Shown: one piece after another, positions 1 to 64,000 of the stretch | How positions within the stretch are numbered: the first letter of the stretch is position 1 | Layout: the number at the start of each line of letters is the position of its first letter | DNA from: Nitrospirales bacterium | GTDB lineage: Bacteria > Nitrospirota > Nitrospiria > Nitrospirales > UBA8639 | Assembly: GCA_031315865.1 (NCBI GenBank) | Contig: JALDRJ010000002.1 | Span: forward strand, 2,888,001-2,952,000 | Direction: 5' to 3' | Length of the DNA: 64,000 bases | The notes under the pieces: generated by a model | Database searches by the model: none | Seen by the model: only the letters and a program-made list of their open reading frames with translations | Told to the model about the DNA's origin: nothing | Program-made: the position numbers and the translations under genes

Positions 1-1
1 A

Positions 2-715
2 GAGCCTGCTCTACGCCATGTCTCTCTGAAGGTCCAGGCCGGAGAAATTGTCGCGTTGGTCGGCAGCAGCGGAAGCGGTAAATCGACACTCGTGAGTTTG
101 GTCCCCCGATTTTATCGGCCCACTGACGGCATGATTCTGATCGATGGTCAAGATATCCGTGAGGTCGATCGAAGATCGTTGCGAAGACAGATTGGGATTG
201 TGTCCCAGGAAACCGTGCTCTTTGATGACACGATCCGGAATAACATCGCGTATGGTCGTCCCAGCGCGAGTGCCCAGGAGATTCTCGAAGCCTCCCAATC
301 CGCGTTTGCCTGGGAGTTTATCGAACGACTCCCTAACGGATTTGATAGCCGTGTGGGGGAGGATGGTGTCAAGCTTTCAGGCGGACAGCGTCAACGGCTT
401 GCGATCGCACGAGCGATTTTGCGTGATCCTCCGATTTTGATCCTCGATGAAGCGACGTCAGCATTAGACTCAGAGTCGGAAAAACTCGTCCAGGCGGCTT
501 TGACGAATCTGATGCGTCATCGGACGACTCTCGTGATCGCTCACCGTCTCTCGACCGTACAACATGCGAATCGTATCGTTGTGCTCGAGCGAGGAGAAAT
601 CGTCGAAGTGGGTACACACGCGCAATTGCTTCAGTTTGGCGGTGCGTACACGCGGTTGTACCATACCCAGTTCGAACAGACTATGATGGGAACATTGGAG
701 CCGAATACGGTTTAG
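2..715 (+). CDS. msbA: MsbA-type lipid A export ABC transporter, C-terminal ATPase (partial)
   Basis: This is the last 237 residues of an ABC exporter; the membrane half lies before the window. Visible motifs in order are Walker A (GSSGSGKST, about residue 21), the Q-loop (IVSQETVLF, about 67), the signature [13 protein letters not shown] (about 126), Walker [12 protein letters not shown] (about 145) and the H-loop (VIAHRLST). The ATPase alone cannot identify the substrate. The call MsbA (flipping core-lipid A across the inner membrane) rests on the immediate downstream acyltransferase-waaA-lpxK genes, an arrangement known for msbA. The TAG stop overlaps the next GTG start by one base, so the two are translationally coupled. 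A general multidrug or lipid exporter is the alternative. Confidence 0.85.
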
Positions 716-1388
716 TGATGCGGCTGACGAATCGAATGACTTTGCGGTTGGCTCCGAAGTTTGGCGCCTGGCTGATTCAATGGCTCGGTCGTTCGTTGGA
801 GATAAGCAGACAGGGAGAAGAGCCTGTGCTCGACCTGTATCGGAATGGTCAGTCGATGATTTTTGCGTTTTGGCACGGTCGACAATTGATGATGCCATGT
901 GTGTATCGCGGGCGCAAGGCATATGTCTTGATCAGTCAACACCGCGATGGTGAGCTGATTCACCGGCTCATCGGTCGATTAGGGTTTCGGTCCGTTCGCG
1001 GATCGACGACGCGTGGTGGAACGGCTGCCTTGCGAGATTTGATTCGGTATGGACGGGAAGGGGTGGACCTGGTCGTGACCCCGGATGGGCCCCGGGGGCC
1101 AAAATGGAAGGTCCAGCAAGGGGTCGTGTTTTTGGCCAAGTTGACCGGGTTACCCATTGTTCCCGTTACGGTGGCCTATTCAAAAAAAAACTCTTCTCCA
1201 GTTGGGATCAGTTCGTGATCCCCTATCCTTGCGCTCGTGCCCTGTTCATGTGGGGAAAGCCCATATGGGTCGATAAACATGCTTCACGGAAATCGTTAGA
1301 AGCCAAGCGGGTTGAACTCGAACGGACGTTGCTTCAGCTGACGAATGAGGCAGACGAAGCCGTCATGCTTCGGAAGGGAAAAACATGA
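715..1388 (+). CDS. DUF374 lysophospholipid acyltransferase family protein, apparent -1 frameshift
   Basis: The family is related to the lipid A late acyltransferases and is usually found beside msbA and waaA. Frame one runs from GTG 715 (ATG 718 is an alternative) to a stop at 1218 and contains the conserved block VVTPDGPRGPKWKV and then PIVPVTVAYSKK. Just there, an A9 run interrupts it. The natural family continuation, KKLFSSWDQFVIPYP followed by a C-terminal helix, lies in the -1 frame and ends at 1388. Together the two parts give about 224 residues, the usual family length; frame one alone would lose the C-terminal quarter. Either the base count in the run is wrong, the gene is newly mutated, or slippage yields the full protein. 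It probably acts on the cytoplasmic face of the inner membrane. Confidence 0.75.
1182..1191 (+). other. A9C homopolymer at the apparent frameshift (possible slippery site)
   Basis: Nine A residues occupy 1182-1190 and are followed by C. In the upstream frame the last seven bases read A AAA AAC, which fits the X-XXY-YYZ form for -1 ribosomal slippage. A run of nine A is also long enough for polymerase slippage, where adding one A gives the same -1 change. No clear downstream pseudoknot or upstream Shine-Dalgarno stimulator was identified by eye. Confidence 0.5.
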
Positions 1389-1464
1389 ACGACATCATGT
1401 GAGGCCTGCATCGGCGCCATACGTGATCTTACGTGAATGTCGACCCTGATGAGAGAGAAAGTGC

Positions 1465-2820
1465 GTGGGATACCTTTTGTACAATATCCTTCTTTGGCTT
1501 GCGTCTCCCTTCATTATCTTGACGTTACTCGCCAAGCCACGCTGTCGTCGTGGCCTTGCCCAACGGTTGGGCCGTGTTCCAAAACATCTTCGAGATCTTG
1601 GCGCTCCAATCATGTGGGTTCATGCCGTGTCACTTGGAGAGGTGACCGCAGCCGTTCCGCTCGTCAAAAGCCTTCACCAACAATACCCGAATTATGTCTT
1701 TATCGTGTCCACCGTGACCGAGACCGGTCGTGAAGCTGTTGAGCAGCGATTAGCGGGGGTGGCTCATCATGCGTATGGACCGTTGGATTTTCCATGGGCC
1801 GTGAATGCGTATGTTCGGCATTTGGGTCCTGTGGCCTATCTGTTCGTCGAAACGGAGTTGTGGCCGAATTTGTTGCGAACAATGTTCCGGCGACAGATTC
1901 CGGCTATCATGGTGAATGGACGGCTTTCCACCGATTCGTTCGAGCATTACCGGTATGTCAAAAAATTCATGGAGCAAGTGTTGTCCTGCATCACTCTCTT
2001 TCTTATGCAATCAGAACGGGATGCCAAACGCATCAGGGAGCTGGGAGCCAAAGCTGAGTCGGTGCATGTCACTGGGAATATGAAATTCGATTTATGCGGT
2101 CCTGAACAAACCGATTATCCGTTGCCTGCCTTACGGGATCAGTTAGGTCTACAAGAGCATGAACGTCTTTTTATCGCCGGAAGCACTCACCCCGAAGAGG
2201 AGGATCAGCTTCTTCGATGTTATAAACGTGTATGTAAAACGATTCCCTCATTGGTTTTATTGATAGCCCCCCGGCATATTGAACGGATCTCCGAAGTCGA
2301 GGCAACGGTGTTACGGCATGGCTTTCCGTGTCTGCGAAAGAGTCAGCTCGCGGACAAGTCTCAGGAATCCTTTCCTTCTAAGGCCCCGCGAGTGATTCTA
2401 CTGGATACCCGAGGAGAGCTCGCGAGTCTGTATGCGTCGGGATGGGTCGCGTTTGTGGGCGGCACCTTAGTCCCTGTCGGAGGACATAATTTGCTGGAGC
2501 CGGCTCAGTTGGGAATCCCTGTGTTGTATGGCCCGTACACCGATCATTGTGCTGAAAGCGCCAAAATCTTACGTGAGGCCGGCGGTGGGATCGAAATTCA
2601 TGATGAAGAAGAATTGGCTGCCACGCTCATTGAGGCCTATCACGTAACGGCCTGGTGTGCGACAGTGGGGCAAGCTGCTCGACAGGCTGTAGAGATGCAT
2701 CGCGGCGTCGTCCAGAAAAATCTGGCCTTGCTCGGATCACGGATTTCTTCCCCAACCACAGAGTCTGCCGAGGTTTCTTCTCGTGTCTCGTCAAGTCAAT
2801 CCAATGTGATTGTGTCGTGA
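1465..2820 (+). CDS. waaA: 3-deoxy-D-manno-octulosonic acid (Kdo) transferase
   Basis: Transfers Kdo from CMP-Kdo to lipid IVA or lipid A at the inner face of the inner membrane. The protein has 451 residues, slightly long for WaaA (about 420-430). It starts with a hydrophobic anchor (YLLYNILLWLASPFIIL), then the family motif WVHAVSLGEVTAAVPL (about residue 50), VETELWPN (about 130), and the C-terminal GT-B sugar-nucleotide region GGTLVPVGGHNLLEPA (about 330). The GTG start at 1465 is the only one that keeps the anchor intact; an A/G-rich stretch precedes it. The last 30 residues are Ser-rich and poorly conserved. The TGA stop overlaps the lpxK ATG as TGATG. Confidence 0.95.
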   Translation: MGYLLYNILLWLASPFIILTLLAKPRCRRGLAQRLGRVPKHLRDLGAPIMWVHAVSLGEVTAAVPLVKSLHQQYPNYVFIVSTVTETGREAVEQRLAGVAHHAYGPLDFPWAVNAYVRHLGPVAYLFVETELWPNLLRTMFRRQIPAIMVNGRLSTDSFEHYRYVKKFMEQVLSCITLFLMQSERDAKRIRELGAKAESVHVTGNMKFDLCGPEQTDYPLPALRDQLGLQEHERLFIAGSTHPEEEDQLLRCYKRVCKTIPSLVLLIAPRHIERISEVEATVLRHGFPCLRKSQLADKSQESFPSKAPRVILLDTRGELASLYASGWVAFVGGTLVPVGGHNLLEPAQLGIPVLYGPYTDHCAESAKILREAGGGIEIHDEEELAATLIEAYHVTAWCATVGQAARQAVEMHRGVVQKNLALLGSRISSPTTESAEVSSRVSSSQSNVIVS

Positions 2821-3950
2821 TGTGGTCCGGTCATCCGAATATGAGCATTGATCACGGTGTCCAGTTCAGCAGAACCTTTTCTTGGCTTCAGCGTCATGCA
2901 TCGTCATTCCTGAGCGTCCTGAGCATTCCGTATGGTTGGGCTGTGCACGCAAGAGGGAAATTCTATGACGACGGGTGGTTGACTTCTCGACGGCTTCCTT
3001 GTCCGGTCATTAGCGTCGGAAATCTCACGGTAGGTGGTACGGGGAAAACTCCGATGGTCATGTGGCTGGCCAATTGGTTACGCGCTCGGGGGCAACGAGT
3101 GGGAGTGCTTAGCCGTGGCTATCGTCGAAAAAGTACGGCGGAACGCTTGCTCGTCTCTGATGGCGAGACCTGTCTGGTTGAGGCTGATGAAGCTGGCGAT
3201 GAGCCGTATTTGATAGCCCGAAACTGTCCTGGGGTCGTGGTGGCCGTCGGCAAGAATCGATATGACGTTGGGCGATGGGTGTTTGACCAGATGCATATCG
3301 ACTGTTTTATCCTTGATGATGGATTTCAGCATTTACGTCTCTATCGTGATTGTGATTTTCTGCTCATCGATGCGCTCGACAAGAAAGGGATTCAGGGCCT
3401 ATTGCCTCGAGGACGTCTTCGTGAGCCTGTGCAGGCCGCACGACGGGCCTCGGCCATACTGGTCACACGGGCCGATCAAGCGTCGAACCTCACGGAGTTC
3501 CTGCTTTCCCTTCACTCGGAAATTCCAAAAGACTTTCCATCCATTCTGGTTCGATTCGACTGCCAATTTGTCAGACATGTGAAAACAGGCGAGAGCCGTT
3601 CAACGGAATGGCTCATGGGAAAACGAGTCGTACTCGCGTGTGGAATCGGCAATGCTCTGTCATTTCGTCGAACGGTCGACTGTCTCAACGTGAGCATCAT
3701 TAATGTCTTGGAGTTTCCCGACCACGTGACCTACACCGATGATCGTATTGAACGTATTCGAAAACTGGCGAGACGAGAGAAGGCTGATCTTGTCTTGACC
3801 ACGGAAAAGGATGGAGTCAAACTAGCTCCATATCTCGCTGAGCTGGAGCAGTGGTGGGCCGTGACTCTCGAAGCGGTCTTTGAAGAAGGGGGAGAACACG
3901 CGGAAGATTTATTGACTCGTCTTCCGCTCAATTTTCAACGTCATGCATGA
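2820..3950 (+). CDS. lpxK: Tetraacyldisaccharide 4'-kinase
   Basis: Phosphorylates the 4' position of the lipid A precursor to give lipid IVA. From ATG 2820, overlapping the waaA stop, it has 376 residues; ATG 2841 is an alternative start, and the frame stays open upstream within waaA but that part is not family-like. Motifs: an N-terminal hydrophobic segment (SVLSIPYGWAVHARG), then the P-loop GNLTVGGTGKTPMV with the unusual LpxK form, then SRGYRRK, EADEAGDEPYLIA and LDDGFQHLRLYRD, all typical of the family. In the usual pathway LpxK acts before WaaA; here the genes are adjacent and coupled. Confidence 0.95.
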   Translation: MWSGHPNMSIDHGVQFSRTFSWLQRHASSFLSVLSIPYGWAVHARGKFYDDGWLTSRRLPCPVISVGNLTVGGTGKTPMVMWLANWLRARGQRVGVLSRGYRRKSTAERLLVSDGETCLVEADEAGDEPYLIARNCPGVVVAVGKNRYDVGRWVFDQMHIDCFILDDGFQHLRLYRDCDFLLIDALDKKGIQGLLPRGRLREPVQAARRASAILVTRADQASNLTEFLLSLHSEIPKDFPSILVRFDCQFVRHVKTGESRSTEWLMGKRVVLACGIGNALSFRRTVDCLNVSIINVLEFPDHVTYTDDRIERIRKLARREKADLVLTTEKDGVKLAPYLAELEQWWAVTLEAVFEEGGEHAEDLLTRLPLNFQRHA

Positions 3951-3986
3951 GAGGGACTCGCACGGTTTTCCGAATTCTTTCTGTCT

Positions 3987-5072
3987 ATGTCGAAGACGTA
4001 CGTGAGCAAAGAACGCATTGATCATATCGTCATTCGGGCTCCGAACTGGGTTGGAGATTCGGTGATGTGTACCCCAGCATTGATGGACGTCCGAGAATAT
4101 TTTACTAATGCGACGATTGTCTTATGGGCACGACCAGCGATCGCAGAAATGCTACAAGATCATCCGGCTCTTGACCGCGTGTTAGTATACGATGATCACG
4201 GTGAGCATGCTGGGTTTGGGGGGAAACTCCGATTCATTCGTGAGTTAAGATCTTTCCACTTCCAGCTCGCGATTCTTTTCCAGAATGCGTTTGAGGCGGC
4301 GTTCCTGACAAGGCTGGCTGGAATACCACACCGATGGGGATATGCGACGGACGGAAGGCGTGTGTTGCTCTCGAAGCCTATTGCCGTCTCGCACGGAAAA
4401 CGAGGGACCCATCAAGTTCACTATTATCAAAATCTGGTCGAGCAAGCAGTTGGACGCAGTTCGGTCCGGAATCTTCATTTGCAGGTTTCAGCAAAAGACG
4501 AGATGGATGTCGATGAGCGGTTTCCTGAACTCGTTTCAAGACGACATGAGTATATTGTTGGCTTAAACCCGGGAGCCATGTATGGATCTTCTAAGCGGTG
4601 GCTGCCCGAACGGTTTGCTGAACTCGCTGATCGGCTGATGGCGCAGCTGCCTCGTGCGGGCCGTCACGATGCCACCGTGAAGTGTATCATCGTTGGTGGC
4701 GCCCATGAGGAAAAGCTGGCCCACACGATTGCTTCGTTGATGAAGGTTCGCCCGACAGTCCTTTCAGGGCAGACGACGCTTCGCGAGCTCATGGTCCTCA
4801 TCAAGCGATGCGCTTTGTTCGTCACGAACGACACTGGACCAATGCATATCGCGGCTGCCTTGGATGTCCCGCTTGTCGCTATTTTCGGGTCCACGGACCC
4901 TCGCCATACGTCACCGTTTGGCATGGATGACGCGGTCGTGAGTCAGCCTGTGAGGTGTTCGCCCTGCTTTTTACGGTCTTGCCCGATTGATCACCGATGT
5001 ATGACGCAGGTTTCTGTTGAGCAAGCTCTGGATATGGCGATGCAACAAGTTCGGGCAACGGTGATGAGTTAA
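3987..5072 (+). CDS. waaF: Glycosyltransferase family 9, ADP-heptose:LPS heptosyltransferase (WaaF-like)
   Basis: A 361-residue GT-B enzyme that probably adds L-glycero-D-manno-heptose to the LPS inner core in the cytoplasm. The N-terminal motif VIRAPNWVGDSVMCTPAL is the WaaF form (Asn-Trp-Val-Gly-Asp). The C-terminal donor site shows NDTGPMHIAAALDVPLVAIFGSTDP without gaps. The next gene, gmhB, starts two bases after the stop and belongs to the ADP-heptose pathway, which supports heptose as donor. Four family 9 enzymes lie in this locus, so assignment as heptosyltransferase II rests on motif and position, not proof. Confidence 0.88.
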   Translation: MSKTYVSKERIDHIVIRAPNWVGDSVMCTPALMDVREYFTNATIVLWARPAIAEMLQDHPALDRVLVYDDHGEHAGFGGKLRFIRELRSFHFQLAILFQNAFEAAFLTRLAGIPHRWGYATDGRRVLLSKPIAVSHGKRGTHQVHYYQNLVEQAVGRSSVRNLHLQVSAKDEMDVDERFPELVSRRHEYIVGLNPGAMYGSSKRWLPERFAELADRLMAQLPRAGRHDATVKCIIVGGAHEEKLAHTIASLMKVRPTVLSGQTTLRELMVLIKRCALFVTNDTGPMHIAAALDVPLVAIFGSTDPRHTSPFGMDDAVVSQPVRCSPCFLRSCPIDHRCMTQVSVEQALDMAMQQVRATVMS

Positions 5073-5073
5073 T

Positions 5074-5673
5074 ATGCATCTGAATGGCGTGACGATATTC
5101 GTGGATCGGGATGGGACGTTAAACGAGGACCCTGGATATTTGAAACATCCCGCTGACCTGATACTGTACCCCGGAGTCGTCGAGGGAGTTGCGAGATTAA
5201 AGCAAGGCGGCTGTCAAGTCGTTCTTGTCACGAATCAATCAGGGATTGGCCGTGGGTTGTTGACCCGCACGGACTTACAGGCCGTTCATGAGAGACTGCA
5301 GGCCATGCTCAAGCAGGGTGGCGGAGAGCTGGATGGAATATTTTTCTGTCCTCACGTGCCGGACGCGGCGTGTGAGTGCCGTAAGCCGAAAACGGGCCTC
5401 ATTCGACAAGCCGTTGAAGAGTTGGGGGTAGAGGTGATCCGGAGTTACGTCGTCGGCGATAAACGATGCGATATGGAGCTGGCGCATAATGCGGGCTCCA
5501 TCGGGGTGCTCGTCTCAACGACCCCTGTCAGTCAAGAGGCCATCGACGCGGCTTCACGTGGACTGTTCTCTATCGAAAAAAATACCCGCAGTTTTGTCGA
5601 GGCTGTTGATTGGATCCTGCATGATGCCAAGACGAGACCGTGGAATGATCCGATCCCTCGATTGCATGAGTAG
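5074..5673 (+). CDS. gmhB: D-glycero-D-manno-heptose 1,7-bisphosphate 7-phosphatase
   Basis: A 199-residue HAD-family histidinol-phosphatase-type enzyme that removes the 7-phosphate during ADP-heptose synthesis. The nucleophile motif FVDRDGTLNEDPGYL is at residue 10 or so, motif II is VTNQSGIGRG, and the zinc-binding loop CPHVPDAACECRKPK carries the Cys/His set of the GmhB group. VVGDKRCDMELAHNAG is the C-terminal acidic motif. It lies between two heptosyltransferases. No hldE or gmhA is in the window, so the other pathway steps must be elsewhere. Confidence 0.95.
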   Translation: MHLNGVTIFVDRDGTLNEDPGYLKHPADLILYPGVVEGVARLKQGGCQVVLVTNQSGIGRGLLTRTDLQAVHERLQAMLKQGGGELDGIFFCPHVPDAACECRKPKTGLIRQAVEELGVEVIRSYVVGDKRCDMELAHNAGSIGVLVSTTPVSQEAIDAASRGLFSIEKNTRSFVEAVDWILHDAKTRPWNDPIPRLHE

Positions 5674-5703
5674 TTCGGGAGCCCATTTTTGGTATAAACA
5701 TGT

Positions 5704-6795
5704 ATGACCTTGACGCCTGAGCGCATACTCATTCTCAAACCCAGTTCTTTGGGCGATATCGTCCATGCTCTTCCCACTCTTGCTTCCCTGCGTCAACGCT
5801 TTCCCAATGCCTATCTTGCATGGTTAGTCAAAGAGGAGTGGGCTGAACTCCTCGACGGCAACCCGGACTTGGATGAAGTTCTCTCCGTCAAGTTCAGTTT
5901 GAAGACGTGGTCGTCGATCGTTCAACGTGTCCGGGCGAAAAAGTTCGATGTCGTCATCGATCTTCAAGGTCTGTTTCGAACGGGAGCGCTGGCAGCATTG
6001 TCGGGGGCGTCTGAGCGTGTGGGGTTTGCAATGGCAAGGGAAGGTAGTGCGTGGTTTTATACTCGACGTATTTTGCTGCCTGTCAAGGTAGACGGTCCCT
6101 GGCGACTCGTCGATATGCACGCGGTCGATCGAAATTTAACGATAGCCCGGTTTTTGGGTGCGGATGTATCCCGTCCCACGTTTTGCATTCCCGACTTCGA
6201 GGATGATCGAAGAGTTATACAGGAATATTTGGACAATGCCGGAGTTCGGGCAGACGACCAACTCATTGCGATTGCTCCAGTTTCTCGCGAAGAAATAAAG
6301 AATTGGCCGATTGAGCGATTTGCCTATGTTGCGGAACGACTTTGTCAGGAATCGAATCGAAAGGTGGTCTTACTTGGTTCTCCTTCACAACAGAAGATGG
6401 CAGAGGCCTTCTCCTCCCTTCCTCAACGGTCTTGCCTAAATCTGGTAGGAAAGCTACGAATCCGCCAAATTGGAAGTCTGCTGCGCCATGTACATCTGCT
6501 GATCGCCAACGATTCTGCTCCCGTTCATCTGGCGATGGCCGTCGGAGTACCGGTGCTGGGACTGTACGGGCCAACTCATGTTGATGCGACGGGACCGTAT
6601 GGAACAGGACCCCATCGAATTTTGCATACAATGACGCCATGTCGTCCTTGTGGAAAGAAGGTCTGTCATCACGTCAATCAACATGAATGTCTTCTAGAGA
6701 TCTCTGTTGACGAGGTCGTGCAGGCTGCCCATGAGCTGTTGTCCAATCGGCTAATGTCAGTACTTCAACGTCCATTAGACGGAGTCCGTTCATAA
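5704..6795 (+). CDS. waaC: Glycosyltransferase family 9, heptosyltransferase I-like
   Basis: A 363-residue GT-B enzyme. The N-terminus ILILKPSSLGDIVHALPTLASLR is the WaaC form (Lys-Pro-Ser-Ser-Leu-Gly-Asp); the C-terminal donor site reads NDSAPVHLAMAVGVPVLGLYGPT. It likely adds the first heptose to Kdo. A late Cys-rich segment (CRPCGKKVCHHVNQHEC) resembles that in other heptosyltransferases of this locus. Its TAA stop overlaps the next ATG (TAATG). Order in the pathway is inferred from the motif; WaaC/WaaF roles could be swapped. Confidence 0.85.
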   Translation: MTLTPERILILKPSSLGDIVHALPTLASLRQRFPNAYLAWLVKEEWAELLDGNPDLDEVLSVKFSLKTWSSIVQRVRAKKFDVVIDLQGLFRTGALAALSGASERVGFAMAREGSAWFYTRRILLPVKVDGPWRLVDMHAVDRNLTIARFLGADVSRPTFCIPDFEDDRRVIQEYLDNAGVRADDQLIAIAPVSREEIKNWPIERFAYVAERLCQESNRKVVLLGSPSQQKMAEAFSSLPQRSCLNLVGKLRIRQIGSLLRHVHLLIANDSAPVHLAMAVGVPVLGLYGPTHVDATGPYGTGPHRILHTMTPCRPCGKKVCHHVNQHECLLEISVDEVVQAAHELLSNRLMSVLQRPLDGVRS

Positions 6796-7598
6796 TGGAT
6801 CGTCTGGAGAGCGCTGCGCATCATCCTCGAGTGTCCGCCGTCGTCATTGCCTACAATGATGAGATGAATATGCGCGCATGTTTGGAGAGTGTGACCTGGG
6901 CCGATGAGATTATCGTTGTGGATTCGTTTAGCACCGATCGAACAGCCGCGATCAGTCGCGAGTTTACGGATCAGGTCTATCAACATGCCTTCGAGGGTTT
7001 TGGCCGATTACGCAATGAGGCGATAGCCCATGCGAGTTGTGACTGGGTGTTTAGTTTGGATACCGATGAACGGGCAACCCTCGAGGTCCGTGATGAAGTC
7101 CGTCGTCGTCTCGCGGAGGGTCCCGATGCTCAGGCATATTTCGTTCCGAGGTCCAATAATTTTCTGGGCCGATGGATCAAACATTGTGGGTGGTATCCCG
7201 ATTATCGACAACCGCAGTTTTTCCACAAAGCACATTTTGAATATAAAGAGGACCTAGTGCATGAGAGCTTTACGGTCGATGGACGGGTCGGATATTTTTC
7301 GAGTCCTGTGAAGCAATATCCCTTTCGATCCATCGATCACTATTTTTCCAAGATGGATCGCTACTCTTCCTTAATGGCACAAGAGATGAAGAAACGAAGG
7401 CGTCGATTTTATCGGCATCAGTTGTTCACGCATCCGCTGTTTACCTTCTTGAAGATGTATATTCTGCGTCTTGGGATCCTGGACGGAAGACCTGGTCTTA
7501 TTTTGTCGGGACTGTATGCGTACTATACGTTCGTCAAGTATGCGAAATTCTGGGAGCTGGACCTCCACGAGTCCGCCAAGCCGCATCACCCCTCCTAG
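6795..7598 (+). CDS. Glycosyltransferase family 2 (WaaE/KdtX-like)
   Basis: A 267-residue GT-A enzyme. The nucleotide-binding start is SAVVIAYNDEMNMRACLESV, followed by VDSFSTDRTAAI, and the DXD-type motif FSLDTDERA lies near residue 85. The length and the C-terminal aromatic, basic region (YAYYTFVKYAKFWEL) match the WaaE/KdtX group that puts a glucose on the inner-core heptose. It is clearly paralogous to the enzyme at 9615-10427, which has the same C-terminal YTFVKYAK segment. The sugar donor cannot be read from sequence. Confidence 0.85.
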   Translation: MDRLESAAHHPRVSAVVIAYNDEMNMRACLESVTWADEIIVVDSFSTDRTAAISREFTDQVYQHAFEGFGRLRNEAIAHASCDWVFSLDTDERATLEVRDEVRRRLAEGPDAQAYFVPRSNNFLGRWIKHCGWYPDYRQPQFFHKAHFEYKEDLVHESFTVDGRVGYFSSPVKQYPFRSIDHYFSKMDRYSSLMAQEMKKRRRRFYRHQLFTHPLFTFLKMYILRLGILDGRPGLILSGLYAYYTFVKYAKFWELDLHESAKPHHPS

Positions 7599-7642
7599 AG
7601 TATCCGTCTTAAGGCTCAAGGTCGGTCTGTTGTCGTGTCGTG

Positions 7643-8782
7643 ATGTCAAGCTATAGGATCCTTCATACCGAATCTTCGATGGAGCTTGGAGGGCAAGAGA
7701 TACGCATCCTTGAAGAAGCCCGCGGGATGATCAAACGAGGCCATGTGGTCGTGTTGGCGGCGCAACCGGGAAGCCAGATTCTGGCAAGAGCGTTCCAGTA
7801 CGACATTCCGGTGGAATCGGTGGACATGTCCAGGGTCCGATGGGTCTGGCTGATCGTGACGTTCCTCAAACTTTTCCAAAAGCATCGGATCAATGTTGTC
7901 CATACCCATGGTTCCATCGATAGCTGGACGGCTTCTATTGCGGGTCGTCTGTCGTCATTGCGTCCGCTGGTTATTCGCGCCCGGCATAAATCAACGAGGA
8001 TCGCGAAGACCTGGCGGCATCACGTGCTGTACCGGACTCTTCCTCATGCTGTGGTGACGACGGGGAACGCGGTGAAACAGATTGTGATGGCGCAGGCGCA
8101 GGTTCATGAGAGCCGGGTAAAGTCAATCCCCACGGGGGTCGATACTGAACAGTTTCATCCCGGGGTGTCTGGTGACCGGGTTCGGGCTGAGTTTTCTATC
8201 CCCCGAGATGTCTGTCTCATCGGAACGGTCGCCTTTTTCCGGTCGTATAAGGGACTGACCTTCTTTCTCGACGCGGCCAAATTGGTATTGTCGGCTAGGC
8301 CCGATGTGAAGTTTCTGATGGTGGGGGATGGACCGGAGTATCCGTTGCTTGTTCAACAACGGGACGCATTAGGCTTGCAGGAATCAATTATTCTGCCCGG
8401 ATATAGAAATGACATCCCCCAATGCTTGGCGTGTATGGATGTCTTTGTTCTTTCGTCCGTTGAAGCGGAAGGCGTGCCGCAGAGCGTCACGCAGGCCATG
8501 GCCATGAACAGGGCCGTGATTGCCACCGATGTTGGAAGTGTTCGAGAAATTGTGCAACATGAAAAGACCGGTCTTCTGGTAGAGCCAAAGAATGCTGAAG
8601 CTTTGGCTCAGGCGATGGTCCGGCTCGTGATGAATCAAAGTTTGAGAGAGCGGTTGGGGCAGACGGCCAGACTGCACATCGAGGAATCCTACAGCTTGGC
8701 TCAGATGTTCACGCAGACCGAGATCTTGTATGCTGATATCGGGAGCCAACGGGACGTTGGAGGCAGGATAGCATACCGATGA
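7643..8782 (+). CDS. Glycosyltransferase family 4
   Basis: A 379-residue GT-B retaining glycosyltransferase, with the N-terminal part ILHTESSMELGGQEIRILEEA and the C-terminal donor domain from about residue 180 (IGTVAFFRSYKG). The usual E-X7-E donor motif appears as EGVPQSVTQ, with Gln at residue 284 in place of the second Glu; I have seen this form in other GT4 proteins, so it need not mean loss of activity. ATG 7643 follows a GTG at 7640; neither has a clear Shine-Dalgarno site. Its end overlaps the next gene by four bases. It probably extends the LPS core. Confidence 0.85.
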   Translation: MSSYRILHTESSMELGGQEIRILEEARGMIKRGHVVVLAAQPGSQILARAFQYDIPVESVDMSRVRWVWLIVTFLKLFQKHRINVVHTHGSIDSWTASIAGRLSSLRPLVIRARHKSTRIAKTWRHHVLYRTLPHAVVTTGNAVKQIVMAQAQVHESRVKSIPTGVDTEQFHPGVSGDRVRAEFSIPRDVCLIGTVAFFRSYKGLTFFLDAAKLVLSARPDVKFLMVGDGPEYPLLVQQRDALGLQESIILPGYRNDIPQCLACMDVFVLSSVEAEGVPQSVTQAMAMNRAVIATDVGSVREIVQHEKTGLLVEPKNAEALAQAMVRLVMNQSLRERLGQTARLHIEESYSLAQMFTQTEILYADIGSQRDVGGRIAYR

Positions 8783-9618
8783 AGGTTAGCGGGTTTACGT
8801 TCATTCGCAATGCGGTCAAGTATGATTTTCCGATCCTTGAGGCGATCCAGTCGGCGTTGCCGGTGGTCGATGAGTTTATCGTGAATGTGGGAAATTCCGA
8901 GGATGAAACGTTGGCGCTCATCCGTTCGCTGGATGATCCCAAGATTCAGATCATTGAGAGTGTCTGGGACGATACGCTAAAACGTGATGGGCGGGTGCTG
9001 GGCCTGCAACAGGATATCGCCTTGTCGCAGTGTTCTGGCGATTGGGCCTTTCTCGTTCAAGGCGATGAAGTGATTCACGAAGATGACCTTGCCGCTATTC
9101 GTGAGGCGATGAATCAGTATGCCGCCGATGAACGCGTGTTGGGGCTGGTGTTTCGAGTTATCCACTTTAAAGGGGATTATTGGTCAGTCGATCCTTGGAT
9201 GTATCGAAAAGCCACGAGAGTGATCCGGACGAATCAGGGGATTTCTTCTTCTGCTGACGGGTGCGATTTTCGAACGAAACAGTCATCGCGCATGATTAAA
9301 TCCGGCGAGAGCGGCCGGATCATTCCGGCTCGAGTGTTTCATTATGGATGGGTGAAACATGCTGAAATCTTTCGAGAAAAAAAACGGGAGATGGAGGGGT
9401 GGTGGCACGGTGAAACACGGTCGGTCCAGGAATTGGATGAGGCTGCGCGACTACAGGCCGCGTTCCCGAACTATGCAATCTTAAAAGACTATGCGGGGAC
9501 CCATCCACGGGTCATGAGAGAACGAATTGACAAATCACGGAGGCTCAGGCCGCGGCGGAATCGATGGCTCAATTGGGAATTTTACCGTGAAGTCGTGAAG
9601 CATGGGTTTAAAGGATGA
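8779..9618 (+). CDS. Glycosyltransferase family 2 protein
   Basis: A 279-residue GT-A-like protein. The start, VSGFTFIRNAVKYDFPILEA, and DEFIVNVGNSEDETLALI follow the family 2 pattern, and FLVQGDEVIHEDD occupies the place of the DXD motif (here QGDE). It differs from the two WaaE-like enzymes around it. The ATGA overlap with the preceding gene and the overlap with the next start indicate one operon. Donor and acceptor unknown; a role in core or surface glycan assembly is inferred from context. Confidence 0.8.
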   Translation: MKVSGFTFIRNAVKYDFPILEAIQSALPVVDEFIVNVGNSEDETLALIRSLDDPKIQIIESVWDDTLKRDGRVLGLQQDIALSQCSGDWAFLVQGDEVIHEDDLAAIREAMNQYAADERVLGLVFRVIHFKGDYWSVDPWMYRKATRVIRTNQGISSSADGCDFRTKQSSRMIKSGESGRIIPARVFHYGWVKHAEIFREKKREMEGWWHGETRSVQELDEAARLQAAFPNYAILKDYAGTHPRVMRERIDKSRRLRPRRNRWLNWEFYREVVKHGFKG

Positions 9619-10427
9619 TGGCCGGTGGACGCGCGACGCTGGGCGTGGTGGTTATCACGAAAGATGAGGCGAGCAACATCGCGGAATGTCTTGACACGGT
9701 AAAATGGGCAGACGAAATGATCGTCGTGGATGCGCAAAGTACCGATAAAACGGCTGACATTGCTCGCACCTACACCGAACTGGTCTATATCCGTCCCTGG
9801 CCGGGATTTGGGAGACAAAAGAATTTCGGGATCGATCAAGCTCGATCCGATTGGATTTTGATCCTTGACGCTGATGAACGCGTCGAACAGGCGTTAGCCG
9901 AGGAAATACTGGAAATGCTCTCCTCGCCTCCATCGGATGCTGCGGCGTTTCGGGTTCCGCGGCAGAATTATTTTTATGGCCAGTGGGTTCGATGGGGAGG
10001 AGCCTATCCCGATTATCAAATCCGGATTTTTAGGCGAGGACTCGCAACGTATAATGATATCGCGATCCATGAAAATTTGCTGGTTGAAGGGCAGGTCCAG
10101 ACTTTCTCTTCGCCTTTAAAGCATTACACTGAAAGGCACATCACCGATCACTTTCGAAAGTTTAACCTGTACACCTCCCTTGCCGCCTCAGAGAAGCGTA
10201 AATCCTGTCACTCGGTCGCCTGGCATCATCTGATCTGTCACCCCTTCGTGATTTTTTTCAAGACTTATGTTCTGAAGCGTGGCTACCGTGACGGTACGCG
10301 CGGCGTAATTTTTGCGGTGTTTGCGAGTCTGTATACCTTCGTCAAATATGCCAAACTCTATGAGTCAATGCTTACGCCCCCCGAAGGGCGCAGGCGAGGT
10401 TCGAGGGAAAGCGATCGTCACGCGTAA
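9615..10427 (+). CDS. Glycosyltransferase family 2 (WaaE/KdtX-like paralogue)
   Basis: A 270-residue GT-A enzyme with LGVVVITKDEASNIAECLDT at the N-terminus, VDAQSTDKTADI, and the metal site LILDADERV near residue 83. GRQKNFGIDQARSDW and the C-terminal YTFVKYAKLYE match the 6795-7598 enzyme, so the two probably arose by duplication within the locus. Two ATG codons open the frame at 9615 and 9618; the first overlaps the previous stop. Confidence 0.85.
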   Translation: MMAGGRATLGVVVITKDEASNIAECLDTVKWADEMIVVDAQSTDKTADIARTYTELVYIRPWPGFGRQKNFGIDQARSDWILILDADERVEQALAEEILEMLSSPPSDAAAFRVPRQNYFYGQWVRWGGAYPDYQIRIFRRGLATYNDIAIHENLLVEGQVQTFSSPLKHYTERHITDHFRKFNLYTSLAASEKRKSCHSVAWHHLICHPFVIFFKTYVLKRGYRDGTRGVIFAVFASLYTFVKYAKLYESMLTPPEGRRRGSRESDRHA

Positions 10428-10447
10428 TGGTGGCATTGTAGATACGA

Positions 10448-11542
10448 ATGAAAATCGTCATCGCGGCCTGGCATTTAATGAATATGAATGTTGGCTTAGG
10501 TCGGTACACGAAAAATTTGATTGCAGCCCTGGGACGAGTCGATCGGCGACATGACTATGAAATTCTGATGCCGGTCGAGACGACGGCGTTTTTTGCGTAT
10601 GAAAATTTCCGTTACCGTTTTTGTCAGTTTCCGATCCTGAAACGGCGTTTTTGGGAACAGGTGGCGACGTGGCTCGTTGGCCCGTACGATCTGCTGCATT
10701 TCCCTTATGACTCCTGTGTCGTGAGGAAGCGGGGAAAGTTTGTCGTCACGATTCATGACGTGAAACCTTTGCTCTTTCCTCACTCCAGCAACCACATGAG
10801 CATGTCAAAACTCTTCAAACGAATGTTCATGCCTCGTCCCTTCGAAATTATCGACCATGTGATCACGGTCTCAAAAAGCTCTCAGGCTGATATTGTTCGG
10901 CGGCTTGAAGTTCCTCAAGAGCGCGTGACGGTCATTCCTCAAGGCGTGGAACATGACAAGTTTTCCCCGCGAACTGAATTTGTCAACCCTCACGGTCAAC
11001 AGATTCCGTATGTCTTGTCCGTGGCGGGGGCTGATCCCACGAAGAATCTCGTTTCGCTCATCGATGCCTTTTCGCAGCTTCCCGATAACGTTCGTACGCG
11101 TCATCAGCTGCTGTTGATCGGAGATATCAAGCCGCAGGGCACTATACGGGATTTAGTCGACGAGAGAGGTCTGACGCGTCAGGTCGTCTTTACGGGAATC
11201 ATCTCTGATGAAAAGCTCGTACGGTATTATCAAGATGCTTCGGTATTTGTCTTTCCATCTTTGTATGAAGGTTTTGGCCTTCCTGCGTTAGAGGCAATGG
11301 CTTGTGGATGTCCCGTGGTCTGTTCGAATACGTCTTCCTTGCCCGAAGTCGTCGGCGATGCGGCACTCATGGTGACCCCGACCGATGTGACCGCTTTGGA
11401 ACAGTCGATTCGCCAGGTCTTAACCGACGAAAATCTTCGCCACCGCTTGCGTGAAGCAGGGATACGGCAAGCCGGAAAATTCTCCTGGGATCAAACGGCC
11501 AAGGAAACGGTCGCGCTATATGAGCGGGTCGTCTTCGGATGA
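10448..11542 (+). CDS. Glycosyltransferase family 4
   Basis: A 364-residue GT-B enzyme. The N-terminal part MKIVIAAWHLMNMNVGLGRY is of the mannosyl/glucosyltransferase type with the GLGRY acceptor loop; the C-terminal domain holds the canonical E-X7-E motif in PSLYEGFGLPALEAMACG (about residue 280). Twenty bases separate it from the previous gene. It likely adds an outer-core sugar; the specific sugar cannot be predicted. Confidence 0.87.
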   Translation: MKIVIAAWHLMNMNVGLGRYTKNLIAALGRVDRRHDYEILMPVETTAFFAYENFRYRFCQFPILKRRFWEQVATWLVGPYDLLHFPYDSCVVRKRGKFVVTIHDVKPLLFPHSSNHMSMSKLFKRMFMPRPFEIIDHVITVSKSSQADIVRRLEVPQERVTVIPQGVEHDKFSPRTEFVNPHGQQIPYVLSVAGADPTKNLVSLIDAFSQLPDNVRTRHQLLLIGDIKPQGTIRDLVDERGLTRQVVFTGIISDEKLVRYYQDASVFVFPSLYEGFGLPALEAMACGCPVVCSNTSSLPEVVGDAALMVTPTDVTALEQSIRQVLTDENLRHRLREAGIRQAGKFSWDQTAKETVALYERVVFG

Positions 11543-11596
11543 GGAGAGGACTGGCGATCTGCTCGAACGTTCGACTTTTGAAGATGCATTGACGGA

Positions 11597-12670
11597 ATGG
11601 GAACGGCAACGCCTCAACGGATTTTGGTCCTCGCGATTCGCGCCATCGGAGATGTGGTCCTCATTACGCCGATCATTCGAATCCTCAGGCAAGCGTTCCC
11701 TCGTGCCCTTCTGACTGTGCTGGCGAATGGCGCGAGTGCTCGTGTCTTGCAACATAATCCTCATATTGATCGAGTGGTCGAGATTGATCGGGAAACTGAG
11801 CGGCAACTTTCTTTCCCGGTAAGGCTTGGACATTGGAAACGGTTTTTTGCTCAGCTCCGGCAAGATCGGTTTGATACCGTCATTGATCTGTACAGCGGGC
11901 CGAGGAGTGCCCTGTGGGGGTGGCTATCCAATGCCCGAAACCGGTATGGAGAAGATACCCGTCATCGGTTGCGGGGTTTTCTCTATAACCACCGTGTTCC
12001 TGTCGATCGGGATGGCCGTCATCTCATCGAACAAAAATTGGATGTGGTTGTTCCCTTGGTCGGAGCGATAGATCGTTCCCTGGCCAGGTTGGAGGTCTAC
12101 GTTTCCAACGAAGAAGTGCAGCGAGCGCGCCATACCCTGTCGGCATTGAACAGAAAGAATCCACGACTGGTTGGTTTGGTGCCAGGTGCTGGATCTCCAT
12201 GGCGAGTCTGGCCTCATGAACGCTATGCAGAGCTTGGAAACATGCTCGTAAAACAATTTGGTGTCAACATTGTCTTATTGGGGGGAGAAGCCGATCGTTC
12301 GTTGTGTGAATCGATCAACATGAACCTGACAGAACCTTCCTTAGACTTATCCGGACAGACCAGCTTGCGCGAACTGGTTGCGGTGTTGGCTGAGCTCGAT
12401 CTCGTGATTGCGAACGTGACAGGACCCATGCACATTGCCTCTGCCCTCGACAAACCAAGGGTCATCGGTTTGTATGGGGCAGCCGACACTGTGCAGTATG
12501 CGCCTTGGAGTCCTCGTGCAGTCATGATTACCAAGGGCAAGCCACAGGAAGCCTACTGGCAACACGTCGATTACGAGCGTGATTATCAGAGATTGTTGGA
12601 AATTACCGTCGCTGATGTGAGCAAAACGGTTTCGGATGTCATGAAGGAGTGGAACAGTACGGAATCCTAG
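11597..12670 (+). CDS. Glycosyltransferase family 9 (heptosyltransferase-like)
   Basis: A 357-residue COG0859 protein. N-terminal motif ILVLAIRAIGDVVLITPIIR and C-terminal donor motif NVTGPMHIASALDKPRVIGL, in which the usual Asn-Asp pair is Asn-Val. It ends with a Tyr-rich stretch that lacks the Cys cluster found in its neighbours. The next gene starts directly after the stop. As the third of four family 9 enzymes here it probably adds a further heptose or another sugar (WaaQ-like). Confidence 0.82.
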   Translation: MGTATPQRILVLAIRAIGDVVLITPIIRILRQAFPRALLTVLANGASARVLQHNPHIDRVVEIDRETERQLSFPVRLGHWKRFFAQLRQDRFDTVIDLYSGPRSALWGWLSNARNRYGEDTRHRLRGFLYNHRVPVDRDGRHLIEQKLDVVVPLVGAIDRSLARLEVYVSNEEVQRARHTLSALNRKNPRLVGLVPGAGSPWRVWPHERYAELGNMLVKQFGVNIVLLGGEADRSLCESINMNLTEPSLDLSGQTSLRELVAVLAELDLVIANVTGPMHIASALDKPRVIGLYGAADTVQYAPWSPRAVMITKGKPQEAYWQHVDYERDYQRLLEITVADVSKTVSDVMKEWNSTES

Positions 12671-13684
12671 ATGCGCCAGTCTCAGATGGAGCGAATTCTT
12701 GTCATCAAACTTCGGTATATCGGCGATGTCTTATTCTCGACTCCTGTATTACGAAAATTGCGGGAACACTATCCGAAGTCCAGAATTACCTGCTTAGTGA
12801 ATGCAGGAACTGAGGATGTGCTGCGGCACAACCCGGATGTTGATGAGGTGCTCGTTGTCGCTCGTGGTTCGGCGATGTCACAGGTTCGGTTTGGACTGAA
12901 GCTTCGACAGCGATGCTTTGATTGTGTGATTGATCTGACCGACGGGGATCGTTCTGCGCTTCTGTCTTGGGTTTCGGGAGCCAACGTTCGGGTAGGGTTT
13001 AATCGGGAAAACCGCTGGCGCGGCAGACTGTATACGGAGTGCGTCGAAATTCAAGATCAGCATCGGCATATGGTCGACCAACATCTGCAAACCTTATCGT
13101 CGATCGGGACTCCTTTAGGCGAGATTCCCAATCCCACTGTCTTTGTTGGAAAAGAAGATGAACGAAACGCAAGGGATTGGTTGAGTGAATCTGGATTGCT
13201 TGAACGGCGTTGGGTGATGATTCACCCTGCGGCACGCTACTGGTTCAAGGCGTGGCCATTGGAACGGTTTGCGGACCTCATCGACCGGCTGTCGGCGGAT
13301 GGCTTCATGAGCGTTCTTGTGGGACAGGAGCAGGAAAAAGGAGAGAAGATCCAAGCGCTAGCGAATGCCAAGGTCCTCTCGTGTATCGGTCGAACGGACG
13401 TATTAGAACTAGCCGCACTTATGAAACATGCAGCTCTCTTTATCGGCAATGATACTGGTCTTATGCATATTGCCGCGGCCGTTGAGTGTCCGGTCATAGG
13501 TCTCTTTGGACCGACTGATCCGCAGACCTGGGGGCCAAGAGGCAAGCGCACAACCGTGATCTACAAGGGATTAGATTGCCGAGCCTGTTTTCATCCAGGC
13601 TGTTTTCGTGGTGAAGAAAGCTGCATGAAACAGATTTTTGTGGAGGAAGTTCATGCCAGTGCTCTTGAACTGCTTCAAAAGTAG
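12671..13684 (+). CDS. Glycosyltransferase family 9 (WaaQ/RfaQ-like heptosyltransferase)
   Basis: A 337-residue COG0859 enzyme, last gene of the LPS core operon. Motifs: ILVIKLRYIGDVLFSTPVLR at the N-terminus, and NDTGLMHIAAAVECPVIGLF then GPTDPQTWGP for donor binding. A late Cys cluster (CRACFHPGCFRGEESC) is like that of the two upstream heptosyltransferases. The Arg-Tyr-Ile-Gly-Asp motif is the form seen in WaaQ (heptosyltransferase III). It converges on the minus-strand gene at 13730-14791 with 45 bases between, where no clear terminator is seen. Confidence 0.83.
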   Translation: MRQSQMERILVIKLRYIGDVLFSTPVLRKLREHYPKSRITCLVNAGTEDVLRHNPDVDEVLVVARGSAMSQVRFGLKLRQRCFDCVIDLTDGDRSALLSWVSGANVRVGFNRENRWRGRLYTECVEIQDQHRHMVDQHLQTLSSIGTPLGEIPNPTVFVGKEDERNARDWLSESGLLERRWVMIHPAARYWFKAWPLERFADLIDRLSADGFMSVLVGQEQEKGEKIQALANAKVLSCIGRTDVLELAALMKHAALFIGNDTGLMHIAAAVECPVIGLFGPTDPQTWGPRGKRTTVIYKGLDCRACFHPGCFRGEESCMKQIFVEEVHASALELLQK

Positions 13685-13729
13685 TGAACTGTAATTGTAA
13701 GCATGACTCCTTTCTTTTCTCGCTCAGTC

Positions 13730-14791
13730 CTAGGGAAACGCCGAGAGCGGCGCATAGTGCATAGGTATGCCCACCAATTGTTCGAGCCAATCAGCAGTTT
13801 CGTCTTTGCTGAGAGGACAGCGGTTGAGCCTGGCCTCGATTTGAAACTGCCCCCTGCTCGCAACGACGCCAATAATCACCGCCGAATCAATGCCTGAGGG
13901 AAGAATAGAAGCTGTTTGGAATTCGCACAGGGTGGCATAGAGTCGTCCTGTATCTCCCAGTACCGACAGAAGTTCCGGTAACTCTTGCATTTGGCAATGG
14001 GCGGAACAGCGATATACCGACCGCTTGGGAGTCTCGAAGGAGTCAAAATTCAGAAGCTGGTCTTCCGTAAATCCGGTAAGATACGCGCGGACTGATGGCG
14101 GGGACCCTTGATACGTCGCCGCCAATTGGCTGGCGGGGACCAGAAATTCATAGACATCCGGGGAATTGAGCTCAATCTGGCAGGGGCCGAATGCGTCTGG
14201 CCAGGAACAAAACAATGGCGCATCCTCACGTGTGGAACGTACGGCGACTTGTTTACCGTCGATCACCGGGCTCAACGGGAGTTCGAGGGTGTGTATGGCC
14301 GACAAGAATGCGTTGCGACGTTCATCTGCCCATATGGGACGTTGGTGGTCTACCCACGTTTCACCGGGAGCCACGATTTCAGTGGTATGAACCCGTACAC
14401 GGATAAAGGCGTGGGTGTGACGAAATCCAACCCAGAGCATGGCATTGGGCTTGAGGGTGACCATATGTTCGTGAATACGCCAGGGGTGACAGAGTGAGCA
14501 ATAGGTGTTGACCGATCGGTATTGCTGCACGAGCGTGTGGTACTGGCCCGTGAGTAAAAAAAAGTCTCCTTTCCATCCATCCATGACATGAATGAGCGTC
14601 ACATCTTCGAGGGGCCAGGCATCAAGGTGTGCAATTTCTCGAGGGCCATCAACTTCCCACTCTTCGATGTAACAAATCAGGTCTTTTTCAGGGTAAACCG
14701 TCGTGAGCCCGGCTTTGGCAAGCCGCTTGACCGTTTCATTCACTTCCGCGAAGGTGAAAGATGATGAGGTCTCCCAGCGGTGTTCACGCAT
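13730..14791 (-). CDS. Unrecognised conserved-looking protein, 353 aa
   Basis: I do not recognise this protein. It is soluble, with no signal peptide or membrane segment. It has scattered Cys/His pairs (YCSLCHPWRIHEH near residue 98, and YRCSAHCQM near 270) that might bind metal, and many Trp and His. Base composition is like that of its neighbours. The frame is open for over 1 kb and antisense frames are short, so it is very probably coding. It stands alone, between the convergent LPS operon and tRNA-Ser. Confidence 0.7.
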   Translation of the reverse strand: MREHRWETSSSFTFAEVNETVKRLAKAGLTTVYPEKDLICYIEEWEVDGPREIAHLDAWPLEDVTLIHVMDGWKGDFFLLTGQYHTLVQQYRSVNTYCSLCHPWRIHEHMVTLKPNAMLWVGFRHTHAFIRVRVHTTEIVAPGETWVDHQRPIWADERRNAFLSAIHTLELPLSPVIDGKQVAVRSTREDAPLFCSWPDAFGPCQIELNSPDVYEFLVPASQLAATYQGSPPSVRAYLTGFTEDQLLNFDSFETPKRSVYRCSAHCQMQELPELLSVLGDTGRLYATLCEFQTASILPSGIDSAVIIGVVASRGQFQIEARLNRCPLSKDETADWLEQLVGIPMHYAPLSAFP

Positions 14792-14945
14792 GCGTGAGGT
14801 CTTTACCTGAATGGATATTGGCGGGAATTTCGGTTTGAAAAACGTGCGACAGTTCGGCAGATAGAAGAGACGCGAGCAAAGCTTAGAAGGCAGCGTCTTG
14901 AAGGAGAGCCCGCCCTACACGTAATTTATAAATCAAAAGAATAAC

Positions 14946-15037
14946 TGGCGGAGAGGGCGGGATTTGAACCCGCGGTAGGTATTACCCTACGACGGTTTAG
15001 CAAACCGTTGGTTTCAGCCGAACTCACCCACCTCTCC
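14946..15037 (-). tRNA. tRNA-Ser (anticodon GCT)
   Basis: On the minus strand the acceptor arm GGAGAGG (15037-15031) pairs with CCTCTCC (14956-14950), followed by discriminator G and an encoded CCA at 14948-14946. The anticodon arm is ACGGT/ACCGT with loop TTGCTAA, so the anticodon is GCT and reads AGC/AGU Ser codons. A long variable arm (GTAGGGTAATACCTAC) confirms the class II, serine type. The T-arm reads CGCGGGTTCAAATCCCG. Confidence 0.97.
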
Positions 15038-15062
15038 GCTGCTATTTGAGTCGAATCAGGAT

Positions 15063-15091
15063 GTTTTAGACGTTATCAGGGGAATTGTCAA
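15063..15091 (-). promoter_or_regulatory. Sigma-70 promoter for tRNA-Ser
   Basis: Minus strand: a perfect -35 TTGACA (15091-15086), a 17-base spacer and a -10 TAAAAC (15068-15063). The -10 ends 25 bases before the 5' end of the mature tRNA, a normal distance for a short tRNA leader. Confidence 0.65.
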
Positions 15092-15221
15092 TCTGTTTAG
15101 TGCTGTTTAGTGATGAAGGTTGTATCGGATACAACGAGACGAAAATAAAAGGCTTCGACCTAGTTTCATGTTTTGAGATATTTGCTGAGTCCTGGTAGCG
15201 AGCGCGAGCCACTGCCAGGAA

Positions 15222-15434
15222 CTACGCCTGTCCCTGTGGGCCATCGAACGGGGTCTTCTCCCCCTCTGTATTGATAGAATTCACCATACTTTCCATCAAG
15301 GCCGCCAGTTTTTGGTATTGTGGATGATCTGGGGTCAATGGATTTCCATTTTCGTCTCGCATTAGGTCTTCCATGCCGGAAAGGATATCGCCCATTTCTG
15401 GAAAAGGGGAGTCAGGCTTATTTTTTTTGCCCAT
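15222..15434 (-). CDS. Small hypothetical protein, 70 aa
   Basis: The chosen ATG at 15434 gives MGKKNKPDSPFPEMGDILSG and has a good ribosome site, AAAGGAA, nine bases upstream. A longer frame to 15500 would overlap the upstream thiol-protein gene and lacks such a site. The protein is acidic and hydrophilic, with a probable helix around LAALMESMVNSI. It follows the DsbA-like gene by 43 bases and may be in its operon. Function not recognised. Confidence 0.6.
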   Translation of the reverse strand: MGKKNKPDSPFPEMGDILSGMEDLMRDENGNPLTPDHPQYQKLAALMESMVNSINTEGEKTPFDGPQGQA

Positions 15435-15477
15435 GATTACGTTCCTTTGCTGATGACGGATGGAGGATAATGAGTAC

Positions 15478-16119
15478 CTAGGAATTTTTGTCTTGCTCAA
15501 GAATGCTGCGAATAATGGTTCTGAGATTTTCTTCCGTTAAGTTCGCGACTCTCATATTGCCATCGATAACGACGGTAGGGGTGTGCGTGACTTTGATTCG
15601 TTCCCCCCAGGCCTTCCCCTCTTCAAGCGTTCGAAATGGAGCGCCGCTCGCCAACCCTTCTTCAAAAGAGTCGACATCGAGGCTCAATTTCTGGAGTAGC
15701 AGGCGCCGAATAGTTTTATCGAAGACCTCAATTTTTTTCCCATGGATAGAGTCGAAGAGTTCTTTCTTCATCTCGGGGCCTTTCCCCATGCTGACCGCTT
15801 GCTCGTACATCTCAAAAGCCGTCGGGAGTTTACCCGGCATGACAGGAAATCCAATTAATCGCGCTTCTAACCGGTCACCAAATTCCTCTTTGAGCTTTGT
15901 GACCACGATACGTTCGAACATATGGCAATGCGGACAATAAAAATCCGCGAATTCATAGAGAATGACCTTGCCTTTTTCATGCTTGGATGGTTCATCCTCG
16001 AGAAGCTCGAATTCTCCTTCGGTCGCGGCTCCACTTGATGCCAGGGCCGGAATCGGGAAGAATAGTGCGAGCATCAAGGCGAGTATCGAGATTGTGGAAT
16101 GCGCGGGTCGCTTTGCCAT
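15478..16119 (-). CDS. DsbA/DsbG-like thiol:disulfide interchange protein
   Basis: A 213-residue periplasmic thioredoxin-fold protein. A signal peptide covers about residues 1-27 (ISILALMLALFFPIPALA). The active site CPHC lies at about residues 62-65 in FADFYCPHCHMFE, the DsbA form. THTPTVVIDG near residue 185 holds the conserved cis-proline of the fold. It should oxidise or shuffle disulfides in exported proteins. No dsbB is nearby. The start ATG is preceded by AAAGGAA. Confidence 0.9.
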   Translation of the reverse strand: MAKRPAHSTISILALMLALFFPIPALASSGAATEGEFELLEDEPSKHEKGKVILYEFADFYCPHCHMFERIVVTKLKEEFGDRLEARLIGFPVMPGKLPTAFEMYEQAVSMGKGPEMKKELFDSIHGKKIEVFDKTIRRLLLQKLSLDVDSFEEGLASGAPFRTLEEGKAWGERIKVTHTPTVVIDGNMRVANLTEENLRTIIRSILEQDKNS

Positions 16120-16231
16120 TCGTATTCCTTTCTGATGAGAAGCTCTTAGAATTCAAGTAATCTCTTCATCAGGCTACCATGACGAAGCCGAGGGTTCAAC
16201 CTTGGCCATATATGGCGCAGATGAAGCTATG

Positions 16232-16607
16232 CTACGAATCCGCTGAGCCATGAGATGACAACCATACCCCGGCTCAGCCACGCATTCGACGAGCCATGTC
16301 TGTTGGTCGGTGGCGGCTCTCCTCAGCATCAGTGGGTTTGATTGTATGAGTGGGTGTGTTGAACAATGAAGCTATCAAAGGCCATATTTCGTTAGAACGA
16401 CGTTGTGAGTCAGCAGCGTCGGGGCGGTTCAAAAAAGTTCGCCCAGCAAGGCCACAGGCATTTTGACGCGCGGAGCGTACTGGCATTACGTGAGCACGGC
16501 AAAATGGAGAGAACGCCGCTGGCGGCTTTTTTCAACTGCCCCTGAGTTATGATCGTGTCTGCTGGAACCGGGCTGAGGTTGGTTGAGTGAACGAACAGAC
16601 CTGTCAT
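16232..16607 (+). repeat. Degenerate two-copy repeat, copy A, interrupted by about 205 bp
   Basis: Bases 16232-16342 align with 60194-60302, and 16549-16607 with 60312-60371, with shared blocks such as AATCCGCTGAG, ATGACAACCATACC and ATCGTGTCTGCTGGAACC. Between the two parts, copy A carries about 205 extra bases that include a REP-like palindrome. On the minus strand both copies begin with ATG followed by a shared peptide pattern ending VPADT, so the element may be a decayed small gene. The rest of the 16120-16700 gap shows no gene. Confidence 0.75.
16424..16540 (+). repeat. REP/MITE-like palindromic element
   Basis: The left arm GTTCAAAAAAGTTCGCCCAG and the right arm GCTGGCGGCTTTTTTCAACT are imperfect inverted repeats about 80 bases apart, with G+C-rich sequence between. 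From memory this resembles a repeat common between genes in Nitrospira genomes. It lies inside copy A of the repeat above, so it may have inserted there. A 21-base fragment matching its right arm is at 23661-23681. Confidence 0.6.
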
Positions 16608-16700
16608 GGTTTGCCAATTATGTCGTATAGCAGGTTAGTGTAGACAGCAGCTTGGGAAAGGTATTTTTTATCATGAATTGTTATGAAGGAGGGTTGACGG

Positions 16701-17021
16701 ATGCTCGTGAAGAGTCTTGATGATTTTCAGGAATTCTCGCAAGAAAAAATGAAAAAACATAATGTGTTTCTGTCGCCGAGGTTTTTCTGTGATGTGTATT
16801 GTCTTGAACCATCACAGGAACAAAAAGGACATGTTCATGCCGACCAGGATAAAGTGTATGTGGTGATAGAAGGGGAGGGAACGTTTCAGGTCGGGCAAGA
16901 AAAGCAAGTGCTAAGCGAAGGACAGGCCACGATGGCGCCTGCCGGCGAGGAACATGGGCTGGTCAATCATACGGATCGACGGCTTCGAGTCCTGGTCTTT
17001 ATGGCGCCAAACCCATCATAA
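16701..17021 (+). CDS. Cupin-domain protein
   Basis: A 106-residue single-cupin protein. Motif 1 is GHVHADQDKVYVVIEGEG and motif 2 is APAGEEHGLVNHT; the metal ligands are probably the His of HVHAD, the Asp/Glu region that follows, and the His of EEHG. A strong Shine-Dalgarno site, GAAGGAGGG, precedes the ATG. Small cupins of this type often have unknown substrates; sugar binding, dioxygenase or isomerase activity cannot be told apart here. It stands alone, divergent from the thiol-protein gene. Confidence 0.85.
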   Translation: MLVKSLDDFQEFSQEKMKKHNVFLSPRFFCDVYCLEPSQEQKGHVHADQDKVYVVIEGEGTFQVGQEKQVLSEGQATMAPAGEEHGLVNHTDRRLRVLVFMAPNPS

Positions 17022-17104
17022 AGGCGAGAGACCTGATGTGGAAGAGGTGAAAGGGAGGGAACGACCGTAATACCTCTTCAAAAAACTACGGCAGGGCCAT
17101 ATCG

Positions 17105-18559
17105 ATGAAAACACGTCACGATTGTTTTGACAGACGATCGGGATTGAAGCAGCTGACACTGGGCATGGGTGAGGGCGCTGTGAAAGAGGCCCTCGCAACA
17201 ATCTTTCAGGAAGTTCAACATGCCGGAGGGCGGGCGTTGTTCGTGGGAGGCTGTGTGCGGGATGCGCTGCTCGGTCTCGCCGCCAAAGATCTTGATATTG
17301 AAGTCTATGGCGTGTCCCCTGAATCCTTGAGGGCGCTGCTAGAGACGCATTTCAAGGTTGAGGTTGTCGGTGAGGCGTTTGGCGTCATGAAACTCCACGG
17401 CTTACCCGTCGATATTTCTCTTCCGAGACGGGAATCAAAAGCCGGACGGGGGCATAAGGCGTTCGATATTTTTTCCGACCCGTCGATGACTCCGGAACAG
17501 GCTGCGGTACGGAGGGATTTTACGATTAACGCCATCGCGTATGATCCTGTGACCGGAGATTTGATTGATCCGTTCCTGGGCGTTCAAGATCTTGAGGCTC
17601 GGACGCTGCGACATGTTGGTGGGCAGTTTTCAGAAGATCCACTCCGGGTGTTGAGGGGGCTTCAACTGGCGGGGAGGTTTTCGTTGGATGTTCATCCCGA
17701 CACGATACGACTCAGTCGCCAACTTGTGGATGAATACGAAACCCTTCCGATCGAACGAATCTGGGCTGAGTGGTACAAGTGGGCAGGGCAGTCTAAGGAG
17801 CCGTCGCGGGGATTACGTTTTCTCGAACACTGTGGGTGGCGTGAGCGTTATCCTGAACTTGACGCGCTGACTGGCTGTCCACAAGATCCTCGCTTTCATC
17901 CGGAAGGCAATGTTTGGGAGCATACCCTATTGGTCGCTGACCAATCTGCCCGTATCGCTGAACGGGATCAGCTCAGTCTGGAAGATCGGGCAGTGTTGGT
18001 CTTTGCGGGTGTATGTCATGATCTTGGCAAGCCGGAAACCACCGAAATCTTACCCGATCGGATTCGCTCCCGTGGGCATAGTGGAAAGACCGAAACGTAT
18101 GAACGATTCCTCCGGAGAATAGGGATGCCGCGTGCATTAGCCGATCGAGTGATCGCATTGTGTCACTATCATCTGACTCATATTGATTTTCAGGGTTCCA
18201 CCCGGCATGTGCGCCGGGTGGCCGTCGCGCTTGGCGAAGCCGGAGAGTCATTGGATATGCTGGCGAGGCTTGTTGAAGCCGATCACAGCGGACGACCGCC
18301 ATTGCCGCAGGAGATGCCTCAGAATATGCGAGCGATGTTGACCGTTGCGCAAGGGCTTTCCATTCAAAATCAAGCCCCCAAGCCGTTACTGATGGGGCGG
18401 CACCTGTTGGCGATGAAGGTTCCACCCGGTCCAATGATGGGGAAGCTATTGAGAGCGGCGTTTGATGCTCAGTTAGAAGGAGAATTCGAAACTCTTGATG
18501 GCGCTCGTGAGTGGATACAACAGTATGATGAATGGTCAAGCGAGGGCTGTTCCATGTAA
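17105..18559 (+). CDS. cca: CCA tRNA nucleotidyltransferase with HD domain
   Basis: Adds or repairs the 3' CCA of tRNAs. The 484-residue class II polymerase-beta-fold protein shows FVGGCVRDALLG then KDLDIEVYG, giving the catalytic Asp pair at about residue 65. The RRDFTINAIAYDP motif and the ERI.AEW motif follow. A C-terminal HD domain (VCHDLGKPETTE) is like that of the E. coli-type enzyme, which has phosphatase and phosphodiesterase activity. The conserved catalytic part begins near ATG 17165, so the first 20 residues may not be translated. It converges on transketolase with 22 bases between. Confidence 0.92.
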   Translation: MKTRHDCFDRRSGLKQLTLGMGEGAVKEALATIFQEVQHAGGRALFVGGCVRDALLGLAAKDLDIEVYGVSPESLRALLETHFKVEVVGEAFGVMKLHGLPVDISLPRRESKAGRGHKAFDIFSDPSMTPEQAAVRRDFTINAIAYDPVTGDLIDPFLGVQDLEARTLRHVGGQFSEDPLRVLRGLQLAGRFSLDVHPDTIRLSRQLVDEYETLPIERIWAEWYKWAGQSKEPSRGLRFLEHCGWRERYPELDALTGCPQDPRFHPEGNVWEHTLLVADQSARIAERDQLSLEDRAVLVFAGVCHDLGKPETTEILPDRIRSRGHSGKTETYERFLRRIGMPRALADRVIALCHYHLTHIDFQGSTRHVRRVAVALGEAGESLDMLARLVEADHSGRPPLPQEMPQNMRAMLTVAQGLSIQNQAPKPLLMGRHLLAMKVPPGPMMGKLLRAAFDAQLEGEFETLDGAREWIQQYDEWSSEGCSM

Positions 18560-18581
18560 TAGCTCATACACTGAGTAGCCA

Positions 18582-20441
18582 TTAGACGAGGCGCTTGGCC
18601 GTTTCCACGATGATCCTTGCGCTGATGCCGTATCGGTCAAGGAGTTCGGCTGGCTTCCCGCTGTGTGGAATCTCGCGAACCGCGAGCTTATGGAGGCGAA
18701 TGCCCTCACCTGACAGGGCATTCAGAACGGCATCTCCCAATCCACCGTGGGCATAATGATCTTCAACCGTGAGGAATGTGTTTGACGTCGCACGAGCGCA
18801 GTCGAGGAGCGTGGCTCGGTCGATCGGGACGATACTGTAGAGATCAACGATACGTACTGGAATGCCGGCTGACGCCAATTCCTCATGGGCTTGCAGGGCT
18901 TCAAAGAGAGTCACGCCTGCCGTGACGATCGTGAGACGATCTTGATCGCTCTGACGAACGACCTTGGACCCGCCAATATGAAAAATATCATCGTTGGCGT
19001 AAAGAATCGGGGTTTTCGGTCGACCGGTCCTGATGTACACCATGCCTTCATGAGACGCTGCGGCCTGCACCAAGTGATAAGCGCAGACGGCATCCGATGG
19101 GTAGAGCACCGTCACGCCGGGTTGCGAAGACATCATGGCGATGTCCTCCAGTCCCATTTGCGAAGGACCGTCTTCTCCGATACTCACGCCGGCATGTGAT
19201 CCCATTAATTTAATGTTGGCCTGGCTGATCGCCGACATGCGAATGAAATCGTAGGCACGAGTCAGAAAGCATGCAAAGGTCGCGGCAAACGGGATCTTGC
19301 CGCAAGCGGCCAAGCCAGCGGCCGCGCCGACCATATTTTGTTCGGCAATGAAATTTTCGAAGAAGCGAGCAGGAAACCGTTGTGCGAACTTGTCGGTAAA
19401 TGTCGAGTTTTTCACATCCGCATCCAAGGCAACCACCCATGGATTGGCCTCCCCCAAATGGACGAGGGCCTCACCAAACGCCTCGCGCGTAGCAACGGGC
19501 TTCGCAGGGTCATAGGCCGGAGGAGCCACGGGCATGACATTGGGTGGAGCCGATTCGAATGAAACCGGAGCGGCGATGCTTGGGGATTGTCCTGGCTCTG
19601 AATTGAGCATGCCGGACAGCTCCTCAATCGCTTTGCTAGCGTCCTCTTGAGAGAGAGCTTTGCCATGCCAATTCATTTTATCTTCAGCAAACGAAATACC
19701 TTTCCCCTTCAGGGTTTTGGCCAACAGGACCGTTGGTTGATCGTGGGTGTTGGCGGCTTCTTGAAAGGCTTCGAATAGGGCGGTATGGTCATGGCCATCG
19801 ACTGGAATCGTATGCCAGCCAAAGCTCTTCCAACGCGCCTGATAGGTATTCAGGTCATGTTCCAAAAGCGTGGGATCTGATTGTCCTAAACGATTGATGT
19901 CGATGATGGCGCATAAATTGTCGAGCTGCTTGTACCGAGCGATTTCAGCCGCTTCCCATACGGAGCCTTCGACCGACTCTCCATCTCCCATTAACACGTA
20001 CACGCGGGCATGATTGTCATCAAGATATTTATGGTTCAACGCAATTCCCACTCCACCATTCAACCCCTGTCCCAGTGAGCCGGTCGCCAAATCGACAAAA
20101 GACAGTCGTGGCGTAGGATGGCCTTCCAGGTCAGAATGAAGCTTTCTGAGGTCTAGGAGATCACGCTCGTTCAAATATCCGGCTTCCGCCCATGCAGCGT
20201 AGAGAAGAGGAGCCGCATGCCCTTTGGATAAGATAAACCGATCGTTTCCCCGGTATTGCGGATTCGTGGGGTCGAACCGCATGATTCCGAAAAATAGCGT
20301 GGCCACAATGTCCGCGGCCGAACAGCAGCTGGTTGGATGTCCGCTTCCTGCCTCAGTTGTCTGCCGAATGGCATGGATACGAAGTTGAGCTGAAAAATGT
20401 TGCAGTGATTGAATGAGCTGACTAGAAGCCGTAGTTGACAC
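18582..20441 (-). CDS. tkt: Transketolase (single-chain)
   Basis: Transfers two-carbon ketol units in the pentose phosphate and Calvin-type pathways, using thiamine diphosphate. The 619-residue protein carries the N-terminal SGHPTSCCSAADIVA, the ThDP/metal motif GDGESVEGSVWEAAEIA (about residue 150) and the pyrimidine-domain block FIAEQNMVGAAAGLAACG. At 619 residues it is of the shorter, animal/archaeal-like type, not the 660-residue bacterial TktA. GTG 20441 has GGAG eight bases upstream and is the only good start. Confidence 0.95.
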   Translation of the reverse strand: MSTTASSQLIQSLQHFSAQLRIHAIRQTTEAGSGHPTSCCSAADIVATLFFGIMRFDPTNPQYRGNDRFILSKGHAAPLLYAAWAEAGYLNERDLLDLRKLHSDLEGHPTPRLSFVDLATGSLGQGLNGGVGIALNHKYLDDNHARVYVLMGDGESVEGSVWEAAEIARYKQLDNLCAIIDINRLGQSDPTLLEHDLNTYQARWKSFGWHTIPVDGHDHTALFEAFQEAANTHDQPTVLLAKTLKGKGISFAEDKMNWHGKALSQEDASKAIEELSGMLNSEPGQSPSIAAPVSFESAPPNVMPVAPPAYDPAKPVATREAFGEALVHLGEANPWVVALDADVKNSTFTDKFAQRFPARFFENFIAEQNMVGAAAGLAACGKIPFAATFACFLTRAYDFIRMSAISQANIKLMGSHAGVSIGEDGPSQMGLEDIAMMSSQPGVTVLYPSDAVCAYHLVQAAASHEGMVYIRTGRPKTPILYANDDIFHIGGSKVVRQSDQDRLTIVTAGVTLFEALQAHEELASAGIPVRIVDLYSIVPIDRATLLDCARATSNTFLTVEDHYAHGGLGDAVLNALSGEGIRLHKLAVREIPHSGKPAELLDRYGISARIIVETAKRLV

Positions 20442-20662
20442 GATGGACTCCGATGGTTCAGTGAAAGATTCGCAACCAAAGATACGCTACAGGGTTAGGG
20501 ATCAAGTAAAGTAACAGACCCCTTTCAGGCAGTCAATTTCGGGATGTCCCAGGAAGATTTTTCGATTTTGACCGATTCTTCCCTCAACTCTCTTTTTCGC
20601 TCCGAGAATCCTGTACAATGTGAAAATTCTATGGCGTCCAATTAAGCAAAGGGGGAGTGTAC

Positions 20663-20920
20663 ATGCTCAAGAATCACGAGAAATTACAAAAGTCGTTTGA
20701 CGGGCATCTTCCGGTTTTCAAGGTCCTTGCGATGGGTCGCTGTTGGCTGCTTCTCGGCACCGCGATATTTTTGACCAGTGTGGGTATGTTCGGGTGTGCT
20801 TCGAAACCTCATGAATCACCCCCACCCTCGAAACAGGAAATACGAAGCGACGCCGACCGCTTTTTTGAAAAATTAGAAAAAGAAAACATGAAGGGTCAAG
20901 ACGACACGTCGCAGCGTTAA
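20663..20920 (+). CDS. Small putative lipoprotein
   Basis: ATG 20663 is chosen because GGGGGAG lies six bases before it. The 85-residue product has a hydrophobic segment (WLLLGTAIFLTSVGMFGC) ending in Cys, an imperfect lipobox (Met-Phe-Gly-Cys), followed by a proline-rich and then a charged helical tail. It is probably anchored to a membrane. It is divergent from transketolase. Function not recognised; small lipoproteins of this type are poorly conserved. Confidence 0.6.
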   Translation: MLKNHEKLQKSFDGHLPVFKVLAMGRCWLLLGTAIFLTSVGMFGCASKPHESPPPSKQEIRSDADRFFEKLEKENMKGQDDTSQR

Positions 20921-21015
20921 GGGTTTCTCGCATCACCGCAAAGCTGGGGCTGAGTCCTCGGCTGACTTTTCCTGTCTATTGCTTCGTTCCCTCTATCGAA
21001 TAATCATCAAGAAAC

Positions 21016-22356
21016 ATGTCTGCCCGCTCCTTTCGTCATACCCCGTTATCTACTGAAAAGATGCCGCCAGGGATTTTTCACGTGATCGCGAATGAGGGCG
21101 CAGAGCGGTTCAGTTTTTACGGCATGCGTGCCATTCTGGTGGTATTTATGACGGAGATGTTGCGCAATCAACATGGCGATCTCGATGTGATGAGTGCGCC
21201 GGAAGCTCGCGCTCATTTTCATCTGTTTACGTCAGCGGTGTATTTTTTTCCGTTTTTAGGGGCCTTGCTGGCCGATGGCTTCTTGGGGAAATATCGCACC
21301 ATTATCCCGCTGTCGCTCGTCTACTGCGCCGGCCATTTCGCGTTGGCTATCGATCAAACTCGGGTGGGGCTTCTTATCGGCCTCACTCTGATCGCGATCG
21401 GTTCCGGGGGGATTAAACCGTGTGTGTCTGCGGTCTTGGGCGATCAATTTGGAGAACGAAACCGGACTCTGCTTTCTAAGGCCTTTTCCTGGTTTTATTT
21501 TTCCATTAATTTTGGAGCATTTTTTTCGACACTTTTGACGCCCTGGTTATTACAGAACTATGGCCCTCATGTGGCGTTTGGTGTGCCAGGGGTCCTGATG
21601 CTTCTCGCGACCTTGGTGTTTTGGATGGGGCGGTATCACTACACGCACATTCCTCCCGATCCCGCAGCCTTTTTCTCGGAATTGAAAAGCCCGGCGGCCT
21701 GGCGCTCAATCCTGAAACTGTCGGGTATCTTTCTTTTTGTCGCGTTTTTCTGGTCTCTCTACGATCAAACCTCGTCTGCGTGGGTCTTGCAAGCGAAAGA
21801 AATGGACCGGCAATGGCTTGGGATAGAATGGCTGCCTTCTCAGATTCAAGCGGTCAATCCTATCTTGATCATGCTCTTTATTCCGGTTTTTACCTATGGA
21901 ATTTACCCGTTGCTCGACCGGGTGTTTCCTCTCAATCCGTTGCGGAAGATATCGATTGGGTTTTTTGTGACGATGCTGGCTTTCTTGATTTCTGCCTCCA
22001 TTGAGGCCCGAATTGAGGCGGGGCTTCATCCGAATATCGTATGGCAACTGCTCGCCTACGCTGTGATCACCGGCGCCGAAGTGATGGTCTCAATCACCTG
22101 TCTGGAGTTTTCCTATACCCAAGCCCCGCTCAAATTAAAGTCGGTCATCATGTCCCTGTTCCTGCTGTCTGTGTCGCTCGGTAACGCCTTTACCTCGCTG
22201 GTTAATTATTTTATCCAAAACCCTGATGGTACGACCCTGCTCAATGGGGCCAAGTACTATTATTTTTTCGCAGGCGTCATGTTGGTCGTGTCGGTCCTAT
22301 TTATCTTTGTGGCCAGGGCATATCGAGAAGAAACGCACCTGCAGGGCAGTAAATGA
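21016..22356 (+). CDS. POT/PTR family proton-coupled oligopeptide transporter
   Basis: A 446-residue inner-membrane protein with at least 12 hydrophobic segments. The family signature GAERFSFYGMRAILV (E-R-F-x-Y/F-Y-G) occurs at about residue 30, and the second signature SFSWFYFSINFGAFF at about 160. It should import di- and tripeptides with protons; some bacterial POT members carry other solutes. No partner genes are adjacent. The ATG follows an A-rich leader without a strong Shine-Dalgarno site. Confidence 0.92.
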   Translation: MSARSFRHTPLSTEKMPPGIFHVIANEGAERFSFYGMRAILVVFMTEMLRNQHGDLDVMSAPEARAHFHLFTSAVYFFPFLGALLADGFLGKYRTIIPLSLVYCAGHFALAIDQTRVGLLIGLTLIAIGSGGIKPCVSAVLGDQFGERNRTLLSKAFSWFYFSINFGAFFSTLLTPWLLQNYGPHVAFGVPGVLMLLATLVFWMGRYHYTHIPPDPAAFFSELKSPAAWRSILKLSGIFLFVAFFWSLYDQTSSAWVLQAKEMDRQWLGIEWLPSQIQAVNPILIMLFIPVFTYGIYPLLDRVFPLNPLRKISIGFFVTMLAFLISASIEARIEAGLHPNIVWQLLAYAVITGAEVMVSITCLEFSYTQAPLKLKSVIMSLFLLSVSLGNAFTSLVNYFIQNPDGTTLLNGAKYYYFFAGVMLVVSVLFIFVARAYREETHLQGSK

Positions 22357-22698
22357 AAACTTTCGTCCTGTGAATAATGTGTGAATAGTGTGGAAATTCT
22401 TGTCTGTCAAATGAAAAAACACTGTATAGCTGTATTTCTTGGGTATTTTGTGATTTTTTATGGATTGAAATCGTAAGTTATTGAAACAAATGATTTTTTT
22501 AAAATCTTCCTGCTGAATGTAAAGTGAAGGGTTATAATTTTTCCAAAAACTTTATCATGAGTTTTTGCTTGATTTTTTGTCTGTGAATTGTTAGGGGATA
22601 AGTTTTGTAGGGTATATTTCCTAGGCTATTTGAGTGACAGAACTGTTCCGCAAATTCGACAGACCAGGGGCAAACGTCTGCCGGTTACTGGTGGGTTC
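22357..22698. other. Intergenic, AT-rich, no gene seen
   Basis: About 340 bases between two convergent genes, clearly richer in A and T than the flanks in the first 250 bases. The only structure noticed is a bulged hairpin at 22664-22692 (ACCAG/CTGGT enclosing GGCA/TGCC), close to the end of the minus-strand gene; it lacks a T tract, so a terminator call is not supported. Confidence 0.5.
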
Positions 22699-23466
22699 TT
22701 ATGCAGGCGTCGTCTGTTGGGTGAGGTAGAGAATTTGGTTGACCCGGAAGGCTTCTGCATAGTCTTCTGGTTGAATGTATTGTGAATGAAAACATCGACC
22801 GTCAAAAATGATGAGTCGGTTGGGTTTCATGTCAATAAGGTGGAGGAGTTCCCAATATTCATTCCCGTCATTGATATACCGGTTATCCTGACAGGCAAAA
22901 AGGGGATTAAAGATCATGCTGTTCTGGAAATTTTCATACCCCTCCTGGCTGTTTAAGAATTCCTCACTCAGCTCCAAACGATCGGCCAGGGCTCGAATGC
23001 TGTCATCGGGAAATGGTGGCAGGCGTTCTAACTGTGTGGGTTTGTGACGAAAAAGCCCAGTGCCGCCAGAGCAAGATTGCTGCGGGTTCAGCCAGACCAT
23101 GGCTGTAATGTCCTGGTCGATGTGTGGTTGACGCTGCCCGATATTCAAGCGGTAGTTCTGGTTGGTAATGCCGGAGAACACGACCGGTTGCGGGTCGAAC
23201 GCTGACTGTAATGGAGCCCCCCAGAGAGTGCTGATGGTTTTGATGACCGATTGCGTATCGACGTTGATTGACGCTCGGACGCCTGGAAAGTTCCCGATGA
23301 TTTCGAATTGGCTCGTGTACGGAAGTTCGAGGGCAAGATTGAGGACTTTCTCCGGGTACCGATAAAAATGATCGACGGTCACCACTTTGTGCCGAGCTTT
23401 TCCGACATGGTTGACCTCAACTGAATACTCAGGATTGATCTCAAACAGGTCATGCGGGATGTTCAT
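22699..23466 (-). CDS. DUF6445-like protein, possible 2-oxoglutarate/Fe(II) oxygenase fold
   Basis: A 255-residue cytoplasmic protein. It contains GNFPGVRASIN, then QPHIDQDITAMVWLNP, where H-x-D is in the position of the first two iron ligands of double-stranded beta-helix oxygenases, and FDGRCFHSQYIQPE then FRVNQILYL, where the later His and Arg would be the third ligand and 2-oxoglutarate contact. From memory the layout matches DUF6445, a family of unknown function. Substrate unknown. It stands alone. Confidence 0.6.
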   Translation of the reverse strand: MNIPHDLFEINPEYSVEVNHVGKARHKVVTVDHFYRYPEKVLNLALELPYTSQFEIIGNFPGVRASINVDTQSVIKTISTLWGAPLQSAFDPQPVVFSGITNQNYRLNIGQRQPHIDQDITAMVWLNPQQSCSGGTGLFRHKPTQLERLPPFPDDSIRALADRLELSEEFLNSQEGYENFQNSMIFNPLFACQDNRYINDGNEYWELLHLIDMKPNRLIIFDGRCFHSQYIQPEDYAEAFRVNQILYLTQQTTPA

Positions 23467-23660
23467 ACGTTTTTAGGCCTTTATCAAGTTAATGGTGCCG
23501 GAATGGTAGCATGTGTGGATGGCCGCATAGTGCCCATCTCTTGCGCGAGAGTCAAATCCTGAGGGGACGTTCTTCCTGTTCATTGGTCTGATGTTTCTCG
23601 TCTCATTTAGGCCGGTTTTTAGAGTATACTATGGAAGCACAGCATTCCAAGACTTCTAAC

Positions 23661-23681
23661 CCGCTGGCGGCTTTTTGCAAC
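23661..23681 (+). repeat. Fragment matching the REP right arm
   Basis: CCGCTGGCGGCTTTTTGCAA plus C matches 16516-16536 with a single mismatch. It lies in the leader of the small gene at 23700. No left arm is seen. Confidence 0.5.
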
Positions 23682-23699
23682 GGCTCAAAGGGATGCACG

Positions 23700-23936
23700 A
23701 TGACCGATAAGCATGGTCAGGTGTTGAGTGTCATCGAATGTAAGAACGCGGCGTGTGGACATAAAATGTCGAGAGTCGGCTATCCTGACGATTGGCCTGA
23801 CGAGTATGTCTCTGATGACCGTATTCACTCAGATTGGAATGAAGAGTTGACGGAGTTCTGTATCTGTTGTGTTCGTTGTGGGCACTACACTGGTAATAAA
23901 ATCGTCAAGGGCAGGAAGCCTCGCGAGGAGTATTGA
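23700..23936 (+). CDS. Small Cys-rich protein, 78 aa, probable zinc ribbon
   Basis: ATG 23700 follows AAAGGGA by about six bases and is preferred; an upstream ATG at 23631 would put the REP fragment inside the protein. Four or more Cys form two groups, ECKNAACGHKM near residue 13 and FCICCVRCGHY near 58, as in a zinc ribbon. It is hydrophilic and acidic in between. Function unknown. Confidence 0.6.
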   Translation: MTDKHGQVLSVIECKNAACGHKMSRVGYPDDWPDEYVSDDRIHSDWNEELTEFCICCVRCGHYTGNKIVKGRKPREEY

Positions 23937-24086
23937 ACACGGAAGTCAGCTTTCAACATCGTTGTTTCCCATCGTTGAGTCGAGAGTCGGTCAGACATTC
24001 CCCGCATGATAAAATAGTTTCTGTATTCAGATCGCATACCAAAGTTAAAGGAAAAACGCTTAGAAATCTAAGAAAAGGAAACGTGT

Positions 24087-25748
24087 ATGGCTGCTCAGTA
24101 TCGGGAAATTCTCGATCACATTCGTCTGGCCTTTCCTCAGCCTATCTCCAATCGTGTGCATGACTCGTATTTTGTGCATAGCATCATGCGCGCGATTGAT
24201 GCGGTGGATATGTTAAAAAGCGAACGTCCCATTTTGGGTGAACGAGCTCCGCTCGATTATGAAACCGCGCGGCGTGCGGCCATTCCCGATTCGGGGTCTA
24301 GTGTCGAAGATGTTACGGCGAATCTTGTCACGTATTGCGAAGGATTGACGCTCTGGGGGCATCCACGGACACAACAAAATGTGGTCCCGCCAGCGACGAT
24401 TTCTTCATTGATCGGAGTGCTTCTCTCGTCCATGTACAATCCGAATTTGGCCTGGGATGAATATAGTCACCGATTCGCCTTGGCTGAGGTGGAAATGGTT
24501 TCCATGATGGCGCGGTTGATAGGCTATGATCCTGAACGTGCTTCGGGTGTGTTTACGTTTGGAGGAACCGGCACGACTTTGTACGGGATTAAAGCCGCTT
24601 TAGTCAAAACGATGCCCGGATCCATGGAACAGGGGATTCGAGAGGATGCGGTGATCTTTGCGAGTGATTGTAGTCATTACTGCCGGTACAATATCGCCGG
24701 CTGGCTCGGGCTTGGGTCTCACAACCTCATCACGATCCCCACCGATTCTAGGAATGCGATGGACATGTCTCGTCTGCGTGAATCAGCCCTGGAAGTGCTT
24801 CAGGGCGGGAAAAAGATTGCGGCATTCATCGCGACAATGGGAACCACTGATGCATTCGGTCTCGATGATCTGAGAGCCATCGTTTCGCTACGGGATGAAC
24901 TCGTTGAGACGTTTGAACTTCCGTATGTGCCACATGTGCATGCCGATGCGGTGATTGGCTGGGCTTGGTCTGTGTTCAATGATTATGATTTTGAGACCAA
25001 CGTGTTGGGTTTTCGCCCACGGACGATTCGGGCATTGGCGGGTGCCTGCCACCATATTCGGTACCTGTACTTGGCTGATTCGGCGGGTATTGATTTTCAT
25101 AAACCAGGTTTTACTCCTTATATTTCTAGTCTGGTCTTGTTTAAGGAGGGGAGGGATCTTACCCGTTTGAGCCGGCCTCAGGAGCAAATGCCTTATCTTT
25201 ACCAATTTGGTGAGCATCGACCGGGGATGTATACGATGGAGACGTCCAGGTCCGGGACGGGGGTCTTAGCGTCATTGGCCAATATGAAGTTATTCGGCAA
25301 GGAAGGATTACGAGTGATTCTTGGCCATATCGTCGAAATGGCCGAGCTTCTCAGCGAAAATCTACAAGGGCATGCATGTACGACGGTGTTGAACCGTGAT
25401 AATTTTGGAACGGTCACTCTTTTTCGGGCCTACCCTGAGGAAGTGGACACGTTTAAGATTCAAGAACAAGAACTGACCGATCCAGCCTTTCGACCTCTGC
25501 TCCTTCAACATAATGAGTATAATCGAAAAATTTATCATTATGTCCATAAGGAAGGGATGGCCGGACGAGGTGTGGTCCTTTCGATGACCGACTGTTACCG
25601 CCAGACGGCATATGGTGAACCAGTGGCGGCGCTCAAGTCCTTTATCTTGTCCCCATTCGTGGATGAGGAAAATGTCCAAGCTGTGGTTCGTAAGGTTTTA
25701 GAAGCTCGTGAGAAGGTAAGGAGGGAGTCGCCGACTGCAGAGACTTGA
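24087..25748 (+). CDS. Pyridoxal-phosphate-dependent amino acid decarboxylase (group II)
   Basis: A 553-residue protein. FTFGGTGTTLYGIKAAL is the PLP-phosphate-binding loop, ATMGTTDAFGLDDL follows, then VHADAVIGWAW (the Asp that holds the pyridine nitrogen) and LADSAGIDFHKPGFTP, whose Lys should be the PLP Schiff-base residue. These fit the glutamate/tyrosine/aspartate decarboxylase group. Substrate cannot be chosen from sequence. A good site, AAAAGGAAA, lies before the ATG. It converges on the PEP-mutase-like gene. Confidence 0.87.
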   Translation: MAAQYREILDHIRLAFPQPISNRVHDSYFVHSIMRAIDAVDMLKSERPILGERAPLDYETARRAAIPDSGSSVEDVTANLVTYCEGLTLWGHPRTQQNVVPPATISSLIGVLLSSMYNPNLAWDEYSHRFALAEVEMVSMMARLIGYDPERASGVFTFGGTGTTLYGIKAALVKTMPGSMEQGIREDAVIFASDCSHYCRYNIAGWLGLGSHNLITIPTDSRNAMDMSRLRESALEVLQGGKKIAAFIATMGTTDAFGLDDLRAIVSLRDELVETFELPYVPHVHADAVIGWAWSVFNDYDFETNVLGFRPRTIRALAGACHHIRYLYLADSAGIDFHKPGFTPYISSLVLFKEGRDLTRLSRPQEQMPYLYQFGEHRPGMYTMETSRSGTGVLASLANMKLFGKEGLRVILGHIVEMAELLSENLQGHACTTVLNRDNFGTVTLFRAYPEEVDTFKIQEQELTDPAFRPLLLQHNEYNRKIYHYVHKEGMAGRGVVLSMTDCYRQTAYGEPVAALKSFILSPFVDEENVQAVVRKVLEAREKVRRESPTAET

Positions 25749-25825
25749 GACGCACCTGAAACCCCAGTATCTTTGTTTTTTCGTTTGTCCTTGAGATTCC
25801 TATTCTGTCGAATATCTTTGGGTAG

Positions 25826-27508
25826 CTACCGCGAGACCTCGGCCCAGGCCTTTTGATAATCTTCGAATGAATCAACATCTAACCATCCCTTATACGTCGG
25901 CACCGCCTGGACTTCTTGCCCTTGATCGATGAGTTCTTGGATCAGGTCTGTCAGTGCAGCCTGTGTCAGATTAGCTGATTCATGAAAACCCTTCGGCCAT
26001 GAGGCTTGTTGAGCTTTCCTATAGCACTGAGTGAACTGCTCCATCCCAAGTGCCGAGAACATGGCCATACCAATAAACTCTCCATGTGCTTCATCGTAAG
26101 AGATGTCATGGCCAATTTTGACAATGCGATTCGATTCTTCAGGAGTGACATATCGATGACTTTTTCCAGGAGGAGAATCGAGAATAACAAGGTCCTTACG
26201 AGATTGGATAGATGAAACTTCTGGCCTCGGACGGTCGTTCCATGAGACGTCGACGACAAGCGAAATGTCTGCGGGACTCTTCAAGAGCTTTTGCAAGACC
26301 GTTGTGTCGAAAATAATGTCACCAAAGAGCAGTAGGCAGCGGCCTTTCATGACATGGGCGGCGGAAAAAAATGAATAGAGTTCACCGGTTTCTTCGTACC
26401 GATCATTGTCATAATATTGAATGTTAGGAAGGGTGATGGCTGATTTCTGATAGCCGCGAACCAAGGCGATGTCTTTCACGTTGCATTCATTCAAGGCTGA
26501 AACTTGTCGTTCAAGTATGCTTTTCCCTTTAATGTCCAGAAGACATTTAGGCCGATCTTGAATAAGGGGCAACAATGGTTTCTCGAACCCGGCTGCAGCG
26601 ATAATGGCTGTGACCGGTTCTCCTCCTGGAGGTAGAAACTGGCGTTCGTCCTGTTTCATTTGTGTGACTCCCACCAAGTCATAGACTTCTTGTAGTGGGA
26701 CAATTTGAGGCTTAACGGCTTCGGCATGACCATGTGTCAGGATATCGGCTAATGTTGCTCGCATGGCTTTGATGGCCGAACGGATGGCTTGATTCGCATA
26801 AATGACCATCTTGAACCCGGCTGCTTCAAGCTCGTTGGCTGTGATGCCATCATAGGTGGTCGGGACCGCCACGAGTGGGATCTGCACATGTTGACACGAT
26901 TGTGCGACATCTCTGAGTTCATCGAAAGTTGGCTCTTTCGAGTGAATAAGGATGGCATCGGCTCCAGCCTCGGCATAGGCTTGGATTCGTTTTAAGGCTT
27001 CTTCTTTTCCCCATCCGGCGATTAAAGCTTCTGTCCTGGCGATGACCACGAAATCCCTCACCGTCTGAGCGGCTTTGGCCGCCCGAATCTTGCCGCAATG
27101 TTCTTCGATTGAGATAAGTTCGCGTCTGACGCCAGCGTAAAAACTACAGCGTTTCGGGAACACGTTATCTTCGATGCAAATGGCAGCGATGCCAGCTCGT
27201 TCATGATCGTTGACCGTTCGCATGACATTGAGAGCGTTTCCGTAGCCAGTATCACAGTCGGCGACGATCGGAATCGTGATGGCTTCGGCCATGTTGCGTT
27301 CCACTCCGACTTGTTCGCTCAACGTGATAAAGCTCGCATCAGGGATACATTTTAACGCTGCGGAGATGCTGAATCCTCCAGCCCAGACGGCATGAAATCC
27401 GGCCTCTTGGACCAACTTGGCACTCAGGGCATCATGGGCTCCTCCAACTTTAATAATCCCGTCTTTTGTGAATAACTCTCTGAGTTTACTGGCAGCATGC
27501 ATGGTCAA
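25826..27508 (-). CDS. PEP mutase/isocitrate lyase superfamily protein fused to a nucleotidyltransferase
   Basis: A 560-residue two-domain protein. Residues 1 to about 290 are a PEP-mutase-type barrel: VADCDTGYG (Asp 84/86, metal), EDNVFPKRCSFY (residues 113-124), ARTEALIAGWG and IHSKEPTFDE. True PEP mutases have EDKxxxxxNS; here the Lys and Asn positions are Asn115 and Cys121, and Lys119 is kept. Residues from about 305 are a sugar-phosphate/CTP-type nucleotidyltransferase (AIIAAAGFEKPLLPLIQ, then LLLFGDIIFD). It may make an activated phosphonate or another activated headgroup; an ICL-like lyase reaction is equally possible. Confidence 0.85.
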   Translation of the reverse strand: MTMHAASKLRELFTKDGIIKVGGAHDALSAKLVQEAGFHAVWAGGFSISAALKCIPDASFITLSEQVGVERNMAEAITIPIVADCDTGYGNALNVMRTVNDHERAGIAAICIEDNVFPKRCSFYAGVRRELISIEEHCGKIRAAKAAQTVRDFVVIARTEALIAGWGKEEALKRIQAYAEAGADAILIHSKEPTFDELRDVAQSCQHVQIPLVAVPTTYDGITANELEAAGFKMVIYANQAIRSAIKAMRATLADILTHGHAEAVKPQIVPLQEVYDLVGVTQMKQDERQFLPPGGEPVTAIIAAAGFEKPLLPLIQDRPKCLLDIKGKSILERQVSALNECNVKDIALVRGYQKSAITLPNIQYYDNDRYEETGELYSFFSAAHVMKGRCLLLFGDIIFDTTVLQKLLKSPADISLVVDVSWNDRPRPEVSSIQSRKDLVILDSPPGKSHRYVTPEESNRIVKIGHDISYDEAHGEFIGMAMFSALGMEQFTQCYRKAQQASWPKGFHESANLTQAALTDLIQELIDQGQEVQAVPTYKGWLDVDSFEDYQKAWAEVSR

Positions 27509-27556
27509 TCCTCAACTTTTATCTGACCGCGATCCCTTGCTTCGAGACCACAATGA

Positions 27557-28078
27557 TTAAAATTTTTGATCCGAAACGGCATTCATTAACGCCGCGGCAA
27601 GCACGCGACTTTGCACGGAGATGAACCCACGTTCGGTCAAGCCATGATAAGTCAGGGAAATTTCTGTCGTGTGCCCCCGCCATGAATAATGCTGGTTCAG
27701 GCCTCGCATCATGGACCCGGGGGACAGTTGATGTTCCCCGAAGGTGGTCTCTAAATACTCCATAAGGGTTTGATGTGTGTCCTCCCCTTGGTAATGGATT
27801 AAAGCTTGCGCGAACTGGTTTTTTACGGCCAAGAATTTAATCGATTCTACAGGGATGCCCCAGGCCAGTACAGCCGTATCTTTTAATCCATAAAAGACGA
27901 TGTCTTCTGAACGGTCGACTTGGACTAACCTGGGGTGATGTTCGAGTGAACGTCCCCATTTTATCCCGTCAAATCCCAGCGGATCATCTTGAATCGTCCC
28001 GGCAATACACCATGTGCAGGTCACGAAGAGCGCAAAGATATTCAGGACATGAAGAGTATGTAAAGGAAATCGCATCAT
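27557..28078 (-). CDS. Hypothetical secreted protein, 173 aa
   Basis: An N-terminal hydrophobic signal (LHVLNIFALFVTCTWCIAG, about residues 9-27) is followed by a soluble domain with FDGIKWGRSLEHHP and YSWRGHTTEISLTY. Small proteins of this shape, with FxGIxWG, occur as periplasmic or surface proteins of unknown role, but I do not recognise the family. It shares its orientation with the PEP-mutase-like gene and starts 48 bases upstream of it. Confidence 0.6.
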   Translation of the reverse strand: MMRFPLHTLHVLNIFALFVTCTWCIAGTIQDDPLGFDGIKWGRSLEHHPRLVQVDRSEDIVFYGLKDTAVLAWGIPVESIKFLAVKNQFAQALIHYQGEDTHQTLMEYLETTFGEHQLSPGSMMRGLNQHYSWRGHTTEISLTYHGLTERGFISVQSRVLAAALMNAVSDQKF

Positions 28079-28205
28079 CTCGGGAAGCTACATTCGGGAT
28101 CACAACCTAGCATGTCATTACAGGGAACGCAAGAATGCCTGGCCTGAGAAGTGGGCAGGTCGTCCGTCCAGCTGACGCAAGGGGGTGGGAATGATAAATC
28201 GTATG

Positions 28206-29156
28206 TTACTGGGGAGAAAGAGCTGGTTGGGGTTTCGGTAAAGCGGATAATGTTGATTCTCGAACCGGCAATGGACAGGGAATCGACTCAGCACCCTCCA
28301 CATCCGTATTGATCAGGATCCAAGAACCTGGGTTTTTGAGAATGGCCGTAACTAATTCGGCATGAAGTCGATGGCCGGAACGTTTTGCGACAAAATGGCC
28401 GATCACCGGGAGACCGAGCAATGCGAGGTCTCCGATAAGGTCTAGAATCTTATGTCGCACGCATTCATCAGGGTACCGCAATCCGGTGTCGTTGAGCAGC
28501 TCGGTCTCCGAAAACACGAGCGTATTGTCCAAGGTGCCTCCCATGCCTAATCCTTTTGCCCATAAGCCTTCGATTTCATTCTTAAAGGCGAATGTTCGAG
28601 CACTGGCGATAGAACGTTGAAACGCCGAAGGGGACGCATGGTAGACGTGGGATTGGGATTGTATGAGAGGATGATCGTAGTCGATAGAATACGAGATTTT
28701 TGGTAGAGACGAAGGATGGACGGAGATAGACTTCTCGCCATGGGTGATGGAAATTGGGCGGATGATCTTTACGTAAGTACGAGGCGCTGCCTGTTCGACG
28801 ATCTGTGCCTCTTGAAGTAACTCGACAAATGGCGCTGAACTTCCATCTAATGCGGGGATCTCATTCCCATTGAGTTCCAGGTAGGCATTGTCAATTTCAA
28901 GGCCCGAAAGCGCAGATAGTAAATGTTCGACGGTCTGAACCTGAAAGCTATTGTGTGAGAGACTCGTGCAGAGGTCTGTCTGATGCAGGCATTGGATATG
29001 AGCGGGGCAGGCTTCTGGAACACCGTTGGATATCTTATAAAAAATCAATCCTGTGTTGGCAGGAGCAGGGTGAATGGCGATCCCAGCTGGCTTTCCAGAA
29101 TGAATGCCGGGTCCAGATGTAACAGCTATCTTCCCAATCGTTCGTTGAAACCTCAT
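28206..29156 (-). CDS. lpxC: UDP-3-O-acyl-N-acetylglucosamine deacetylase
   Basis: Zinc hydrolase that performs the committed step of lipid A synthesis. The 316-residue protein has GPGIHSGKPAGI at the N-terminus, TVEHLLSALSGLEID (first zinc His), and DECVRHKILDLIGDLALLG, giving the His and Asp zinc ligands, then KRSGHRLHAELV with the catalytic His. Length is typical. It supplies the lipid A used by the products of the 1-13.7 kb locus but is not next to them. Confidence 0.95.
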   Translation of the reverse strand: MRFQRTIGKIAVTSGPGIHSGKPAGIAIHPAPANTGLIFYKISNGVPEACPAHIQCLHQTDLCTSLSHNSFQVQTVEHLLSALSGLEIDNAYLELNGNEIPALDGSSAPFVELLQEAQIVEQAAPRTYVKIIRPISITHGEKSISVHPSSLPKISYSIDYDHPLIQSQSHVYHASPSAFQRSIASARTFAFKNEIEGLWAKGLGMGGTLDNTLVFSETELLNDTGLRYPDECVRHKILDLIGDLALLGLPVIGHFVAKRSGHRLHAELVTAILKNPGSWILINTDVEGAESIPCPLPVRESTLSALPKPQPALSPQ

Positions 29157-29401
29157 TCATCCCTCTTCAAGATGGAAGGCTCAGAGCATAGCTCAATGAC
29201 TACGTGAAAAGATGAGCAATAATGATGCCGAATGAAGAATGGAGACGAATGAGTACTGGTATGAAACAATAGATCTTGATGGTAACGTGTTCACGCGAAA
29301 AGGTCTAGCCTAAATGTTGTGCGAATGATGCAGATGTCTCATTTTCACACTTATGACGTTTTTCAAAATCGTTTTCGTGTCTTGAGGATGATATGGATAA
29401 G

Positions 29402-29743
29402 CTACTGGTTTGCGAGGAATGCTTGGGTAAAGACGGCATATTCCTCCGGGAGTTCTGGACATTGCTCGGATCGGATTAACCCTCGAATGATTCCGTGATG
29501 TTTTTTCGGCAGTCCGGATTGCACGAATGCCTGCTCGAAGAGGTCCCACTTCATGCGGAAGTCGTTCGACAACTGCTCCCGTTCCTGGGGAGGTTTGTTT
29601 TGTAACGATGTCGATAAAAAGCGAATGGCCTTCTCCACGCTATGATAGGGCGGGGCAAGATGGAGACAGGCATAAAAGCGTTCGAGGTGGTGTCGAAAGT
29701 CCTCGCGCAAAGATTGAATGAGTGGGTCCACATTGGTCGTCAT
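29402..29743 (-). CDS. Hypothetical protein, 113 aa
   Basis: A small soluble, mostly helical protein without signal, rich in charged and aromatic residues (QSLREDFRHHLERFYACLHL). Family not recognised. It lies between lpxC and the sigma-factor gene, on the same strand as both, with about 130-250 bases on either side. The intact frame and composition suggest a real gene but no further evidence exists. Confidence 0.5.
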   Translation of the reverse strand: MTTNVDPLIQSLREDFRHHLERFYACLHLAPPYHSVEKAIRFLSTSLQNKPPQEREQLSNDFRMKWDLFEQAFVQSGLPKKHHGIIRGLIRSEQCPELPEEYAVFTQAFLANQ

Positions 29744-29877
29744 GACGAGTAGGGAAGAGAAATGTGTGAAACGTACCCATCGTAATGGATTTTCTGTTCA
29801 AGCTCAAGGACGTCAAGAAATCCGTGTTGCTTGGTCAAGAGACATCGATTCTCGCTTCTTAACGGGAAGCTGGGGGG

Positions 29878-31026
29878 TTACTTAATTGCAGCTAATAATT
29901 GTTTCATGCTGGGTTCTTTAAGCTTTTGTAGTGCTTTTGCTTCAATTTGCCTGACTCGTTCTCTGGTTACTGACATCGTCTGTCCGACCTCTTCCAGAGT
30001 CCAGGGTTCATCCTGCCCAAACCCAAAGCGAAGCCGGATGACCATTTGTTCACGTTCTGTCAGCGTGCTAAGGACACGTTGGACCTGTTGATTGGTCTCC
30101 TGTTTCGCGATGGGGCTTTCCGGAGAGGCTGACTTGGTGTCGGCGACGAAATCGGTCAGCAGTGTTTCACCGTCTCCGACCGGGGTTTCAAGGGAAAGAG
30201 GGTCTTGAAACACTTGAACCGTCTCATGGACTTTATCGGGTGTCATGTTTAGGATATTGCCGATGTCTTCCGTGCGTGGTGCGCCCGCGTATTGCTGTGT
30301 TAATCGTTTTGAGATACGAGCGATTTTATTGGAAACTTCATTCATATGCACGGGAATGCGAATCGTTCGTGATTGATCGGCGAGTGCGCGTGTGATGCCC
30401 TGACGAATCCACCAGGTCGCATAGGTGCTAAATTTGAATCCTTTACTGTGTTGAAACCGTTCTGCGGCTTTCATGAGCCCGATGTTGCCTTCTTGAACCA
30501 AATCCAAAAAGGCGAGTCCATGACCGACATACCGTTTGGCAATATCAACCACGAGGCGCAAATTTCGCTGCACGAGCTCCGTTTTAGCTTCTTCTAACCG
30601 TTGCCCAGCATCTTGGAGCTGTTCGCAGAGTTGTTGAATGGTTCTCGAATGGTGAGGATGCTCTCGTTTCAATGTCAATAAGGAGTTTTTGGCCTCTTCG
30701 ATCGCAGGAGCTGAGAGTCCACTCAGTTGATGAATGTCTTTCAAGGTGACGATCACGTGTTGTTGTGTTGATGATTTGGTTGATTTTCGCGCGAGGCTCA
30801 GCCCTTGTTTGATCACATTCCTGATGGAACGACTCGACTGATCGATAATCTTTCCGAGCTCGGCCTCTGATTGCCGGTCTAGGAGCGGTTTCGGACCAAA
30901 AGATCGAAAATAGAGTGATTCGAGCGCCGGAGACTGACTGCTCGAGGCCGGACCATAGGTCCGTCCCGGCCGTGCTTGAGGTTCTTCTTCCGACATAGCT
31001 TCCATAACCGATGGTGCGTGTTTCAT
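29878..31026 (-). CDS. Group 2 RNA polymerase sigma-70 factor (RpoS/RpoD-like)
   Basis: A 382-residue factor. ATG 31026 (MKHAPSVMEA) has GGGGA upstream and is preferred to the in-frame ATG at 31116, whose extra 30 residues are not family-like. Region 2 reads NLRLVVDIAKRYVGHGL, DLVQEGNIGLMKAAERF and KFSTYATWWIRQGITRAL; region 3 is IPVHMNEVSNKIARI; region 4.2 is TLEEVGQTMSVTRERVRQIE. Unlike the main sigma it has no long acidic 1.1 region; its N-terminal 80 residues are Ser/Gln-rich. It should recognise -35/-10 promoters close to the housekeeping consensus, for stress or stationary phase. Confidence 0.85.
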   Translation of the reverse strand: MKHAPSVMEAMSEEEPQARPGRTYGPASSSQSPALESLYFRSFGPKPLLDRQSEAELGKIIDQSSRSIRNVIKQGLSLARKSTKSSTQQHVIVTLKDIHQLSGLSAPAIEEAKNSLLTLKREHPHHSRTIQQLCEQLQDAGQRLEEAKTELVQRNLRLVVDIAKRYVGHGLAFLDLVQEGNIGLMKAAERFQHSKGFKFSTYATWWIRQGITRALADQSRTIRIPVHMNEVSNKIARISKRLTQQYAGAPRTEDIGNILNMTPDKVHETVQVFQDPLSLETPVGDGETLLTDFVADTKSASPESPIAKQETNQQVQRVLSTLTEREQMVIRLRFGFGQDEPWTLEEVGQTMSVTRERVRQIEAKALQKLKEPSMKQLLAAIK

Positions 31027-31485
31027 GATCCAGCGTTCCCCAGTGTGAATAAATGTGGTGATGATTTTTCGTGACCTGATAACTAAGGGGACAGCAAAAA
31101 GCGAGCCACTAAACATTCACAGAGAAGCACAGAGAGGCGAGCAATGCTTGGAGATTCGTTTATCCACAATTTTGGCAGGATCGTGAGCCGTACGCGAATG
31201 TTCCTGTACCCCCTTACCCAGGTTAGCTATAAACGATTGAAAAGTAACGATTTGTTCAGTTAAATGGATTCTTTTCCCTTTGCATGGATGGGGATAGTCT
31301 TTTTCCCTAACGCCATGTCTTACCTTCTTCGGACAATGACGGAAGTTTCTGGAGTAGTCGAATAGGAACCCAGGATGGATGTTTGACGTCGTGATGCAAG
31401 ATTTGACAGGTTTTCCCAAGAACGCGCAGGAAGTCTGTTCATTGACTTCAGGTTGTAGCGGAAAAATGGTTGAAAGCGGAAATAT
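31027..31485. other. Intergenic, no gene supported
   Basis: Nearly 460 bases between the sigma gene and the GlnE-like gene, both on the minus strand. A minus-strand open frame at 31117-31419 exists but its product is His/Lys/Cys-rich and unlike a protein. A short imperfect direct repeat, CACAGAGAAG then CACAGAGAGG, occurs at 31117-31136. No tRNA or riboswitch pattern was recognised. Confidence 0.4.
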
Positions 31486-33780
31486 TCATGAGTCCTTAGA
31501 CTTCTGGCCGAAATAGTCACGAAAGATCTTCTGGGTTCTTTTCATTCGGTCATGAATCGTTTTCTCGAGCGTTTCTGCCCCATCTTTCCAGTTTGGAGTG
31601 ATAAAGCCTAGGCGCCTCGCTAGAAAGATGATACTGTCAGACTCCGGCTCAGGAAGAAGAAGGTCGCGAGCATTGCCACGTACGATACGAAGCGCGTCAA
31701 TCAATTGACGGAAAAACAGGTAGTCTTCTCGGAGAGTGTGGGCTTCTTGACGTTTGATGAGTTTTCGACGGCATAGGGCCTCGAGAGCCTTGAGAGTGTT
31801 GGAATGTCGGAGTGATGCCAGACGGGAGCCGTATATGATTTGGAGGTATTGAATGAGGTATTCAATGTCAATCAATCCCCCTGGACTGTATTTGACGTGA
31901 GTGGCCCCAGCCGGAACGAGTTCTTTGATTTGACGCGTTCGAAGGTGTATGGCGGATTCCAGGTCCCACGGGGTCGAGCTGTACACAAAACGATCACGTT
32001 GTGCCTCCACTTTTTCTCCTAGCGCTCTGTCTCCGGCCACATGGCGCAGTTTGATTAAGGCTTGGCGTTCAAATGGGGCTGCAGATCCCCCCGAATCATA
32101 GTATGCGCAAAGTTCCTGGAACGAATTCGCGAGTAGTCCTTTCTCTCCATATGGTCTGAGTCGCGTGTCGATGTGAAATATCCCCTCCTTTTTGGCCTCA
32201 ATCCAGCACAAAATTTCTTGAACGAGCTGTTCGAAGAACTCCGGTGAAAATGTGAGGGTTCGTCCGGGCAAAGGTTTTTTGACATCGTAGACGAACAGGA
32301 CTTCAATATCCGAGGCATAGCCCAGTTCGGCGCCGCCCAGTTTCCCCAGTCCGAAAATCGCGAATGCCAGATGGTCGGAGAGCGTCTTTCGTGGCACACG
32401 TTGGCGCCGCATATGCACGCTCAGGGCTTCTTCTAACGCCTTGTCTAAGATGGTCTCCGCGAGATTCGTCAATGCCTGGGAAAAGTCTTGAAGCGAAGTC
32501 GGCTCTAACATGTGTTTGATGTCGATCCGGAACAGTTCTTGATCCTTAAACGTATTCAGACGGGCACGGCGGCTCTCGATCGCTGAACAGCGCTTCATTT
32601 GTGATGAGAGTGAATGAGCGAGGTCGGCTTTCGAACGGATAATCGAACCATCCTGGAATTGGGTCATGACCGGAAGAAGATTGGCATGTTGTCGACGGAG
32701 CAAGTCTTCCCAGAGGAAGTCGCTGCTTCCAAAGACTTTGGCGAGTTGACTCAGTAACGATTGCTGACGAAGCAGTGACGGCGTGAGGGCTGGATCATCC
32801 ATGGCTCGTAACTCGTCTAACAATTGGTCGAAATGTTCGAGCGCTTTTCCGGGATCTGGAGCCCATGTCAAAAAATGTGAAAATTCTTTGATAAGAGCTG
32901 CCGTGGAAGATAAGTCCTGTTGCTCTTCAGGATTCTCAATTTTTCCTCCAGTTCGTCCTCGTACGTGAAAAACATTGTGAGCCGTGTGGTCTTTGACCTC
33001 AATCTTGGCCTTCGCAATGTAAATTCCTCGCATTGTTAGGGCGTTCGCAAACGTGTACAGGAATGCGGGTGTGTCGGTGGAGCGGATGTCCATGGCGGTC
33101 GCATCGGGAACACGCGTGTTGTCGAACGCGATTTCTACGGGATGGATAACCGTTGAAACATGGGATTTTATTTTTCCAAGTGTTTCGATCAAGTGACGAT
33201 TCACTTCACGGCGAACTTCTCGAAAATGCCGTTTCTCCAGTAAATGAAGCATATTGTGGATGGATTGTCGTAAGAGTGTCTGCTCCTGTGGACCAAAGAC
33301 ACAGCCTTTTAAGAGCTGAACATTGAAGACATCAACGACTTTTTTCCGGGAAAGACCTGGAGAGGGTTTAAGAGAGCGTGGAGGCCGGAGTTGGGAGGGG
33401 GGTGGGTGCTTCCATGTTTGAGAGGCGGTCCCGTCCGATGTTCGCTTCTCAGTATAGGTGAAAATTGTGGCGTTTCTGATATCGAGGCCGGCCGAAGATA
33501 ATAGGCCACATAATGTCGCGAATTCGGAAAAGTAATCGTAGGCGATAAAAGTGAGTTGAAATCGTCTGGACGTGGCCCGGTCAACCTCGAGCTTAAAAGG
33601 ATGGTCGATCGTGAGGTGGCTAATGTGTGTGACATGTTGTGAGATTGTGGTGGGGGAAAATTGTGCGAAGTAGTCTGGGTCCATCCGTTCGACAAAGTCT
33701 TGGATAATGAGTGGGTTGAGATCTGGGCAAGCACGTTGAAGTTCTTGGATTTGTGTCTGCGGATCGGCCTCTTTGAACAT
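31486..33780 (-). CDS. GlnE-like adenylyltransferase half with two N-terminal ACT domains
   Basis: A 764-residue protein. Two ACT-like segments come first: FKLEVDRATSRRFQLTFIAY onward (about residue 60-115) and then AMDIRSTDTPAFLYTFANAL with IAKAKIEV (about 235-290), the pattern seen at the C-terminus of GlnD. A GlnE-type nucleotidyltransferase follows: FGLGKLGGAELGYASDIEVL (Asp491, Glu493), HIDTRLRPYGEKG, then GGLIDIEYLIQYLQ. ELGY-SD is the form of the C-terminal, AT half of GlnE, though the second catalytic Asp is Glu here. It probably modifies or senses glutamine synthetase. The start is ATG 33780; no Shine-Dalgarno site. Confidence 0.8.
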   Translation of the reverse strand: MFKEADPQTQIQELQRACPDLNPLIIQDFVERMDPDYFAQFSPTTISQHVTHISHLTIDHPFKLEVDRATSRRFQLTFIAYDYFSEFATLCGLLSSAGLDIRNATIFTYTEKRTSDGTASQTWKHPPPSQLRPPRSLKPSPGLSRKKVVDVFNVQLLKGCVFGPQEQTLLRQSIHNMLHLLEKRHFREVRREVNRHLIETLGKIKSHVSTVIHPVEIAFDNTRVPDATAMDIRSTDTPAFLYTFANALTMRGIYIAKAKIEVKDHTAHNVFHVRGRTGGKIENPEEQQDLSSTAALIKEFSHFLTWAPDPGKALEHFDQLLDELRAMDDPALTPSLLRQQSLLSQLAKVFGSSDFLWEDLLRRQHANLLPVMTQFQDGSIIRSKADLAHSLSSQMKRCSAIESRRARLNTFKDQELFRIDIKHMLEPTSLQDFSQALTNLAETILDKALEEALSVHMRRQRVPRKTLSDHLAFAIFGLGKLGGAELGYASDIEVLFVYDVKKPLPGRTLTFSPEFFEQLVQEILCWIEAKKEGIFHIDTRLRPYGEKGLLANSFQELCAYYDSGGSAAPFERQALIKLRHVAGDRALGEKVEAQRDRFVYSSTPWDLESAIHLRTRQIKELVPAGATHVKYSPGGLIDIEYLIQYLQIIYGSRLASLRHSNTLKALEALCRRKLIKRQEAHTLREDYLFFRQLIDALRIVRGNARDLLLPEPESDSIIFLARRLGFITPNWKDGAETLEKTIHDRMKRTQKIFRDYFGQKSKDS

Positions 33781-33786
33781 GGACAA

Positions 33787-33839
33787 AGTATACTGGAATC
33801 GTGGTCAGTTGTAAGCTGTGTTTGGGAATCGTATATAAT
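33787..33839. promoter_or_regulatory. Back-to-back promoters sharing one -35 hexamer
   Basis: Bases 33809-33814 read TTGTAA on plus and TTACAA on minus. Plus: 19-base spacer, then TATAAT (33834-33839). Minus: 16-base spacer, then TATACT (33792-33787). The -10 boxes lie so close to ATG 33851 and ATG 33780 that transcripts would start about 5 and 0 bases before them, and neither gene has a ribosome site. Not tested. Confidence 0.5.
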
Positions 33840-33850
33840 GCGCTTTGCTT

Positions 33851-35485
33851 ATGAAGGCTGGTCGTAAACGCATCTTCAAACGTCAGAGTTCCTCTTCTTC
33901 AGGCTCGTGGCTTGATCCTACCCCTTTGCTGCTTTCTTCGACCTTATCCACAGGCGAAGTCAATAGGCTTTTACAGCACTATGGTTTTACGAAGTGTGAG
34001 CAAGCAGACGCCAATTTGCAAACCATGGCAGGGAATCCGGAGGAACGTCATGCGTTGGCTGGCATTCTCCGGAAGATGCTCTTGTATATCGCCGAGACAG
34101 CCGATCCTGACCAGGCACTGAATGCCTGGGAACATTTTGTGGCTTCAGGAATTCAGAGACGGACACTGTTTCAGTTTTTGGCTCAATCCCCAAGGATGCT
34201 CCATCAACTTTGTATGATTTTCGGGAATAGCCCTGCCATGTCCGAAACGTTGATACGCGATCCCATGCTCATTTATTGGTTGGAGGAAATAAAGGCTGAT
34301 GTGGATGTTCCGAGCCAAAAAGACATGGAAGCCCATCTTCGTGAGTCATTACGTGCCGTGACGACGTATGAACGAAAGTGTGATGTTATTCGTCGATTCA
34401 GGCGGCGTGAGATGTTGAGGTTAGGACTGAGAGATTTATTAAGTGTCGGTGATGTGATCGAGACGGCCACGGCGCTTACTCATTTGGCCACCGTATTAAT
34501 CCAGGTTGTGTATGACCTGGTTCATGCCGAATTAGCCATCACACATGGACTCCCTCATCATCAGGATCGACATGGACGATGGGTTGAGACGGGGTTTGTG
34601 GTGATGGGGATGGGCAAATTGGGGGGAGGCGAGTTGAATTATAGTTCAGATGTCGATCTGGTATACCTATATGAAAAATCGGAAGGCCATACCTTGGGAA
34701 CCCACGCACACGTGACCGTGTCTAATGAGGAATATTTCGAGAAACTCGCTCGTGAAATGACTCGTGTGATGACGGAAGGCAGTGACGAGGGGGCGATCTT
34801 CCGGGTCGATTTGCGGTTGAGGCCAGAGGGTGATGTGGGCGGATTGGCTCATGCGCTTGACGATGCTGTGCAATATTATCGGACACGAGGTCGTGACTGG
34901 GAACGCATGGCATTCGTGAAATCGTACCCCATAGCCGGCAACAAATCGGTAGGCCTCAAATTTCTTCGACGAATCCGGACTTTTATCGTCGGAACCCCTG
35001 ATATGTCATCTCAGGAATTCCTCAAATCTGTACGATTGCTCAAATCAAAGATTCAGATTAAACTCCTGCGTCGTGGAGAGGAAAGACGTCATGTAAAATT
35101 AGGGTTCGGTGGTATTCGTGAGATTGAATTCCTTGTGCAAGCTCAACAGCTTCTTCATGCCCAGCAACATCCCCAAGTGCTGGAACGAAATACCTTGAAG
35201 GCGTTGCGTCGGTTACAGAACGCGCATATTCTTCCGGAGAACGTCGTTCGACGTTTGACGGCTTCATACCGGTTTCTTCGCGATCTTGAGCATAAACTTC
35301 AGATCGTGAATGAATTGCAAACGCACACACTGCCGCGTGACCTTCAGGAAGTTTCACGGTGTGCGGTGCGAATGGGTTATCAAAAAGGCCCTTCCTATCA
35401 TGAGGCGGCGCAACGTCTGTTGGACGACTATAACGGGCATACCACAATCGTTCATCAATCGTACGTGCAATACATTGGTTCGTAG
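33851..35485 (+). CDS. GlnE-like adenylyl-removing half (split glutamine synthetase adenylyltransferase)
   Basis: A 544-residue protein that matches the N-terminal (adenylyl-removing) half of GlnE, which is about 950 residues in full-length form. Motifs: VVMGMGKLGGGELNYSSDVD with Asp267 and Asp269, EYFEKLAREMTRVMTE, RVDLRLRPEGDVGGLA, WERMAFVKSYPIAGN and GGIREIEFLVQAQQLLH. ELNYSSD is typical of the AR half. The first 150 residues are helical. No second nucleotidyltransferase is fused; its likely partner is the divergent protein at 31486-33780. ATG 33851 is chosen over TTG 33845. Only 96 bases separate it from clpB. Confidence 0.82.
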   Translation: MKAGRKRIFKRQSSSSSGSWLDPTPLLLSSTLSTGEVNRLLQHYGFTKCEQADANLQTMAGNPEERHALAGILRKMLLYIAETADPDQALNAWEHFVASGIQRRTLFQFLAQSPRMLHQLCMIFGNSPAMSETLIRDPMLIYWLEEIKADVDVPSQKDMEAHLRESLRAVTTYERKCDVIRRFRRREMLRLGLRDLLSVGDVIETATALTHLATVLIQVVYDLVHAELAITHGLPHHQDRHGRWVETGFVVMGMGKLGGGELNYSSDVDLVYLYEKSEGHTLGTHAHVTVSNEEYFEKLAREMTRVMTEGSDEGAIFRVDLRLRPEGDVGGLAHALDDAVQYYRTRGRDWERMAFVKSYPIAGNKSVGLKFLRRIRTFIVGTPDMSSQEFLKSVRLLKSKIQIKLLRRGEERRHVKLGFGGIREIEFLVQAQQLLHAQQHPQVLERNTLKALRRLQNAHILPENVVRRLTASYRFLRDLEHKLQIVNELQTHTLPRDLQEVSRCAVRMGYQKGPSYHEAAQRLLDDYNGHTTIVHQSYVQYIGS

Positions 35486-35581
35486 TCTTTCTTGCTTGAA
35501 ATTCTTACAATCGTGCTTACCTGAGTGTCGTGTCGGTGATGAGACCGATACAGGCGAATTGCAGGTGAAAGGAGTTCTGCT

Positions 35582-38179
35582 ATGGATATGAATAAGATGA
35601 CGCTGAAGTTGCAGGAAGCCTTGCAGGCGGCCTCAGGTATAGCCTTGCGTCGCAATCATCAAGGTGTGGATGTCGAACATGTGCTGTTGGCATTGCTCGA
35701 ACAAGACGGGGGATTGGCCAAACCTATTTTAGAGCAAGCCGGAGTATCCCCTGTTGCCGTTCAACAGGCAGCCGAGATGGCCCTCAAGAAGATTCCACAG
35801 GTTCAAGGAAGTTCCGGTGGGCCAGGGCAAATTCACCTCACTCCCAGAGTTGCTCAGGTCCTGACCCGTGCTGAGGATGAGATGAAGGGGTTGCAAGATG
35901 AATTTTTGAGTGTGGAACACGTCCTTCTCGCGATGGTGGATGAGGGTGGGATATTTCCCTCGTTAGGGCTGAAGCGTGACAAGTTACTCTCCGGATTGCA
36001 GCATGTTCGCGGGAATCAACGTGTGACGAGTCAAGACCCCGAAGGCACCTACCAGGCTCTCGAAAAGTACGGGCGAGATCTGACCAAACTGGCAGGGCAG
36101 GGTAAATTAGATCCGGTCATCGGACGGGATGAGGAAATTCGTCGGGTGATTCAAATTCTTTCACGAAGGACCAAGAATAACCCGGTGTTGATCGGAGAGC
36201 CCGGCGTAGGAAAGACGGCAATCGTTGAGGGCTTGGCGCAACGTATCGTCAAAGGCGATGTGCCTGAAGGATTAAAGCACAAACGGGTGATCGTGTTAGA
36301 TATGGGCGCATTGGTCGCGGGTGCGAAATTTAGAGGGGAGTTCGAGGAACGACTCAAAGCCGTTTTGAAAGAGATACAGGCCGCACATGGTCAAATTTTG
36401 CTCTTTATCGATGAACTGCATACGGTGGTCGGGGCTGGAGCGGCGGAAGGATCGATGGATGCGGCCAATTTGTTGAAGCCGATGCTGGCCAGAGGCGAAT
36501 TGCATTTGATCGGAGCCACGACCTTGGACGAGTACCGTAAGCACATCGAGAAGGATGCCGCACTCGAGCGACGGTTTCAGACGGTCCTGGTCGATCAGCC
36601 ATCTGTTGAAGATACCATTTCCATCCTTCGAGGTTTGAATGAGCGTTACGAGGTTCATCATGGTGTCCGAATTAAAGATGCCGCTCTGGTGGCGGCCGCT
36701 AAGCTCTCGCATCGGTATATTGGCGATCGCTTTCTGCCGGACAAGGCCATTGATCTGGTTGATGAAGCCGCAGCCCATCTCCGTACGGAAATCGACAGCA
36801 TGCCGGCTGAAATGGATGAACTTTCGCGAAAGGTTCTTCAACTGGAAATCGAGCGTGAAGCGCTGAAGAAAGAAACTGATGCTGGCAGTCAAGCCAGACT
36901 GGAACACCTGAATGAGGAGCTTGCGGAAAAACAGCAAGCTCTCGAAGGTCTTAAAACGCAATGGGATTCAGAAAAGGCATCCGTTGAAAAGCTTCAAACC
37001 CTGCGACAGCAGATGGATGATGTGAAGCGAGAGATTGAACGTGCCGAGCGGGATTATGATCTGAATCGCGTGGCCGAGTTGCGATACGGCACGCTTCCGC
37101 GCATCGAACAAGAATTGCAAGCTGAAAGTGAACAGCTTGGCCAGAAGCAGGGAGATAAACGCTTGTTGAATGAAGAGGTGGATGAAGGAGACATTGCCGA
37201 AGTCGTGAGCCGTTGGACAGGCATTCCTGTCAATCGCCTGCTTCAGGGAGAAGTGGAGAAATTATTACGGCTTGGGGAATTGTTGCATCAACGGGTTATT
37301 GGTCAGGATGAAGGCGTGCAGGCAGTGGCCGATGCCGTGCTGCGTGCACGATCGGGTATCAAAGATCCGAATAGACCGATCGGCTCGTTTTTATTTCTTG
37401 GGCCGACCGGCGTAGGAAAGACCGAGCTGGCTCGAGCGCTCGCGGGCATCTTGTTCGATGATGAGTCCAATATGATTCGCATAGACATGTCAGAATACAT
37501 GGAGAAGCATACGACGGCGCGACTCATCGGTGCGCCTCCAGGATATGTGGGGTATGAGGAAGGAGGACAGCTGACAGAGGCCGTCCGGCGTCATCCATTC
37601 TCCGTAATTCTCTTCGACGAAATTGAAAAAGCTCATCATGATGTCTTCAACATTTTGTTGCAGGTGCTAGACGATGGCCGGTTGACAGACTCACAAGGGC
37701 GAACGGTCGATTTTAAGAATACGGTGTTGATCATGACGTCCAATTTAGGGAGTCAAAAGATCTTGGAGGGACAGGAGCGAGGACTCACGTATGACCAGCT
37801 TCATGCGCTCGTCATGGAAGAAGCCAAACAACATTTTCGACCTGAATTTCTCAACCGAGTCGATGAGATCGTGGTCTTTCATCCATTAAGCACGGCTCAC
37901 TTAGGCGACATCGTCAATATCCAATTAGATCGATTGCGGCAACGATTGCTCGATCGTCGGATCACGCTGATGGTGACGCCCGAGGTTGTCGATGAGTTGG
38001 CCTCACGTGGATATGACCCGGTATATGGCGCTCGACCCCTAAAACGACTCATTCAGCATGACATTGAAACACCACTGTCACGATTAATCGTAAAAGGAGA
38101 GGTGCGGGATGGTGATGTTGTACATGTAGACCTTCGGGATGGCGCATTGCACTTTTCTACGAAAGAGCCCAAGGCCTGA
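35582..38179 (+). CDS. clpB: ATP-dependent disaggregase ClpB
   Basis: Hsp100 chaperone of 865 residues that works with DnaK to rescue aggregated proteins. It has the N domain (two Clp repeats, residues 5-145), NBD1 with Walker [10 protein letters not shown] and [13 protein letters not shown], a coiled-coil middle domain (about residues 405-530, [14 protein letters not shown] onward) which marks ClpB, and NBD2 with [15 protein letters not shown] and [13 protein letters not shown], ending in a C-terminal domain. The strong site AAAGGAG precedes the ATG. A CTTGAAA at 35495 resembles a heat-shock -35, but no matching -10 was found. Confidence 0.97.
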
Positions 38180-38217
38180 GAAACGTCAAATCGGCAATCA
38201 GGTGCGCGTCAGGAGGA

Positions 38218-39354
38218 CTATTCAACCGCTTGCAGTCTGAGTGAAAGACTGTGTTCTTTCCCCTGGCGACGGATCTGGATGGAAATGCGGTCTCCGACTT
38301 TGTGTCGGTCTAGGATCGTGGCGAGGTCATCGAACGTCTTGACTCGTTGGCCGTCTACTTTGGTGATCACGTCCCCGAGTCGAATTCGTCCTCCCCGTAT
38401 TTCTCTGGCGCTGCGAAGGCCTGCTCGACTCGCGGGCCCACCAGGTTCGACACGGGCAATGACAAGTCCTTCGACCCCCCAACGTTCGGCAATAGAGTCG
38501 GGAATGAGGGAAATGCCAAGGCCTGGGCGGATGACTTTTCCGAACTGTATTAATTGCGGGACAATGCGGTTGACGATGTTGACCGGTACAGCAAACCCGA
38601 TACCTGCGAATGCTCCACTGGGGCTGATAATCTGTGTATTCACGCCTATTAAACGACCGGCACTATCAAGCAACGGGCCTCCAGAGTTCCCTGGATTAAT
38701 AGCAGCATCCGTCTGAATGGCTCCTTCGATCGTCCGCTCATTCACTGAGCGAATAGTTCGACCGAGGGCACTCACCACTCCCGTCGTCAAAGTATGATCG
38801 AGTCCGAACGGATTGCCAATAGCCAGGACGCGTTGTCCGACTCGTAATGTTTGCGCATTGCCCACAGTCAGAGGAATAAAAGATTTTTTCCGCCGATAAA
38901 TTTGAAGAACCGCTAAATCATGATCGGGATCGGCCCCAATTACCTTGGCTTCATGTGAGGATTGATCATCTAGGACCACTTGTATCGTGTCGGCTTTGTA
39001 GATGACGTGAAAGTTCGTCACGATGTGACCTTGCGTGTCCCAAATAAACCCTGACCCCGAACCTTGCGGCACTTCAAACGTATTCAAGGACCAAAAATCT
39101 CGCCGAATGGCGGTGTTCGTAATATAGACGACTGAACGTCGGGCTTTTTCAAAGACGGCGATCGTGGCGAGTTCTTCTTGACTGAGCGAGGGAGAGGGGG
39201 GAGCGGAACGATTGACAGTTTCCAGCAGGGTGGAAGGTTGTTCACTTGAAAATGACAGAGTGTGTGTGGGAAGGAACCATTGTCCGAAGAGCGCCCATGT
39301 GATGAGAAGGATTGTACTTCGTGTCAATAGCCGCAATGCCTTTATCGCAAACAA
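38218..39354 (-). CDS. HtrA/Deg-type periplasmic serine protease with one PDZ domain
   Basis: A 378-residue trypsin-like S1C protease. An N-terminal membrane anchor or signal (ALRLLTRSTILLITWALFGQ, residues 6-25) directs it to the periplasm. The triad is visible: His in IVTNFHVIYK, Asp in DPDHDLAVLQI, Ser in NPGNSGGPLLDSAG. One PDZ domain follows (about residues 280-375), with RLGDVITKVDGQRV. The single PDZ makes it DegS/DegQ-like. It would degrade or sense misfolded envelope proteins. It converges on clpB with 38 bases between. Confidence 0.92.
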   Translation of the reverse strand: MFAIKALRLLTRSTILLITWALFGQWFLPTHTLSFSSEQPSTLLETVNRSAPPSPSLSQEELATIAVFEKARRSVVYITNTAIRRDFWSLNTFEVPQGSGSGFIWDTQGHIVTNFHVIYKADTIQVVLDDQSSHEAKVIGADPDHDLAVLQIYRRKKSFIPLTVGNAQTLRVGQRVLAIGNPFGLDHTLTTGVVSALGRTIRSVNERTIEGAIQTDAAINPGNSGGPLLDSAGRLIGVNTQIISPSGAFAGIGFAVPVNIVNRIVPQLIQFGKVIRPGLGISLIPDSIAERWGVEGLVIARVEPGGPASRAGLRSAREIRGGRIRLGDVITKVDGQRVKTFDDLATILDRHKVGDRISIQIRRQGKEHSLSLRLQAVE

Positions 39355-39403
39355 CGGGCGGAATATCGCCTTCGTTCGACCGATGGATATTTCACGCCCT
39401 CAG

Positions 39404-39826
39404 TCATTCACCAATGACCTGTAGGACCACATCTCGTGTTCGTGGGCGCGTGTCGAAATCGATCAAGACGATGTGCTGCCACCTGCCAAGCGTCAATGTA
39501 CGGTCATGGAACGGAATCGAGATCGATGGGCTTTGTAGTTGGCCACGTAGGTGACTGTGACCATTATCTTCGCCGGGATTCAACGCATTATGAGACCAAG
39601 AAGATCGAGCGGGAATCAGTTCGTTCCAAAATTCATGGGTGTCCTGACGAATGCCGGGTTCATCTTCGATGATCATGAGGGCGGCTGTCGTATGTTTGAC
39701 GAAAGCTGTCAGGAGTCCAGCCTGCAAGCCTGAGGTGTTGAGGTAGTGTTGAATGGTGTGGGTAAGGTTTTCGATGTGGTTATTGCCCGTCATGCGATAC
39801 TGGAGAAATTCGGTCAGAACCGGCAT
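39404..39826 (-). CDS. YjbQ/UPF0047 family protein
   Basis: A 140-residue protein with the family marks LLTAFVKHTTAALMIIEDEP, ELIPARSSWSHNAL, DNGHSHLRGQLQSPSISIP and TLGRWQHIVLIDFD. Members bind metal through conserved His and some have weak thiamine-phosphate synthase activity; the physiological role is not settled. Its start overlaps the stop of the HD-domain gene upstream by a single base, so they form an operon. Confidence 0.9.
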   Translation of the reverse strand: MPVLTEFLQYRMTGNNHIENLTHTIQHYLNTSGLQAGLLTAFVKHTTAALMIIEDEPGIRQDTHEFWNELIPARSSWSHNALNPGEDNGHSHLRGQLQSPSISIPFHDRTLTLGRWQHIVLIDFDTRPRTRDVVLQVIGE

Positions 39827-40881
39827 TATGCGAAGTCTTTTTGCAGCGAACGAAGGAATCGCTGTTCTCGGGTCGTGAAGGCTGCCCCGCGTGCCTGAAT
39901 CAAAAGCTTGGTAAACGATGAACAGTTCATCATGCGAACAATGGAGATGAAAATCGTCCGGCTGATCATCTTATCTGATCGAAGTTGTTCAAGGTATTGA
40001 AACGCTTGAGGGAGACTTTCTCGCGAGCGGGAATAGTAATCGCGTCCCCGACGTTGATTACTAAAAGCTTCCAACTGCTCACATGCCACTAAGATTCCGG
40101 CCAATTGCCGAACCCAGCGTGATGCGTGTTTGAGTTCTTCCGGGTAATAATAGTACAACATGATTTGTTCCATCCAAGGGAGCCAGGTGATTCCCATGGA
40201 TTGTAGATGGGGCGTAATCTCGCGTATTCTTTTTCTTAAGCGCCTGGCAAATCCCAGACGCATTTCTACTTGAGCTTTTGTCCAACTATCGAGTGGTATG
40301 CCTTGATCTTTCAGCTCTTTTCCGTATTGTTCAAGAAACGCTTCAGTTTCCTTGCCGTAGGGTGTTTGAGGGTATTTTTTTCGCCATTCTCGTGGTCGTG
40401 TGGGAATGCCATGGGTTTTCGCCCATGACCATATTTTTCCGAATAAACGTTGATCCAATCCTGCTCGTCCTAAATCATGGAGGAGACAGGCAATTTCATA
40501 CTGCGTGATTCGTTCAGACGGATGTTTCAGGCGTTCAGCGACCATGACGCACATCTTGGTTGTTCGCCGTGAATGTGATTTATCATATCCACGAATGATT
40601 CTGCCTGGTTTCAGTGGGTGAGGATAGTCATAAAGACTCAGCAGAGTGTTTCTGGTACGTTGTGTCAAACGTGGAAAAGATTGATGGGGTAGCGATTTCT
40701 TTGACTGATCGCTTGAAGGTTCCGCCGATCCGTGATTGGACATGAGACTATGCGTATGGGTGAGAATGGAATTCAGAATATCGACGATCACGACTGATGT
40801 CAAGTTGTCGAACGAGGTGATGAGTGATCTTGTGATCACAGAGGAGGTGGTCGATTGTTTCAGGTAATCCTGAGCGCCCAT
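39826..40881 (-). CDS. HD-domain protein, divergent from HD-GYP
   Basis: A 351-residue soluble protein. It carries YDKSHSRRTTKMCVMVAERL followed by QYEIACLLHDLGRAGLDQRL, which is the His-Asp of an HD phosphohydrolase. The later HHExxDGxGYP motif of HD-GYP c-di-GMP phosphodiesterases is missing; in its place is QIMLYYYYPEELKHASRW. The first 45 residues are poorly conserved in appearance, so ATG 40743 (MSNHGSAEP) could be the true start. Metal-dependent phosphohydrolase activity is likely; substrate unknown. Confidence 0.65.
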   Translation of the reverse strand: MGAQDYLKQSTTSSVITRSLITSFDNLTSVVIVDILNSILTHTHSLMSNHGSAEPSSDQSKKSLPHQSFPRLTQRTRNTLLSLYDYPHPLKPGRIIRGYDKSHSRRTTKMCVMVAERLKHPSERITQYEIACLLHDLGRAGLDQRLFGKIWSWAKTHGIPTRPREWRKKYPQTPYGKETEAFLEQYGKELKDQGIPLDSWTKAQVEMRLGFARRLRKRIREITPHLQSMGITWLPWMEQIMLYYYYPEELKHASRWVRQLAGILVACEQLEAFSNQRRGRDYYSRSRESLPQAFQYLEQLRSDKMISRTIFISIVRMMNCSSFTKLLIQARGAAFTTREQRFLRSLQKDFA

Positions 40882-40925
40882 CTCACTACTTGGCGTACCT
40901 TTTCCGAGTTCCGTCTGGAGAAATC

Positions 40926-43900
40926 GTGAAACGTCGCTTGCGGTACATGTTGCTGATTGTTCTCACAATAGTGGGATGTTTGATCGCTGTCGTGTTAGCC
41001 GGCCCATTTTTTTTGAACCCAGTCTATTTCCAAACCATGGCGCTAGAGTACATGCAGCGTACGTTGGGACCGCATATTCATGTGGGGCGGACCCATCTGT
41101 CGCTGTGGCCTTATCCTCATATCGACGTGGCCGATGTCACGGTGAAAGAACGTCCGGATACGCATGCTTTTTTCCGGGCGAAGCGCATAAGTTTAGATTT
41201 GAAAATCTTCTCCTTGCTCCGTCGAGAATTTTCAGTCAAGGAACTCTCCATCGAAGAGCCGGAGTTAGAGGTGAAGCGTGGACGTGACGGGACATGGTGG
41301 ATGTTTCAGGCTGGCCAAACGACGTCAGGTGATTCGTTGTTCATCGGTTTATCCCTCATCGAAAAAGTGATGGTTGCGGATGGGCGCATTGTCTTTATCG
41401 ACGAATCTCCACGTGAAGAAGCCCGTGGAATCGTGCTTCAGGATGTCGATCTGTCCTTTATAAACACGGGATCCCAAGAGGCGGTGCCAACGCTTGAAGT
41501 CTCGGGGCTGATTCCACAGTCATCCAAAACAGCAAGATTTTTATGGGAGGGGACTGTGAATGTGATGTCCGCAGAATCATCGGAGCCTTTGTTCCGGCTC
41601 GCTGATGTTCATCAAGCCGTCAACGTCGATGGAATGCTCAAGGTGAGGAATTTGGATGTCCTTCAGATTGCTGACTTTTTTTCCGTTCAATCTGAAGAGG
41701 CGTCGCAATTGGGAGTAACCGACATTGAAGGGCATATGACGTTGATGCCCGGTCGGGTCGGGTATGAATTGAATGTGTCCGACCTCCGCGTGAGCGGGCA
41801 GGTTGGTTTATTGACTGGAAATGCCAACATTTCTGGATTGTTGACTGACGATCTCACGACGTATGCAAGCTTTCAATCGACACCGATTTCTTTAGGGGCT
41901 ATTCGGTCGTTAATCCCTTCAGAGGCGATCCCTAGAAATTTTCGTCCGGTATGGACGGAAGGGGAGATAGAGGGACAGGTTGAAGTTGTGCAAGCGACCG
42001 TAGCCGGTTCAACCCGTCCAGACGTCGGGGTCTCTGTCGCGGGGACCTTCCAGCTACACGAAAGTTCCTGGAAATCCAAAGGCGGCACGCCAAATCTTGA
42101 GAATGTCAGCGGTGAAATTGTTGTAGAACCGGACCGAATCCGTTTGCGGCGTTTTCATGGAATGTACGAATCTTTGCCGGTTGAGTCGGGCAATGGAGTG
42201 ATTCTTTTTAAGGACTCGGGGCCATGGTTTGAGGCAGATATTCACGGGCAAATATCAGGAGAACAGGTGGTCCATTTGATGGCAAACCTTTCACAGTCGC
42301 CATCAACTCGTACCTTCTTGAGTCGTGTAAAAGCTGTTGAAGGCATGGGCGGTCTCCACCTGCAATTTGCCGGTCTGTTAGGAAGTGTTGAAGGGGTGAC
42401 CTTGAAGGCTGGTGAGTATATGGTCGATAACCTCGCATTCCATTTCGACCTATTCAAAGATCTCATAACCTTTGATCGAGGACGCTTGTCGTTTACTCCA
42501 ACGGAGGTTAAATTGGAGGAAGTTCATGGTCACGCGGCCGGCAGCCGGTTTCGATTGCATGGCACGATCCACACACTGCATGGCCTGACGTTTGATCGAT
42601 TCGCGATCGATGCAACCGTTCACGATCCACGTCTATCCGAAATGTTTTCTCACCTCGCATATTTGCAGCAAGTGAAAATCTTGGGAGATGTGGCATTCCA
42701 TGGGAGCGTGTCAGGAACCACGGACCTCCCAAGATTCAAGGGAGAATTTGATCTCTCTGAGTCATCAATGGTTTTGCCTGGCTTGTTGACGAAACCACGA
42801 GGGGTTCGCGGTGTGTTCCGAATGGATGTCGCGGTGCGGCAACATGGAATTTTGGCGATTCAGCAAGCGGAACTGGCCATTCTTCCTTTTCGTTTGTCCG
42901 TCCGCGCCCGAGTGAGGACCACGCCACAATTTGAATTTCACGCTCGTCTCAATACCGGGCCGATTAATGTCGGTTTGTTGCCAGCTCACGTCGTTGTCGG
43001 AAAACAAATCTTCAAAGCGGGAATTTTAGAGGTGTCATTAGAAATACAGGGGAAGGGATATACATGGACTGACTGGAAACCGCGGGGATGGATCGCATTA
43101 ACCGAAGGCCGAGTGGATGTTCCTAATTTATCGGTACCGCTCTCAGACGTGTTGTTGCGCCTCAAGGTCAGTCCAACGTTCGCGGAAGTAAAACGATTGC
43201 AGTGGAAGATGCAGGACAGTGATATCCATCTCACGAGCACGATCAAAAATTGGCGAGGTAAGCCGGAAATCGATATCGTGCTTGAGTCCACAAACTTTAA
43301 TTTCGACGTATTGATCCCAAAAAACAATGGCACTGACCTTCAGGACTGGTTGGCCTACTTGGCAGGAACAGCGACGGTCATGGGCAATATTCGAGTTGAT
43401 CATCCCATGTACCGGCATTTGGAGGGGCAGAACCTTTCAAGTATTCTAAGGATTCGAGATGGCTTGTTGACACTCGATCGAATTCGTGGTCGAGCCTATG
43501 GGAAGCCAATCGTGGGACGTGTGTTCGTGCATCTTCCACAAGAACGTCCTGCGGCGGTCCGTTCGTCTTTTCATGTCAAAGGGGTGCCATTAGAGCCGAT
43601 TCAGCAGTCTATAGGATCGCATGATCATATTGTAACCGGTAATCTCTCGATGCGAGGCATGATACAGGGGCATGGCCGAGATGCCCGAGGAGTCCTGTCC
43701 ACCTTAAATGGCCATGTCGACATGGTGATTAAAGATGGCTATGTGAACAAAGGCACAGTCCTGCCTCGAATCTTAGAGCTCCTGAACATCCCGACGATCT
43801 TACGTGACCAAATTGATTTGAAAAAAGAAGGATTTCCTTTCAGGAAATCGACAGCCACTCTCCAGGTTGCGAATGGCGTGATTGAGACGAAGAATATGAT

Positions 43901-44261
43901 CGTCGAGAGTCCGATCATGCAGATGACGGCAGTTGGTTCCTATAATTTGGTCACGGATCAATTAGATGGAGTGACCGCGATCAGCCCATTTGGCCGCTAT
44001 TCCGACTTCCTCAAAAGCATTCCTCTCTTCGGCCGAATTCTGGCCGGGGATCGAAAAGGAATTGCCACAGCGATGTTTGATGTACGTGGCCCCTTGGCTT
44101 CTCCGGACATTCAGTATATGCCCATGGAGTCATTCGCTACAGGCTTGTCTGGCTTATCACAACTGGCTTTCGATGTGTTAAAGAATACGATTACCTTACC
44201 CCTCGATCTCCTGAAATCTGACAGCAAAGAGGAGGACAGTGAAACGTCCAAGAAAAGGTAA
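40926..44261 (+). CDS. AsmA-family protein, 1111 aa
   Basis: A very large envelope protein, anchored by one N-terminal transmembrane segment (YMLLIVLTIVGCLIAVVLAG, residues 7-26), then a long beta-rich periplasmic region with the N-terminal AsmA motif (FLNPVYFQTMALEYMQRTLG), and a C-terminal AsmA-like part with GRIL.GDRKGIATAMFDVRGP. AsmA/TamB-like proteins of this form are thought to move phospholipids between membranes. GTG 40926 is chosen because GGAG precedes it by six bases; TTG 40890 is the other in-frame option. It is divergent from the HD-domain gene. Confidence 0.85.
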   Translation: MKRRLRYMLLIVLTIVGCLIAVVLAGPFFLNPVYFQTMALEYMQRTLGPHIHVGRTHLSLWPYPHIDVADVTVKERPDTHAFFRAKRISLDLKIFSLLRREFSVKELSIEEPELEVKRGRDGTWWMFQAGQTTSGDSLFIGLSLIEKVMVADGRIVFIDESPREEARGIVLQDVDLSFINTGSQEAVPTLEVSGLIPQSSKTARFLWEGTVNVMSAESSEPLFRLADVHQAVNVDGMLKVRNLDVLQIADFFSVQSEEASQLGVTDIEGHMTLMPGRVGYELNVSDLRVSGQVGLLTGNANISGLLTDDLTTYASFQSTPISLGAIRSLIPSEAIPRNFRPVWTEGEIEGQVEVVQATVAGSTRPDVGVSVAGTFQLHESSWKSKGGTPNLENVSGEIVVEPDRIRLRRFHGMYESLPVESGNGVILFKDSGPWFEADIHGQISGEQVVHLMANLSQSPSTRTFLSRVKAVEGMGGLHLQFAGLLGSVEGVTLKAGEYMVDNLAFHFDLFKDLITFDRGRLSFTPTEVKLEEVHGHAAGSRFRLHGTIHTLHGLTFDRFAIDATVHDPRLSEMFSHLAYLQQVKILGDVAFHGSVSGTTDLPRFKGEFDLSESSMVLPGLLTKPRGVRGVFRMDVAVRQHGILAIQQAELAILPFRLSVRARVRTTPQFEFHARLNTGPINVGLLPAHVVVGKQIFKAGILEVSLEIQGKGYTWTDWKPRGWIALTEGRVDVPNLSVPLSDVLLRLKVSPTFAEVKRLQWKMQDSDIHLTSTIKNWRGKPEIDIVLESTNFNFDVLIPKNNGTDLQDWLAYLAGTATVMGNIRVDHPMYRHLEGQNLSSILRIRDGLLTLDRIRGRAYGKPIVGRVFVHLPQERPAAVRSSFHVKGVPLEPIQQSIGSHDHIVTGNLSMRGMIQGHGRDARGVLSTLNGHVDMVIKDGYVNKGTVLPRILELLNIPTILRDQIDLKKEGFPFRKSTATLQVANGVIETKNMIVESPIMQMTAVGSYNLVTDQLDGVTAISPFGRYSDFLKSIPLFGRILAGDRKGIATAMFDVRGPLASPDIQYMPMESFATGLSGLSQLAFDVLKNTITLPLDLLKSDSKEEDSETSKKR

Positions 44262-44363
44262 ATACCCTTAAATGCCATGGATCCTCTGCCACGATGATAT
44301 CTTACCTGGAAGATTTTTTTCGTAGATGCCGTTCTTAATAGTTTTTTACAAAAGGAGTACGTG

Positions 44364-45392
44364 ATGATTCCGACGGTTGAATGGGGAGAGGATTCCGTGA
44401 ATATCCTGGATCAGAGTCTTTTGCCTGGGAAAATCGTCGTGCTGCAATGTTGTGATTATCAATCTGTTATACAGGCTATTCGAGAGCTCAGGGTGCGTGG
44501 CGCTCCAGCGATTGGCGTCACGGCAGCGATGGGGCTGGCCTTGGGAGCCAAACAGATCTGCACCGCATCGCTCGATGATTTTCGACGGGAGTTTGACGTG
44601 ATGTGTACGCAGATGAGCGGCGCCCGTCCTACGGCCGTGAATTTATTCTGGGCTATTGAGCGAATGAAGAACGTGCTATTACGGGCATCCGGCTTGTCGC
44701 CAGATCAGTTGAAACAAGACTTGATCGATGAAGCGCAGGCGATTTGCCGGGAAGATATCGCTCGGAACCAGGCGATTGGCGAGTACGGGGCCGCATTAAT
44801 CGAGGATGGACAGACCATCTTAACGCATTGTAATGCCGGTGCGCTTGCGACTGCCGGCTATGGAACCGCATTAGGAGTCATTCGGTCGGCATGGAGGACC
44901 AAAAAGCATATTCATGTCTTTGCTGATGAGACGCGCCCGGTGTTGCAAGGGGCACGGTTGACGACCTGGGAACTTTTGCAAGACGGGATTCCTACGACGT
45001 TAATCACCGACAATGCGGCAGGGGCATTGATGCGACAAGGAAAAATTCATGTGTGTCTTGTCGGTGCCGACCGCATTGCGGCCAACGGAGATGTTGCGAA
45101 TAAGATCGGAACGTATACTGTGGCGGTATTGGCAAAAACCCACGGACTTCCGTTTTATGTCGCCGCGCCGACTTCAACGATTGATATGGACACTCTTTCG
45201 GGGGAGCAGATCCCAATCGAGCAACGGGATTCGTCAGAAGTGACCACGTTGTATAGCGACCGACAGATCGCCCCTGCGGCGGTTGAGGTTTTAAACCCGG
45301 CTTTTGATATTACTCCAGCTGAGCTCATTACCGGAATTATTACGGAACGCGGAGTTGTGTCGCCTTCCAAACTCTCTACGCTTCAATCGTGA
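44364..45392 (+). CDS. mtnA: S-methyl-5-thioribose-1-phosphate isomerase
   Basis: Methionine salvage enzyme of 342 residues, of the eIF2B-related fold. Motifs: VRGAPAIGVTAAMGLALGAK (about 50), the catalytic Cys in THCNAGALATAGYGTALG (about 155) and the catalytic Asp in VGADRIAANGDVANKIGTY (about 236). ATG 44364 lies six bases after AAAGGAG; GTG 44361 would leave only three. No other salvage gene is adjacent, so the rest of the pathway is elsewhere. It converges on the kinase gene. Confidence 0.95.
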   Translation: MIPTVEWGEDSVNILDQSLLPGKIVVLQCCDYQSVIQAIRELRVRGAPAIGVTAAMGLALGAKQICTASLDDFRREFDVMCTQMSGARPTAVNLFWAIERMKNVLLRASGLSPDQLKQDLIDEAQAICREDIARNQAIGEYGAALIEDGQTILTHCNAGALATAGYGTALGVIRSAWRTKKHIHVFADETRPVLQGARLTTWELLQDGIPTTLITDNAAGALMRQGKIHVCLVGADRIAANGDVANKIGTYTVAVLAKTHGLPFYVAAPTSTIDMDTLSGEQIPIEQRDSSEVTTLYSDRQIAPAAVEVLNPAFDITPAELITGIITERGVVSPSKLSTLQS

Positions 45393-45467
45393 GACAAGGG
45401 CTGATTGTCTTTCGATCTTCGATGATCCTAAGGAGATGACGAGCATCGTAAGAAAGACGATCCCCCG

Positions 45468-47930
45468 TCAGCACTCCATGAGTATTTTGCTGAGAGTCTT
45501 GGAGAGGTCTGACAGATTGTAGGGTTTGGTGATCACGCCTTTGAAGCCAAATTGTTCCGGATTCGCTAGCACGGGATCGTTGCAATAGCCACTCGATACG
45601 ACTGCTAAAACCTGCGAGTCGAGTTGTTGTAAATGGCGTACCGTTTCTTTACCGCCCATTCCTCCCGGAATGGTTAAGTCAATGATGGCAAGGTGAAAAG
45701 GCTTCTCCTGTTGCAAGGCTTGACGATATGCTGTGACGGCCTCCGTTCCTTCGCTCGTATACGTGACTTCGTATCCAAGATGTTCGAGCATTTTGCCGAG
45801 TATATCCCGGATCTCAACTTCGTCATCCATGATTAAGATTCTTCCCGTCCCCTCAATCAAGGCTTCATCCTCTTCCAGGACCTCACGTTCTTCCGTTTTA
45901 GCCGCTGGAATGTAGAGTTGAAATGTGGTGCCACCTCCGAGCTGCGAGCTGACCGTAATGTGCCCGTCATGACGTTTCATGATGGAATAGGTCGTCGCCA
46001 GGCCAAGCCCGCTGCCCTTTGGTTTGGTCGTGAAATAGGGGTCAAAGATCTTGCTGACATATTCAGGCGCAATGCCGATACCCTGATCGGTAATCGTCAC
46101 GACCACATAGCGTCCATCGTTGATGGGAAGGTTCGTCGTCTGCTCGATTTCCGTGTTTTCGGCTTTGACCGTGATGACTCCGCCGTCGGGCATGGCTTGA
46201 TCGGCATTGATGATGAGGTTTTGGATGACTTGACTCATCTGTCCTTCATCGACTTCCACTGCCCAAAGATTCCCGGGTAAATTCACTTCGCAGCGGACAT
46301 TCGAGCCACGCAAGGCAAATTCTACCGTATCCATGATGAAGTTCGAGATCGATGCGATATTTTTGATTGGCGCCCCACCTTTGGCGAAGGTCAAGAGTTG
46401 CTTTGTCAAATCCCGTGCTCGTAAGCAGGCTTTTTCGGCTGCGGTCAGCCGTTCAACGATGCTGCCGTCTGCTGGAGCCTTCTGTTTGGAGGCAAGCATT
46501 TTCGAAAGCCCGACATTCGCGAAGACCGATGTCAAAATATTATTGAAATCATGCGCGATACCTCCTGCCAGGACGCCAACTGACTCAAGTTTCGTCGCGT
46601 GCAATCGTTCTTCTTCTGCGCGTTTGCGTTCAGTGATGTCACGTGCGTCGATTAATACAAGAATCGTTCCAGTCGTGGTCCGAAAGGGGCGTGTATGACT
46701 TTCAAACCACCGCCATTCATCGGTATGATGATGCAGTCGACAGACCATTTCCCCTGATTCGAACCCATTCACCCTCCGTTCAAATTCCAGGGCCAGTTCT
46801 TCTCGTTCGTCTGGATGAACGAAATCAAAAAAGTTTTTTTCTAAAAGTTCATTGACCTGATAGCCCAACGCGTTGCTGCAATTGGGACTCAAGTAGAGAC
46901 ATTGTCCGGATGGTGTCGTCTCAAAAATGAGGTCATAGGAGTTTTCGACAATCGCGCGGTATCGCTCCTCGCTGTCACGTAGCGCTTCTTCAGCGCGTTT
47001 GCGTTCTAACTCGCTTGCGGCGCGAACGGCAAATAAACGAATAATCGACTGAGCTACCTGAATATTACTCAACGCGGTCTTGCCCATCGCGGCGACAAGT
47101 CCGATGGTTTGTCCCGAGGCTCCGACGAGTGGGCTTCCGATAAAGCTTGAAATTTGCCATTGTGAGAGGAGCGGGTCATCAGGGAACTCTTGGAGGGCGG
47201 TGTTGGTCCAGTTGGGATGCCGAGGCGACAACACACGCTGTCTGAAGGCTGGGGTCAGATTCCAGGAAAAATTTTCCGCGAATGAGCCTTGGGCCCACGT
47301 GGCGACTGTTTGCGCCTGGGTTTTATCGGAGCCTGGAAATTCAGCTAGGATGGCATATTCAAGATTGAGTGCGTTGGAGAGGTCTTTTACGAGCGATCGA
47401 AAGAAGGCCACACTGCCGGCTGCCGGTGCGCCTTGAGCGATATCACGAAGAGCTTCTTCGACTCGTTTCTGCTGGGTGATATCCTTGACGACTGAGATGA
47501 CACCCCATTGTTCCCCCTGACGATCACAGAGCGGATAACATGAGACTAAAAACCAGCCTTTCAGACATGGTAACCATGTCTCCATCACGGCCGAAAGCGC
47601 TCCTGCTAAGACCGTTTCCCAAGGAGGGGGATCTTGAAGGTGAATCGTGCCATAATAGGGAATGCGATAATCAAGGCCAATGAGACTGGAATGGGTGGAT
47701 TCGAAATAGTCTGATACGGCTTTGTTCGCCCAGAGGATGATTCCCGTACGATCGAGGATGATAATCTGATCGGTGAGGGCGTTGAATGCCTGCTCCCATT
47801 CTTCCCCGGAGTTGCGTCGTTGCAGAAAGTCTCTCGGCTTCTGACGTAATGCTTCGACCATCTCTTCTGTCTCGGATATGGCGGACGGCTCCGTCTCTGG
47901 AATATTTTTTGGGTTTCGGATGTCTTTCAT
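45468..47930 (-). CDS. Hybrid sensor histidine kinase (PAS-GAF-PAS-HisKA-HATPase-REC)
   Basis: An 820-residue cytoplasmic kinase; no membrane segment is seen. Domain order: PAS 1 (about residues 45-155, ALTDQIIILDRTGIILWANK), GAF (about 180-310), PAS 2 (about 320-440), HisKA with the phosphorylated His in AGGIAHDFNNILTSVF (about 460), HATPase (N-box, then G1 GIGIAPEYVSKIFDPYF and GSGLGLATTYSIM) and a C-terminal receiver with MDDEVEIRD and LAIIDLTIPGG. The reader of its phosphate may be its own receiver or the neighbouring regulator at 47990. Signal unknown. Confidence 0.93.
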   Translation of the reverse strand: MKDIRNPKNIPETEPSAISETEEMVEALRQKPRDFLQRRNSGEEWEQAFNALTDQIIILDRTGIILWANKAVSDYFESTHSSLIGLDYRIPYYGTIHLQDPPPWETVLAGALSAVMETWLPCLKGWFLVSCYPLCDRQGEQWGVISVVKDITQQKRVEEALRDIAQGAPAAGSVAFFRSLVKDLSNALNLEYAILAEFPGSDKTQAQTVATWAQGSFAENFSWNLTPAFRQRVLSPRHPNWTNTALQEFPDDPLLSQWQISSFIGSPLVGASGQTIGLVAAMGKTALSNIQVAQSIIRLFAVRAASELERKRAEEALRDSEERYRAIVENSYDLIFETTPSGQCLYLSPNCSNALGYQVNELLEKNFFDFVHPDEREELALEFERRVNGFESGEMVCRLHHHTDEWRWFESHTRPFRTTTGTILVLIDARDITERKRAEEERLHATKLESVGVLAGGIAHDFNNILTSVFANVGLSKMLASKQKAPADGSIVERLTAAEKACLRARDLTKQLLTFAKGGAPIKNIASISNFIMDTVEFALRGSNVRCEVNLPGNLWAVEVDEGQMSQVIQNLIINADQAMPDGGVITVKAENTEIEQTTNLPINDGRYVVVTITDQGIGIAPEYVSKIFDPYFTTKPKGSGLGLATTYSIMKRHDGHITVSSQLGGGTTFQLYIPAAKTEEREVLEEDEALIEGTGRILIMDDEVEIRDILGKMLEHLGYEVTYTSEGTEAVTAYRQALQQEKPFHLAIIDLTIPGGMGGKETVRHLQQLDSQVLAVVSSGYCNDPVLANPEQFGFKGVITKPYNLSDLSKTLSKILMEC

Positions 47931-47989
47931 CCTATCTGCACGGTATTCGACGGATGGAATAGAATAGATAATTTCCTGTCAGATCATCA

Positions 47990-48991
47990 TTACCACACCA
48001 CTTTCGCGAAAAGATTGGCAAGAGTGGGATCGATGCTTTTACCTGCCTCTCGTCTAATATGTTCGCGGGCCTCCGGGACAGCCAAAGGTCCTCGATTATT
48101 CTGGCCAACGACCAGGTGATCGAATATATTTGCCAGTCCTACTATTCTTGCCAGGTAGGGAATGGCTTCACCGGTTAACTCGTCAGGGTAGCCGGTTCCA
48201 TCCCACCGCTCATGATGAGAATGCACGATGTCGGATATTGGCTTGGGGAAGGGAAGCGCTTGAATCATTTTTTCGCCAATCACCGGATGACATTTGATCA
48301 CTTCGTGGTCTTGTTCTGATTGCGGGAGGTCCCCAGAGATCAAACGATTGTGAATGCCGAACTTGCCGATATCGTGTATGTAAGCGCCGACCTGAATGTA
48401 TTCTTTCTCTTCGACAGATACCTGCAGATGTTCCGCGAGCAACGACGAGTAAAAATTGACGCGGTCGCAATGTCGAGCGAGTTCCGGGCTTTTGGCCTCA
48501 AGGAGTGTTTTAATATTTTCAACGGCGGTCGTGAGGCTGCTGCCGCCGCTCCATAAGTTTCCGAAGGCTTCGAGTGCACCTTGAAGGGATGTCATGCGTC
48601 GCCGGCGTTCAAACGTCTGATCGACGACGGCGAGCAGTTCCGCGACATTGAATGGTTTCAGGATATAGGCCGCAACGCCCTGCCGTATGGCTTCCATAGC
48701 AGATTGTAAGGTGCCATATCCTGTGATGATGATCACATCTAATTCTTTGCCCTCTTGACGGATTTTTTGTAAGAGATCGATTCCTTGCTGTCCGGGGAGT
48801 TTTAAGTCGAGTGTGACTAAGTCTATGGCTTGACGCTTCAACACCTGAAGCGCGACTTCTGCCGAGTCGACAGTGATCAGGTTGAAGTAGGGAGAGAGGA
48901 CCATCTTGATCGACTCTCGCGGTCCTTCTTCATCTTCGACGATCAGGATTGAGGGCTGACTGGAAGCGGTAGAACTTGTAGTGCCGTCCAT
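47990..48991 (-). CDS. Response regulator with HD-GYP output domain
   Basis: A 333-residue protein. The receiver domain (residues 13-125) has SILIVEDEEGPRESI and the phospho-acceptor Asp in LVTLDLKLPGQQ, plus the conserved Lys in YILKPFNVAEL. The output is HD-GYP: YIHDIGKFGIHNRL, then HSHHERWDGTGYPDEL, which keeps all of the motif expected for a c-di-GMP phosphodiesterase. It lies 59 bases upstream of the hybrid kinase on the same strand, so they probably form a pair. Confidence 0.93.
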   Translation of the reverse strand: MDGTTSSTASSQPSILIVEDEEGPRESIKMVLSPYFNLITVDSAEVALQVLKRQAIDLVTLDLKLPGQQGIDLLQKIRQEGKELDVIIITGYGTLQSAMEAIRQGVAAYILKPFNVAELLAVVDQTFERRRRMTSLQGALEAFGNLWSGGSSLTTAVENIKTLLEAKSPELARHCDRVNFYSSLLAEHLQVSVEEKEYIQVGAYIHDIGKFGIHNRLISGDLPQSEQDHEVIKCHPVIGEKMIQALPFPKPISDIVHSHHERWDGTGYPDELTGEAIPYLARIVGLANIFDHLVVGQNNRGPLAVPEAREHIRREAGKSIDPTLANLFAKVVW

Positions 48992-49311
48992 CGTAAGTCT
49001 CCAATGTCAATAGATGTCATAGGTACTGCCGGAAGACAAAAGCATGAAGACGAAGGAATCATGACAATGAATTTACATGGACATACGATGTTATGAAATG
49101 GCTTGAGCATGAGATCATAGAGGGTAAAAATTCCACAAATAAAATGTTTCACGCCATGCTCAAGGAGGCTGTGCTGTGATAGTTTCTAAAAATAGCTCGT
49201 GGGCTCGCTCCTCCATGGATTCGTTAGCCTGCTGACTCTGTCTGAATGTATGGTACCCCGACCGAATTGGCACGTCTCCAAGCCGATCGGAGCGAATGTT
49301 TTAGGATAACC
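48992..49311. other. Intergenic, no gene; one long-range inverted repeat
   Basis: About 320 bases upstream of the response-regulator gene. CTTGAGCATG (49102-49111) and CATGCTCAAG (49155-49164) are perfect 10-base inverted repeats, 43 bases apart. No T tract follows, so this is not an obvious terminator. Nothing else was recognised. Confidence 0.4.
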
Positions 49312-49941
49312 CTATTGAGTGTTTGATCTCAAATGAAAGGCTCGATCTCTGACCGTCAAATCGCGAAAGAGTTGATCGAATAATTCCTTGGCTACTTCAT
49401 CCATCAGGGTTTTCACGTCATCGGGGTCGAAAAAGACAACCGTGTCAGATCCGTTGGAGCCTAATATGGTCCGGACGGTGCTGCCATCGCTCATGTTTTT
49501 GGCTTCGAATCGTACTTGCATGCCAACTTGGATGTCTGTAAAGCCAAACCCGCTTTTGGCCTGAGATTCCAGCTTGAGCACCTGCCCTGACAGAATCACG
49601 TCAGACAAATTCTCGCCTGTTTCTCGTGCAGCTTGCCACTGTCTTTGTTGAAGGTAGGAAACGGCAAGATCGGCCATTCCTTCTCCGACATGGCCATCCC
49701 AGGCATTAAATTGAGTGGTGCCACCCCAAAAGTGTGTCCGTTTCCCGATGTTTGCTTGATTTTTACGAAGGTCTTCGAATGGGGAGACGGCAATACGAAG
49801 GGTGTCATCATGGTAGGGTTCCGCGACCTTGGTGCGGGTGGGCATAGCCGTAGGGTCGAAATTTACCATCTGACCAGTTCCCTGGCATCCGGCGATGGTA
49901 CAGGTAATAATGGCGAACATAAGGACTTTGTGAAATCTCAC
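49312..49941 (-). CDS. Putative outer-membrane lipoprotein
   Basis: GTG 49941 is chosen because GAGGAGG lies eight bases before it; a longer frame to 50046 has no such site. The 209-residue product begins with a lipoprotein signal, VLMFAIITCTIAGC, with a clean lipobox Ile-Ala-Gly-Cys. The mature part has IAVSPFEDLRKNQ and a strand-helix pattern as in CsgG/YajG-like lipoproteins, but I do not assign the family firmly. Function unknown. Confidence 0.7.
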   Translation of the reverse strand: MRFHKVLMFAIITCTIAGCQGTGQMVNFDPTAMPTRTKVAEPYHDDTLRIAVSPFEDLRKNQANIGKRTHFWGGTTQFNAWDGHVGEGMADLAVSYLQQRQWQAARETGENLSDVILSGQVLKLESQAKSGFGFTDIQVGMQVRFEAKNMSDGSTVRTILGSNGSDTVVFFDPDDVKTLMDEVAKELFDQLFRDLTVRDRAFHLRSNTQ

Positions 49942-50219
49942 GTGACCTGCCTCCTCTTTCACAAGATGAAGTTTTAACGCACGAGTGAATTGTCTACTGT
50001 CACACGATGTTTTGTATGAAGACGTTGTGGTACTAGAGTAATGCAAATGCCTGCTTATTTCTAGACTTTATTTGTTGGGCGGCGAGATCGCAGTCTAGTG
50101 ATTCGAGATAAGCGGTCTCTGTGTGGTCATGTCGTTTTCCATGATGAGTATCTTGACTTTTTTAAGAAGTGCCTGACAGTATGGCCTTCGTTCGTCTGTT
50201 CTAAGAAAGGTCATCGAAC

Positions 50220-50597
50220 ATGTGGAAGCATAACATACTCTTTCGTGCCGAAGAGTCCATTCCTATCGCGCAGACAGAAAATGAACTTTTTCATGAAACA
50301 GACCCGGCATTAGATAGTTCGGGACTTCAGTTGGAAAAATACATTTCTGTTTGGTTGCAGGGAGATGGCGAAGAGACGACTCCTACCGTCTTTACCAATG
50401 TGTACGTCCGCACGGCGACGTTGGACCCTGTCAAGCAAGTGGGGTTTCTGCAGCCACTTCAAGGGCGCTCTCATCAAATTAAGAAAATGTTAACCGCAGA
50501 TCAAAAGTGCTACCTTCGGGAGTGGTTGAAAAAGGCCTATCCCCGGGCATGGGAAGATGCGGAGGAGCATTTTCATAATATTTTTCAAGCCGAGTGA
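50220..50597 (+). CDS. Hypothetical protein, 125 aa
   Basis: A soluble protein with no signal, containing FTNVYVRTATLDPVKQVGFL and a C-terminal helical part (LREWLKKAYPRAWEDAEEHF). Family not recognised. AAAGG lies about ten bases before ATG 50220. It is divergent from the lipoprotein gene and 120 bases before the monooxygenase gene; a link is not evident. Confidence 0.5.
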   Translation: MWKHNILFRAEESIPIAQTENELFHETDPALDSSGLQLEKYISVWLQGDGEETTPTVFTNVYVRTATLDPVKQVGFLQPLQGRSHQIKKMLTADQKCYLREWLKKAYPRAWEDAEEHFHNIFQAE

Positions 50598-50717
50598 ATT
50601 TCTGCTTTTTCCTGCAATGACCTTGGGTGTATTCTCTTTTCATACCTAAATACCTGGGCAATGTCTATGCTCTGGCTTGAAGTCACGTCCGATTCTTGAG
50701 TGAAAGAGGTCGTTTCG

Positions 50718-51983
50718 ATGGATCTCCAAAAAGATGTGGTTATCGTCGGAGCTGGTGGGGGCGGAGCTATTCTTGCCACTAAATTGGCGAGAAAACATAT
50801 CAGCGCAACAGTCCTGGAGCAGAGTTCAGGCCCCCCGCAGGGGTTGCGGGGAGAGATCCTGCAGCCTAATGGCCAGCGAATTCTAGATGAAATGGGTTTG
50901 TTGGCGCAGCTGCCTTCCCATGCGATTCGTCCAGTGCGATACTTTCATTTTAGACGGGTTGGAGGTGAGCGATTATGCACGGTGGATTATGGAACGCTGC
51001 CTCAACCCTACAATAGAGCGTTAGTGATGTGGCCGAATAGTGTTCAACAAACGGTCTTAGCAAATTTGGAGAAGGAAAGTCCAAAAACTTTACAGTATGG
51101 CGTAAAGGTAAAGCGTTTGTTGCGTGAAGGAACCTGTATCTGTGGTGTGGAAGCTGAATTAGACGGGAAGACGGTCCGCATAGGAGCGAAATTGGTCGTT
51201 GGTGCCGATGGTCCCTTTTCTATGGTTCGCGACGCATTGGGTATTCCCACTCGGCTTCATCGATACCAGGAAAGTTATCTTGTCGCGATGCTCGACGGAC
51301 ATGAGTCACTTGGAGAATCGCAATATTTTGTCGGAAAAAAAACTATCCTGGGAATATTTCCTGCCGCAGGCAATAAAATGTATGTCTTCTACATGATACC
51401 TTCCGGAGCGCTCGCAGACATGAAGAAAGAGGGGACACGCGCATTATCCGAATGTTGGACGAACATTTATCCCGAGTTGGGAAAAACCTTCGAGACGTTA
51501 ACAGACTGGAGCCAAACCGCCTACATGGGAACTGGGCGGGTCAAGGCAAAGACGTGGGTCGCCGAAGGGGCCGTGTTAATCGGTGATGCGGCGCATGGAA
51601 TGAATCCCCATGCTTCTCAAGGACGCATGCAGGCCATGGTGGATGCTGATATACTCAGTGAAGTGATCCAGACCTGTGCGGAAAAGGATGATTGGTCTGT
51701 CTCGCGCGTACGAGAATTTGAACGCCGCCGTCGGCCTCAAGTGACGATGTTGCAACGTTTGGCCGATGAAGAGGTCTTCTTCTGGAACACGGGCAATCCG
51801 GTCTTGTCCTATCTTCGCGATCGAGTGTTCATGACCATCGATAATAACCCACGCTTAAAATACCAAGTGCTCAGTGCCACTGCTGGGTTACGCGAATCGC
51901 CGCCCTTCTCATTTTTTGATCGGATAAAGGCCGCAGGCATCATTCCCGATTCCCAGGCGCGTCAGGCATTTGGGCAAAAATAA
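50718..51983 (+). CDS. FAD-dependent monooxygenase (UbiH/PHBH-like)
   Basis: A 421-residue flavoprotein. The Rossmann motif VVIVGAGGGGAILATKL is at residues 7-23, the second FAD motif LVVGADGPFSMVRDALG at about 160, and the third, VLIGDAAHGMNPHASQGRM, at about 290; these three define the aromatic-ring hydroxylase group. It could act on an aromatic or quinone precursor, but the substrate is unknown. ATG 50718 has an AGAGG site at the right spacing; GTG 50700 is the alternative. Confidence 0.88.
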   Translation: MDLQKDVVIVGAGGGGAILATKLARKHISATVLEQSSGPPQGLRGEILQPNGQRILDEMGLLAQLPSHAIRPVRYFHFRRVGGERLCTVDYGTLPQPYNRALVMWPNSVQQTVLANLEKESPKTLQYGVKVKRLLREGTCICGVEAELDGKTVRIGAKLVVGADGPFSMVRDALGIPTRLHRYQESYLVAMLDGHESLGESQYFVGKKTILGIFPAAGNKMYVFYMIPSGALADMKKEGTRALSECWTNIYPELGKTFETLTDWSQTAYMGTGRVKAKTWVAEGAVLIGDAAHGMNPHASQGRMQAMVDADILSEVIQTCAEKDDWSVSRVREFERRRRPQVTMLQRLADEEVFFWNTGNPVLSYLRDRVFMTIDNNPRLKYQVLSATAGLRESPPFSFFDRIKAAGIIPDSQARQAFGQK

Positions 51984-52029
51984 GTGTCGGGCTGTCATCA
52001 TAAAGATAAGGTGTTAAAAACTTTTTCGC

Positions 52030-52797
52030 ATGTCTAGTCTTCAGGCATCCTCACCTCCAATCCCTGAATCGGCGCAACAGACACTACGCAAATATCTCAA
52101 ACAATTGCGCCCAAAACTGGAAGCGCATATTGAAGGAGTCATTCTCTATGGGAGCCTTGTCAGGGGGGAGTATGTTGAAGGGCATTCCAATATCAATCTC
52201 TTGTTGGTCGTGAACGAGCCCACCTTAGAGCTTCTTCAGCATTGCGGGCATCTGACCGAAAAATGGCAGCGTCAAGGAGTGGTGCCGCCGTTAGTATTGA
52301 CGGAACAGGAGCTTTGTCAGTCTGTCGAATATTTCCCGTTAGAATATTTTGAGATCAAGGATAACCATCTTTTGCTCGAGGGAAGAGATCCGCTAGAGAC
52401 GTTGCATGTCAATGATCACTATCTCCTGTTGCAATGTCTTCAGGAATTACACGGGAATCTTTTTCGAGTCAGGCAGCGTTTTATCGAAGGGTTTGGCAAT
52501 TCGGAAGCGATTCGGGCTTTGTTGCCGCTTTCCTTGACGGCGTTGTTGCCGTGTCTTCGCGGGCTGTGCCGGGTCTTTGGGCAAGCGTCGGGGGGGACGT
52601 CCGAGGCTTTCTTACGCAACCTCCCTCACACGCTACAGGTCGAGAATCCAGTATTCTTGGAAGTGCTGGAGGCAAAGCAAGGCTTAAGGAGTCCGGGCCG
52701 ATTGGCCTGGCCTGGTTTGTTTCAAGAGTATGTGCGCGGCTTAGAAGAAATCATCACCTGCGTTCGTGAAAACCAGCAACGGCTATCCAACTCATGA
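52030..52797 (+). CDS. Nucleotidyltransferase-fold protein lacking the catalytic Asp pair
   Basis: A 255-residue protein. ILYGSLVRGEYVEGHSNINL (residues 38-57) has the Gly-Ser-x-x-Arg-Gly of MNT-type nucleotidyltransferases, but the metal-binding Asp-x-Asp is Asn54-Ile-Asn56, so ordinary catalysis should be lost. A helical region follows (residues 110-250), HEPN-like in length though not clearly in motif. ATGA overlap with the TPM-domain gene indicates coupling. Confidence 0.7.
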   Translation: MSSLQASSPPIPESAQQTLRKYLKQLRPKLEAHIEGVILYGSLVRGEYVEGHSNINLLLVVNEPTLELLQHCGHLTEKWQRQGVVPPLVLTEQELCQSVEYFPLEYFEIKDNHLLLEGRDPLETLHVNDHYLLLQCLQELHGNLFRVRQRFIEGFGNSEAIRALLPLSLTALLPCLRGLCRVFGQASGGTSEAFLRNLPHTLQVENPVFLEVLEAKQGLRSPGRLAWPGLFQEYVRGLEEIITCVRENQQRLSNS

Positions 52798-53534
52798 ATG
52801 GGTTTATCAGGCTGTTTTACATCGTCGGACTCGTTGGTTTGTGGGTGAGCGTTGGCATGATGTCTGTCGTGCATGCGCAATATCCGAGGCCGCAGGTCAA
52901 GCTCAATCTTCCTACGCCACTGGGATATGTCAGCGACTATGCCGAAGTCCTCTCTCCGCATTGGTCCAAACAAATTCGCGCGGTTTGCAAAGAGCTCGAA
53001 CAACGGACTGGAGTGGAAATGATCGTTGTCACTCTCGCGTCAGTGGATATCGAGGGAATGAACGTTCAGGACTATGCCTCTGCATTATACAAGGGATGGA
53101 GAATTGGCACGGCTCAGCAGGAGAGAGGTATCCTCATCCTGGCATCGATGGAGGATCGACAGGCCGTCGTTGTACTCGGGCGGAGCTTATTGTCCGTCAT
53201 TTCCCGCCAGCAGCTCGATGAGCTTTCGACGCAATACTTTATCCCAATGTTTCGAGAGCAAGACCTGGGTTCATTATTCTATCAAGCCATTGTGCGGCTG
53301 GCGGCTTCGGCTGGAGAGGTGCAATTTCTCGAGCCGGCAGAAAAAAAGTCTTCGCGCGCTGGGTTCTGGATGAATCTTTCTGTGGCGATGGTAATGTTGT
53401 ACATACTCTGGAGATTCACCCGTCCTGAGCGTCGTCATCCGTTTCAACGCTGGCGACGAGGAGAATATTGGAGCACCGGCCAGGGCGGATTCGGTTCGAA
53501 TTTTGGGGGATTTGGCGGGCGAATGGAAGAATGA
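52794..53534 (+). CDS. TPM-domain membrane protein (YgcG/Psb32-like)
   Basis: A 246-residue protein. A signal peptide (residues 1-28, to VVHAQ) is followed by a TPM domain (about 45-165): LGYVSDYAEVLSPHWSKQIR, YKGWRIGTAQQERGILIL and RQAVVVLGRSL. A transmembrane segment (WMNLSVAMVMLYILWRF, about residues 193-209) and a Gly-rich tail (GGFGSNFGGFGGR) end it. TPM proteins bind metal and have phosphatase activity in plants; the bacterial role is unknown. The Gly-rich end is usual for this class. Confidence 0.85.
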   Translation: MNGFIRLFYIVGLVGLWVSVGMMSVVHAQYPRPQVKLNLPTPLGYVSDYAEVLSPHWSKQIRAVCKELEQRTGVEMIVVTLASVDIEGMNVQDYASALYKGWRIGTAQQERGILILASMEDRQAVVVLGRSLLSVISRQQLDELSTQYFIPMFREQDLGSLFYQAIVRLAASAGEVQFLEPAEKKSSRAGFWMNLSVAMVMLYILWRFTRPERRHPFQRWRRGEYWSTGQGGFGSNFGGFGGRMEE

Positions 53535-53585
53535 AAGGAATAAAAGGCCGCATTCTACCTTGAAAGTCAGAATTTTCATGCCACA

Positions 53586-53821
53586 GTGAGTCGTCGTCGT
53601 ACGACGATCAGTCTAAATCAGCGTCTTCGCAGTTACATCTCCACATCATAGATCGATCCATTCCCGTCTTCTTGCCTATTCCCTGGTATGTCTATCGCAG
53701 TTGGCTTCGCGTATGCCGGGTTGGCCACAAACGCCGACTTGCCCTATGGGCTGGCTTCAGTTTCTTGGGATTGTATGAAGGGCGTCTAGCTGAACGAGCA
53801 GTAGGGAAAAGCGATAAGTAA
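53586..53821 (+). pseudogene. Possible decayed or very small gene
   Basis: GTG 53586 opens a 23-codon frame (VSRRRTTISLNQRLRSYIST) that stops at TAG 53652. In the -1 frame the DNA stays open from 53564 to TAA 53821 and reads like protein, for example IPWYVYRSWLRVCRVGHKRR and then LALWAGFSFLGLYEGRLAER. No ATG opens the second frame; TTG 53669 would give 51 residues. The region between 53535 and 53905 holds nothing else besides the porin promoter. Confidence 0.3.
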
Positions 53822-53828
53822 TTTAAAA

Positions 53829-53857
53829 TTGACTTAAAGACATGAATAAATTACTAT
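53829..53857 (+). promoter_or_regulatory. Sigma-70 promoter for the porin-modABC genes
   Basis: TTGACT (53829-53834), a 17-base spacer and TACTAT (53852-53857). The spacing is ideal and both boxes match five of six bases or nearly so. The porin GTG starts 48 bases downstream of the -10 box. No ModE-type box was recognised nearby. Confidence 0.6.
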
Positions 53858-53905
53858 TCTGGGTCTGTGGATTTTGAATGTTTAGGGATGCCATGAAAGA
53901 GTCTT

Positions 53906-55408
53906 GTGAGACACAACGCCTTTAACGCCTGGATATTGGGGAGCGTCGCGTTATTCATTTTCGTGAATTTCAGCCCTCCCCGGTCTTGGGCTGCGGGTGA
54001 GACGTCTGAACACAAATTAATCGAATCGAATGCGTCAAATGACGAGATCAAGGAGGAGGGCAAGAAATTGCTGTCTTCCTCGAGTTCTGTGTTGGAAACT
54101 GCCGCTGATGCTGTGCTGATCCGTGAGAAAGAGTGGCGATGGAAGCGATATGTGAAGGAGGCGTTCAATTTACCGCAGTGGGTAGATATTGGCCTAGAGC
54201 ATCGAACGCGCTTTGAGGTCTATGACCACCCCTGGCGAACGAGTCAAGTATTGGGACGGACCGACCCTCAGGTGCAGCAACGCTCTCGTCTGCGATTGGG
54301 TCTGAACGGAAACGTATTCAAATTTCTCTTTGAGGGGCAGGATTCGCGGGTCTATCTGACGGACCCTGGTGACTTTGTTTCCACGGCGACGAAGAATGAA
54401 TGGGACATTTTGCAAGTTTTCGTGACGGCCAGCATCCGAAATGTCATGGGACTGGGACTTCGTACCGACCTCCATGTCGGGCGGCTTACGATGGATTTTG
54501 GCCGTCGTCGTTTGATCGCGCGAAACGATTTTCGAAATACCACGAACGCATTTGATGGCATTCATTGGCAACTGGCCCAGGGAACCACGTGGCGTGTTCG
54601 TGCCTTTCTCGTAGAACCGGTGTTACGGGATCAAGTCCAACTTGATGAACAATCAAAACGTAGTGTGTTTTGGGGGGTCTATGGTGAAACGAACCATCTG
54701 CCGTGGTTGCGCCTGAATGCGTATTACTTTGGCTTAAATGATCAACGTCGTGCAACCGTGAATGTGCAGAGAACGTTCTCCACCTTTGGGTTACGATTCT
54801 TTAAAGACCCTCAACCACGTCATATCGACTATGAAGTAGAAAGTGTCGTGCAGACAGGAAAAGCCGGCAATATCGATCACTTTGCGCATTTTCAACATAT
54901 AAACCTAGGGTATACATTCGATGTTCCGGGATCGCCGCAACTCCTGTTTCATTACGATTACGCCAGTGGTGATCGAAATGCCAATGACAGCCAAAACTCT
55001 ACGTTCGATACGCTATTCGGGTCCCGGCGTTTTGAATATATGCCCACGGGCAATTTCGGGCCGTTTTTCCGGACGAATATCAGCTCTCCTGGCTGGCGAG
55101 TGATCGTGAAACCGTCCAAGGACTGGACTCTGCAGGTGAAACAACGGTTCTGGTATCTTGCCACTTCTCGTGGAGCGTTTGGCGCGAGTGGATTACGCGA
55201 TGCGACAGGTGGATCAGGAAACAATCTTGGGCATGACATTGAATTACGGGCACAGTGGAAGATGAATGAGAATATCGAATTCGATGCGGGGTATGATCAT
55301 TGGTTCAAGGGCAGCTATTTCAAGCGTTTGCCGGCAAGCGCGGGCTTACCGCCCGGCGGTAGAAAAGATACGGATTATTTTTATATTCTGACGAAATTCA
55401 GGATGTAG
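53906..55408 (+). CDS. Outer-membrane porin of the alginate-export (AlgE) family
   Basis: A 500-residue beta-barrel protein. A signal peptide covers about residues 1-29 (ILGSVALFIFVNFSPPRSWA), then an acidic helical linker, then alternating strands with HRTRFEVYDHPWR, GRLTMDFGRRRLIARNDFRN, LNAYYFG and a final aromatic strand YFYILTKFRM. RNDFRNTTNAFDG is typical of the family. It is followed by modA after 31 bases, so it may let molybdate or a metal complex through the outer membrane. Other family members pass alginate or unrelated solutes. Confidence 0.8.
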   Translation: MRHNAFNAWILGSVALFIFVNFSPPRSWAAGETSEHKLIESNASNDEIKEEGKKLLSSSSSVLETAADAVLIREKEWRWKRYVKEAFNLPQWVDIGLEHRTRFEVYDHPWRTSQVLGRTDPQVQQRSRLRLGLNGNVFKFLFEGQDSRVYLTDPGDFVSTATKNEWDILQVFVTASIRNVMGLGLRTDLHVGRLTMDFGRRRLIARNDFRNTTNAFDGIHWQLAQGTTWRVRAFLVEPVLRDQVQLDEQSKRSVFWGVYGETNHLPWLRLNAYYFGLNDQRRATVNVQRTFSTFGLRFFKDPQPRHIDYEVESVVQTGKAGNIDHFAHFQHINLGYTFDVPGSPQLLFHYDYASGDRNANDSQNSTFDTLFGSRRFEYMPTGNFGPFFRTNISSPGWRVIVKPSKDWTLQVKQRFWYLATSRGAFGASGLRDATGGSGNNLGHDIELRAQWKMNENIEFDAGYDHWFKGSYFKRLPASAGLPPGGRKDTDYFYILTKFRM

Positions 55409-55439
55409 TCAGCCCTATCGAAACGGAGTAGGTGGATAC

Positions 55440-56234
55440 GTGAGTCAGGTGAGAAGCATCAAAAATTTTATCATTGGGGTTGCCGTCTATTTGTCACTGT
55501 TGGTTGGGGTAGGTGATGCCGCTGAAGTGAAGATTGCCGTGGCATCGAACTTTTTATCGACGATGCAGGAAATTGCGAGTCATTTTGAGCAGGAAAGCGG
55601 ACACGCAACCGTGGTCAGTTCGGGATCAAGTGGAAAACTCTACGCGCAGATCAAACACGGAGCGCCATTTGATGTGTTTTTTTCAGCTGATGTCCAACGT
55701 CCAAAGTTATTGGAGGAAGAAGGGCTCGCTGTTTTGGGAAGTCGATTGACCTATGCTGTGGGACGCCTCACGCTGTGGAGCGCTGACTCTGAACTGGTTC
55801 GAGGGCAGGGAGACGCCATATTGTCCATGGGTGGTTTTGAGTATCTGGCTATTGCCAACCCCAAGACAGCTCCCTATGGGACCGCTGCGCAACATGTTCT
55901 TGAAAAGCTGGGATTGTGGCAGAAGATACAGCGTCGGATCGTTCAGGGCGAGAATATTGGACAGACCTTCCAGTTTGTCTATTCCGGGAATGCTCAACTC
56001 GGGTTTGTGGCGTTGTCACAAGTGTTGGATCGAAAGATCATTGGGGTAGGAAGCCGTTGGGATGTGCCCATGGAGTTGTATCCCCCGCTCGAACAGCAGG
56101 CTGTTCTTCTGGTTAAAGGCCAACACAACAAAGCCGCGAAGGATTTTTTCGATTATGTTAAGGACGACAAGGCTCAGAAGATCATTGAACGTTCTGGCTA
56201 TGGAATAAGAGAAAGACAACAGGCAGAACGATAA
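55440..56234 (+). CDS. modA: Molybdate ABC transporter substrate-binding protein
   Basis: Periplasmic binding protein of 264 residues with a signal peptide (residues 1-28, to DAAE). It has VKIAVASNFLSTMQEIASHF, then VVSSGSSGKLYAQIKHGAPF, the ModA pattern with Ser ligands, and SADVQRPKLLEEEG. The later ENIGQTFQFVYSGNAQLGFV is also of ModA form. The start is GTG 55440 with GGAG upstream. modB follows after 40 bases. Confidence 0.93.
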   Translation: MSQVRSIKNFIIGVAVYLSLLVGVGDAAEVKIAVASNFLSTMQEIASHFEQESGHATVVSSGSSGKLYAQIKHGAPFDVFFSADVQRPKLLEEEGLAVLGSRLTYAVGRLTLWSADSELVRGQGDAILSMGGFEYLAIANPKTAPYGTAAQHVLEKLGLWQKIQRRIVQGENIGQTFQFVYSGNAQLGFVALSQVLDRKIIGVGSRWDVPMELYPPLEQQAVLLVKGQHNKAAKDFFDYVKDDKAQKIIERSGYGIRERQQAER

Positions 56235-56274
56235 ATCCAACTGGCCTATTCGGTGAAATGAGAGAGCGATAAAT

Positions 56275-56952
56275 ATGCCTGAAATGGATTGGGGGCCGTT
56301 ATGGTTAACCATGCAATTGGCGGCGGTGACGGTCGTGGTGTTGCTGATCGTCGGCACGCCCTTGGCTTGGTGGTTAGCCTTTACGCGCTCCCGAGCGAGG
56401 ACGTTGATCGAAGCCGTGGTGGCCCTGCCGATCGTGCTCCCTCCTACTGTACTGGGCTTCTATCTCTTGGTCGCGCTCGGACCAAATGGGCCAATTGGGG
56501 GGACGTGGAAGGATCTTACTGGCTCAGCCCTCTCCTTTACGTTTACAGGATTGGTGATTGCTTCGGCATTCTATTCGCTTCCTTTTGTCGTGCAGCCCTT
56601 GCATGGGGCATTTGAAGCGGTTGGGAAAAAGCCTTTGGAGGCGGCTTGGGCATTAGGTGCTTCCAAGTTCGATGCGTTTCTAACCGTCGCATCCCCTATG
56701 GCCATTCGAGGGTACTTAACCGCGATCGTGCTGGGATTCGCTCATACCCTCGGTGAGTTCGGAGTCGTTCTCATGGTCGGTGGCAATATCCCCGGTGTGA
56801 CGAAAGTGCTCTCCATCGCCATTTACGATCATGTCGAAGTGCTGGAATATTCCCAAGCCCACTTTCTTTCCGGCTTTCTGCTGATCTTTAGCTTTCTGAT
56901 CCTCTTGATCGTCTACACGGTCAACCGGCGCCTTCCGATTCATGTCTCATGA
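56275..56952 (+). CDS. modB: Molybdate ABC transporter permease
   Basis: A 225-residue inner-membrane permease with five or six hydrophobic segments. The EAA-type loop is EAAWALGASKFDAFLTVASP and GFAHTLGEFGVVLMVGGNIP matches ModB of the molybdate/tungstate class. The AGGTGAA-like site is weak; ATG 56275 lies 40 bases after the modA stop. The ATGA overlap with modC marks translational coupling. Confidence 0.93.
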   Translation: MPEMDWGPLWLTMQLAAVTVVVLLIVGTPLAWWLAFTRSRARTLIEAVVALPIVLPPTVLGFYLLVALGPNGPIGGTWKDLTGSALSFTFTGLVIASAFYSLPFVVQPLHGAFEAVGKKPLEAAWALGASKFDAFLTVASPMAIRGYLTAIVLGFAHTLGEFGVVLMVGGNIPGVTKVLSIAIYDHVEVLEYSQAHFLSGFLLIFSFLILLIVYTVNRRLPIHVS

Positions 56953-58043
56953 ATACACTCGCGGCTCAGTTCGATGTGCAGTATCCCGATTTCCAGTTTG
57001 TGATCGACGTAACCCTTCCTTTACGAGGGGTGACCGTGGTGTTTGGTCCATCCGGATGTGGAAAGACCACGTTTTTGCGTTGTCTGGCGGGTCTTGAGCG
57101 ATCTCCAAACGGCGTGCTTCGTGTTGGCCGTGCCACATGGCAGGATGAAGCCGAGGGAGTTTTCCTCCCCATTTCGAAACGTCCTCTTGGCTATGTCTTT
57201 CAGGAACCTCGATTGTTCCCGCACCTGAGTGTTCGCTCCAATCTGGCGTATGGTCTTAAGCGGACAGAAAAAGAAAAACAGAATATTTCGTTCGAGAAGA
57301 TTATCGCTCTTCTGGACTTGCAGGCTCTTCTGGATCGGAGACCGCATGGACTCTCGGGTGGAGAGCAACAGCGTGTGGCGATCGGGCGAGCTTTACTCAC
57401 GAGTCCGGAACTCCTGTTAATGGACGAACCACTGAGTTCGCTCGACGTACGACGTAAGCGGGAAATCTTGCCGTTCATCCATCGGCTCGATGCGGAACTC
57501 CATATTCCGATCATCTATGTGACCCATTCTCTTCAAGAGGTGTTGCAGTTGGCTACGACTCTTGTGATGTTGAAAGATGGGCGAGTGGCGGGCATTGGCC
57601 CTTTGCGTGAGGTGTTTTCGCAGCTCGATTCGAGAAGTTTCCTGGAAGAAAGTCACATTGGCGCGGTGATCGATGCCAAGGTTGACAGTCATGATACGGA
57701 ATTCGGATTGACGAAACTTACGTTTGGCGGTCGCCACCTCTATGTTCCTCGGCAAGATCAACCCATAGGGCAAGGGGTGCGAGTTCAGATTCTTTCACGG
57801 GATGTGAGTATCGTCACCAGTCCTCCGGCATTTCAAAGTAGCGTGCTGAATATTCTTGAAGCGACGGTGCTCGATGTCGGTACGTTGGATCCTCAGCATC
57901 CATTTGTCGATATTAAATTAGACATTGGCTGGCCCCTCCTTGCGACGATTACCCGAAAATCATTGACTATCCTCAACCTAAAACCTGGACAACGGGTCTA
58001 TGCGCAGATCAAAGCGGTCGCCTTCAGCCAAGACCGTAGTTAG
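56949..58043 (+). CDS. modC: Molybdate ABC transporter ATP-binding protein
   Basis: A 364-residue ATPase. Walker A is VVFGPSGCGKTTFLRC, the signature LSGGEQQRVAIGRALL, and Walker B LLLMDEPLSSLD. From about residue 290 there is a molybdate-binding TOBE domain (NILEATVLDVGTL onward), the usual end of ModC. Its product energises import through ModB. It is the last clear gene of the operon; inverted repeats follow it at 58100-58156. Confidence 0.95.
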   Translation: MNTLAAQFDVQYPDFQFVIDVTLPLRGVTVVFGPSGCGKTTFLRCLAGLERSPNGVLRVGRATWQDEAEGVFLPISKRPLGYVFQEPRLFPHLSVRSNLAYGLKRTEKEKQNISFEKIIALLDLQALLDRRPHGLSGGEQQRVAIGRALLTSPELLLMDEPLSSLDVRRKREILPFIHRLDAELHIPIIYVTHSLQEVLQLATTLVMLKDGRVAGIGPLREVFSQLDSRSFLEESHIGAVIDAKVDSHDTEFGLTKLTFGGRHLYVPRQDQPIGQGVRVQILSRDVSIVTSPPAFQSSVLNILEATVLDVGTLDPQHPFVDIKLDIGWPLLATITRKSLTILNLKPGQRVYAQIKAVAFSQDRS

Positions 58044-58099
58044 TAGCCTGCAGTCTGTAATTAGCGTATTCATGAGTTTCGTCTGTGCCGCAGTTTTTT

Positions 58100-58156
58100 C
58101 TAGAAACTAGTTAAATAGTTTCTAGTTTGCCTCACCAGTGAATGTTCACTTCACTG
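58100..58156. repeat. Two consecutive inverted repeats after modC
   Basis: CTAGAAACTA (58100-58109) and TAGTTTCTAG (58116-58125) form a perfect 10-base stem with a 6-base loop. CAGTGAA (58136-58142) and TTCACTG (58150-58156) form a 7-base stem with a 7-base loop, followed by AAAAA. Neither is followed by a T tract on plus; the first is preceded by six T, which would serve a minus transcript only weakly. They could be a weak terminator or protein-binding sites. Confidence 0.45.
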
Positions 58157-58222
58157 AAAAACCGTTCAAAAAATTATTCGGTTCTTGATTTTAGTTAAAA
58201 GCAAGATAGACTAAATGAGAGG

Positions 58223-58933
58223 GTGAGTAATACTTCGGCAAACCGTATGCAATCGAACCCTATAAGCATGAGAACTATAAATATTAAATTTTTTATAGTA
58301 ATGACGATTGCGTTTTTGCTTAATGCGTGCGCATCTCTCTTGGTCAAGCACGATTATAACTCGTCAGAATCGATAAGAGAAAATCAATACACCCGATATG
58401 CTTCTACAAAAGGCGTTGTATTACTTGCAGCTAGTTGGAGTCGAGTGTGGGGATGTGGAGGGTTTGAAAACGCTGAACTGCGAAGTATTGGCTTTGATCG
58501 TTTAGTAGAGCCTCAGGGGAAGGACAACCCCCCGGAATTTGTAATTAATGGCACAGCTGATATATCAGGTTTTATCAATTATGCGTTCCTCTTAGACCCG
58601 GGCACATATGCAATCAGCCACGTGAATGTGAAAGTTGCCAAATCCATTGTTAATGTGGGTTATTTAAAGGCATCTCGACGTGAATTATTTGATTCTGATG
58701 TTCCCAAAGGTGGTACTTTCGAAATTAGACCGGGCGAAGTCGTATACATCGGTCACTTTGGACTTGATTGTGCAAATCAACCGATGCTCTGGCGTTTCTA
58801 CCTAGAAGATAAGAAGGACTTTGAAGCCTACGTGAGCAGTTACAAAACTCATTACCCATATTTGGCATTAGATGCCGTGCAGTATCGTCTTTTTAAAACC
58901 CAAATGTTTGGTACCGACTTTAGCTTGAATTGA
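58223..58933 (+). CDS. Putative lipoprotein, AT-rich gene
   Basis: The product has a lipoprotein signal, FFIVMTIAFLLNACASLL, with lipobox Leu-Asn-Ala-Cys; ATG 58268 (MRTINIKF) is the most natural start, though GTG 58223 and ATG 58247 are in frame. The mature part, with YTRYASTKGVVLLAAS and FEIRPGEVVYIGHFGLDC, is unfamiliar. It is visibly richer in A and T (ATA, AAT, TTA codons) than modABC, suggesting acquisition from elsewhere. A possible promoter is TTGATT 58185-58190, 16 bases, TAGACT 58207-58212. Confidence 0.65.
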   Translation: MSNTSANRMQSNPISMRTINIKFFIVMTIAFLLNACASLLVKHDYNSSESIRENQYTRYASTKGVVLLAASWSRVWGCGGFENAELRSIGFDRLVEPQGKDNPPEFVINGTADISGFINYAFLLDPGTYAISHVNVKVAKSIVNVGYLKASRRELFDSDVPKGGTFEIRPGEVVYIGHFGLDCANQPMLWRFYLEDKKDFEAYVSSYKTHYPYLALDAVQYRLFKTQMFGTDFSLN

Positions 58934-58975
58934 CCAGCTAAGGATAAGTAGTTAGTGGTCTTTTTGATCATGCGG

Positions 58976-60184
58976 TTACCACTTGAGGGATTTGCCGATT
59001 TCAGAGAGATCATACCCACCGATAGCTTGTAGCTCTTGTCGAAACGGCCGGCTGACCATCGCATCGAACAATCGATCGATCATGGGGTGTGACGCCAGAA
59101 TATCTTTTCTCAGGATCAGATCGTACTGTTCCTCGCGTAACGGGATAAAGTCGAGCCCGACATATCGGGCCACGGATTCCACGCCGACACCAACATCAGC
59201 CACGCCATCGCGAATGAGATGGGCGACCTCCAGATGTGAGGCCGCTTCCTTTTCGTAGCCTTTCACGCATTGACTCAGTACTCCGGATTTCTTGAGAAGC
59301 GAGTCGAGCAAGAATCTCGCACCCGATCCGACTTCCCGGTTGACGAGATGGATGCCGCGTTTGGATAAATCCTCCCCACTGCGGATATGCTTGGGATTTC
59401 CTCGCCGCAGGAAAAGACCTTGTACCCACGAAGCAAATCGGATACCGAGAAAATCTTTTCCCCGTACATGTTGCTTGAGGTATGGAATATTACTTTCCCC
59501 GGTTCGTGAATCCACCAGGTGCACTCCCGCCATATGTACTTCTCCCTGTAAGAGTGCGTTCAGAGCGTGCGTACTACCCATCGTCCAATTGGTGACGCCA
59601 GCCAAGGCGTGTTGATGCCGAATATGCTCACCGGCTAAAAACAAAGATGGGTCGCATCCGGCAATCACGATCTGGTGTTGGATTTCTTTCCGGGCATGAA
59701 GAAGATTGACCTGAACTGTAGGCGGCTTACGACTATGTTTTTTGTGAAGAGGGCTAGTGACGATTCCATCGGCGGGCATGACGAAATTCAGCAAATCTCC
59801 GAGTTGGGATATGGGTCTGGCGATTACGCGATGGCCTACCTGGGAGATTTTGACGCGCAGAGGTTGGTCATGATCGGGAGCTGCTCCCAATAATTCCGCT
59901 TCAATGGTTTCATCCATAGGCGAAAGACAAAACAGATCTTCTACTTTGCATTCCAGTATTCGGGCCAGTCGTAGGGAAATGGCCGTGCTTGGGAGATATT
60001 GATTACTCTCGATTGCATACATGGCCTGACGGGTGAGCCTCACTTTGCAGGCCAATTCCGCTTGCGTCATCCCCATGGCTTTTCGCATAGATCGAACGTT
60101 ATTCCTGATAGGCTCTTCTGCAGGAAGGATCGATTTGGTTTTAGAAGGCTTCTGCTCTGATCGTTTTTTTGTCATCTCTTCCAT
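58976..60184 (-). CDS. HTH (XRE) regulator with PBP-like substrate-binding domain
   Basis: A 402-residue regulator. A helix-turn-helix of XRE type occupies residues 27-80 (NNVRSMRKAMGMTQAELACK, TRQAMYAIESNQYLPS). From about residue 160 there is a periplasmic-binding-protein-like domain (IVIAGCDPSLFLAGEHI, GVHLVDSRTGESN, GIHLVNREVGSGARFLLD). Proteins with this pair are often found near molybdate or tungstate transporters and probably sense the oxyanion or cofactor. ATG 60184 is chosen; TTG 60193 and ATG 60175 are possible. It converges on the AT-rich lipoprotein gene. Confidence 0.85.
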   Translation of the reverse strand: MEEMTKKRSEQKPSKTKSILPAEEPIRNNVRSMRKAMGMTQAELACKVRLTRQAMYAIESNQYLPSTAISLRLARILECKVEDLFCLSPMDETIEAELLGAAPDHDQPLRVKISQVGHRVIARPISQLGDLLNFVMPADGIVTSPLHKKHSRKPPTVQVNLLHARKEIQHQIVIAGCDPSLFLAGEHIRHQHALAGVTNWTMGSTHALNALLQGEVHMAGVHLVDSRTGESNIPYLKQHVRGKDFLGIRFASWVQGLFLRRGNPKHIRSGEDLSKRGIHLVNREVGSGARFLLDSLLKKSGVLSQCVKGYEKEAASHLEVAHLIRDGVADVGVGVESVARYVGLDFIPLREEQYDLILRKDILASHPMIDRLFDAMVSRPFRQELQAIGGYDLSEIGKSLKW

Positions 60185-60193
60185 GCTACCCAA

Positions 60194-60371
60194 CTACTAA
60201 TCCGCTGAGCAATTATATGACAACCATACCTTGGATCAATCACGCATGCGACGATCCGTGTTTGTTGGTCGGCGGTGGCTTCTTCAGTGTCAGTGGGTTG
60301 ATCGTGCGAGCGATCATCGTGTCTGCTGGAACCTGGCTGAGGTCATGTGAGTTAAGGAACTGACCTGTCAT
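60194..60371 (+). repeat. Degenerate two-copy repeat, copy B
   Basis: This copy is continuous and lacks the 205-base insert of copy A (16232-16607). Shared blocks include AATCCGCTGAG, ATGACAACCATACC, TGTTGGTCGG and TCGTGTCTGCTGGAACC. The minus strand begins ATG at 60371 and reads MTGQFLNSHDLSQVPADT; copy A reads MTGLFVHSTNLSPVPADT. The stretch between 60372 and 60497 shows nothing recognisable. Confidence 0.75.
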
Positions 60372-60497
60372 AGGTCAGCGGATTAGTATCTTGAAGAACG
60401 TATGGTGAGATTCCAGATCCGATGATAAATGCTCCAGGACGAACGTCGAGCAAACGGGATGGATCAGGTGAAGGTATTGAAAAAATAAAAAATCCCA

Positions 60498-61049
60498 TCA
60501 TGGTGAAATCCGCTCAGTGAAGCTCTGCCAAATGTGTGACAATTTTACTCGAGCGGCAAACAGGGCAATGGTGTCCAGATCTTCCTGGCTTGGTTGACGA
60601 GCGCGAATAATCTGTTGTGCATCAAGAAGATCTTGTGGCCCGCCGGCATACAGTTTTAAAAGCGTCAAGACTTGCCAGGATATAACGGGAACGGTGTTGT
60701 CGAGGATGGATAATTCGACGACGTTGGCAACAATGATTCGAGTCCATTCAGTCGGTAATAGGATCAACTGAATGGGAATCGTGAGGCCTTTTGTGGCGTA
60801 TCCCAGGTGATAGACCCCCCGGAGTGGATCGTCAGAATCACCAATGTGAAACTCCGCATTGAGGTAGAGAGAAAGGGCGGTTGGGCTCGCTGTCCCTAAC
60901 GCTACGGCGAAGTCGACATCATGAGTGGCACGGGGAATTCCCCAGGCAGAGACGGCGAACCCTCCAATCAGGGCATACTGCTCCACAAGTCCTTGGGCTT
61001 TGGCCTCATCCAGACGACGAGCTATAAATGTTAGAGCTTCTTGGAACAC
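60498..61049 (-). CDS. Nucleotidyltransferase (AbiEii/MNT-type), possible toxin
   Basis: A 183-residue protein. YALIGGFAVSAWGIPRATHD (residues 25-44) followed by VDFAV gives the Gly-Gly and the Asp44-x-Asp46 metal pair of minimal nucleotidyltransferases. A shorter helical tail follows. Proteins of this group include AbiEii and type IV or VII toxins and also modification enzymes. Its start lies inside the end of the small gene at 61031-61213, with 19 bases shared, as in many toxin-antitoxin operons. Confidence 0.75.
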   Translation of the reverse strand: MFQEALTFIARRLDEAKAQGLVEQYALIGGFAVSAWGIPRATHDVDFAVALGTASPTALSLYLNAEFHIGDSDDPLRGVYHLGYATKGLTIPIQLILLPTEWTRIIVANVVELSILDNTVPVISWQVLTLLKLYAGGPQDLLDAQQIIRARQPSQEDLDTIALFAARVKLSHIWQSFTERISP

Positions 61050-61213
61050 GTGCGCTGTAACTCAAGACAGGCATCCGAGAGTTCAAGAGCCAGGAGCAAC
61101 CGGGCTTCAGCTGGGAGACGCTGAGCGTTCGACAGTTTTTCTTGAGTCAGACGTTCCCCAAGGTGGCTAGGGCGGCGGCCTGAGGGAGCTTGAGAGGAAT
61201 GCTCTGTGGACAT
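61031..61213 (-). CDS. Small protein, possible antitoxin
   Basis: A 60-residue product (SNAQRLPAEARLLLALELSD, then ACLELQRTCSKKL) with an unstructured start and an amphipathic helical end. It is the first gene of a two-gene unit with the nucleotidyltransferase. Antitoxin role is inferred only from position, size and overlap; no DNA-binding motif is seen. Confidence 0.5.
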   Translation of the reverse strand: MSTEHSSQAPSGRRPSHLGERLTQEKLSNAQRLPAEARLLLALELSDACLELQRTCSKKL

Positions 61214-61787
61214 AGCCGCATTGTACCTGTGTGTCGTTGGATTGGAAAGATGGCGTCGTGCTCACAAAGAGGTGGTCCTCCCCTGATTTGGAGAACACAT
61301 TTAACAAGGGCCAGAACGGGCAGGTGAATGTCATGCTTGTGTAGAGATGATATTCGGAAACGTTCAAAGGCGAAGCCGTTGAGTGGTTGTAGCTGAGTCA
61401 GCTTGATTTTCTGCCGAATCGAGATGAATAGGACGAGATCGGTGCCATCCTAACGCGAGTCGACTTGGCTAGGGAGTATCATCTGGGTATGATTCGATAA
61501 CCTCGCAATTCTCTATTATTTCCAGTACTTCCTTCTTCGGAAGTTTTTCGTTAAAACATCCATTTCACAGCGTGAATACGAAAGACGAGTTTATCGGGTT
61601 CGCAAGTCATTAGATCTCAATGTCGGTATTTTGTAATGATATAGATTACTCTTTCTTAAGTAAGGCTATCTAAATATGTCTGGAAAAGTATAGGCGTAGA
61701 TCGTAAGAAAGGGCCATGGTCTAGTTTTTGTTGCGTTAAATTGAGAGCTTTACCTCTTTGGCTGCAAGGGCTACGATGTCATTAATC
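61214..61787. other. Intergenic, 570 bases, no gene
   Basis: The region is AT-rich from about 61490. No open frame with protein-like sequence was found. A terminator-like hairpin is listed separately. It separates two divergent units, so promoters for the antitoxin-like gene and for lhr are expected here, but none was clear. Confidence 0.4.
61527..61548 (+). terminator. Rho-independent terminator without an obvious gene
   Basis: ACTTCC (61527-61532) pairs with GGAAGT (61539-61544) around a six-base loop, and is followed by TTTTT. It is oriented for a plus-strand transcript, but no plus-strand gene lies within 300 bases upstream. Confidence 0.45.
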
Positions 61788-64000
61788 ATGGACGCCTCAG
61801 CCCTTTCTTCTTTTCATCCCATCATCGCTGAATGGTTCCGGTCGCAGGTGGGTGAGCCGAGTGATGTGCAGATCGCCAGTTGGCCGGTGATTGCTTCCGG
61901 GCAGCATACGTTGATTGCGGCGCCGACGGGTTCAGGGAAAACACTGGCGGCGTTTTTGACGTGCATCGATACGCTTCTCAAGCAGGCCTTGTCTTGTGAG
62001 TTAGCCGATCAAACGCAGATTGTTTATGTCTCCCCACTTAAAGCCTTGAGTCATGATGTGCAGAAGAATCTGCAGGAACCGCTGGCGCAGATGACGCAAT
62101 GCGCATTGTCGGCCGGCTATCTCGTTCCGGATTTACGCGTTGAGGTGCGAACCGGCGACACGCCGCCGTCGGTGCGTCAGCGCATGCTCGTGCATTCTCC
62201 CCATATTCTGATTACCACTCCGGAAACCTTGTACCTCATGCTGACGGCGCGTAAGAGCCGTGAAATTCTGACGAATGTGCAGACGGTCATCGTGGATGAA
62301 ATTCATGCCTTGGCTCCCAATAAACGGGGAACCCATTTGGCATTGTCGCTTGAGCGATTGGCGGCGCTCTGTCCCAAGCCTCCTGTGCGAATCGGTTTGT
62401 CCGCGACGCAACGACCTCTGGAACTTATTGCCGATTTCCTCGTTGGCCAAGGCGCTGTCGGCAATGCCGTTGAGCGGAATTTACCGGCGCGATCGTCGTG
62501 TCAGATCGTCGATGTCGGACAAAAGCGCGAACTTCATTTAACGGTTGAGGTTCCTCGTGATGAATTGGGAGCCGTCGCAACGAATGCGATGTGGGAGGAG
62601 ATTTACGATCGCATTGCCGAGTTGGCCCGTGAACATCACACGACGTTAGTGTTCGTCAATACACGACGGTTAGCGGAACGTATCGCTCATCATTTAACTG
62701 AACGTTTGGGTGAAGACAAAGTGATGGCGCACCATGGCAGCCTTTCTCGAAAGATTCGATTGTCCGCCGAAGATCGTCTGAAGACAGGGCAGCTTCAAGT
62801 GATGGTAGCCACCGCTTCACTCGAACTGGGTATTGATATCGGCCATGTGGATCTGGTGTGTCAGATAGGTTCGCCTCGCGCGATTGCGACCTGTATGCAG
62901 CGAATCGGCCGGGCCGGGCACTGGGTTGGCGCGACGCCCAAAGGCCGCTTGTTTTGCACGACACGGGATGATCTCGTCGAATGTGCTGCCACGGTCTACG
63001 CGATACGGCAAGGCAATTTAGATCCCGCGACGGTTCCACTTGAGTCCGTCGATATTCTGGCTCAACAACTCGTGGCAGAAGTGGCGGCGCAGGAACGCTC
63101 GGTTGATGACCTGTATCGACTATGTTCTCGTGCCTATCCTTATCAAAATCTCACCAGGGACATGTTCGAAAACGTGCTCCAGATGGTGGCAGAGGGGTAT
63201 GTGCCCGGACGCCGCCGTCAGCAAGCGTATGTCTTTCATGATCGTGTGCAGCAGAAGGTTCGCCCGCGCCGTGGCGCGAGACTTGCCGCCATCACTTCTG
63301 GCGGCGCGATACCAGACACCGCCACCTATGCGGTCGTGGCGGAGCCGGAAGGCAAAGTTGTGGGCTCGGTGGATGAGGATTTTGCGGTAGAAAGTTTGGC
63401 CGGAGATATTATTCTCCTAGGAACGTCGTCTTGGAGGATTCGCGGGATTGAGACGGGACGGGTCAGGGTGGAGGATGCGCATGGGGCTCCTCCCAATATT
63501 CCCTTTTGGCGTGGTGAGGCTCCTTCACGTACCAAAGAGCTGTCGAATGAGGTGGCGCGACTTCGGGAGCGGGTCAGCCGGTCCCTCGAAGAATCGAGCA
63601 ATAGTGTGCAGGCCAAAACTATTCTGCAGGCTGAATGTGGAGTCGATGAAGCCGGAGCGGATCAGATCGTGGCCTATGTTCAAGATGGCAAGCAAGTGCT
63701 GGGGGCGGTTCCAACGCAAGAGCGGATTATTGCCGAACGCTTTTTTGATGAAGCCGGTGGCATGCAGCTCGTCATTCACTCCCCCTACGGCGGACGTGTG
63801 AATCGAGCCTGGGGGTTGGCTCTCCGCAAGAGGTTCTGCCTGAATTTCGACTTTGAGTTGCAAGCTGCGGCCACTGATGAAGGGTTGGTTCTCTCGCTGG
63901 GTGAAAAACACAGTTTTCCGCTGGATGCCATCTTTTCGTTCTTGAATTCCCAAACGGTGCGGGATGTTCTCATTCAGGCTGTATTAGCTTCACCGCTGTT
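61788..64000 (+). CDS. lhr: Lhr-type DEAD/DEAH-box ATP-dependent helicase (partial at window end)
   Basis: A superfamily 2 helicase; 737 residues are inside the window with no stop. Motifs: APTGSGKTLAAFLT (Walker A, about residue 54), IVYVSPLKALSHDVQ (Ia), LITTPETLYL, VDEIHALAPNKRGTHL (DEAH variant DEIH, about residue 167), GLSATQR (III) and, in the second RecA domain, FVNTRRLAERIAHH and ATASLELGIDIGHVDLV, ending with MQRIGRAGHWVG (VI). Lhr enzymes act on DNA and RNA repair substrates. ATG 61788 has no strong Shine-Dalgarno site. The C-terminal Lhr domain starts at about residue 430. Confidence 0.9.
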   Translation, partial: MDASALSSFHPIIAEWFRSQVGEPSDVQIASWPVIASGQHTLIAAPTGSGKTLAAFLTCIDTLLKQALSCELADQTQIVYVSPLKALSHDVQKNLQEPLAQMTQCALSAGYLVPDLRVEVRTGDTPPSVRQRMLVHSPHILITTPETLYLMLTARKSREILTNVQTVIVDEIHALAPNKRGTHLALSLERLAALCPKPPVRIGLSATQRPLELIADFLVGQGAVGNAVERNLPARSSCQIVDVGQKRELHLTVEVPRDELGAVATNAMWEEIYDRIAELAREHHTTLVFVNTRRLAERIAHHLTERLGEDKVMAHHGSLSRKIRLSAEDRLKTGQLQVMVATASLELGIDIGHVDLVCQIGSPRAIATCMQRIGRAGHWVGATPKGRLFCTTRDDLVECAATVYAIRQGNLDPATVPLESVDILAQQLVAEVAAQERSVDDLYRLCSRAYPYQNLTRDMFENVLQMVAEGYVPGRRRQQAYVFHDRVQQKVRPRRGARLAAITSGGAIPDTATYAVVAEPEGKVVGSVDEDFAVESLAGDIILLGTSSWRIRGIETGRVRVEDAHGAPPNIPFWRGEAPSRTKELSNEVARLRERVSRSLEESSNSVQAKTILQAECGVDEAGADQIVAYVQDGKQVLGAVPTQERIIAERFFDEAGGMQLVIHSPYGGRVNRAWGLALRKRFCLNFDFELQAAATDEGLVLSLGEKHSFPLDAIFSFLNSQTVRDVLIQAVLASPL

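Follow-up and report, generated by a model that had tools for sequence, protein, structure and literature searches.

The Divergent glnE Gene Pair

Within the window, by which the whole analysed stretch of 64,000 nucleotides from a Nitrospirales bacterium (contig JALDRJ010000002.1) is meant, two divergently oriented genes each encode a single nucleotidyltransferase (NT) domain of the glutamine synthetase (GS) adenylyltransferase GlnE: glnE-AT on the minus strand and glnE-AR on the plus strand. Their features, in window positions, are as follows.

31486..33780, minus strand: glnE-AT, ACT-ACT-adenylyltransferase protein of 764 aa (Pfam, TIGR01693); probable start ATG at 33780, the listed reading frame beginning at TTG 33786, with the starts of relatives close by
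31516..31899, minus strand: C-terminal helical domain of the AT protein, PF08335, residues 628-755 (Pfam)
32002..32751, minus strand: NT domain of AT type, PF03710, residues 344-593 (Pfam, and AT clade in the tree)
32167..32169, minus strand: third catalytic acid of the AT protein, D538 in FHIDTRLRP (alignment)
32302..32328, minus strand: AT catalytic motif ELGYASDIE with metal ligands D491 and E493 (invariant in 30/30 members)
32878..33762, minus strand: sensory module resembling the C-terminus of GlnD (helices of the post-HD linker, ACT1, and ACT2), residues 7-301 (TIGR01693, hhalign, AlphaFold)
32878..33135, minus strand: ACT2, residues 216-301, with DTPAFLY replacing DRQGLLY of GlnD (AlphaFold, alignment)
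33235..33597, minus strand: ACT1, residues 62-182, with DYFSEF replacing the PG turn of GlnD (AlphaFold, alignment)
33358..33444, minus strand: insert in ACT1, residues 113-141, modelled with low confidence, probably disordered and not present in GlnD ACT1 (pLDDT < 50, alignment)
33781..33850, no strand: short intergenic region common to both genes, separating the probable ATGs by 70 bp
33851..35485, plus strand: glnE-AR, single-domain adenylyl-removing (deadenylylating) protein of 544 aa (tree, model match to 1v4a); probable start ATG at 33851, the listed reading frame beginning at TTG 33845
34202..34969, plus strand: NT domain of AR type, PF03710 (Pfam)
34631..34657, plus strand: AR catalytic motif ELNYSSDVD (read in the sequence)
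35039..35461, plus strand: C-terminal helical domain of the AR protein, PF08335 (Pfam)

GlnE, the two-headed enzyme that turns GS off (AT half) and on (AR half), is normally one chain of about 950 residues. It is the standard example of a writer and an eraser that are held together in a single polypeptide by a regulatory linker. The window proteins do not form such an AR-then-AT chain: each has one GlnE NT domain, and the central regulatory segment is not present, since glnE-AR stops after its helical domain and glnE-AT opens with the ACT module. Both reading frames were recovered at the positions given in the original prediction, and its claim that GlnE is divided between two divergent proteins was borne out: the full-length glnE that it had named as a counter-argument was not found in the window's genome (98% complete), where PF03710 matches only these two proteins. 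The NCBIfam equivalog cut-off for GlnE (487 bits) is reached by neither of them (208.8 and 327.8 bits). A promoter scan of the intergenic region gave one weak promoter-like site, at chance level. None of glnA, glnB, and glnD is near the pair in the genome of the window itself.

Catalytic Domains

According to Pfam the plus-strand protein contains one GlnE NT domain (E 1.2e-61) together with a GlnD_UR_UTase match (5.3e-26), and the corresponding values for the minus-strand protein are 3e-43 and 1.4e-15. In a tree of 56 rows the plus-strand protein was placed among the canonical AR halves and the minus-strand protein among the canonical AT halves (100/99 each), which confirmed, as judged by sequence comparison, the AR ancestry of one window domain and the AT ancestry of the other, in agreement with the identities initially given to them. 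The assignment of the minus-strand protein to the AR half, considered from its alignment to the N-half of PRK14109, was ruled out by the same tree. The stem of the AT clade is 1.21 long versus 0.29 for the AR clade.

The metal-binding motif of GlnE is described as G-X11-D-X-D (PMC12409994). The metal ligands of the AR protein are as in canonical enzymes (SSDVD, plus the D in RVDLRLRP), while in the AT protein the motif is DxE in 30/30 members versus DxD in the canonical AT halves that were read, a change overlooked in the original prediction, the third acid being kept. Both catalytic domains are homologous to the halves of the bifunctional E. coli-type GlnE: the two GlnE crystal structures (PDB 1V4A and 3K7D) are among the top Foldseek matches, both of them being found with the AlphaFold model of the minus-strand protein, and the predicted glnE-AR structure matches 1v4a. 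The Nitrospiria system resembles the GlnE system in having its catalytic acids in place and a GS with the target tyrosine, and it differs in being made as two proteins from divergent genes without the central regulatory linker, with DxE for DxD and a GlnD-type ACT module at the N-terminus of the AT half.

The N-Terminal GlnD-Type ACT Module

In GlnD the ACT domains are the sensors of glutamine. The GlnD model TIGR01693 matched residues 14-294 of the minus-strand protein to GlnD 606-843, which correspond to the linker, ACT1, and ACT2, and the profile-profile comparison with GlnD C-termini by hhalign gave a probability of 99.85 and E 1.4e-30 over 252 columns. The AlphaFold model contains two ACT-like units inside residues 62-301, and its Foldseek matches include the ACT-containing SerB2, GcvR, and L-GDH180. 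These data bear out the two ACT-like segments that had been proposed to precede the AT domain, and they extend the module to the GlnD post-HD linker, which the original prediction had missed. PF01842 has no match in the window AT protein, and PF24931 (ACR9-like ACT) is sub-threshold there (E 0.007) but matches 29/30 relatives (best E 5e-8), ACT2 being the part that is recognised.

In the AT protein the first 300 residues match the post-HD linker, ACT1, and ACT2 of GlnD. The protein is not a GlnD with NT, HD, and two ACT domains in one chain, as only the linker and the ACT-ACT part are matched; unlike GlnD, it lacks the GlnD nucleotidyltransferase and HD domains, carries the module at the N-terminus instead of the C-terminus, and possesses replaced turn glycines and the additional ACT1 insert, and the genome has a genuine GlnD gene at another locus. 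The plant proteins ACR11 and ACR9, SerB2, and GcvR share with it a tandem ACT fold related to that of GlnD, while, unlike in the ACR-type proteins, the ACT pair is here fused to a nucleotidyltransferase.

The turn between beta1 and alpha1 of ACT domains holds a near-invariant glycine that coincides with the ligand site and is reported in ACR11/ACR12 (PMC3173338), whereas the AT protein is devoid of it. In all 30 aligned members the glycine is replaced in both repeats (PG by F-S/A in ACT1, G by A239 in ACT2), the turn of ACT1 is shortened, and the adjacent residues DYF..F...CG and TPAFL are invariant. Hence it cannot be taken for granted that the ligand pocket is like that of GlnD, and the pocket is either re-tooled or used otherwise; however, E. 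coli GlnD is a functional sensor although its ACT1 is likewise without the turn glycine (PYLF), and ligand binding is thus compatible with the loss of this residue. Glutamine sensing by the module is plausible but unproven, and the naming of glutamine as the ligand is speculative. In a tree with GlnD C-termini the modules of AT proteins form one clade (100/99), and the branches are so long (3.06 for E. coli GlnD, 2.58 for the AT stem) that they do not show which GlnD lineage donated the module.

Distribution and Genomic Context

The genome survey covered Nitrospirota, and in this phylum the ACT-bearing AT protein (ACT-AT) is a class-wide trait of Nitrospiria, overlooked at first: it was found in 202/242 genomes of the class and in 157 of the 177 good ones. 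The alignment search with the ACT region gave 256 relatives, the best 80 of which were listed. A relative of ACT-AT is also encoded in the cultured species Nitrospira moscoviensis. In 26 rechecked Nitrospiria genomes without ACT-AT no full-length GlnE was found, and neither the AT nor the AR gene was found intact. In Nitrospirota outside Nitrospiria the GlnE matches cover only the catalytic part. The genes glnE-AT and glnE-AR are adjacent and divergent wherever both were examined; the pair is situated at most 28 kb from glnA, glnB, or glnD in 25/30 genomes with measurable distance, including two in which it lies within 150 bp of glnA.

The window's genome encodes PII, intact GlnD, and GS with the target tyrosine. 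This tyrosine is located in the NLYDL/DLYDL loop, and the Y398 column is invariant in E. coli and four genomes of the class. In one Nitrospira genus GlnD was undetected in 41/53 near-complete genomes, and ACT-AT is kept in all 41 of them; glnB is followed directly by glnA in genome G027, and glnD stands between them in genome G009. PII is kept in 19/19 genomes tested. Its Tyr51 occurs both with and without GlnD in the genomes examined, which makes it uninformative as a test of GlnD independence and suggests that PII may still matter. The lowered dependence on PII that had been proposed for the system is favoured circumstantially by the loss of GlnD in that genus but not by the retention of PII in the genomes tested, and it is not demonstrated in the window's genome, where PII, GlnD, and GS are all present.

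Proposed Mechanism and Alternatives

The split GlnE with an ACT-bearing writer is a real new form of the known GS adenylylation system; among the titles listed from the open-access literature none described a GlnE that is split or bears ACT domains, subscription journals being mostly outside the search. The pair is probably best understood as a rearranged GS adenylylation system of the class Nitrospiria, with split writer and eraser and gating of the writer by its ACT module. The two active sites of GlnE are made as two proteins, the eraser GlnE-AR (plus strand) and the writer GlnE-AT (minus strand); the regulatory segment that links them in E. coli GlnE is missing, and the writer has at its N-terminus the sensory module known from the C-terminus of GlnD. 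The writer most likely adenylylates the conserved GS tyrosine and the eraser most likely takes AMP off GS, while the ACT module probably gates the writer allosterically by nitrogen status; the first candidate ligand is glutamine or an amino acid related to it.

A broken GlnE of the window's genome, an assembly artefact, or two unrelated paralogues could be suspected from the scores below the equivalog cut-off, but this is hardly credible and was ruled out: the frames are open and the catalytic residues invariant across about 200 genomes, the adjacent divergent pair occurs in all families examined, full-length GlnE is lacking, and the proteins lie inside the AT and AR clades, so class-wide conservation refutes a remnant. 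It is rather doubtful that the module is no longer a metabolite sensor and provides a docking or dimerisation surface, bringing the writer to GlnE-AR, GS, or PII in replacement of the lost covalent link. The missing linker, the long AT stem, and the replaced ligand-turn glycines beside invariant residues, a pattern to be expected if the surface is conserved or the pocket is new, are consistent with docking, whereas the glycine-less ACT1 of E. coli GlnD and the fact that ACT-ACT units in other proteins are typically amino-acid sensors speak against it.

Adenylylation of PII by GlnD is known from actinobacteria (PMC3612183), and a writer acting not, or not only, on GS but placing AMP onto PII, as a substitute where GlnD was lost, would agree with this precedent, with Tyr51 retained in GlnD-less genomes, and with the altered function suggested by DxE and the long stem. 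This is improbable, since ACT-AT is conserved equally where GlnD is intact, the window's genome included, the writer has a canonical AR eraser as its partner, the target tyrosine is preserved in GS, and other T-loop contacts could explain the retention of Tyr51.

In terms of ACT gating of a GS writer, the loss of GlnD in some Nitrospira means that the circuit must run there without PII-UMP, relying on the ACT module, possibly together with unmodified PII. We tentatively consider it possible that the bicyclic cascade (GlnD-PII, then GlnE-GS) of Nitrospiria is wholly or partly reduced to one layer, in which the GS writer senses nitrogen status directly through a re-tooled GlnD sensor fused to it and a separate eraser acts opposite to it; in GlnD-less Nitrospira no other input from amino acids to the modification of GS would then be known.

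Adenylylation of GS is the earliest described case of protein AMPylation, and the wiring of this textbook circuit seems to differ in Nitrospiria: in an ecologically major class of nitrifiers it would be performed by an untethered writer and eraser, the writer bearing a grafted GlnD sensor, which bears on the control of ammonium assimilation in nitrite oxidisers and comammox bacteria. Together with the loss of GlnD in part of one Nitrospira genus, the untethered arrangement offers a natural experiment on whether the cycle requires tethering and the uridylylation of PII. As each half scores below the equivalog cut-off, automatic annotation will misname both genes.

The Split GlnE Pair and Its Catalytic Halves

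The two catalytic halves of GlnE are encoded in the window by separate, divergent genes, with about 70 bp between their probable start codons:

31486-33786, minus strand: glnE-AT ORF (adenylylating protein), probable ATG at 33780, 764 aa
33845-35485, plus strand: glnE-AR ORF (deadenylylating protein), probable ATG at 33851, 544 aa

Each protein gives one PF03710 (GlnE nucleotidyltransferase) and one PF08335 (GlnD_UR_UTase helical) match, all above the curated cut-offs, and the coordinates and motifs of the original prediction were correct. No further PF03710 match was found in this genome, a two-contig assembly of 3.78 Mb and 98% completeness; therefore it contains no full-length glnE. The pair is flanked by a sigma factor gene on one side and clpB on the other.

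The assignment of the plus protein to the AR half and of the minus protein to the AT half, proposed from motifs, was borne out by a maximum-likelihood tree (56 rows). Its catalytic domains came from E. coli GlnE, from 20 canonical GlnEs belonging to other Nitrospirota families, and from the class Nitrospiria (10 plus-type and 14 minus-type proteins). All plus proteins group with the canonical AR halves and all minus proteins with the canonical AT halves (100/99 each), and within these groups each of the two protein types makes up a single clade. The stem of the AT clade is 1.21 versus 0.29 for the AR clade, which indicates more change in the AT half. In Foldseek searches the plus-protein model matched 1v4a (E 3e-25) and the minus-protein model both 1v4a and 3k7d.

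The AR protein keeps the D-x-D motif and the third Asp. Canonical AT halves in which the motif was read, including that of E. coli, likewise have D-x-D, while the split AT has D-x-E (ELGYASDIE or EMGYASDIE), so that the second metal ligand is Glu. D491, E493, and the G-K-x-G-G residues are invariant in 30/30 minus proteins, and all 29 sequences long enough to include it have the third Asp (D538). The split AT would be expected to be enzymatically active.

The GlnD-Type ACT Module

The two ACT domains predicted in the minus protein were not matched by the Pfam ACT profile (PF01842) but were recovered by other means. The GlnD model TIGR01693 aligns residues 14-294 to GlnD 606-843, PF24931 matches ACT2 in 29/30 relatives, and against 13 GlnD C-termini a profile-profile comparison gave a probability of 99.85 (E 1.4e-30, 252 columns). 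Since this match includes the linker downstream of the GlnD HD domain (RYxxxxxPxxIxxHxxxxxxL), the entire GlnD sensory tail is represented, beyond isolated ACT domains. Two ACT-like units are visible in residues 62-301 of the AlphaFold model (mean pLDDT 81), where residues 113-141 form a low-confidence insert; Foldseek matches of the model include the ACT-bearing L-GDH180, SerB2, and GcvR, with E-values weaker than those of GlnE. The ACT1 insert (window 33358-33444 and relatives) is variable, Pro/Arg-rich, and probably disordered. It reaches its greatest length in the window's family and is almost missing from locus L069.

In ACT domains the ligand site falls on a near-invariant glycine at the β1-α1 turn (PMC3173338). 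In 30/30 AT proteins the ACT1 turn reads DYF-S/A, versus xxPGLF in GlnDs, and is two residues shorter than in most of them; ACT2 has D-T/S-P-A versus DRQG (30/30). Invariant new residues surround both turns (D82, Y83, F84, F87, C91, and G92; P238, A239, F240, and L241). By sequence, the pocket thus differs from that of GlnD. However, E. coli GlnD ACT1 likewise lacks the glycine (PYLF), and therefore glycine loss alone does not exclude sensing. Binding of glutamine by this module is thus hypothetical, and glutamine as its ligand speculative.

Distribution

All class members with a GlnE match in a sample of 148 genomes from the phylum had the split ACT-AT type. The GlnEs found in other families were single chains, mostly of 930-1170 aa, which match the query only from about residue 271 onward, i.e., without the ACT part. 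A class-wide search found ACT-AT in 202/242 genomes (157 of the 177 good ones). Among 26 rechecked genomes where it had not appeared, no full-length GlnE was found, and in most the sole match was the weak one that GlnD gives. Fragmentary GlnE matches in two of the 26 (G275:C3:32686-33087 and G284:C82:5091-5258) may reflect decay or assembly gaps. The suggested survey of neighbours showed both genes again adjacent on opposite strands in 10 further positive genomes, from families absent from the 148-genome sample.

In the public species collection the best 80 of 256 loci are deposited under Nitrospira/Nitrospirota titles, among them Nitrospira moscoviensis, N. defluvii, and Candidatus Manganitrophaceae. 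By deposited title there are two exceptions, L203 (MAG, Nitrospinota) and L183 (MAG, Nitrosospira), both with the ACT-AT gene, which may be due to mislabelling, contamination, or transfer.

The Nitrogen Circuit and GlnD Loss

The window's genome contains genes for GlnD, two PII-family proteins, and a glutamine synthetase (GS) in which the target tyrosine is present. Close to the beginning of contig 2 (L079 2708-7310) glnA, amt, glnB, and amt lie in a row on one strand, glnB thus being flanked by two ammonium transporter genes. In 25 of 30 genomes with measurable distance the split pair lies at most 28 kb from glnA, glnB, or glnD, and in two of the 30 less than 150 bp from glnA; the pair in the window has none of these genes within 28 kb.

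The split, the homologies, their conservation, and the gene context are established by these results. On the simplest reading, the writer and eraser of GS modification are now separate proteins, with GS presumably the substrate of the pair and the writer probably gated by its own GlnD-derived module. The chemistry and the family halves are as already known; the architecture is new, and the wiring of the GS modification circuit probably so. No open-access paper combining “GlnE” and “ACT domain” was found, and where a review refers to the Nitrospira glnB-glnD-glnA cluster (PMC6311188), its text contains no description of a split ACT-bearing GlnE.

In one Nitrospira genus, which includes G145, GlnD was undetected in 41 of 53 genomes at least 90% complete, one-contig assemblies among them, and all 41 contain ACT-AT. 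Genome G009 has glnB-glnD-glnA, whereas in G027 glnB is followed directly by glnA (L081 1060-2865). Therefore GS modification in the 41 genomes, if active, cannot use GlnD-made PII-UMP. Tyr51 of PII is kept in genomes with and without GlnD. In genome G070 GlnD (G070:C65:1284-3440) is on a contig separate from glnB. Over the aligned part this glnB does not differ from that of the GlnD-less G043, and bin contamination is possible.
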